Assembly: GCA_030037215.1 (NCBI GenBank)
Contig: JASHRS010000133.1
Location: 1-32,627, forward strand
From: Silvibacterium sp.
GTDB lineage: Bacteria; Acidobacteriota; Terriglobia; Terriglobales; Acidobacteriaceae
DNA length: 32,627 nt
Reading direction: 5' to 3'
Shown: one piece after another, positions 1 through 32,627 of the stretch
Position numbering within the stretch: position 1 is the first letter of the stretch
Layout of the letters: the number at the start of each line of letters is the position of its first letter
Made by a program: the position numbers and the translations under genes
Notes under the pieces: model-generated
What the model saw: the letters and a program-made list of their open reading frames with translations, nothing else
The model's database searches: none
Told to the model about the DNA's origin: nothing

Positions 1-1079
1 GGAAAGAGCAGAGGAACCAGCGCAAAGGTTCCACCGGTTCCGCAGGAAATGAAGATTCCGAGGACGACAAGAACGGACACGGAGAAATGCAGCGAGCCAG
101 ACAGCCCGGCGATGCTCAATGCAGCCATTGCGAGCGTAATCAGGATCAGGGACGATCCTAGCCAATGGAGACGGGGTGCGTAAGGCAGAGTTTTCGCAAT
201 GAAGGGCAACGGCGTCCAGCCTTTACGCTGGAAAAGGTCGGACATGAATCCAGAGAAAGGCCGGAAGAGCGATGCTGTGAAGGACTGGACGGCAGCGAAT
301 GTTCCGGCAGCGATCTGCGAGCCCGCAACGCCAGTGAAGCCCAGCGCGAGGATGGCACTATGGAAGCCGCGCGTAAAGTATCCGGGCAGCCAGGCGTTCA
401 TAGCGATTTCTAGGCCAAAGGACATGGCATAGGCCAACATGAGCGCGATGGCGATATAGCGGCTCCACACGAAGATGGTGCCCCGCAGGTCGCTGCGCCC
501 GCGTACAAAGTCCTGCTGCTGTGAAGTTTTGGCAGCATGGCCGCGCACGAGATACCAAGTCGCGATGCCTATTGCAATGACTCCAAGCCACAGAAAAGCG
601 CTGTGATAATTTGTGCCGAAGATTCTCGGCAGCAGCAGGGCGCCAGTTCCCGCACCTACATTGCCTGTACCGGCGTAAAGCCCTTCAGCAGTGCCGATCT
701 CGTATGCCTCAAACCATTGCGCAACATGCTGAATGCCGATGACGAAGGAAACTCCGGCAATGGACACAATGACGCGCTCAATAAAAAGTAGGCGATAGTT
801 GACGGTGTACGCGGAGGCTATTGATATCAGTCCGCAGACAGCAAGAATGAAGGCGAAGGTGCGGGGAGCACCGAAACGGTCCGACGCCCAGCCTGCGACA
901 ACACGGCCGACCGGAGCCATCCAGATTGCGGAACTCGCCAGCAGTCCGAGGGCCTTGATGCTGAGGTGGTAGTTGGCAGCAATGCTTGGGCTGAATGCCG
1001 CGGTAGAGAACCACATGAGAAAGCACCAGAAAAAACCTACAGTCGCAATAATGAGTTGTTCGACCTTGTGCGTAGTCAT
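1..1079 (-). CDS. narK: NarK-type MFS nitrate/nitrite transporter (3' end cut by window edge)
   Basis: My own translation of the minus strand from ATG at 1079 gives an open frame of about 359 codons running off position 1; the ORF track omits it because it has no stop inside the window. The protein starts MTTHKVEQLI and has many hydrophobic segments. The MFS loop 2-3 motif appears as GWASDRFGAPR. The stretch YAGTGNVGAGTGALLLP matches the nitrate signature of the NNP (nitrate/nitrite porter) family. A purine-rich GAGAAAGGG lies just upstream of the start. NarK/NasA porters are usually about 400-450 residues, so roughly the last two helices are missing. It would bring nitrate across the inner membrane for the reductases encoded next door. 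Divergent placement from the nitrate reductase unit supports an assimilatory role. Whether it works as a nitrate/proton symporter or a nitrate/nitrite antiporter cannot be told. Confidence 0.9.
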   Translation of the reverse strand, partial: MTTHKVEQLIIATVGFFWCFLMWFSTAAFSPSIAANYHLSIKALGLLASSAIWMAPVGRVVAGWASDRFGAPRTFAFILAVCGLISIASAYTVNYRLLFIERVIVSIAGVSFVIGIQHVAQWFEAYEIGTAEGLYAGTGNVGAGTGALLLPRIFGTNYHSAFLWLGVIAIGIATWYLVRGHAAKTSQQQDFVRGRSDLRGTIFVWSRYIAIALMLAYAMSFGLEIAMNAWLPGYFTRGFHSAILALGFTGVAGSQIAAGTFAAVQSFTASLFRPFSGFMSDLFQRKGWTPLPFIAKTLPYAPRLHWLGSSLILITLAMAALSIAGLSGSLHFSVSVLVVLGIFISCGTGGTFALVPLLF

Positions 1080-1405
1080 ATATGGCCCTTTCTCTTGAAT
1101 GTTGAACAAGAGATGGATGGTGCTGGTTACGGCTTCGCGGCTTCTCTGCCACGCGTGACTGCGCCTGGAAGCAAGTTTTCGCGAACCAAAAAGATGCGCA
1201 CCGTGTCCAGTGCTGAACGGGCGCACGCATAGTTAATAGGGGTATATTGCTCGCGCAACCAAGGGGCGAACTATAAGGGGGTGCTTTCGCGTCTTCGCGG
1301 GAACCCGCATTCACGAAATCCTGCGGGCACGTCAAGGTGCGCATCGCAGAAGAATTATTTCCGGACTATAGCGCAAAGACTCCGACAGAGCAAGACAAAA
1401 TCTGT
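1080..1405. other. Divergent intergenic region, narK side
   Basis: This is the narK-proximal part of the 533-bp gap between narK and the nitrate reductase unit. ORFs called here, such as 778..1344 minus, overlap narK in another frame and look random. An imperfect inverted repeat (GCACCG / CAGTGC around 1199-1214, one G-T pair) and a CGCG-TCTT-CGCG element near 1289-1300 are visible. I could not place a convincing narK promoter. The shared 13-mer leader motif and an A1/G4 hexaloop hairpin are absent from the narK-sense strand. Confidence 0.5.
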
Positions 1406-1431
1406 ACTTGCACTCTTAAAACTTGCACTCT
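1406..1431. repeat. Direct repeat ACTTGCACTCT x2, 15-bp period
   Basis: Two identical 11-mers, ACTTGCACTCT, occupy 1406-1416 and 1421-1431. The second overlaps the proposed -35 element of the nitrate reductase promoter, a common arrangement for an activator or repressor site. No known consensus is recognised. Confidence 0.6.
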
Positions 1432-1451
1432 GCAATTGACGCGGCTATGAT
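1423..1451 (+). promoter_or_regulatory. Predicted promoter of the nitrate reductase unit
   Basis: TTGCAC (1423-1428) and TATGAT (1446-1451) are separated by 17 bp. The -10 matches the sigma70 consensus at 5 of 6 positions; the -35 matches only at TTG, which suits a promoter needing an activator. Transcription would start near 1458 and leave a leader of about 155 nt containing the hairpins listed below. This is inferred from sequence only. Confidence 0.4.
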
Positions 1452-1467
1452 GAAGACACTTTCCTGC

Positions 1468-1490
1468 GACGCCACCCCGCCTGTGACGTC
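1468..1490 (+). promoter_or_regulatory. Leader stem-loop with CCCGCCT loop, shared with nirA leader
   Basis: GACG (1468-1471) pairs with CGTC (1487-1490). After a C-A mismatch, CAC (1473-1475) pairs with GTG (1483-1485) and closes the 7-nt loop CCCGCCT. The 13-mer CACCCCGCCTGTG (1473-1485) recurs exactly at 7268-7280 in the nirA leader, where it also folds with the same loop. It could be an RNA element or a dyad DNA operator. No known riboswitch family is recognised. Confidence 0.6.
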
Positions 1491-1517
1491 TTGACCACTC
1501 CATGATGAGCTTGTGTC

Positions 1518-1537
1518 CCGGAAGACGGCACTTCCGG
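1518..1537 (+). promoter_or_regulatory. ANTAR-target-like hairpin (hexaloop ACGGCA)
   Basis: CCGGAAG (1518-1524) pairs perfectly with CTTCCGG (1531-1537), closing the hexaloop ACGGCA. ANTAR antiterminators bind paired hairpins with six-base loops having A at position 1 and G at position 4, and this loop fits. The partner hairpin P1 is not canonical: the best candidate is CTC-CATGAT-GAG at 1498-1509, which has G4 but C instead of A1. The gene for an ANTAR protein lies about 3.8 kb downstream on the opposite strand. Confidence 0.6.
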
Positions 1538-1550
1538 TCGATCGGCTTTT
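1534..1550 (+). terminator. Possible short terminator alternative to the ANTAR hairpin
   Basis: CCGG (1534-1537), the 3' arm of the ANTAR-like hairpin, can instead pair with TCGG (1542-1545) around a TCGA tetraloop, followed by CTTTTG. The two folds exclude each other, as expected for antitermination. The stem is only four pairs including one G-U, and the U-tract is short, so this is a weak terminator on paper. Confidence 0.3.
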
Positions 1551-1612
1551 GCATATTTGTCCTCAACATATTTTCTCGTTACCCGGCTTCGGGGAGTGGA
1601 GTTTATAGATAG

Positions 1613-3166
1613 ATGAATCTACCTTTGCTGCAGCAAGCAACAGAGGATGGCGAACAATATCGTTTGACGCCAGCTGGCATAGTGCCACGCAGGGACCGCT
1701 GCGCGATCGCAGCAGAGGGTTCGAACCTCACTCCGTCGCGGCTGCCGCTTGCCGGCGAGCAGTACCGCTTTCATCTTGACATGGAAAGCTGTATCGGCTG
1801 CAAGTGCTGTGTAGTTGCGTGCAATGAGCAGAACGGCAACCCGGCAGACATTCAGTGGCGGCGTGTTGGCGAGATAGAAGGCGGGACTTACCCGGACACG
1901 GTGCGCCACTACCTCTCGATGGGCTGCAACCATTGCCTTGAGCCAACCTGCATGACGGGATGTCCGGTCAACGCTTACACCAAGGACGCTCTGACGGGCA
2001 TTGTGCTGCACAGTGCCGAGCGCTGCATCGGCTGCCAGTATTGCACATGGAACTGCTCCTATGGCGTGCCGCAATACAACCCGGAACGCGGCGTAGTAGG
2101 GAAATGCGACATGTGCTACGGCCGGCTCACGGATGGCCGTGAGCCGGCCTGCGTCTCAGCGTGTCCCGAAGAAGCGATTCGGATTGAGATTGTAAATACG
2201 TCCGAGTGGCGGCGTGGGTACGCAGCACAAGCTAATGCGCCCGGCCTGCCCAGCGCGGATGACAGCATTTCGACCACTAGGGTCTCACTTGACACGGCAA
2301 TGCTGCAGAACATCTCCCGTGTAGACACCTCACAAGTTGAACCTGAACATCCACACTGGACGCTCATTTTCATGACCGTATTCACCCAACTCGCTGTGGG
2401 AGCGATTGCCGCCATGTGGGCCTCGCAGGCATTTGCGCGAGTTGCTATCGCCCGCGTTCCTGCAGCGATCATCGTGCTCATCGCGATTCTGGCATTATGC
2501 GCATCAACGCTGCATCTGGGACGGCCAATCTATGCGTTTAGAGCCCTCAGTATGTGGCGACGCTCGTGGTTGAGCCGTGAGGTTCTCTTTTTTTCTCTTT
2601 TTGCAGCAGCAGCAATTGTTTATGCGGGCCTGCTCTGGGTTCATTCCGGATCCAGCCTTTACGCAGGAGCATGCGCAACCGTTCTTGGATTCGCGGCTGT
2701 ATATGCCAGCGCCCGCCTATATACCGTTGCAGCACGTCCCATGTGGAACAGCAGCCATACGTTTGCAGAGTTTTATTTAAGTGCGGCTTTCACCGGCACG
2801 ATGGTTTCCGCGTTGTTTACGTCGGCAACTAGCAATGCGCTATTGCAAATGACGGCATGGGCTGCACTGGCCATTGCTGCTCAGCAAGCTGTGAAGTTTG
2901 CATGGTTGTGGCATTCGCGCGTGTTTGAGCTGCGCGCAGCGGGCGAGCTATTGCGTTATCGTTTCCTGGGGATATTCCTGACGAGGCTTTATACGCTTCC
3001 GGCCCTCGCAGCTGTTCTATTGCTGCTCGATAGACAGCTATGGGTGCGGATCGCCTGTATAGCGGTTGCGATTGCATTAGAGCTGGCCGGACGCTATCTG
3101 TTTTTTGTGAGTGTTGTGCCAAAGAACATGGCTGCGCCGTATCTTCGGCAGAGACGAGCTGCATGA
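1613..3166 (+). CDS. Fused DmsB-DmsC-like protein: four-cluster ferredoxin plus membrane anchor, nitrate reductase electron donor
   Basis: The 517-residue product joins an iron-sulfur subunit to a membrane anchor. Residues 50-195 carry sixteen cysteines in four groups (C60/63/66/70, C105/108/113/117, C138/141/144/148, C165/168/180/184), the DmsB/NrfC pattern for four [4Fe-4S] clusters. From about 245 to 510 there are roughly eight hydrophobic helices, starting HWTLIFMTVF, resembling the DmsC quinol-oxidising anchor. These are normally two separate proteins. No Tat signal is seen, so the cluster domain should face the cytoplasm. Its stop overlaps the start of the next gene (ATGA), implying translational coupling and a complex with it. 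The inferred role is passing electrons from quinol to the nitrate reductase. GGAG sits 11 nt before ATG 1613, a slightly long spacing. Confidence 0.85.
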   Translation: MNLPLLQQATEDGEQYRLTPAGIVPRRDRCAIAAEGSNLTPSRLPLAGEQYRFHLDMESCIGCKCCVVACNEQNGNPADIQWRRVGEIEGGTYPDTVRHYLSMGCNHCLEPTCMTGCPVNAYTKDALTGIVLHSAERCIGCQYCTWNCSYGVPQYNPERGVVGKCDMCYGRLTDGREPACVSACPEEAIRIEIVNTSEWRRGYAAQANAPGLPSADDSISTTRVSLDTAMLQNISRVDTSQVEPEHPHWTLIFMTVFTQLAVGAIAAMWASQAFARVAIARVPAAIIVLIAILALCASTLHLGRPIYAFRALSMWRRSWLSREVLFFSLFAAAAIVYAGLLWVHSGSSLYAGACATVLGFAAVYASARLYTVAARPMWNSSHTFAEFYLSAAFTGTMVSALFTSATSNALLQMTAWAALAIAAQQAVKFAWLWHSRVFELRAAGELLRYRFLGIFLTRLYTLPALAAVLLLLDRQLWVRIACIAVAIALELAGRYLFFVSVVPKNMAAPYLRQRRAA

Positions 3167-5355
3167 ACTTTCGCCGTTTTCTGGGGCTGGATATTGCCCG
3201 TGAAAAATATGCGTTCGTCAAGGATGCTCTTGTGGGCCACGTCTCCGCGCAAAAAGCGGCGGATCGTTGGGTGAAAACAACCTGCGGGTACTGTTCGGTG
3301 GGATGCGGCATGATGCTTGGTTTGCGTGATGACAAAGTCGTTACGTCGCGCGGCAATCCAGACCACCCGGTGAATCGTGGAAAGCTGTGCCCAAAGGGAT
3401 TGGCCGAGCACTATGTTCTTGAAGCAGAGAATCGCGCAGTTTCTCCGCTGCTTCGACACGAGGGCCTGCTTACGCCCGTCTCATGGAACGATGCAATGAA
3501 AATCATGGCAGCTAAGTTTCGCAATGTTGCTGAGAAACATGGCTCGCAGGCAATCGGCGTTATCAGCACCGGACAAATGGTCACCGAGGAGTTTTATACG
3601 CTCGGGAAGTTGGTTCAGCTCGGGATAGGCACATCGAACTTTGACGGCAACACAACCCTTTGCATGTCGACGGCAGTTTCCGGTTACAAGCGGTCATTCG
3701 GCAGCGATGGTCCTCCAGGCGCATATGAGGACATGACGAAGGCTGACGTTGTGCTGCTGATAGGAGCTAACATAGCCGAAAACCACCCTATCCTTTGCCA
3801 GCACTTGGATGCGAACCCTGCGAAGACATTGATTGTGGCGGACCCGCGCGTGACGAAGACGGCCATGATGGCGGATATTTATCTGCCGGTCAAGCCACGC
3901 TCGGATCTTGCACTGATCAACGGAATCGCACACATTCTGATCCGCGACGGGCTAATTGATCGCGAATATATTCGAGACCATACGAGAGGGTTCGATGAGC
4001 TTTGTGAGTTTCTTGAAACATATGATTCTGAATATGTGAGCGGCATCACCGGTCTGAGCACCGAGTCAATCCACAAAGTTGCTCACCTGTATGGCAAGGC
4101 AAACGCTGCGTTCATAGGCTGGACGATGGGCGTGAACCATAGCTCGAAAGGCACCGAGACAGTCAATGCAATCAACAATCTTGCCCTGTTGACTGGAAAT
4201 GTGGGACGCGTAGGTGGAACACCGTTTTCAATTACGGGACAGTGCAATGCCATGGGCACGCGGGAGACAGGCTTCACATCCAGCCTGCCGGGTTATCGCA
4301 AATTTGAGAGCGCAGCCGACCGCGAAGAATTGGCAGCACTATGGGGCATCTCTGCGGACCGCATTCCCGCGGAGCGTGGCCTTGCTTATCCGGATATCAT
4401 CAGCGCGGTGCTCAAGAAAAAGATTCGCGCACTGTGGATTATTGCGACCAACCCTCTGGTTTCGTTTCCAAATATTGATGTATTGAAACAAGCGCTTGAT
4501 GAGCTGGAGTTTCTCGTTGTTCAGGATTGTTTTCATCCGACGCCCACAACGCAACTGGCAGATCTTGTGCTGCCGGCGGCCTCATGGGGAGAAAAAGAAG
4601 GCACGTACACTAACTCCGAGCGGCGCGTGAGCAAGGTGAATGCTGCTGTGCCGCCTCCGGGTGATGCGAAGAGCGACTTTGCAATCTTTCTCCAGCTGGC
4701 GGGTGAACTGGGCTGCTATGACGAGCTGTTCCCCGGATGGGAGACACCATGTGATGCCTTTGAGGAATGGAAGCGGGTTTCGGAGGGCAGGCTTTGCGAC
4801 TATTCAGGCATAACCTACGAAGCGCTGGAAGAAGTTGGTGGTATCCAGTGGCCATTTCCAAAAAACGCGAACAGCTCGCCTGAAGCGACAAGGCGACTAT
4901 ATGCTGACGGGGAGTTTGAAACAGACGACGGTAGGGCACGGTTCTTTTGTGCGGACTGGGAGCCGTTTCCTGAGCAGCCGAATGCGGATTTTCCATTTGT
5001 CCTGAATACGGGCCGGACCGTGGAGCACTGGCATACACGTACCAAGACCGGGGCGGTGGCTATTCTGCAACAATTGTCGCCGCGCGCATGGCTTGAGATG
5101 AATCCCATGGATGCCAGGCGTCTCTCGTTGCGGCCTCATGATCTTGTGGACGTGGTTTCTGCGCGGGGGCGTGTACGCCGCGTGGAGCTTCGTGTGACTG
5201 AGGTGATTGCGCCGGGCCAGGTTTTTGCGCCTTTTCACTTTGCCGAGTGGAATATCAATGAAGTGACACAAGACATCTTCGACCCTATTTCACGGGAGCC
5301 GAATTACAAACAATGCGCCGTGCGCGTGGAACTGTCATCTGCCGCGCAGGAGTGA
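3163..5355 (+). CDS. narB: Assimilatory nitrate reductase catalytic subunit (molybdopterin oxidoreductase)
   Basis: The start is moved from the track's 3040 to ATG 3163, which overlaps the previous stop and gives a normal 730-residue NarB/NasA-type protein. C41, C44, C48 and C76 (CGYCSVGC and later LCPKG) bind the N-terminal [4Fe-4S] cluster. C167 in TTLCMSTAV is in the position of the molybdenum ligand of the Nap/Nas family, followed by FGSDGPPGAYEDM. The C-terminal molybdopterin-dinucleotide-binding domain includes LNTGRTVEHWHTRTKTG and ends YKQCAVRVEL. It would reduce nitrate to nitrite in the cytoplasm. There is no signal peptide, which argues against a periplasmic Nap enzyme, and no C-terminal ferredoxin extension, consistent with electrons coming from the fused DmsBC-like partner. 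Formate dehydrogenase is the main family alternative, but the Cys ligand context and neighbours favour nitrate reductase. Confidence 0.9.
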   Translation: MNFRRFLGLDIAREKYAFVKDALVGHVSAQKAADRWVKTTCGYCSVGCGMMLGLRDDKVVTSRGNPDHPVNRGKLCPKGLAEHYVLEAENRAVSPLLRHEGLLTPVSWNDAMKIMAAKFRNVAEKHGSQAIGVISTGQMVTEEFYTLGKLVQLGIGTSNFDGNTTLCMSTAVSGYKRSFGSDGPPGAYEDMTKADVVLLIGANIAENHPILCQHLDANPAKTLIVADPRVTKTAMMADIYLPVKPRSDLALINGIAHILIRDGLIDREYIRDHTRGFDELCEFLETYDSEYVSGITGLSTESIHKVAHLYGKANAAFIGWTMGVNHSSKGTETVNAINNLALLTGNVGRVGGTPFSITGQCNAMGTRETGFTSSLPGYRKFESAADREELAALWGISADRIPAERGLAYPDIISAVLKKKIRALWIIATNPLVSFPNIDVLKQALDELEFLVVQDCFHPTPTTQLADLVLPAASWGEKEGTYTNSERRVSKVNAAVPPPGDAKSDFAIFLQLAGELGCYDELFPGWETPCDAFEEWKRVSEGRLCDYSGITYEALEEVGGIQWPFPKNANSSPEATRRLYADGEFETDDGRARFFCADWEPFPEQPNADFPFVLNTGRTVEHWHTRTKTGAVAILQQLSPRAWLEMNPMDARRLSLRPHDLVDVVSARGRVRRVELRVTEVIAPGQVFAPFHFAEWNINEVTQDIFDPISREPNYKQCAVRVELSSAAQE

Positions 5356-5368
5356 ATTTCCTGAAGCG

Positions 5369-6991
5369 TCACAGCTGCTTTGCCGCAGCGGCGCGTCGGA
5401 GCTCTTCGCCAAGCAGAACCGCCTCGGCAATCTCACGCATGCTTTTGCGGCGTTGACGGCTCTCCTTTTGCATCATGCGATAGGCGTCGTCTTCTTTGAT
5501 ATTGTGATCACGCTGCAGAAGCCCTTTTGCGCGCTCAATCAATTTGCGTGACTCAAGCTGCCCGGTGAGGGCGTCGCGCTCGCTTTCCAGCCGCGCCATC
5601 TCAATCTCTGCGCCTACAAGAAAGCCTACTGTGGAGATAGTCTGCATCTCCCACGGCGTATAGTTGTGAGGCTGGCGGTGCTGCACATTGATTACTCCAA
5701 CCAATCCTCCGCGCGCGAGGATCGGCACAGATAGAAACGCCTCAAAGGTGTCCTCCGGTAAATCCTTGAACATCTGGAAGCGTGGATCGCGCAGCGCACC
5801 TGAACTGATGGAGACCGGTTCCCGGTGCTCCGCAACCCAGCCGGTGATGCCTTGCCCGATCTCCAGCTCAAGGCGATCGATGACATCGGGGTGTGGGTTC
5901 TTCGAGGCACGAAGTACCAGCTGGTTTTCCTCGAGCACATAGATAAAGCAGGAGTCACAGCTCAGCAGCGTCTCAATGAAGCCGACAATCTGGTTGAGAA
6001 CGGCGTGCAGTGGATCAGAAGTAGCCATTCTGCGACCGATATCATGTACGATCCGAATTGCATTCAGGTGACGTGCATCGGGATGCCCGATGGCATCTAT
6101 TACAGTGACCTTTGCCGGAAGCGACGTTAGCGCTTTCTGCGACGCTGCTTTGCGTTTTTCCTGAAGCAGACGCGGTGCGCAGTCTGCAGCCTCATTAATC
6201 AAAAAGCCCATTTTCGGATGCGACGGCTCAAAGTCCGGTTCAACACCATGACGCGAAAGCTCCTCTGAAGTGCTCGGTCCGATCGAAAGGATCACGGTTT
6301 TCCGCAAGCCGTCAAGCAATGCCTGCGTGGAATTCATCATCTCTGCGACGCGGAACAGATGTACGACTTGAATCGCGGTCAGAAAGATTACAACGTCAAT
6401 TTTCCCTTCAGCAATCGATCGGACCGAGTTACGCAATGGCTCTAAATCATCCGGTAAGGCCCATTGGTAAACCGGAACACGCGTCCACTCCACCAGATGG
6501 CGGCTTAGCGCAGCTAGGAGATCTGGGTTGGTTGTGCCGTATTCCTGCACCGCGGCGCGCAGGCCTTCCAGCGAAGGGCCAAATGCCGCGTCGAGTGCAC
6601 TGATCACCTCGCGCCATGTGCATGGTTCGGGAGCAGTGACTGCAACCGGCAGTCCAAGCTCGCGCAATGCCGCACTGGACTTAGGCCCGCGCGCGGCCAG
6701 CTTGACGCGGCGCAATGATTCCAGTATCTGCGAGCGTTCGAATCGCGATCCGAGAATGTCCATGAGTCTGCGGATGCCGACGCCGGTGGTAAAGATAATA
6801 AGATCGAATTCTCCGTCTAGCAGGCGACGCCCGAATTCAAATGCCTCGTGGTTTGACTCGAGAGGGATTTCGCGCATGGCAGGTGCGACTGTGGGATTGC
6901 CGCCGTAAGTTCGAATGAGCTTGGATATCTCATCGGCACGACGGTTTTCAAGCGCAAGGACTTTCATTCCATTCAAGCTGCCAATCGCCAT
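5369..6991 (-). CDS. HemD-like / GAF / ANTAR putative antitermination regulator of nitrate assimilation
   Basis: From ATG 6991 the product has 540 residues. About 1-260 resemble uroporphyrinogen-III synthase (start MAIGSLNGMKVLALENRRAD; FTTGVGIRRLMD). About 330-475 form a GAF domain (LSCDSCFIYVLEE ... GQGITGWVAEHREPV ... SVPILARGGLVGVINVQH). The last 70 residues are an ANTAR RNA-binding domain (LIERAKGLLQ, EDDAYRMMQKESRQRRKSMREIAEAVL). ANTAR proteins bind nascent-leader hairpins and prevent termination; NasR of Klebsiella does so for nitrate genes. HemD-like domains also occur in the actinobacterial nitrite/nitrate regulator NnaR, where they are regulatory. The gene lies between the two assimilation units, convergent to narB and divergent from nirA. 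The track's ATG at 7066 lacks an SD and its first 25 codons look like promoter sequence. The ligand, and whether the HemD domain is catalytic, are unknown. Confidence 0.85.
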   Translation of the reverse strand: MAIGSLNGMKVLALENRRADEISKLIRTYGGNPTVAPAMREIPLESNHEAFEFGRRLLDGEFDLIIFTTGVGIRRLMDILGSRFERSQILESLRRVKLAARGPKSSAALRELGLPVAVTAPEPCTWREVISALDAAFGPSLEGLRAAVQEYGTTNPDLLAALSRHLVEWTRVPVYQWALPDDLEPLRNSVRSIAEGKIDVVIFLTAIQVVHLFRVAEMMNSTQALLDGLRKTVILSIGPSTSEELSRHGVEPDFEPSHPKMGFLINEAADCAPRLLQEKRKAASQKALTSLPAKVTVIDAIGHPDARHLNAIRIVHDIGRRMATSDPLHAVLNQIVGFIETLLSCDSCFIYVLEENQLVLRASKNPHPDVIDRLELEIGQGITGWVAEHREPVSISSGALRDPRFQMFKDLPEDTFEAFLSVPILARGGLVGVINVQHRQPHNYTPWEMQTISTVGFLVGAEIEMARLESERDALTGQLESRKLIERAKGLLQRDHNIKEDDAYRMMQKESRQRRKSMREIAEAVLLGEELRRAAAAKQL

Positions 6992-7024
6992 GTCTTTATT
7001 CTTTACCGAAATTATGTAATATGC

Positions 7025-7053
7025 GTCATAATTCTGACCTGTATCGCTTGCAA
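7025..7053 (-). promoter_or_regulatory. Predicted promoter of the HemD-GAF-ANTAR gene
   Basis: On the minus strand TTGCAA (7048-7053) and TATGAC (7025-7030) are spaced by 17 bp, each matching the sigma70 consensus at 4 of 6 positions. It lies upstream of ATG 6991 and inside the track's longer ORF, which supports the shorter start. Confidence 0.35.
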
Positions 7054-7081
7054 CTATTACGCACATAAATATTTCTAATGG

Positions 7082-7103
7082 CCAGCCCTTAATACAGGGC
7101 TGG
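7082..7103. repeat. Perfect 8-6-8 inverted repeat between divergent regulator and nirA genes
   Basis: CCAGCCCT (7082-7089) and AGGGCTGG (7096-7103) are perfect complements around TAATAC. The element lies just upstream of the regulator's predicted promoter and upstream of the nirA promoter region. No U-tract follows, so an operator is more likely than a terminator. Its loop does not meet the ANTAR A1/G4 rule on either strand. Confidence 0.6.
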
Positions 7104-7158
7104 GCTGAAGATCATGAGGCCGATCACGACAAATTTTTTGGTTTGGCTTAGCTTTCTC

Positions 7159-7187
7159 TTGTGCCAAAGGCTGTAGCACAGTATTCT
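7159..7187 (+). promoter_or_regulatory. Possible nirA promoter
   Basis: TTGTGC (7159-7164) and TATTCT (7182-7187) are spaced by 17 bp. Both hexamers are imperfect. If used, the nirA leader would be about 245 nt long and would contain both hairpins described at 7261-7313. Low confidence. Confidence 0.3.
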
Positions 7188-7260
7188 TGCATACATAGCA
7201 GCGAAGACCTGCACGGGTTCCGACGTTCGATCACAAGGTACGGTTTCCCTTTCCTTTGCT

Positions 7261-7290
7261 GCTTTGGCACCCCGCCTGTGCCATTAAAGC
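7261..7290 (+). promoter_or_regulatory. nirA leader hairpin A with the shared CCCGCCT loop
   Basis: GCTTT (7261-7265) pairs with AAAGC (7286-7290), and GGCAC (7266-7270) with GTGCC (7278-7282); a 3-nt ATT bulge lies on the 3' side and the loop is CCCGCCT. The core CACCCCGCCTGTG is identical to the nitrate reductase leader. The outer pairs differ in sequence between the two sites while some pairing is kept. Confidence 0.6.
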
Positions 7291-7313
7291 CTGACGCTGC
7301 TGCGTGCAGGCTT
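7287..7313 (+). promoter_or_regulatory. nirA leader hairpin B, overlapping hairpin A
   Basis: AAGCCTG (7287-7293) pairs with CAGGCTT (7307-7313), and ACGC (7294-7297) with GCGT (7302-7305), around a TGCT loop with one bulged G. Its 5' arm shares 7287-7290 with the outer stem of hairpin A, so complete A and complete B cannot form together. No U-tract follows directly. Smaller hairpins follow at 7364-7377 and 7399-7412. Confidence 0.5.
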
Positions 7314-7440
7314 CCAACGCTCCCTGGTGAGCAATCGCGAACAGTTCAGTTTCTTGCTCAATGCGGGCCCTTGCCCGTTACAGCTACGCAGAGAACTGGC
7401 AGGCATTCCTGCTGGATTTCTTGGCGCAGGGAGATTCGAC

Positions 7441-9234
7441 ATGGCAGTACCGGAAACGCTTGCGTTGAAGGAGATGCAGGACACCCTCACAGTCGAGCAA
7501 AAAGAATATCTGGCCGGGTTTCTCCTCGCTGTAGCAAAGCGCGGGCCTACATTTTTCGCAGGACATACGGCGGACGGGCGTATTACGGCAGACCCCGGAT
7601 CGGTCGTACCAAACGCGGCTGCTGCTGCCGGGCAGGATTTGTGGTTCGGTACGCCAACGGATGAACTTTGCAAGGAAGAGTGCTGGAAGCTGCAAGAGAA
7701 TCCACTCGATATGTGGGACAAGCTTCTTGCGCACTCAGCGGAAAACCGCTTTCCAGAAGGCGCCGACATCTTTCGCTTCAAATATCACGGCCTTTTTTAT
7801 GTCGCGCCTGCGCAAGACTCCTTCATGCTGCGTCTACGTGTGCCAGGATGCATTCTTACTAGCCGTCAATTGCGAGGCCTTGCCGACATGGCCGAAGACT
7901 GGGGTGCTGGCGAGGCGCACGTCACCACGCGAGGCAACATTCAGATTCGTCAGTTTCAGCCGAAAGACATCATCAACGTACTGATGAAGGTTCAAAGTCT
8001 GGGCATGAGCTCGCGCGGTTCGGGCGCAGATAATATCCGCAACATCACTGCCACACCAACCAGCGGCATTGACCCAACCGAGCTGTTTGATGTTGCTCCG
8101 ATGGCCCAGGCGCTGAATTTTTACATCCAGAATTCGCGCGACTTGTATGAGCTCCCGCGAAAGTTCAACGTTGCCTTTGACAGTGGTGGCGCCATTAGCG
8201 TTGTGGCGGATACGAACGATATTGCCTTCATTGCGGTGCGTGTTCCTGAAGACCGGAGCATACCTGCGGGAATATATTTCCGCGTACAACTCTGTGGAAT
8301 CACGGGGCACAAACAGTTCGCGAGTGACAGCGGACTTTTGCTTACGCCAAGCCAGACGGTAGCGGTTGCTGCGGCCATGATTCGTATCTACATACAGAAC
8401 GGCGATCGCACGGACCGCAGGAAAGCACGGCTGAAATACCTGATTGATCGCTGGGGAACGGAGAAGTTTCTCGAAGAGACAGAGAAACTTCTTACCTTTC
8501 CTCTTATGCGTGTCTCTGTTGACGAATGCGAGCCTCGCTTGGCAGTCGACCGGCAAGGACATCTGGGCATTCACCCGCAGCGCCAGCCGGGCTTGTTCTA
8601 CATGGGGGCCGCGTTGCCAGTTGGGCGGATGAGTACAGCACAAATGCGTGCGATTGCCGACATTGCCGACACCCATGGCTCCGGTGAAATACGGCTGACA
8701 GTATGGCAGAACCTAATTTTGACAAATATCCCGGCTGGGAAACTCCAGGCGGCTCGACAGGCTTTAGCCGACGCTGGTCTTAGCGATTCGGCGAGTACCT
8801 TCGCAGCGGGAACCATTGCATGCACCGGCAATCGGGGTTGCAGGTACTCGGCAACCGACACCAAAGCGCACGCGCTTGAACTGGCTGGCTTTCTTGATGA
8901 ACGGTTCAAGATTCAACAACCGGTCAATCTACATGTGACGGGATGCCCACACTCGTGTGCACAACATTACATCGGAGATATTGGCCTGCTGGGCACAAAG
9001 ATCGGGGGTGAAGAAGGCTATCAGGTATTGATCGGCGGCGGGTCGGATGAGCGACGGGGACTGGGCCGCGAGTTCATACCTGCAATCCGCTTCGAAGATC
9101 TTCCACCAGTGCTGGAAGAATTCTTCAGGCTGTTTGAAGAGAAACGCGACGAAGGCGAATCGTTCCTCGACTTTACGCGGAGACATGAAATTAGGCATCT
9201 CAGAGAGATGCTCTCAATAAAGGAGCAAGCGTAG
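7441..9234 (+). CDS. nirA: NirA-type siroheme nitrite reductase
   Basis: The product is 597 residues from ATG 7441, which has AGGGAG seven bases upstream; the track's GTG at 7327 has no SD and would add a leader-like 38 residues. Two nitrite/sulfite reductase half-domains are visible. The siroheme-[4Fe-4S] ligands are C461 and C467 (CTGNRGC) and C502 and C506 (TGCPHSCAQHYIGDIG). RNITATPTSGIDPTE near residue 200 fits the NirA family. It should carry out six-electron reduction of nitrite to ammonium in the cytoplasm. Sulfite reductase is the main alternative because the folds are shared and the partner is CysJ-like, but the setting beside narK and a nitrate reductase favours nitrite. It ends 3 bp before the diflavin reductase gene, so the two form one operon. 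Confidence 0.88.
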   Translation: MAVPETLALKEMQDTLTVEQKEYLAGFLLAVAKRGPTFFAGHTADGRITADPGSVVPNAAAAAGQDLWFGTPTDELCKEECWKLQENPLDMWDKLLAHSAENRFPEGADIFRFKYHGLFYVAPAQDSFMLRLRVPGCILTSRQLRGLADMAEDWGAGEAHVTTRGNIQIRQFQPKDIINVLMKVQSLGMSSRGSGADNIRNITATPTSGIDPTELFDVAPMAQALNFYIQNSRDLYELPRKFNVAFDSGGAISVVADTNDIAFIAVRVPEDRSIPAGIYFRVQLCGITGHKQFASDSGLLLTPSQTVAVAAAMIRIYIQNGDRTDRRKARLKYLIDRWGTEKFLEETEKLLTFPLMRVSVDECEPRLAVDRQGHLGIHPQRQPGLFYMGAALPVGRMSTAQMRAIADIADTHGSGEIRLTVWQNLILTNIPAGKLQAARQALADAGLSDSASTFAAGTIACTGNRGCRYSATDTKAHALELAGFLDERFKIQQPVNLHVTGCPHSCAQHYIGDIGLLGTKIGGEEGYQVLIGGGSDERRGLGREFIPAIRFEDLPPVLEEFFRLFEEKRDEGESFLDFTRRHEIRHLREMLSIKEQA

Positions 9235-9237
9235 CGT

Positions 9238-11037
9238 ATGACGGCAGATCTCGTTCCATATATTCCTGAAGACGCGCCGTTCTCTCCTGCTCAGCGATCC
9301 TGGCTCAATGGCTATCTTGCCGGTCTTTATTCCTATGCTCCAGCGAAAATGGCCGAGGCCCAGCCATCGCTGCAGTTGGCGGTGCTTTATGGCTCGCAGA
9401 CCGGTACTGCGGAAGGGTTAGCGCGGAAATTTTCAAAAGAGCTGAAAGCTGCCGGACATACTGTGACGCTGACATCACTCGAAGGTTATGTCCCGGCCAC
9501 ACTCGCTGCGGAAAAATACGCTCTGTTTATTGTCTCGACTTATGGAGAGGGAGAAGCACCTGACGTAGTGCAGCCGTTTTACCAGCAGCTATGCGTAGAG
9601 CATTTTCCATTACTCCAAAATCTTTCTTATGCCGTGCTTGCGCTCGGCGATTCGCACTATGAACATTTTTGCCAGTTCGGGAAGGACCTCGATAAGAAGC
9701 TTAATGCATTGGGCGCAACCCCCATTATCGATCGCGTGGAGTGCGATATAGATATTGATGCTCCGTATGCCATGTGGAAGCAGGTCATAACGGGAAAGCT
9801 TGTTGAGCTCGCGTCAGGGCAATCACCGTCAATAGAAAAACCCGATACACATGGAGCAGAGACCCCAGCAGCATCGGATCATTACGGTTCATCCCCCCAA
9901 AAGGGGGCACTCGTACATACGCGTGACAATCCATTTTTTTCACCACTCGCCGAAAAGCGTGCGCTCACTCATCCAGCGTCGAGCAAACTAACCATTCATC
10001 TCGATTTCGAGATTGAGGGTTCAGCCATCCAATACGAAGCGGGAGATGCCTGTGGCGTGATTCCGCAGAATAGCCCTGATCTTGTCGATGCACTCCTCGG
10101 CCTGCTCCCTTTCAGCGGAGGCGAGGCAGTTGAGGTTCCAAAAGTCGGTAGTGTTGCCTTGCGTGATGCTTTACTCCATCACTTTTCCGTTACCCGGCTC
10201 ACTCGCAAAATCATTGCGGATTACGCAGCCCTGGCACAGTGTTCTCGCCTCGGTGCAATGCTTGCACCTGATAATCATCCCGAATTGGAGAAGTATCTGC
10301 ATGGACGTGATCTTGTCGATCTTTTGCGGCAGTGTCCGGGCGTTCTGAAAAAACCTGAGGATTTGATAAAGATGCTGCCCCGTCTAGTGCCGCGGCTCTA
10401 TTCGATATCATCCAGTCCTGCGGCCCATCCTGGCCGGATTCATACTACTGTTTCCGTTGTAAAGTACGTTTCGCACGAGCGTGAACGTGGGGGTGTGTGT
10501 TCCACACTACTAGCTGACCGCGTGGCTGTTGGCGACCGGCTGCCTATCTATATCCAGCCGAACAAGAAGTTCCGTCTACCGAAAGATGCGTCAGCTCCCG
10601 TAATTATGGTGGGGCCCGGCACAGGGATTGCTCCGTTCCGTGGATTTTTGCATGAACGGCGCGCCACAGCTGCTTCAGGACGCAACTGGCTTTTCTTTGG
10701 AGAGCGCAGTGCCGCAACAGATTTTCTCTATCAAGACGAGTTGCAGGTTATGGCGCGCGATGGACTCCTGACCCGGCTTGATACTGCTTTCTCGCGTGAC
10801 CAGGGCCACAAAATTTATGTGCAGGACCTGATGAGGCAAAACGCTCGACAGCTTTGGGCATGGTTGCAGGAGGGAGCGTTCCTTTATGTCTGTGGTGACG
10901 CCTCGCGTATGGCAAAGGACGTGGATCGTGCGTTGCATCAAGTGATAGAAGTGGAAGGAAATATGTCCCAGGCAGATGCCGGCAATTATGTGGGAGCACT
11001 CAAGGATGGTCACCGTTATCAGCGCGATATTTACTAG
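9238..11037 (+). CDS. CysJ-like NADPH diflavin reductase, probable electron donor to NirA
   Basis: The 599-residue product has a flavodoxin domain (about 47-190, LAVLYGSQTGTAEGLARKF), an FAD-binding connecting region (about 220-440, RLYSISSSP near 386), and an NADPH-binding domain (GPGTGIAPFRGF near 459; FLYVCGDASRMAKDV). It ends with an aromatic Tyr, as in CysJ and cytochrome P450 reductases. The N-terminal FSPAQRSWLNGYLAGL segment is typical of bacterial CysJ-like proteins. Its length matches CysJ (about 600). It follows nirA by 3 bp, with AAGGAG inside the nirA end. The likely role is passing NADPH electrons through FAD and FMN to the siroheme enzyme, replacing ferredoxin. It could also serve an unlinked sulfite reductase. 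Confidence 0.88.
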   Translation: MTADLVPYIPEDAPFSPAQRSWLNGYLAGLYSYAPAKMAEAQPSLQLAVLYGSQTGTAEGLARKFSKELKAAGHTVTLTSLEGYVPATLAAEKYALFIVSTYGEGEAPDVVQPFYQQLCVEHFPLLQNLSYAVLALGDSHYEHFCQFGKDLDKKLNALGATPIIDRVECDIDIDAPYAMWKQVITGKLVELASGQSPSIEKPDTHGAETPAASDHYGSSPQKGALVHTRDNPFFSPLAEKRALTHPASSKLTIHLDFEIEGSAIQYEAGDACGVIPQNSPDLVDALLGLLPFSGGEAVEVPKVGSVALRDALLHHFSVTRLTRKIIADYAALAQCSRLGAMLAPDNHPELEKYLHGRDLVDLLRQCPGVLKKPEDLIKMLPRLVPRLYSISSSPAAHPGRIHTTVSVVKYVSHERERGGVCSTLLADRVAVGDRLPIYIQPNKKFRLPKDASAPVIMVGPGTGIAPFRGFLHERRATAASGRNWLFFGERSAATDFLYQDELQVMARDGLLTRLDTAFSRDQGHKIYVQDLMRQNARQLWAWLQEGAFLYVCGDASRMAKDVDRALHQVIEVEGNMSQADAGNYVGALKDGHRYQRDIY

Positions 11038-11160
11038 AGTAAAAATGGAAAGAGGTCGTTCTTGGAGTTGCGGGTTCGAGTCTATCTGAGGGAACCAAAT
11101 TCCTTTCACCCACCCATAGCTGCTCAGTTATGCCGTCTTTGGTGAATCACTTCGAAGTGT

Positions 11161-12945
11161 CTATGGATGCTCCTGTCGCGTTGTGCTGGCTGTTGCGCTC
11201 AAACGACGGCCTTTTCCTTCGGTAAGACTCATGATTTGATCGACAGTTGCCGGGGGATCGAAGATCTCCGTTTCCCCATTTGGCCATCGCACTTGAATGC
11301 TCTGTAGATGAGTATCTTCGCCCAGTCCGAAGTGCAAGCGGAGATCGCTTGACGAGTTGTAGCTCGAGCCGCTGTGTACCTCGTCAACCCATAGGCGATT
11401 TGTTCCCTGAATGGCTACTCGGGCGCCGATGGCGTCGCGGTTTGATATTGTGCCGATCAGATGAAGCTCCAGCCAGTGGTTATTGTTTTTTGCAATATTG
11501 ACAAGGAGCATTGGGTAGTCGCTGAGATTATTGATCACAGCCTCAAGGCGACCGTCGTTAAAGAGGTCCGCAACGGCTAGACCGCGACTGGAGCGAGGGT
11601 CGTTGAGGCCAGGACCGGAGGTCTTGCTGACATCGCGAAACTTTCCATTGCCGAGGTTGTAATACAGAAAGCGCGGTTCGCGGTAATTTGAGCCAAGTTT
11701 AGCGGAGTCCACTTCCGGATAGACATGACCGTTGACGACGAGAAGATCCGGCCATCCGTCGTTGTCGACGTCGGCGAATATTGCGCCCCAGCCGAGGGCA
11801 TCCGAGTTGATGCCGAGCCCGGAGGGGAAGGTCACGTCAGTGAAAGTGCCGTCTCCATTGTTGTGATACAGGGTTGAAGTGTCGTCAGAGAAGTTGGTCT
11901 TGAAAAGGTCGAGCCTGCCGTCTCCATCGTAATCGGCTGAGGTTGAACCCATACTCGCTTGTTCGCGCCCGTCTTCATTAAAGGCTACTCCCGCATCTGC
12001 GGCGACGTCGGTAAAGGTGCCGTCGTGGTTGTTGTGATAGAGGATCGAAGGCGTCGAATCGCAGGCAACATAGAGATCAGGCCAGCCATCGTCGTCGTAA
12101 TCGAGAGTTGTGATGGAGAAGCAGTAATGACCATAGGTTTTCTGAAAGCCACTGGACTTGCTTACATCCTGAAACTTTCCATTGCCGATGTTGTGGTAAA
12201 GAATGTTAGGCGCGCTTTCGAGGCCACGAGGACCGCACATGACAGGCACGCCCTTCCAGATGCAGGTTGAGTTGCCGCCCGGAGGAGGGGTTTTTGCAAG
12301 GTCGAAGTGAACGTAATTTGCAACGGCGAGATCCAGCTTGCCGTCGCGGTCGTAATCGATAAAGGCGCAACCCGTGCCCCATTCATTCCCAGTACCAGCG
12401 ACTCCGGCCTGTTCGGCTACTTCTTTGAACGTGCCATTTCCTTCATTGTGATAGAGGCGGTTCTTGCCATAGCCCGTTACATAAATGTCTTCGTAGCCGT
12501 CGTTGTCGTAATCGCCGACACAGACACCCTGCCCCCAGCCCGTAAATGCAAGGCCCGCTTTCCGGGTAACGTCAGTGAAAGTTCCATCGTGGTTGTTATG
12601 AAAAAGGTGGCTTGTTGGCGGTGGTCCCTGATCGCTTATTTTTTCACCTGGCAGGGTAGTCCCATTCACGATAAAGATGTCAGGCCAGCCGTCATTGTCA
12701 TAATCCAGGATAGCTACCCCCGAGCCAGTAGCTTCGATGATGTAGTGCTTGGATTCGACGTTGCCATTAACGTCGCGCACCATGATTCCGGCCTTCGACG
12801 CCACATCGATAAACCATGCGGGGGGAGGGTGATCGGTTGTCGGAGGATAGGGCTGCTGGGAGCCTGCTGAGAGCGTAAATATCATCGACACAATGCTGAA
12901 GATCAAAGCATTTCGCGCTGGCGCGGATTGTCGCAGATGAAACAT
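11161..12945 (-). CDS. Secreted CRTAC1-family protein (VCBS/FG-GAP repeats + ASPIC/UnbV), paralogue 2
   Basis: The 594-residue protein has an N-terminal hydrophobic signal (ALIFSIVSMIFTLSAGSQQ). It is built of repeated blades with calcium-binding-like acidic loops (DYDNDGWPD, DYDNDGYED, DYDDDGWPD, DVDNDGWPD) and G.F.DV motifs, suggesting a beta-propeller. The C-terminal ASPIC/UnbV domain includes HWLELHLIGT and LRLHFGLGED. ATG 12945 lies 2 bp after the upstream gene's stop, with AAGGTG as the SD. It is clearly a paralogue of the 12948-14816 product, so a tandem duplication is likely. Proteins of this family are exported and common in Acidobacteriota; their biochemical role is not established. 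No catalytic motif is seen. It converges with the nitrite reductase operon, 123 bp away. Confidence 0.85.
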   Translation of the reverse strand: MFHLRQSAPARNALIFSIVSMIFTLSAGSQQPYPPTTDHPPPAWFIDVASKAGIMVRDVNGNVESKHYIIEATGSGVAILDYDNDGWPDIFIVNGTTLPGEKISDQGPPPTSHLFHNNHDGTFTDVTRKAGLAFTGWGQGVCVGDYDNDGYEDIYVTGYGKNRLYHNEGNGTFKEVAEQAGVAGTGNEWGTGCAFIDYDRDGKLDLAVANYVHFDLAKTPPPGGNSTCIWKGVPVMCGPRGLESAPNILYHNIGNGKFQDVSKSSGFQKTYGHYCFSITTLDYDDDGWPDLYVACDSTPSILYHNNHDGTFTDVAADAGVAFNEDGREQASMGSTSADYDGDGRLDLFKTNFSDDTSTLYHNNGDGTFTDVTFPSGLGINSDALGWGAIFADVDNDGWPDLLVVNGHVYPEVDSAKLGSNYREPRFLYYNLGNGKFRDVSKTSGPGLNDPRSSRGLAVADLFNDGRLEAVINNLSDYPMLLVNIAKNNNHWLELHLIGTISNRDAIGARVAIQGTNRLWVDEVHSGSSYNSSSDLRLHFGLGEDTHLQSIQVRWPNGETEIFDPPATVDQIMSLTEGKGRRLSATASTTRQEHP

Positions 12946-12947
12946 TA

Positions 12948-14816
12948 TTACACCTTACCCAATTGGGGGTGTGCATTCATGACCATCGTTTTAAGGACCT
13001 TTCCACCCTCTTGGATTACGTACAGGTGATTTGCAGGCAGATCATGCAGATGGTCTATGGCGCCGGAAGGCCATGTGATCTCTACCGTGTCTGCTTTGGT
13101 TGCACGGTTGAGCCCGAAATGAATGCGAAAGTCGTTCTGCGAATAATAGCCACCGCCGCTGCGCACCTCGTCCATCTGTACAAATGGTTTTTCGGTCGGC
13201 GACACCTGTGTTGTAACTGCAATGCGTGCGCCGATGCCAGAGCGGTTTGATTTCGTTCCAACTATGCGAATCTTGATCCAGTTGCGTCCGGTCTTTGAGT
13301 CGCAGCGGAGTAACTGGGGAAGGGCATTGACGCAGTTGACGACTGCGTCGATGTCGCCATCGTTGTCGTAATCGCCGAAAGCGCAGCCACGAGCAGGCAC
13401 GGCTTCGTTAACACCGGGACCTCCTTCCGCTGTTACATCTTCAAATTGTCCGTTTTGCAGATTGCGGTAAAGGTACTTGTGCTCCGCATATGGCGCGTCG
13501 ATGCCAGCGCCGTCCACTTCCGGGTAAACATGACCATTGCAGATGAGGATGTCAGGCCAACCATCGTTGTCCATATCAAGGAAGCCCACTCCCCAGCCGA
13601 GAAGCCTGGTGTTAACTCCCAGACCGGCAACGTAGGTATCATCATCAAAAGTTCCATCCCCAAGGTTCACATAGAGAGAATCCGTATCGCCTGCAAAGTT
13701 TGTTTTGACAATGTCGAAATAGCCGTCGCGATTAAAGTCTGCAATGGCCACTCCCATCCCAGCCTGCGGCTTGCCGTCTGGTGAATAAGCTACACCGGCT
13801 TCGATCGCCACATCCTTAAATGTGCCGTTCTTCTGGTTCTGATAGAGCGTCGCCGCCGTCGAATCGTCGGCGACATAAATGTCCGGCCACCCGTCGTTGT
13901 CAAAGTCACAGATGCCGACCGACAGGCCATAGGTTCCGATAGCGGTCCACATGCCACTTTTTTCCGATATGTCGGTGAAAGTGCCGTCGCCGTTGTTGTG
14001 GTAGAGAATGTTTTTCCCGCCTTCAAGACCGGGAGGGCCGCATGCTACCTGGGTTCCCTTGTACTCACAACCCGCTGCGTCAGGTAGAGGAGCAGTCTTA
14101 ATGTCGAAATCGATATAGTTGGCTACGAAAAGATCAAGATGCCCATCGCGGTCGTAGTCAAGAAAGGCACAGCCCGAGTTCCATCGGGTTTTTGGCTGAA
14201 GAAGTCCGGCCTCAGCGGTTACATCCGTGAAGGTTCCATTGCCGTCGTTGCGATACAGCGCATTCTGGCCGTAATAGGAGACAAAGAGGTCGTTCCACCC
14301 ATCATTGTTGTAATCGCCGACGCAACATCCCTGACCCCACCCTGTTTTGTGCTCGAGGCCAGAGCCAATGGTTACATCTGTAAAGGTGCCATCGCGGTTG
14401 TTTTTGAAAAGGTGACAGTGCGGCTCCTGCCCTCTAGGAAACCCATCGAGACGCCAGCCGTTAACAAGGAAGATATCGAGCCAGTCGTCATGATCGTAAT
14501 CGTAGAAAGCCACTCCACAGCCCGTCGTTTCGAGCAGATATTTGTTTTTGTGCTCTCCGCCGTAGATAGTTTTTGCATTCAGGCCGGACTTACGCGCCAC
14601 ATCGATGAAGCTGACACCAAGAGGCGTTCCGGCTATCGGAGACGGCAGCCGCTTCGGAGCAGGACGAGGGGTTGCGTTATAGGTGGGCCGGGCACTGACC
14701 TGCGAACCAGCCTGCATCGTATTTTGGGGTGCTGCGAGCGCCAGCACATCGTCAAAAGTAAGAACCAAAGCGGTGTTGCAAAGGGAAGTAATGAAGTTGC
14801 GGCGCGACCAGCTCAA
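12948..14816 (-). CDS. CRTAC1-family protein with Tat-like signal (VCBS/FG-GAP + ASPIC/UnbV), paralogue 1
   Basis: The 622-residue product starts at TTG 14816, preceded by GAGGG at five bases. The N-terminus has SRRNFIT followed by a hydrophobic run, a twin-arginine-like export signal, unlike its Sec-like paralogue. Propeller blades show DYDHDDWLD, DYNNDGWND, DYDRDGHLD, DFDNDGWPD and DMDNDGWPD, which look like calcium-binding loops. The ASPIC/UnbV domain (NWIKIRIVGTKSNRSGIGARIAV; DFRIHFGLNRATKADTVEITWPSG) is near the C-terminus. A Tat signal would suggest folding before export, perhaps with metal already bound; that is inference. Its stop is 2 bp from the next start, so the two CRTAC1 genes are co-transcribed, probably with the TPR gene 189 bp upstream. 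Confidence 0.85.
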   Translation of the reverse strand: MSWSRRNFITSLCNTALVLTFDDVLALAAPQNTMQAGSQVSARPTYNATPRPAPKRLPSPIAGTPLGVSFIDVARKSGLNAKTIYGGEHKNKYLLETTGCGVAFYDYDHDDWLDIFLVNGWRLDGFPRGQEPHCHLFKNNRDGTFTDVTIGSGLEHKTGWGQGCCVGDYNNDGWNDLFVSYYGQNALYRNDGNGTFTDVTAEAGLLQPKTRWNSGCAFLDYDRDGHLDLFVANYIDFDIKTAPLPDAAGCEYKGTQVACGPPGLEGGKNILYHNNGDGTFTDISEKSGMWTAIGTYGLSVGICDFDNDGWPDIYVADDSTAATLYQNQKNGTFKDVAIEAGVAYSPDGKPQAGMGVAIADFNRDGYFDIVKTNFAGDTDSLYVNLGDGTFDDDTYVAGLGVNTRLLGWGVGFLDMDNDGWPDILICNGHVYPEVDGAGIDAPYAEHKYLYRNLQNGQFEDVTAEGGPGVNEAVPARGCAFGDYDNDGDIDAVVNCVNALPQLLRCDSKTGRNWIKIRIVGTKSNRSGIGARIAVTTQVSPTEKPFVQMDEVRSGGGYYSQNDFRIHFGLNRATKADTVEITWPSGAIDHLHDLPANHLYVIQEGGKVLKTMVMNAHPQLGKV

Positions 14817-15005
14817 AAAGACCCTCTTCCGATTACCTGTCCAGCGTCCGGGTTAGAAATGCCCTTTGGAATTCGGTCACCACTTGCCGGGCCAATTGCA
14901 GAGTGAAAGGGCCAGGGGAGCGGTCGACTGAGTATAGTGGAACATCTGTCGCACAGGGAACGGGGAAGGAACAATACAACTGTTTTCATGCCTGATTTAT
15001 TGAAC

Positions 15006-16832
15006 CTACCTTGATACCACAGGAGCTGACACCGGGGTAGCGAGTTGTAATTGCAGAGCCTTCTGACGCTCAATAGCGGCGTCCGCGTTCCGCCCTTGCT
15101 GGGCAAGTGCATTGGCTAATGCAAGATGCGCCTCTGCAAATGTTGGGTCAGCATTCACCGCAGTCTGAAACTGGACAATGGCGTCAGCTACCTGGCCTCG
15201 ACTTAGAAGTGCTTTGCCGCTGTCGAGGGCGAAGTTTGCCCGTTGATGGCTAACCGCTGTGCGTGTAAGATCCTCCGCAATTTTTCGCTCGGCGGCTGCA
15301 CCTTTGTGGTCGCCCTCTTCGCTGAGGATCGACGCAAGAGTGATATGCGGGCTGGGCTGATTGGGCATCAGCTGAATTGCGCGTTGCAGCGCATCTATCG
15401 CTTTCTGGGGTTGATCGGTTTGTTTATAGATGGTGCCGAGCAGGGCCCAGGCGTCCCCATTATCGGGACGCAGCAAAGTCGCCTTCTCCAACTCTATCTG
15501 CGATTGCTCAAACTGACCAAGCTGCATGTAAAGTACACCCAGAGTATACGGAGGATCGGGCAACTGTGGCGCCATACGCTCTGCTGTCACGAGTTCGGTA
15601 ATTGAAGCCGTGGGATCGTCCTTAAGCTTAAGTGCGAGGCCGAGATCATAGTGCAAGTAGGCATTATTGGGATCGGTGTTGAGACCGTCTCGGAACTGCT
15701 CGATTGCGTGATTGAGATCGCTTTGCTGCAGGTAGGCCACGCCGAGGTCTTCGCACAGAGTCGGGTTCCCTGGATTCAACTTGAGCGCGCGTAAGTAGAA
15801 GGGAAGCGCACTCTTTGCGTCGCCTGTCTGTACCAGTGCCAGTCCCAGATTTGTAAGTGCGGCTGGATCGCCCGGGTGCGCCTCTTCGACCTTCTCAAAG
15901 AGAGGTAACGCTTCGTGTGCGTTTCCACTCGACTGCAGAGTAAGCGCAAGCTCGTATATTGCATCCGTGGAAGTGGAGTCGAGCTCCATAGCGTGACGCA
16001 GTACTTGAATCGCAGTTTCGTCCTGACCGTTAGCACGAAGTGCCCGGCCGAGCTGGACTATGTAATCAACGTTCGTTTTCGCGAGATCGCTGGCTCGGGT
16101 AAGTTCAGTCACGGCACTGGCAGGGTCGTTTTGATTCAGATAAACCGAGCCGAGGTGATAATGGGCAGACGCAAGCTCAGCGTTCAGCTCAAGGGCTCGC
16201 TGAAATTCGGTGTTTGCTTCGTTATATCGCTGCTGTTGTGCGAAAAGTGTGCCAAGTGCATCATGCAAGGTTGCATCGTCCGGCGAGCTGACCAGGGCCT
16301 GTGTAAGTTGCTCCTGCGCGGCCTCCAGATGATTTGTTGCAGAGAGCGCTGTTGCATACGCTGCCGCTGCTTCAGGCGTGAGTGCGGGAGGTGGGTTGTT
16401 CGCGTGTTCAAGCTGCTGAAACATCTCAACACACTTTGTGTATTGGTGAAGCTGTGAGTACGTCAACGCAAGATTCAGAATGGTATTTGTATCGTGTGCG
16501 TCTAATGCGTGGGCCAGCTCAAGCTCGGGCATCGCTGCTTTGGCATCGCCCTGTGCAAGAAGCACAGCTCCGAAGGCAGCATGGCCGGCCGCAACATTAG
16601 GTGCAAGGCTGACAACTTTCGCAAACATCACATGCGCGGTTTGCAGATCACTCCGCATGTAAGCTGCCGATCCTGCGCGAAAAGCGGCATCCGCTTCTCG
16701 CAGATTATCGCTCGACAATGCTGAATGCTCAGGCGTGACAACGGTGTTTTGTGAGGTCTGCGCTCCCGACGAGTGAAGCATCGCAGCCACACACGCCATG
16801 AGGAATATCGAAGACGGGCGGATAGATCGCAT
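15006..16832 (-). CDS. Large secreted TPR-repeat protein
   Basis: The 608-residue product has a short signal sequence (SSIFLMACVAAMLHSSGAQT) and then almost continuous tetratricopeptide repeats: for example NAAYL..LGLALKLKDDPTASI, LPDPPYTLGVLYMQLGQFEQS and NGDAWALLGTIYKQTDQPQKAI. Roughly fourteen to fifteen 34-residue units can be traced. TPR solenoids bind protein partners; no catalytic domain is visible. It lies 105 bp downstream of the GH13 gene and upstream of the two CRTAC1 genes on the same strand, so it may scaffold them in the periplasm or outer membrane. There is no clear SD. The specific partner is unknown. Confidence 0.8.
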   Translation of the reverse strand: MRSIRPSSIFLMACVAAMLHSSGAQTSQNTVVTPEHSALSSDNLREADAAFRAGSAAYMRSDLQTAHVMFAKVVSLAPNVAAGHAAFGAVLLAQGDAKAAMPELELAHALDAHDTNTILNLALTYSQLHQYTKCVEMFQQLEHANNPPPALTPEAAAAYATALSATNHLEAAQEQLTQALVSSPDDATLHDALGTLFAQQQRYNEANTEFQRALELNAELASAHYHLGSVYLNQNDPASAVTELTRASDLAKTNVDYIVQLGRALRANGQDETAIQVLRHAMELDSTSTDAIYELALTLQSSGNAHEALPLFEKVEEAHPGDPAALTNLGLALVQTGDAKSALPFYLRALKLNPGNPTLCEDLGVAYLQQSDLNHAIEQFRDGLNTDPNNAYLHYDLGLALKLKDDPTASITELVTAERMAPQLPDPPYTLGVLYMQLGQFEQSQIELEKATLLRPDNGDAWALLGTIYKQTDQPQKAIDALQRAIQLMPNQPSPHITLASILSEEGDHKGAAAERKIAEDLTRTAVSHQRANFALDSGKALLSRGQVADAIVQFQTAVNADPTFAEAHLALANALAQQGRNADAAIERQKALQLQLATPVSAPVVSR

Positions 16833-16937
16833 TTCTGCGCTGATTCTACTCGTGCTGAGAAAAGCATCGATTACATCAAGGGGTCGTTGATCGAGTGAAG
16901 AGACAGCATGAAAGACAACAAACTCACCTAATCCTTG

Positions 16938-18746
16938 TCATTGAATACTCCCAATCCACGATGCAAATGGCGGCAATACGATGTTGCGTAAACTGTTCGT
17001 CTGTTCGAGGGACGGTGCGTCCGTCAGTAGTGTCTTCACCGTATTGTCCGTGATTCCCGCAATTGCCGGATCAAGCGATATAGTCTGCTCCGATGGCGTG
17101 AAATTGAGGGCAACGACAATTGCCGGATTGCCGCCTACTCCCTGGCGAACGTAGGACAGGACCGAGGAGTTGTTCTCATCGAGCGTCAGTTGCTTTCCGT
17201 CGCGCAAAGTTGGATCGTTCCGGCGCATCGCAATCAATTGCTTGTACCAATGCAGTAGAGAATCGGGTTCGCCTTGCTCAGTCTCCACATTGACCGTTGG
17301 GTAGTCTGTTGCAACTGGTAGCCAAGTCGCTGCGGCTGTACTGAATCCTGCATCCTTTGTATCGCTCCACTGCATTGGTGTCCGTTCACCGTCACGGCCC
17401 TTCTCCTTCGGCCAGCCTCTGATACCGATAGGGTCCCTCACGTCCTGCTTGCGTTTTGGCGGAGTTGTAACCATTCCGATCTCCTGGCCGTAATACATAA
17501 GTGCGGTAGCGCGCGAAGTCAGCAGTACGGAAGCAATCACTCGCGCAATTGCCGCGTTGTGAATGCCATCGCCATAACGGTCCCAGCTCCGCTGATTATC
17601 GTGGTTGTCGAAAACGAAAAGCGGCCAGTTTCCATTGATGTCATTTTCGGCTTCGTTAATGTGCTTGCGAAAGGCCGACACATCTAACTTGTTAATGAAA
17701 CCAACCTGCATATCCATCGGCAGCTGGAGCTCATTGTGTTTGACGCCGCCATACCATTTGTCGAGTTCCTCCACGTTTGGCAGATAGGTTTCTCCTATCA
17801 AAACGCGATTTCCAGGGTAACTATCAATCAGAGCGCGAAGACGCCGCATTACGCCATGTACTTCCGGAAGATTGTTCGTGTATATATCGCTTACTTTCCG
17901 GTCGCCATAAGCATCAGTTCCGCCTGTATACGGCTCGTCCCGAAGCTCAGGATCTTCGAAGAGAGCGGGCACGGCATCAAGGCGGAAGCCAGCCACGCCG
18001 CGATCCAGCCAGAAACGTACAACATCGAACATGGCTTTTTCGACTTCCGGGTTACGCCAGTTCAGGTCCGGTTGTTGCTTATAAAACTCATGATAGTAAA
18101 ACTGGTTTGTTTTTGGATCATACTGCCATGCAGAGCCGCCAAAGTCACTGATCCAGTTGTTTGGCGGCAACGGTTTGCCATCGGGTCCTACACCCTTGCC
18201 GTCACGCCATATATACCAATCGCGTTTAGGATTGTTCTTTGAACTCTCAGATTCGAGGAACCACTTGTGCTTGTCGGAGGTGTGGTTCATCACCATATCC
18301 ATGATGATGCGGATGTTGTGTTTTTTGGCCTCGGCAACCAACCTGTCAAAATCGGCGAGTGTTCCGTATTGAGGGTCAATGTTCTCGTAGTCGGAGATAT
18401 CGTAGCCGAAGTCAACTTGTGGGGAAGGGTAGATAGGCGCAAGCCAGATGGCATCGATACCTAGCGATTGCAGATAATCGAGCCGCTCGGTGATTCCGTT
18501 GAGGTCGCCGACACCGTCACCGTTGGAATCCTGGAAGCTGCGTGGATAGATTTCATAAATTACAGCATGTTTCCACCAGGGTCCATCGCTATGTTGTGGT
18601 GCAGTGCCTACACGGGCGTCATTTGTAGCAGGCTGCTGAGCCGCCAATGCAACGCTGTGAAAGCTAGCGAAAACGAGGAAGGCCTGTACCAAAAGAATTA
18701 CAGCGCAGATGCTGCACGACTCACTGCGAAAAGGGGAATTTCGCAT
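16938..18746 (-). CDS. Secreted GH13 alpha-glucosidase / oligo-1,6-glucosidase-like enzyme
   Basis: The start is moved to ATG 18746, which has GGAGG nine bases upstream and begins a signal peptide (ICAVILLVQAFLVFASFHSVALA). The 602-residue product is a GH13 TIM-barrel enzyme: VIYEIYPRSFQDSNGDGVGDLNGI, then DMVMNHTSDKH. The predicted nucleophile is D257 (GFRLDAV), the acid/base E319 (LIGETY) and the third acid D383 (FDNHDNQRS). The organisation resembles alpha-glucosidase, oligo-1,6-glucosidase and trehalose-related hydrolases, most of which are cytoplasmic; export here implies work on external or periplasmic maltodextrin-like sugars. It is divergent from a TonB-dependent receptor and heads a run of same-strand exported proteins. 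The exact substrate cannot be read from the sequence; sucrose-active or transglycosylating variants remain possible. Confidence 0.87.
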   Translation of the reverse strand: MRNSPFRSESCSICAVILLVQAFLVFASFHSVALAAQQPATNDARVGTAPQHSDGPWWKHAVIYEIYPRSFQDSNGDGVGDLNGITERLDYLQSLGIDAIWLAPIYPSPQVDFGYDISDYENIDPQYGTLADFDRLVAEAKKHNIRIIMDMVMNHTSDKHKWFLESESSKNNPKRDWYIWRDGKGVGPDGKPLPPNNWISDFGGSAWQYDPKTNQFYYHEFYKQQPDLNWRNPEVEKAMFDVVRFWLDRGVAGFRLDAVPALFEDPELRDEPYTGGTDAYGDRKVSDIYTNNLPEVHGVMRRLRALIDSYPGNRVLIGETYLPNVEELDKWYGGVKHNELQLPMDMQVGFINKLDVSAFRKHINEAENDINGNWPLFVFDNHDNQRSWDRYGDGIHNAAIARVIASVLLTSRATALMYYGQEIGMVTTPPKRKQDVRDPIGIRGWPKEKGRDGERTPMQWSDTKDAGFSTAAATWLPVATDYPTVNVETEQGEPDSLLHWYKQLIAMRRNDPTLRDGKQLTLDENNSSVLSYVRQGVGGNPAIVVALNFTPSEQTISLDPAIAGITDNTVKTLLTDAPSLEQTNSLRNIVLPPFASWIGSIQ

Positions 18747-18774
18747 CAGGGGTAACCTCCGTAACGACGTATCA

Positions 18775-18802
18775 CTATAGCGTCCGTTGCACCATCTGTG
18801 AA
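18775..18802 (-). promoter_or_regulatory. Predicted GH13 gene promoter
   Basis: On the minus strand TTCACA (18797-18802) and TATAGT (18775-18780) are spaced by 16 bp, and each matches the sigma70 consensus at 5 of 6 positions. The implied start leaves a short leader of about 20 nt with GGAGG before ATG 18746, supporting the corrected start. Confidence 0.5.
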
Positions 18803-18953
18803 GATCTGAATAAGAATCCATCTTATGCAAACCGGGCAGCATGCGTAAGTGCCACTGCATTTGACTGAGAATTGTTGATGCCATCGAAGGCAGGATGAAT
18901 TTATTTCTAATTTATTCCTACTTAAAAAAATTGCGTGGAACCCCCAGGATGGG

Positions 18954-18983
18954 TTGACATACCTCGCACTACGGGTCTAGAGT
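18954..18983 (+). promoter_or_regulatory. Predicted promoter of the first TonB receptor
   Basis: A perfect -35 TTGACA at 18954-18959 is followed, after 18 bp, by TAGAGT (18978-18983), a 4 of 6 match to the -10 consensus. The leader to ATG 19154 would be about 160 nt. Confidence 0.45.
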
Positions 18984-19067
18984 TCGTTCCGCCCCAGAAG
19001 TCCAGGGTTACAGGTGCTGTTTTTAGCCCCGTTTCTCTGGCGCTTAATAATGAATAAAACGATGGGC

Positions 19068-19105
19068 GATGTGCAAAAGACACGATAGGAGATGTGAAAG
19101 ACACG
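19068..19105 (+). repeat. Near-identical direct repeats in the TonB receptor leader
   Basis: GATGTGCAAAAGACACG (19068-19084) and GATGTGAAAGACACG (19091-19105) recur with a 23-bp period, about two helical turns. They lie roughly 50-85 bp before the start codon. They may be binding sites for a regulator. Confidence 0.5.
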
Positions 19106-19153
19106 TAGAGAACATCGCTAAAGCACGGTGCGGTCATTTGTCAGGAGGCAGTT

Positions 19154-22100
19154 ATGAAACGTGTGGTGCAAGCAATTGCTCTGCTAGTTTCCGTCGCATG
19201 CCTGTTGTCATTTTCATCGGCATACGGCCAGAATGTTTACGGTAGCATCTACGGCACAGTCACAGACTCAACCGGCGCCGCCATACCAAATGCAACCATT
19301 ACAGTGACGGATGAGACCAAGGGAACCTCGGTCACCGCGCAATCCAATGGCACTGGTGATTTTACAGTAGAGCACCTCATCCCAGACGTTTATGACGTTA
19401 CGGTCTCTTCACCTGGCTTCGAAAGTTTCAAGCAAACAGCCATCCAGGTCTTTGCGGACGCTGCAGTGAAGGTCACTCCGGCTCTCAAGGCCGGAGCTGC
19501 GAGTACGACCGTTGAAGTCAACGCGAATACGGTTCCAGAGTTGAAGACCGACCGTGCTGATGTATCAGCAACGTTCGATACCAAAGATGTTCAAAACCTT
19601 CCGATCGAAGGCCGCAACTTCACGAACCTGCAACTTCTCATGCCTGGCGCGCAGCAACTTGGCTGGAACCATGCAGCGGATGAGAACCCCCAGGGGAGCC
19701 AGCAGATTCAGATTGATGGGCAGGCATTTGGCGGTGTGGGATACATCCTCGATGGCACGGACAATCAGGACCCGATCCTTGGCATTATCGTGATCAATCC
19801 CCCCCTTGATTCTATTTCCGAGACAAAGATTGCTACACAGAATTTTGACGCGGAATTCGGCAAAGCGATTTCATCGATTATCACGGCGCAGACGAAGTCG
19901 GGCACGAACAACTTCCACGGAACCGCTTACGATTACCGCGAGAGTAACGCGAACCTGGCGACGAATCCATATACACAATTTGGCCCCAATGCAATTCCGG
20001 CTGGATTGAAAAATCAGTTCGGCGGCGCTATCGGCGGTCCTATCATTAAGGACAAGTTCTTCTTCTTCGGTGATTACGAAGGTGTCCGCCAGAAGGTCGG
20101 CACGTCGGCTTCGATGACCGTTCCTTCCGCATTTCTTGTAAGCACATGCCTAGGAACAGCTACGACGACTACTGGTGTTCCAGGATGCGATTTCAGTCAA
20201 TATACAACCGCATTGGGCAGCGCGGGGATCATTTACCAGCCAAACGGAACTCCTTATCCAGGCAACGTGATTCCTGCCTCACAGCTTTCGCAGCCTGCTT
20301 TGAATCTCTTCAAGCTCCTTCAGCCGTATGCGCCGAACAAAGCCGGTAACTATAGCGGTCTGGAGAACAACTACGCCGCGAGCGGCACAGGACTTTTCAA
20401 CTCCGACACTTGGGCCGAACGTGTCGATTACCAAATCACGTCTAGTATGCATGCTTTTGAGCGTTTCAGCCGATTTACCGACACGCTGAGCGGAACTACG
20501 ATCTTCGGGCCTGCCGGAGGCGCTGGATTCGGCATTAACAATTACGGCGGCGACTCCCAGGGCGCGAATGACAGTCTGGCTGCAGGAATGGACATCGCAA
20601 TCAGTCCTACGCTGCTGACCGACTTCCGGCTTGGTTATTATCGCTATAACATCGGCGATCACAAGTACAACGAAGGTGTTGATTTTGCGACAAACCTTGG
20701 AATTCCTGGTATTAACACGGGATCCCTGGACACCAGCGGCGCGCCTGGCTTCAACATTACCGATGTAGGTTCTTCGGGCGGACCGAACAATGCTCAAAGT
20801 GGTGGTGCGGCATACGGCTCTGACCTGAACATCACTCGTTGCAATTGCCCGTTAACCGAGCGTGAAGATCAATTCCAGATCGTAAACAATTGGACGAAGT
20901 TGATCGGAAATCACGCGATTAAGGTGGGCGTGGATTTGCGCTATGCGCGTAACCTCCGTGTCCCAAGCGATACGGACCGTGCCGGCATCTTGAGCTTCGG
21001 AACCGGTCCGACTTCTAATCCGGCTCTCCCGAGCCCGGGTGGTCTTGGCTTCGCAACCTTTGTGCTTGGTCAGGACACAGCGTTCGGGCGCTATGTGAGT
21101 GTTTCCACGAATGCGAAGGAATTCCAGAAGCGCGACTTCTTCTATGGTCAGGATACCTGGCGCGTGACGCCAAACCTGACATTGAACTATGGCCTTCGCT
21201 ATGAACTATATTTCCCTGAATCCGTGAATGGCAAAGGGAACGGCTCCCTGATGCAAATGAACGATTACGCCTCGACGGATGGCTACATGCGTGTGGCGGA
21301 GTATGGCAATGTCGCGAGCAATATGGGATGGGGTGCAGCGACGAATGCCTGGAACCCGCGCGTGGGCGTTGCCTATCAGATTAAGCCGACCACAGTCATC
21401 CGTGCCGGTTATGGCCGAAGCTTCGACCTTGGCGTGTTTGGGTCTATCTTCGGGCACGTTGTTACACAAAACCTTCCTGTACTAGCAAATCAGCAGTTGA
21501 GCACAGGCGTTCCGACGGGTTATGTCTTCTGTCTTGTCCCGGATACGGGCTGTACACAGCCTGCAGGCCAACCTACGGGTGGTGGACCCGTCCCATATGT
21601 TTTCCCCACTGTGCCTTCAAGTGGACTTCTGCCGAATCCCGGCTATGCAGTCAGCGCTAAGGCGCGCCCGAACACGCTTAGGTTGCCTACCATCGATGCC
21701 TGGAACCTTTCTTTGCAGCAATCCATCACACCTACTCTTTCATTAACGATTGCTTATGTTGGAAACAAGGCCACGCACACATTGAGCGCAGGAGACGGGA
21801 ATAATACGAATCCGAACGAAGCGGCTATTTTCCTGCCCGCAGCCTATAGCATTGAAGGCAAGCCGCTGTACTACAATCCCAATCCGGTAAACCCAGACGC
21901 GAATGGAATCGGAGCCGATGGGGGTACCAATAACTCGAATTTCCTATCGCGCTATTACGGAGGTAGTCTGACTGCCTGCAAGGATCCTAACTATGCCACT
22001 CCCACAAATGAGCCGGGAATCGTACCGGGCATGTGCGGCTGGACCCAAAGCATCGGCTACTACGGCGATGATCAGAACAGTGAGTTCGATGCTTTGCAGG

Positions 22101-22840
22101 TAACTCTCGCGAAGCAATTCTCGCACGGTCTGTCGTTTACTTCGGCTTATGCGTGGCAGCGCGGATGGGATTACAACTCGAGCTACTCCACCTGGAACAG
22201 AGCTGCGGTAAGGGGCGTCAATAATGACATCCGTACACAGCAGGAAATTTTGTATGGCGTCTATAACTTTCCATTCGGCCGGGGCCAGACATTCCTGACT
22301 AATTCGCCGGGATGGTTGAACGAAATTGTTGGCGGCTGGATATTCAGCCCGGTGATGACATGGGCGAACGGCCTGCCGTTTACCCTTACGATTGGAAATT
22401 GTTCTCCCTACATTCCCGGTGATGCGCCATGTTACCCGAACGGAAGCGCAGGGAGCCTGGTTACCCATGTCGGCTCGTATAATCCTATTGCGCACAACCG
22501 GCTATATTTCAATGGCAACCTTTCAACCGGGCAGTTGCCGACAGGTTTCTCTTATCCAGCTCTGGATCAGATCGGTAATGGTGGAAGAAACGGAGGGCAC
22601 GGACCGGCTTACTTCAATACTGATATGTCGCTGATGAAGAACTTTCCGATTTGGGAGACTATGCTACTGCAGTTCCGCTTCGACGCTTTTAACGGCTTCA
22701 ACAACATCAATCTGAACTTCAACCAGGATGGGAGTGCGCCTATAGACCAGGGACCGCAGTACATCAGCAGTATGGCGCCTGGGGCGAACGGGGTTGGCAG
22801 CCCCCGGCAGTTGCAATTCTCCTTCCGCTTGGAGTTTTAG
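19154..22840 (+). CDS. Oar-like TonB-dependent outer-membrane receptor
   Basis: The 1228-residue product starts at ATG 19154 after GGAGG. A signal peptide covers about 1-25 (LLVSVACLLSFSSAYGQ). Residues about 27-105 form a carboxypeptidase-regulatory-like domain (GSIYGTVTDSTGAAIPNATITVTD). A plug domain follows (VQNLPIEGRNFTNLQLLMPG; IDGQAFGGVGYILDGTDNQDP). A long beta-barrel then ends LQFSFRLEF with the C-terminal Phe expected for outer-membrane insertion. This is the abundant Oar-type class of Acidobacteriota, thought to import oligosaccharides or other large ligands. Proximity to a secreted GH13 enzyme suggests sugars, but the downstream redox genes allow other ligands. No SusD partner is seen, as is usual in this phylum. 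A strong hairpin follows the stop. Confidence 0.9.
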   Translation: MKRVVQAIALLVSVACLLSFSSAYGQNVYGSIYGTVTDSTGAAIPNATITVTDETKGTSVTAQSNGTGDFTVEHLIPDVYDVTVSSPGFESFKQTAIQVFADAAVKVTPALKAGAASTTVEVNANTVPELKTDRADVSATFDTKDVQNLPIEGRNFTNLQLLMPGAQQLGWNHAADENPQGSQQIQIDGQAFGGVGYILDGTDNQDPILGIIVINPPLDSISETKIATQNFDAEFGKAISSIITAQTKSGTNNFHGTAYDYRESNANLATNPYTQFGPNAIPAGLKNQFGGAIGGPIIKDKFFFFGDYEGVRQKVGTSASMTVPSAFLVSTCLGTATTTTGVPGCDFSQYTTALGSAGIIYQPNGTPYPGNVIPASQLSQPALNLFKLLQPYAPNKAGNYSGLENNYAASGTGLFNSDTWAERVDYQITSSMHAFERFSRFTDTLSGTTIFGPAGGAGFGINNYGGDSQGANDSLAAGMDIAISPTLLTDFRLGYYRYNIGDHKYNEGVDFATNLGIPGINTGSLDTSGAPGFNITDVGSSGGPNNAQSGGAAYGSDLNITRCNCPLTEREDQFQIVNNWTKLIGNHAIKVGVDLRYARNLRVPSDTDRAGILSFGTGPTSNPALPSPGGLGFATFVLGQDTAFGRYVSVSTNAKEFQKRDFFYGQDTWRVTPNLTLNYGLRYELYFPESVNGKGNGSLMQMNDYASTDGYMRVAEYGNVASNMGWGAATNAWNPRVGVAYQIKPTTVIRAGYGRSFDLGVFGSIFGHVVTQNLPVLANQQLSTGVPTGYVFCLVPDTGCTQPAGQPTGGGPVPYVFPTVPSSGLLPNPGYAVSAKARPNTLRLPTIDAWNLSLQQSITPTLSLTIAYVGNKATHTLSAGDGNNTNPNEAAIFLPAAYSIEGKPLYYNPNPVNPDANGIGADGGTNNSNFLSRYYGGSLTACKDPNYATPTNEPGIVPGMCGWTQSIGYYGDDQNSEFDALQVTLAKQFSHGLSFTSAYAWQRGWDYNSSYSTWNRAAVRGVNNDIRTQQEILYGVYNFPFGRGQTFLTNSPGWLNEIVGGWIFSPVMTWANGLPFTLTIGNCSPYIPGDAPCYPNGSAGSLVTHVGSYNPIAHNRLYFNGNLSTGQLPTGFSYPALDQIGNGGRNGGHGPAYFNTDMSLMKNFPIWETMLLQFRFDAFNGFNNINLNFNQDGSAPIDQGPQYISSMAPGANGVGSPRQLQFSFRLEF

Positions 22841-22853
22841 CTCTTTGTTTACC

Positions 22854-22882
22854 CAAGAGGGGAGCCTTTGGCTCCCCTCTTG
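22854..22882 (+). terminator. Strong hairpin terminator after the TonB receptor
   Basis: A perfect 13-bp stem (22854-22866 with 22870-22882, arm CAAGAGGGGAGCC) closes a TTT loop 14 bp after the receptor stop. The downstream tract GCATTTCGT is only weakly U-rich, so some readthrough into the next gene 31 bp later is possible. Confidence 0.7.
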
Positions 22883-22913
22883 CATTTCGTCTACACTTAG
22901 TCCGGCTCCTCTA

Positions 22914-24005
22914 ATGCGTCGCTCGCAAAAAGCGCTGTTATCTCAACCTCTTCTCATTCTTTTGGCTTTGTCATGCTTTCTTGCAAGCGCCCAGACGCCT
23001 GATAGCGCGCCTGACCATGTGCAGGGAACTACTGCGGATGGACCTGCTCCGGCCGAAGCGTCACCAACGCTCGCGCAACTTCGCGCGATGATTGATCGTG
23101 GACAGACTGCAGAAGCTCTGAAACAACTTGATACACTGGCTGCCCAGCAGCCAGTGCCGGCAGGCATTAACCGATTGCGCGGCCTTGCATTTTACTCGTT
23201 AAACGAGTTCACCGAAGCCGATACTGCTTTTGCCAGCGCGTTGAAAGATGACCCGCAGGATCTGGAGGCGGAGCAACTGCGAGGGCTCACTCTATTCCGG
23301 CTGGGCAGATCCGCAGATGCGATTCCGCTGCTGGAAGCGGCTTCTCATTGGACGCCCCACACGAAAGTGGACCCAAGCTATGTTCTAGCCTTGTGCTATC
23401 TGGATACACGGCAATATGACAAGGCTCGAGGAGCTCTCGCGGCACAATACGGCTTCGCTCCCGAGTCGGCATCTGCATATCTTTTGGCTGCCCGGTTTTT
23501 GTTCCGCCGCGAATACCTGCCGATAGCGCAACAATATGCGGAGAAAGCGCTGGAGATCGATCCTCAGTTGCCTCTAGCTCACGAACTGCTTGGTGAGATC
23601 GCGCTTGCGGGTGAACATCTCGATATAGCAATCGCCGAGTTTGAAAAGGAACAGGGCCGCAATCCGCTTGAGGGCAGTATCTACGATAGGTTGGGCGATG
23701 CTTATACCCGCGAGGGAGACTATACAAAAGCATTGCAGTCGTTACAGCGGGCTATATTGCTGGAGCCCACCTCGACCGGTCCCTACATTCTCCTCGGAAA
23801 GGTCTATCTTCGGCAGCAGGATCCAGCGAGCGCTGTGATGTATCTCGAGAGGGCCGAAAAAATGGATCCGAACAACTATATGACCCATAGCCTGCTGGGG
23901 CAGGCGTACCGCGGGCTGGGCAGGGCGCAGGACGCCAGCCGCGAGACCCAGATATCTGAGAAAATACAGGCCGCAGGGGAACCTAGGCTTGAGCCGGTTC
24001 ACTAA
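22914..24005 (+). CDS. Secreted TPR-repeat protein
   Basis: The track's 22794 start would overlap the receptor gene and the terminator; ATG 22914 begins a clear signal sequence (LLSQPLLILLALSCFLASAQ), giving 363 residues. Several TPR units follow (PAGINRLRGLAFYSLNEFTEAD; SIYDRLGDAYTREGDYTKAL; TGPYILLGKVYLRQQDPASAV; YMTHSLLGQAYRGLGRAQDAS). No SD is visible. It is the first gene of a close plus-strand set with a multiheme cytochrome, a redoxin and a copper monooxygenase, two of which also carry TPR tails, so a shared exported complex is plausible. Its function beyond protein binding is unknown. Confidence 0.78.
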   Translation: MRRSQKALLSQPLLILLALSCFLASAQTPDSAPDHVQGTTADGPAPAEASPTLAQLRAMIDRGQTAEALKQLDTLAAQQPVPAGINRLRGLAFYSLNEFTEADTAFASALKDDPQDLEAEQLRGLTLFRLGRSADAIPLLEAASHWTPHTKVDPSYVLALCYLDTRQYDKARGALAAQYGFAPESASAYLLAARFLFRREYLPIAQQYAEKALEIDPQLPLAHELLGEIALAGEHLDIAIAEFEKEQGRNPLEGSIYDRLGDAYTREGDYTKALQSLQRAILLEPTSTGPYILLGKVYLRQQDPASAVMYLERAEKMDPNNYMTHSLLGQAYRGLGRAQDASRETQISEKIQAAGEPRLEPVH

Positions 24006-24028
24006 GATGCAGGAATAGCTTACTGGGA

Positions 24029-25789
24029 ATGACACAAATCAGGGGCCCATCGAAGGAAACCGTTGTCTGGCCGCTCAGGACGCCAGTAAGCATCAATAAA
24101 TTTCTGCGAAACCTACTATATTCCTTCGTGCTTACATCCATCGGGGCAATCATTGCCTTTACGGTGTGTGTAGTCTCTGATGCCCAGACAGCTGCTTTCG
24201 CAGGTGCCCCTTCGCAGTCAAACCTGGTGCAAACCTTGGGCAACCCGGACATGGTTTGTGCCGGATGCCATCGGGAGATATACGACAATTACGAGCGCAC
24301 CCCAATGGCACGAGGGAGTGGGATGGCGGTAGATGGTCTGCTGCAGGGAGGTTTTCTGCATGCTCCTTCCGGAATCCGCTATAGCATATTTCTGCGAGAC
24401 GGCAAGGCATGGATGTCATTCGAACGTGATGAAACGCCTACCCTCAAGGGAGAAAGGCAGCTAGTCTACTTTATTGGCTCAGGGCATCGCGGACGGACTT
24501 ATCTATATCGGGACAACGGCCAATGGTTTGAGGCGCCGATCAATTTTTACAGCAAGAAGCATATATGGGATATGGCTCCGAACTATGGCACGACCAAAAC
24601 TCTGCCCGCGGCGCTTCCAGTGGACTCGAACTGTCTTCATTGTCACGCGACTGATGTCCAGGTTGCTCTTCCTGAAGCGCGCAACAAATATCAGGGAGCT
24701 CCCTTCCTGCAAGGCGGAATTGGCTGCTCCGCCTGCCACGGAGACCCATCAAAACACCTGGCTGAGCAAGGACATGGCCCGATTGTGAATCCGGCCAAGC
24801 TAACCACTGCTAGACGAGACAGTGTCTGTCTGCAATGCCACCTCGAAGGGGATGTTGCTATTTACCGGGCTGATAAGTCTCTCGCACAATTTCGTCCGGG
24901 AGAGAATCTCGCCGACTATGCTGTGTATTTCGTGAAAACCAGTGCTGAATCGGGTGGAGGACGTGCCAGCAGTCAATATGAGGCCCTGCTGCGCAGCAAG
25001 TGCAAAATCGTGAGCGGTGACAAGCTGACGTGCACGACATGTCATGACCCGCACAGTTCGCCGTCACCCGAGAGTCGCGTCAGCTATTTTCGTAGTAAGT
25101 GCCTGTCTTGCCACACCGGCATTCAAATGGCGACAAGACATCATGCAGAGCAACAGGATTGTACCGCTTGCCACATGCCTGTCCGTAATACGAGCGACAT
25201 ATCGCACGAACAACGAACGGATCACGACATCCGGATTTTGCCGTTACTTCAACTGAACGATATCGCCGGCTCTGACCAACTGGTTCCGGTAGGCGGAGTA
25301 GCAGCTGGGCCTCGGGAACTAGGATTGGCATACGCGCAACTGGCCGAACACGGTGACCGGCAGGCTGGCGAGAAAGCGCTCGGTCTGCTAAGCCAGGCAG
25401 AAGAGGACGGCATGACGGATGTCGAGGTACACACGCAGATAGGTTTTCTTGAGCAGATGTCTGGCGATCAAACGGCAGCTCACAAAGAATATGCAGAGGC
25501 GCTATCGGAAGATCCATATGATGCAACTGCGATGGCGAATCTCGCTGTTCTTGACGCTGCATCCGGGCGTACCACGGAGGCAATTAACTTATTGCAACGA
25601 GTAGTTGACGCTGATCCGAGCCAGACGGCCGCAGGACTTGACCTAGCTTTCATCGATTGCAGAATGGGCCAGAAAAGTGAAGCGCTGAAGATACTTAACA
25701 GTATTTCTATGTTCAATCCCGACGACCCTACTCTTCGTAAGTTTGCAGCTTCTGGAACTTATGGTGGACAAAGATGTGATCTTCGTTGA
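24029..25789 (+). CDS. Heptaheme cytochrome c with C-terminal TPR domain
   Basis: The 586-residue product has a membrane or signal segment at about 30-50 and seven CxxCH heme-binding motifs: C77, C202, C233, C267, C335, C358 and C378. The TPR part covers about 415-580 (MTDVEVHTQIGFLEQMSGDQTAAHKEY; PYDATAMANLAVLDAASGRTTEAI). The heme region resembles cytochrome c554/NrfB-like multiheme families by motif spacing only. It would move electrons in the periplasm, possibly to or from its neighbours. It lies 23 bp after the TPR gene and 11 bp before the redoxin gene. No active-site CxxCK motif is present, so there is no sign of a NrfA-type nitrite reductase. The hydrophobic segment may be an uncleaved anchor. 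Confidence 0.82.
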   Translation: MTQIRGPSKETVVWPLRTPVSINKFLRNLLYSFVLTSIGAIIAFTVCVVSDAQTAAFAGAPSQSNLVQTLGNPDMVCAGCHREIYDNYERTPMARGSGMAVDGLLQGGFLHAPSGIRYSIFLRDGKAWMSFERDETPTLKGERQLVYFIGSGHRGRTYLYRDNGQWFEAPINFYSKKHIWDMAPNYGTTKTLPAALPVDSNCLHCHATDVQVALPEARNKYQGAPFLQGGIGCSACHGDPSKHLAEQGHGPIVNPAKLTTARRDSVCLQCHLEGDVAIYRADKSLAQFRPGENLADYAVYFVKTSAESGGGRASSQYEALLRSKCKIVSGDKLTCTTCHDPHSSPSPESRVSYFRSKCLSCHTGIQMATRHHAEQQDCTACHMPVRNTSDISHEQRTDHDIRILPLLQLNDIAGSDQLVPVGGVAAGPRELGLAYAQLAEHGDRQAGEKALGLLSQAEEDGMTDVEVHTQIGFLEQMSGDQTAAHKEYAEALSEDPYDATAMANLAVLDAASGRTTEAINLLQRVVDADPSQTAAGLDLAFIDCRMGQKSEALKILNSISMFNPDDPTLRKFAASGTYGGQRCDLR

Positions 25790-25800
25790 ACGGCTAACAG

Positions 25801-26445
25801 ATGTACTTGCCTGGATATAACCGAATATTGTCTACTCAGAACGTCATGCGGCGTTGCTGTATCGCAGTATTGTTCGTGGTCGGCTTTCTAACCGCCGCGG
25901 AGGTCTGCAAAGCATACGACTTGCAGGCATTGTTTGGTTACAGCTTGAATGGCCAGCCGGTGTCGGCTCTTGCATATCCAGATACGAAAGCTGTTGTTCT
26001 TTTTTTTGCCGCGACCGATTGCCCTATCTGCAATCGCTATATTCCCGAGATGCAGAGCCTCGAAAACAAGTATGCGGCGCAGCATGTAGTGTTTTGGTAT
26101 GTCTATCCCAACGTTGGAGAAACCATAGCCAGTGTGCGCCGGCATGAACGCGACTTTGGGATGGAACAGCATGTACTCCTCGATCCCCATCACCAGATCG
26201 TCGATTTTGTTCGCGCGAGTATTACACCGGAAGTAGCAGTTCTCGTTCCCGAGCAATCCGCTGCTGAGCAGTTCCGCGTTCTTTACCATGGCCGCATTGA
26301 TAACCGCTATATACAGATCGGACTACAGCGGCCCAGTCCTACACGGTTTGATCTTGAGCAGGCGATTGAGGATGTTCTGCAGCATCGTCCAGTACAGCAG
26401 GCTGATGGCCCCCCGGTAGGATGCGAAATCATGGGCCAGCCATGA
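25801..26445 (+). CDS. Exported thioredoxin/redoxin-like protein with CPIC motif
   Basis: The product is 214 residues from ATG 25801; the internal Met at residue 16 (MRRCCIAVLFVVGFLTAAEV) is an equally likely start that opens directly into the signal sequence. The fold is redoxin-like: VVLFFAATDCPICNRYIPEMQSLENKY with the CxxC pair C74/C77, followed by HVVFWYVYPN and HVLLDPHHQIVDFVRASITPEVAVL. The conserved cis-Pro position appears as TPEVAV. It could handle disulfides or act as a peroxidase-like or copper-relay protein for its neighbours. Its stop overlaps the next gene's start (ATGA), which points to translational coupling with the heme/copper oxidoreductase. Exact substrate unknown. Confidence 0.75.
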   Translation: MYLPGYNRILSTQNVMRRCCIAVLFVVGFLTAAEVCKAYDLQALFGYSLNGQPVSALAYPDTKAVVLFFAATDCPICNRYIPEMQSLENKYAAQHVVFWYVYPNVGETIASVRRHERDFGMEQHVLLDPHHQIVDFVRASITPEVAVLVPEQSAAEQFRVLYHGRIDNRYIQIGLQRPSPTRFDLEQAIEDVLQHRPVQQADGPPVGCEIMGQP

Positions 26446-28655
26446 TGCGGCCAAGGACAGTCAATCTTCTTACAGTTATTGCTTTATCTATTGCGCTCAG
26501 TTCAGTTCTTCTGCAATCGCCGCATACAAGTGTTCATGCTGCGGCAGATCAGGTTACGTTCAACCGGCAGATTGCGCCGATCATTTACAACCACTGCAGC
26601 AGTTGCCATCACCCTGGCGGTGCGGGTCCATTCAGCCTTTTGACGTACGCGGATGCGAGGCGGTGGGGAACAGTGATCGAGAATGTAACGCAGAGCCGGT
26701 TCATGCCCCCATGGCTACCCGCGCCTGGTTATGGCAGCTTCGCCGATGATCGGCGTCTTCCCGACGAAGATGTGCAATTGATTAAGAAGTGGGTTACAGC
26801 CGGGATGCCGGAAGGAGATCCCGCAGATGCACCCAAGCCACCAGTCTACTCAACGGACTGGGTGCTTGGCCCGCCGGACTTGATCCTTAAAGTTCCACTG
26901 CCGATGCAGGTTCCACCTTCCGGCACAGACCTGTTTCAAAATTTCATCCTGCCTGTTCCAATTACTCAGACAAAATATGTTCGCGCCATGGAAATCAAGC
27001 CCGGTGCACCTAGGGTAGTTCATCATGCGAACATCATCGTTGATCGCACGGCCTCTCTGCGACACCAGCATCCGAACGACTGGCAAGAGGGTATTCCTGG
27101 AATGGAGGTAATGTTCGATTCAGGCGATACCTTCGATCCCGATAGCCATTTTTTATTCTGGAAACCAGACACGCCTGCCCTAATCGAGCCTGAGGGCATG
27201 CCGTGGCGTCTCGATCCGGGAAATGATCTTGTCCTGAATATGCATCTGAAACCTACAGGCAAGCCAGAAACGGTGCAAGCCACTGTGGGTCTTTATTTCA
27301 CGAATAAACCGCCTGTGGCTCATCCCATGCTTCTGCAGCTTGAGGATGACGCAGCTCTCGACATTCCTGCCGGAGACCCACACTTTGTTATCGAGGATCA
27401 CTTGAAGCTTCCTGTCGCTGTCGATGTGCTCGGCGTGTATCCGCATGCCCACTATCTCGGCAAAAAGCTGGAAGGTTATGCCATTCTTCCCGGCGGCGAA
27501 AAGAAATGGCTCATCCTTATTCCCAACTGGGACATTGACCGCCAGTCAGTCTATCGTTATAAATCGCCGATCTTTTTGCCGAAGGGAAGCGTAATTTATA
27601 TGCGCTACACCTATGATAATTCTGCGGCCAACATTCACAATCCCAACAGCCCGCCGATTCGGGTTCGAGCCGGAAACCGCTCGGTGGACGAAATGGGTCA
27701 TCTTTGGCTGCAGGTTCTGCCTCAACCGATTCCCAACTCTGATGAGGACCCGCGACTCCTTCTCGAGCAGGCTTGGATGGAAAATCGACTCAGCAAGGAT
27801 CCTAACGATGAGACTGCACTCTACAATCTAGCCTCGGTCAAAATGAGTGAGAGCGACTTCACTTTCGCGACCGATCTCTATCGTCGCATCCTGACTGGCA
27901 GCCCTGAAGATACTCGTACGTTAACTGCTCTCGGAACTGCGCTCGATAAAGATGGGAATTGGGAGGGTGCGGAATCAGAATACCAAAAGGCGTTGGTATC
28001 AGATTCCCAGTATGCCGATGCACATTTTGATCTTGCGCAATTGTATTTCAAACACAACAGCTATGCTGCTGCTGAACAGGAATACCGCAGTCTTCTCGTC
28101 GAAGACCCCAAGGATGCCGCTGCTCATAATGGCCTAGGCGCTGTTCTGCTCGCCACGAATCGGATCGCGGAAGCACAGAACGAGTTTCAAGCTGCCATCT
28201 CGTTTGATCCGGACAGTTTCGATGCCCTTTACAACCTGGCGAGCATTGAGGCTTCCGACAAGAACTACCCTCAAGCTATCGGTCTATTACAACAGGCACT
28301 GAAACAGAAGAACGATGCTGACGCGCATCAACTTCTGGGAAGTATCTACATTCAGTCCGGCAGGCTTGGGGACGCCCTGCAACAGTTCAAAGTTGTTCAG
28401 GAGTTGCGACCCCAAGATCCTTTGCCACACCGCCAGCTTGCGCAGTTGTACGATCAGATTGGCCAATTAAACGATGCAATCCGTGAACTCAACGCGGCTC
28501 TCGCGTTGGAACCAGGCAATGCCGATGATTGGAATAACCTGGGTGTGCTTCAGGCTAGGGCAGGAAATACTGCGGCTGCCCGCAAAGACTTTGAACACGC
28601 TTTGACCCTCGATCCACAACACGCTGCCGCGCGTGCCAATCTGGCGCGCCTGTAG
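26442..28655 (+). CDS. Heme c / PHM-like type-2 copper monooxygenase / TPR fusion protein
   Basis: Starting at ATG 26442 (ATGA overlap), the 737-residue product has a signal sequence, then a single heme-binding CSSCH (52-56) of the planctomycete-cytochrome type (VTFNRQIAPIIYNHC; GPFSLLTYADARRWG). A copper type-2 ascorbate-dependent monooxygenase-like region follows. The ligands expected from peptidylglycine monooxygenase (PHM) can be matched: HH in RVVHHANI, H in LNMHLKPTGK, HxH in PHAHYLGK and Met in DEMGHLW. From about residue 440 there are TPR repeats to the end (AAARKDFEHALTLDPQHAAARANL). Such proteins are seen in Acidobacteriota and Planctomycetota but their substrates are not established. 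The track's 26421 start is possible but has GGTAGG too close to be a good SD. Confidence 0.8.
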   Translation: MMRPRTVNLLTVIALSIALSSVLLQSPHTSVHAAADQVTFNRQIAPIIYNHCSSCHHPGGAGPFSLLTYADARRWGTVIENVTQSRFMPPWLPAPGYGSFADDRRLPDEDVQLIKKWVTAGMPEGDPADAPKPPVYSTDWVLGPPDLILKVPLPMQVPPSGTDLFQNFILPVPITQTKYVRAMEIKPGAPRVVHHANIIVDRTASLRHQHPNDWQEGIPGMEVMFDSGDTFDPDSHFLFWKPDTPALIEPEGMPWRLDPGNDLVLNMHLKPTGKPETVQATVGLYFTNKPPVAHPMLLQLEDDAALDIPAGDPHFVIEDHLKLPVAVDVLGVYPHAHYLGKKLEGYAILPGGEKKWLILIPNWDIDRQSVYRYKSPIFLPKGSVIYMRYTYDNSAANIHNPNSPPIRVRAGNRSVDEMGHLWLQVLPQPIPNSDEDPRLLLEQAWMENRLSKDPNDETALYNLASVKMSESDFTFATDLYRRILTGSPEDTRTLTALGTALDKDGNWEGAESEYQKALVSDSQYADAHFDLAQLYFKHNSYAAAEQEYRSLLVEDPKDAAAHNGLGAVLLATNRIAEAQNEFQAAISFDPDSFDALYNLASIEASDKNYPQAIGLLQQALKQKNDADAHQLLGSIYIQSGRLGDALQQFKVVQELRPQDPLPHRQLAQLYDQIGQLNDAIRELNAALALEPGNADDWNNLGVLQARAGNTAAARKDFEHALTLDPQHAAARANLARL

Positions 28656-28963
28656 GAAACCGGCAGTAAGACTGAATAGTCTAACTTCTTTTCTCGAAGG
28701 TTATTCTTCCTGACAGTGCTATCGGCGTCGACAATAGGGTGGCTAGAAGGGCAGTTATACTTTCTTTGAGAACGATAGAAGTGAGAGATCGAGCCGAAGG
28801 ACAGCCCAAGGAGTTGGCGAAGTGTAGGTCCTGCTTCCGATGTCGTGCAAAGATCAATATCGCTGACTTCCTCATTCTTCCTTACTGGGCGCTCCAAAAT
28901 CGATTCTCCTCATGGCATCCCGTGTCTCAAGACGGCGCACGGATACTGATAGAAATCTCGCGA

Positions 28964-28979
28964 CTCGCCATTTGGCGAG
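28964..28979. repeat. Perfect palindrome CTCGCCA-TT-TGGCGAG
   Basis: Seven bases on each side of TT are fully complementary. It stands alone in a gene-free interval about 370 bp before the second TonB receptor. It has the look of a dimeric-regulator operator, but no consensus is recognised. Confidence 0.5.
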
Positions 28980-29309
28980 CTACAATTTACACTTTGACTC
29001 AACAAGGAATGCTTCTGTTGATCGACATGGAACAGTTGGGGTATAGAAATCTTTAATACAGAACCGATTTTCTGACATATTTCGTCGGAGCCGCACTCAA
29101 ATTTCTTGCAAACTTTATAACGCTGTGTCAGCGATGTAGGAGAAGCTTCACCAGTAACAAAGTGAAGTTGTCGGTATCGTGTTTCCTCGTCTGCAGGTAG
29201 CATTTACCGTCGAATCCTTCCAAGTTGAAGACCCCAAATAGATGTGGATTCAGTCGCAGTGATGCGGCGCATGTCGCTCTGTACCATACTGCTTCGCTTC
29301 GGCAGCGTT

Positions 29310-29336
29310 GGTTGTCGAGGTACCAACCTATTTTTT
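29310..29336 (+). terminator. Terminator/attenuator-like hairpin directly before the second TonB receptor
   Basis: GGTTG (29310-29314) pairs with CAACC (29324-29328), or TTGGT with ACCAA in an alternative register, followed by TATTTTTT (29329-29336). The SD GGAGG begins at the very next base, 29337. It may end upstream transcription or attenuate the receptor gene. Confidence 0.45.
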
Positions 29337-29349
29337 GGAGGTCGTTCCT

Positions 29350-32300
29350 ATGCTGTTCCATCGGTCGAGGTCTTGTGTCACTCTAGGCGGTGCTTACAGT
29401 ATTGCTGCATACGCAACACGCACCTTCGTCCAATTCGCCACCTGCACCTTCCTGCTGCTAGCCGTTGCAGGCGCAAACGGGCAGACGTTTCGTGGTGGCA
29501 TAAACGGCATTGTCACAGACCCCTCGGGGGCCGTCGTGCCTGGAGCAGCGGTGGAGGCTACAAATTCAGCCACAGGTGTTTCCTATAAAACAATCACGTC
29601 AAGCGGCGGCGAATTCGTCTTCCAGGATCTTCCGCTGGGCAGCTACAACATTACCGTCACCGCCACTGGCTTCAAGGTTGAGAAAGTGCAGGGTGTTCCA
29701 GTATCGGCAGGTAAGATCTACACGCTACCAGTCGCACTGGGCATTTCCTCAGCTTCTCAGGTGGTTGAAGTCTCTGCAAACTCCATCGCTCTGGATACCA
29801 CCTCAACTGTGCAAACCACCGATATTCCTGAACAGGCGGTGCAGAACATTCCCATGAATGGTCGTGACTTCACACAGATGATCGCAATTATGCCGGGATA
29901 CGCCGGATATGCGGGCGGCGGTTACGGCTCGGTGAACGGCACCCGCCCGGACATGATGAACTGGCAGATTGAAGGCACGGACAATAACGACGCGTGGTTG
30001 AACATACCCGCGGCCAACCAGGGCGGCGTCTCGGGAATCGCAGGCGTAACGCTTCCCATCGATGCCATCGTGCAATTCTCTACCGTCACGCAAGCCAGCC
30101 CGGAAACTGGTCGCAACCCGGGGGTAGCCGTCAACCTTGCCATCAAATCAGGAACCAACCAGTTGCACGGCTCAGCGTATTATTTCAACCGCAATGAGGC
30201 TCTGGCCGCTCAGTCGCAGCTTTCGGCTACTAAGCCTGAATTACGCAACCAGCAGTTCGGGTTCTCCACGGGCGGTCCTATCTGGCGCGATCACGCCTTC
30301 TTCTTTGTGACCTACGAGGAACAGAAATTTGTGATCGGAGTCAATCAGCCATCGACCGAGCCATCCGCGGCCTATCAGACCCTCGCTCTCGAGCAGTTGA
30401 GCGCTTGGGGTATTCCTGAAAACCAGGTAGCAGTCAATCTCCTCAACGGTACAGGAAACTACGTCGGTTTGTGGCCTGCGGGCTCGCTCACCGGTCCGGC
30501 TAACCCCTACAACTATTTCAGCCCGGCCAACGAAACAGGCACCAGCCATAATGGACTCATCAAGCTCGACTACACCCTGACAACTAACAACAAGCTCTCC
30601 CTCAAGTGGTATGCGGGACAAGGGTCTCAAATCGCGCCTACATTCTCGCTGCTGGCACCATACTTCGAAGTGGCGCCGATGCACGTGCAGAATTACTCGC
30701 TCACCTGGAATTCGGTGATTTCATCGCACATGACAAACCAGCTTTTTGCGGGCATCAACTACTTCAACCAGTCATTCTCCGATGCCGATATGAGCTTCAA
30801 CCCGATAACGCTGGGACTGAACACGGGTGTAACGAGTCCGAGCCTCATGGGTGCTCCTCGTATTCAGATTGCTCCGCCGGCAGCCAGCGGCGGTCTGGGC
30901 GCTTCGGCGGATGGTTTTGATTATGTCGGCGGCACAGTCGAATCCGGCCGCAACGACATCACAGGGCACCTTAATGAAGCGTTCTCCTGGACTGTCGGTA
31001 AACATGAACTTCGTTTTGGTGGCGAGTTCCGTCAGACGCAGATAGACGACTATTATCAGAGTGGCCAGCGCGGAACTTTCGTCTTCGACGGATCGCAAGG
31101 ACCATGGTCCGGTAATACCGGCACGCCGTGCGGTGCTCTCGCTACGACAACGCCAGCAACACCTCCGAGCACCTCCGACCCCGAACACGTCTATGCTCTC
31201 GCCGACTTCCTGGCTGGCTGCTACGACGCAAGTGTGACGAACATTGTGCAGGGCGACCCCAAGCGTCAGGTCTTCGTCAATACCTGGGCTGTCTTCGGTC
31301 AGGATGCATGGCAGTTGACCCCGCACCTCAACCTGAACTACGGCGTGCGCTATGAATATATCGGCCCGATGCACGATCCATCGAAGGACCTCACAACATT
31401 CCTGCCCGGGGCTCCGAATGGAATCGCCATCGCCGGAATCAATATCCCGACGCTCTATCCTCAGTGGTACGGCAGCTGGGGTCCGCGCGCAGGCTTCTCC
31501 TGGCAGCCCTTCGCTGACAGTAAGACGGTGGTTCGTGGAGGATTCGGTCTTGGATTCGACAGCCCGAATGTTGTGAATCTTCTGAATTCTCGTTTTAGCA
31601 GCAACGGTGGCCCTTTTGGCGTTCAGGATAATCCTGCAGGACGCAACCCTGTAGTAGAGACTTCGCCGATCGCACCGACGATTCCCACAGGTGCTGAGTA
31701 CGGTTCGGGCATCTTCTTAAATGAGAGTAGTTCTACCAATCTCTGCATTGTCGATCCCAATTCACCTGACTGCCCGTCAGCGAACCTGTTCGCTGTCAGC
31801 CAGAAGCTTCGGCCCGGCTACGTCGAAAACTACAGTCTCAACATCCAGCGGAGCCTTGGACCCGGTGCATTCGCTCAGTTAGGCTATGTTGGCAGCCAGG
31901 GCCATCACCTGCGCGACCTTATAGACATTAACCAAGCGGCGCTTGGAAGCGGCGGTATGAACTCTTCGCGGCCTTACGGGAGTGTGTATCCGAACTACGG
32001 AGTCATCAATGAGATTCAGTCGGAAGCGGTCTCCAACTACAACTCACTGCAGGCACTGCTGCGCTTCGCAAGCTGGCATGGTCTTACTTCACAGGCCTCG
32101 TATACATGGGGCCACGCTCTAGATCTGCAAAGCGAAATCTACCTCTACAACCCACAGAACAGTTTTTGCCTGAGGTGCGAATACGGAAACAGCGACTTCG
32201 ACGTACGCAACACCTTCAGCGCCTATTTCACCTATGACATCCCAAGCGGCTCGCGTGGGCCAACATGGCTCGTAAAAGGATGGCAACTTAACAGCCTCTG

Positions 32301-32627
32301 GAACTTCCACGGCGGTCAGCCTTTCACCATTCACTCCAGCAACTCCGGAGGCAGCGGCACTGGTGAATACGCCGAGCGGGCGAACATTGTCCCCGGAGTA
32401 AGCCCGTATCAAGGAGTTTCTCATTCCGTACAAGGAAATGCATTGAGCGGGTACTATGTTAACTGGCTCAATCCGAACGCTTTTGCACCATCAGCTAACG
32501 GCGCTTACGGTGACAGCCAGCGCAACATGCTGCACGGTCCTGGCTACTTCGATGTAGATATCTCCGTCTTCAAGAATACTCACATCACTGAGCGGGTCAT
32601 CGCGCAGTTCCGTGTGGAGATGTTTAA
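29350..32627 (+). CDS. Oar-like TonB-dependent receptor, second copy (3' end cut by window edge)
   Basis: My translation from ATG 29350 (GGAGG eight bases upstream) is open for 1092 codons to the window end; the track omits it because no stop is reached. The signal segment is FLLLAVAGANGQT, set back by about 30 residues. The carboxypeptidase-regulatory-like domain follows (GGINGIVTDPSGAVVPGAAVEAT), then a plug (IPEQAVQNIPMNGRDFTQMIAIMPG; WQIEGTDNNDAWLNIPAA) and a long barrel. The last residues (VIAQFRVEMF) align with FRFDAFNGFNN of the first receptor, so probably only several dozen residues are missing. The two receptors share architecture but differ clearly in sequence, so they probably have different ligands. 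No dedicated hydrolase or regulator is adjacent in the window. Confidence 0.88.
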   Translation, partial: MLFHRSRSCVTLGGAYSIAAYATRTFVQFATCTFLLLAVAGANGQTFRGGINGIVTDPSGAVVPGAAVEATNSATGVSYKTITSSGGEFVFQDLPLGSYNITVTATGFKVEKVQGVPVSAGKIYTLPVALGISSASQVVEVSANSIALDTTSTVQTTDIPEQAVQNIPMNGRDFTQMIAIMPGYAGYAGGGYGSVNGTRPDMMNWQIEGTDNNDAWLNIPAANQGGVSGIAGVTLPIDAIVQFSTVTQASPETGRNPGVAVNLAIKSGTNQLHGSAYYFNRNEALAAQSQLSATKPELRNQQFGFSTGGPIWRDHAFFFVTYEEQKFVIGVNQPSTEPSAAYQTLALEQLSAWGIPENQVAVNLLNGTGNYVGLWPAGSLTGPANPYNYFSPANETGTSHNGLIKLDYTLTTNNKLSLKWYAGQGSQIAPTFSLLAPYFEVAPMHVQNYSLTWNSVISSHMTNQLFAGINYFNQSFSDADMSFNPITLGLNTGVTSPSLMGAPRIQIAPPAASGGLGASADGFDYVGGTVESGRNDITGHLNEAFSWTVGKHELRFGGEFRQTQIDDYYQSGQRGTFVFDGSQGPWSGNTGTPCGALATTTPATPPSTSDPEHVYALADFLAGCYDASVTNIVQGDPKRQVFVNTWAVFGQDAWQLTPHLNLNYGVRYEYIGPMHDPSKDLTTFLPGAPNGIAIAGINIPTLYPQWYGSWGPRAGFSWQPFADSKTVVRGGFGLGFDSPNVVNLLNSRFSSNGGPFGVQDNPAGRNPVVETSPIAPTIPTGAEYGSGIFLNESSSTNLCIVDPNSPDCPSANLFAVSQKLRPGYVENYSLNIQRSLGPGAFAQLGYVGSQGHHLRDLIDINQAALGSGGMNSSRPYGSVYPNYGVINEIQSEAVSNYNSLQALLRFASWHGLTSQASYTWGHALDLQSEIYLYNPQNSFCLRCEYGNSDFDVRNTFSAYFTYDIPSGSRGPTWLVKGWQLNSLWNFHGGQPFTIHSSNSGGSGTGEYAERANIVPGVSPYQGVSHSVQGNALSGYYVNWLNPNAFAPSANGAYGDSQRNMLHGPGYFDVDISVFKNTHITERVIAQFRVEMF

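Follow-up and report, generated by a model that had tools for sequence, protein, structure and literature searches.

Known ANTAR target RNAs present hexaloops with A at position 1 and G at position 4, A1 and G4 (PMC3369931). SELEX with NasR selected C:G closing pairs (PMC7496416), and the first hairpin (P1) of eutP has AC/GU closing pairs (PMC3369931). In the crystal structure of EutV bound to RNA, G4, on Tyr164, makes the sole base-specific contact and A1 is uncontacted (PMC8934654). The A1U substitution in eutP reduces induction (PMC3369931).

The window, that is, the whole stretch of 32,627 nucleotides analysed here, is acidobacterial as judged by its relatives. The genes that matter for the comparison are the following.

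Window start, minus strand: NarK-like transporter
1613..3166, plus strand: 4Fe-4S/DmsC-like electron-transfer subunit, the presumed regulated gene (Pfam)
3040-5355, plus strand: molybdopterin nitrate reductase, next after the 4Fe-4S/DmsC-like subunit (Pfam)
5369..7066, minus strand: HemD-GAF-ANTAR regulator (Pfam)
7441..9234, plus strand: nirA, for a siroheme nitrite/sulfite reductase, probably starting at ATG 7441 (Pfam and sequence)
9238-11037, plus strand: CysJ-like flavoprotein, after nirA

The original prediction had placed an ANTAR gene in the same island as the nitrate reductase, and it is indeed there, between the nas and nirA operons and on the strand opposite to both. It is the sole ANTAR gene detected when its own genome, 89% complete, was searched. 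The ANTAR domain of its product (PF03861) scores 64.0 bits against a curated cut-off of 27.3; Pfam gives HEM4, GAF and ANTAR matches only, with no nitrate-sensing NIT domain. The protein thus fuses a uroporphyrinogen-III synthase-like HemD part, GAF and ANTAR in one regulator. Since a separate hemD is present elsewhere in the genome (contig 94), the HemD part is probably sensory. Genomic linkage makes this protein the likely RNA-binding partner of the leaders described below.

The leader of the nitrate reductase operon had been read as an ANTAR antitermination leader in which a hairpin at 1518-1537 serves as the docking site. Our analysis suggests that the system was probably identified correctly and its docking hairpin wrongly: the conserved G4 hairpins are those at 1468-1490 and 1498-1509. 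We aligned five nas leaders (the window, L032, L034, L035 and L036), picked solely by protein similarity; L035 is a locus of the cultivable Paracidobacterium acidisoli 4G-K13. Together with predicted folds, the alignment defines these features of the window leader.

1423..1451, plus strand: putative promoter TTGCAC-N17-TATGAT (five-leader alignment)
1468..1490, plus strand: P1 hairpin GACGcCAC-CCCGCCU-GUGaCGUC, seven-base loop with C1 and G4 (minimum-energy fold; covariance model R1)
1498..1509, plus strand: P2 hairpin CUC-CAUGAU-GAG, hexaloop with C1 and G4 (fold of 1458-1512; loop pattern)
1507..1548, plus strand: competing terminator-like fold, GAGCU 1507-1511 with GGCUU 1544-1548, which takes the 3′ arm of P2 (folds of 1458-1552 and 1505-1552)
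1518..1537, plus strand: first-noticed hairpin, which forms the apex of the competing fold; its loop, ACGGCA, is unconserved (fold and five-leader alignment)
1547..1550, plus strand: short, weak U run closing the competing fold (sequence)

Common to all five leaders are TTGnnn-N17-TATnnT, a P1 loop CNNGNCU, a short linker (7 nt in the window), CTCCAYGAYGAGC at P2, and a third hairpin with a variable loop. The promoter columns CTTG...TAT..T are invariant and would place the transcription start near 1458; a start downstream of 1518, which according to the original prediction would speak against it, is unsupported. A consensus promoter scan did not report 1423-1451, because the −35 box matches the consensus at only 3/6 positions. 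Both P1 and P2 are closed by C-G and carry G at loop position 4, with C and not A at position 1. G4 is present in both loops, and C:G closure in P2, in 5/5 of these unselected leaders. Conserved P1 and P2 supply the two tandem stem-loops, each of at least 3 bp, by which ANTAR targets are recognised. R1, a covariance model of nine group-A leaders, matches 1469-1513 with 56.5 bits, the window itself being included in the model.

RNAfold predicts P1 and P2 for 1458-1512. For 1458-1552 it keeps P1 and pairs 1507-1511 with 1544-1548 around 1518-1537, followed by UU and GC. P2 and the competing fold are thus predicted to be mutually exclusive. Mutually exclusive folds had been proposed for this leader before, and in that respect the proposal agrees with ours; the better-supported pairing, however, encloses 1518-1537 instead of breaking it. 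Equivalents of the competing fold are found in L032 (alike, with more U), L034 (AGCC/GGCU) and L035 (GAG/CUU), with no clear counterpart in L036. In the five-sequence alignment A10, which makes for a weak test, 88% of cells in the lower stem are paired and one pair is changed on both sides. A simple terminator scan of 1380-1630 gave no match. The whole nas leader of the window folds no better than shuffled sequences (z 0.06), and 1505-1552 has a z of −1.9. Intrinsic termination is the least secure step of the model, because the nas leader has a poor U run and most nirA and group-B leaders have none.

The window contains a second copy of the hairpin pair, in the nirA leader.

7266..7282, plus strand: second copy of P1, GGCAC-CCCGCCU-GUGCC (R1)
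7319..7332, plus strand: second copy of P2, GCUC-CCUGGU-GAGC (R1 and sequence)

Here R1 matches 7264-7335 with 48.8 bits, this sequence again being part of the model, and the linker between the hairpins is 36 nt. In both leaders of the window, some 100 nt separate P2 from the start codon. R1 also picks up the nirA leaders of L033, L032 and L109, as well as a copy upstream of narK, on the opposite strand, in L035; in relatives the P1/P2 pair precedes narK too. The narK leader of the window itself has no covariance-model match. Upstream of narK, L035 (7584-7629) and L138 (1501-1583) have a P1-like hairpin together with a P2 unlike the CNNGNN hexaloop.

How often the element recurs was assessed in several ways, in loci many of which are metagenome-assembled. 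Of 74 nitrate-gene leaders, 26 contain the P2 pattern CTCCNNGNNGAGC, where dinucleotide shuffles would give 0.15, and leaders with the pattern are associated with loci that have an ANTAR gene (Fisher p = 2.4e-7). The association has exceptions. In L093 and L107-L110 it is the nirA leader that has a C1/G4 P2 loop, and for L061, L070 and L078 the available upstream sequence is short. L080 has an ANTAR gene in the locus without the pattern, and the Bryobacteraceae-like L059, L071, L079 and L092 have a P2-like hairpin without an ANTAR gene in the locus. A count of CTC-N6-GAG, in which the loop is left free, points the same way: where a HemD-GAF-ANTAR gene is present, C1 and G4 occur together in 20/23 nas and 17/19 nirA leaders, or 37/42 overall, against 112/856 (13%) at large, a figure that itself includes true sites.

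Group-A leaders and the divergent group B were modeled separately, because MAFFT alignments that mix P1 types, or P1 loops of six and seven bases, shift the stems. A second covariance model, R2, built from 17 sequences, was run over 299 genomes of the class. On E-values that are rough owing to a short calibration, it gave nine strong matches in eight genomes besides that of the window: eight at E < 0.005 and a second copy in G263 at E 0.021, counted as strong for its position in the same nitrate island. Each of the nine has an ANTAR gene on its contig at a distance of no more than about 5 kb (G307, G156, G242, G069, G266, G107, G125 and, twice, G263). Eight lie directly upstream of nirA, and the second G263 copy lies between narK and the gene for the 4Fe-4S subunit. 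In these genomes the independent group-B model R3 (P1 CCGGC-YCNGNNN-GCCGG) gave one strong match, in G290 (E 6.6e-12), with an ANTAR gene 1.9 kb away. Class and phylum matches with E above about 0.005 were taken as noise, the inspected class matches having no window genes adjoining, with the exception of a weaker R2 match in G296 (E 0.029) that has nirA downstream and an ANTAR gene next to it. G057 and G318 (R2, E 0.006-0.01), without adjoining window genes, were discarded in this way, as was a match on contig 267 of the window's own genome (E 0.05).

The closing triplets of P1 differ among copies (CAC/GTG, GGC/GCC, TAC/GTA), differences that in sequence are compensatory, i.e. covariation; within the nine-sequence alignment A6, covariation is modest. 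We also tallied 39 curated copies. The P1 loop has seven bases in 22, six in 16 and eight in one, and starts with C in 27/39 and U in 12/39; the P2 loop has six bases. A C:G pair closes P1 in 39/39, and C:G closure of P2 was fixed by the search pattern. As the curated copies were selected partly for the features tallied, the five-leader alignment, the free-loop count and the genome searches carry less bias. The P1-P2 linker is very variable and, in nirA and group-B leaders, exceeds the 2-25 nt of canonical ANTAR targets.

Taken together, these observations make it probable, though well short of certain, that the P1/P2 leaders are an ANTAR-antitermination element, a C1/G4 variant with loops of six or seven bases, and the target of the HemD-GAF-ANTAR protein. 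The leaders at 1458-1612 (nas) and from about 7264 (nirA) would carry the tandem-hairpin target of the regulator encoded between them. When active, the regulator would bind the C-G-closed G4 loops of P1 and P2 and hold P2. In the nas leader, P2 so held would keep its 3′ arm from pairing with 1544-1548, the terminator-like fold would be prevented, and transcription would continue. Without active regulator the competing fold would form and expression would presumably stop through termination. Through its GAF or HemD-like domain the regulator may sense nitrate, nitrite or a tetrapyrrole as the signal. A bolder version is more doubtful than probable, and we offer it tentatively: that the ANTAR target has been recoded in Acidobacteriota (C1/G4, seven-base P1 loop) and is read by a HemD-GAF-ANTAR protein, a one-component regulator whose uroporphyrinogen-synthase-like sensor ties siroheme/tetrapyrrole supply or nitrite to expression of nirA and nitrate reductase.

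Could 1518-1537 nevertheless be the ANTAR P2 hexaloop, sequestering part of a terminator through CCGG/TCGG pairing? The hairpin is as striking as originally described, with a perfect 7-bp stem around an A1/G4 hexaloop (CCGGAAG-ACGGCA-CTTCCGG). It is also rare by chance: hairpins with at least 7 Watson-Crick pairs closing such a loop number two on the plus strand of the window against 0.17 expected from dinucleotide shuffles. The other one (ATACCAA-AAGGCG-TTGGTAT, at 27987) lies within a coding region and is probably due to chance. The case weakens once relatives are aligned, as the original prediction had advised. The four closest relatives whose leader can be read keep the stem (bulged in L032) but not the loop, which is ACGGCA in the window, ACAGCGC (seven bases) in L032, CATGGA in L034, TGATT in L035 and AACA in L036. 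Loss of the A1/G4 loop in relatives is an outcome that the original prediction itself had named as refuting it. Moreover, the CCGG/TCGG re-pairing shrinks to CCG/CGG, 3 bp. The nas leader has no second A1/G4 hexaloop able to act as the missing canonical P1, and the conserved G4 hairpins lie upstream. Canonical A1/G4 dual hexaloops were sought in both window leaders and found in neither. We consider a docking role for 1518-1537 very unlikely; most likely it is the apex of the competing terminator.

A different possibility accepts the dual hairpin as an ANTAR target but lets it act on translation or Rho and not on intrinsic termination, the third hairpin being merely structural. The weak or absent U runs fit such a mode of action, and overlap with the ribosome-binding site is frequent among actinobacterial ANTAR RNAs (PMC8164766). 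The distance between P2 and the start codon in both window leaders speaks against it. So does the lower stem into which the 3′ arm of P2 is drawn, since most nas relatives retain it. We regard this mode of action as possible but doubtful. It is unlikely that the element is a small ligand-binding riboswitch, or the RNA target of another protein, that merely lies near ANTAR genes. Loop position 1 is off the ANTAR rule, and C or U there does count against an ANTAR reading, because A1U lowers eutP induction; the variable linker, the frequent seven-base P1 loops and the Arg at the position of EutV Met172 could be held against that reading as well. Against a riboswitch or another protein, conservation is confined to loops, closing pairs and stems, linkage to ANTAR genes is tight, G4 and C:G closure fit known ANTAR targets, and there is no Rfam match. 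That the hairpins are coincidental features of an ordinary leader is hardly credible: the folding energy of the whole leader is indeed ordinary (the z of 0.06 given above), but the idea is already contradicted by the dozens of leaders in which the hairpins are conserved, far more than shuffles would give. An ANTAR-antitermination element thus remains our preferred reading of the P1/P2 leaders.

In the open-access literature, which alone cannot prove novelty, we found neither ANTAR RNAs of Acidobacteriota nor any HemD-GAF-ANTAR regulator described, and no paper on a C1/G4 element with six- or seven-base loops, for which there is no Rfam family either. The Rfam comparison suggested by the original prediction gave no match at the gathering score for the window; among nine relatives its one match was a tRNA. 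If the preferred reading is true, ANTAR RNA regulation extends to a major soil phylum, where it defines a nitrate-assimilation regulon (nas and nirA, with narK in relatives) under a HemD-GAF-ANTAR regulator. It would also mean that the A1/G4 rule tolerates another base in place of A1, with G4 and C:G closure retained, and such a natural variant would make the role of A1 directly testable.

Two further kinds of leader were seen before the gene for the same nitrate reductase subunit. In other acidobacteria, L054 (340-540) and L069 (1130-1335) have a canonical-looking A1/G4 hairpin with an AATGYC loop and a stem of 9-10 bp, together with a second hairpin, whose A1/G4 loop has seven bases, and a long hairpin resembling a terminator. 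Both loop types, A1/G4 and C1/G4, may therefore occur in the phylum. In Bryobacteraceae-like loci, a strongly conserved ACAAACGGGTTTTCCGGGGCAATCCCGG is followed by a GCTCC-rich hairpin (L059 7700-7860, L071 7720-7880, L079 7655-7815, L092 7700-7860), possibly another structured leader; that of L079 has no Rfam match.

Among described systems, NasR/nasF of Klebsiella oxytoca shares with this locus tandem C:G-closed G4 hairpins before a nitrate-assimilation operon, an ANTAR-domain regulator and a competing terminator-like fold (PMC7496416, PMC3369931). It differs in that here loop position 1 is C or U and not A, the P1 loop often has seven bases and the U run is weak. Moreover, the regulator here is a HemD and GAF protein without a Pfam NIT match and has Arg where NasR has Met. 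EutV/eutP of Enterococcus faecalis likewise has dual hairpins with G4 in both loops and a P2 that overlaps the competing fold (PMC3369931, PMC8934654), and the AC/GU closing pairs of eutP P1 are those of many P1 copies here. The eut loops, however, have A1 and a linker of 5-12 nt, and EutV has a receiver domain. At the level of residues, the equivalent of EutV Tyr164 is kept in the ANTAR domain of the window, whereas Arg168 is replaced by Gln and Met172 by Arg. Arg at the latter position is found in nearly all acidobacterial ANTARs examined; it was considered as a specific partner of C1 loops and set aside, shorter ANTAR proteins of other acidobacteria also having Arg.

Actinobacterial ANTAR-target RNAs offer the third comparison. 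They too have diverged loops and stems and are mostly without recognisable terminators (PMC8164766). Their consensus keeps A1/G4 above 50% (PMC8164766), whereas A1 is in neither loop of the 39 curated copies here, which were selected partly on loop bases. Since the defining A1 was looked for and is absent, we do not class the P1/P2 element as a canonical ANTAR target. It is best called an ANTAR-target variant which, by analogy with these systems, would work like a canonical one.
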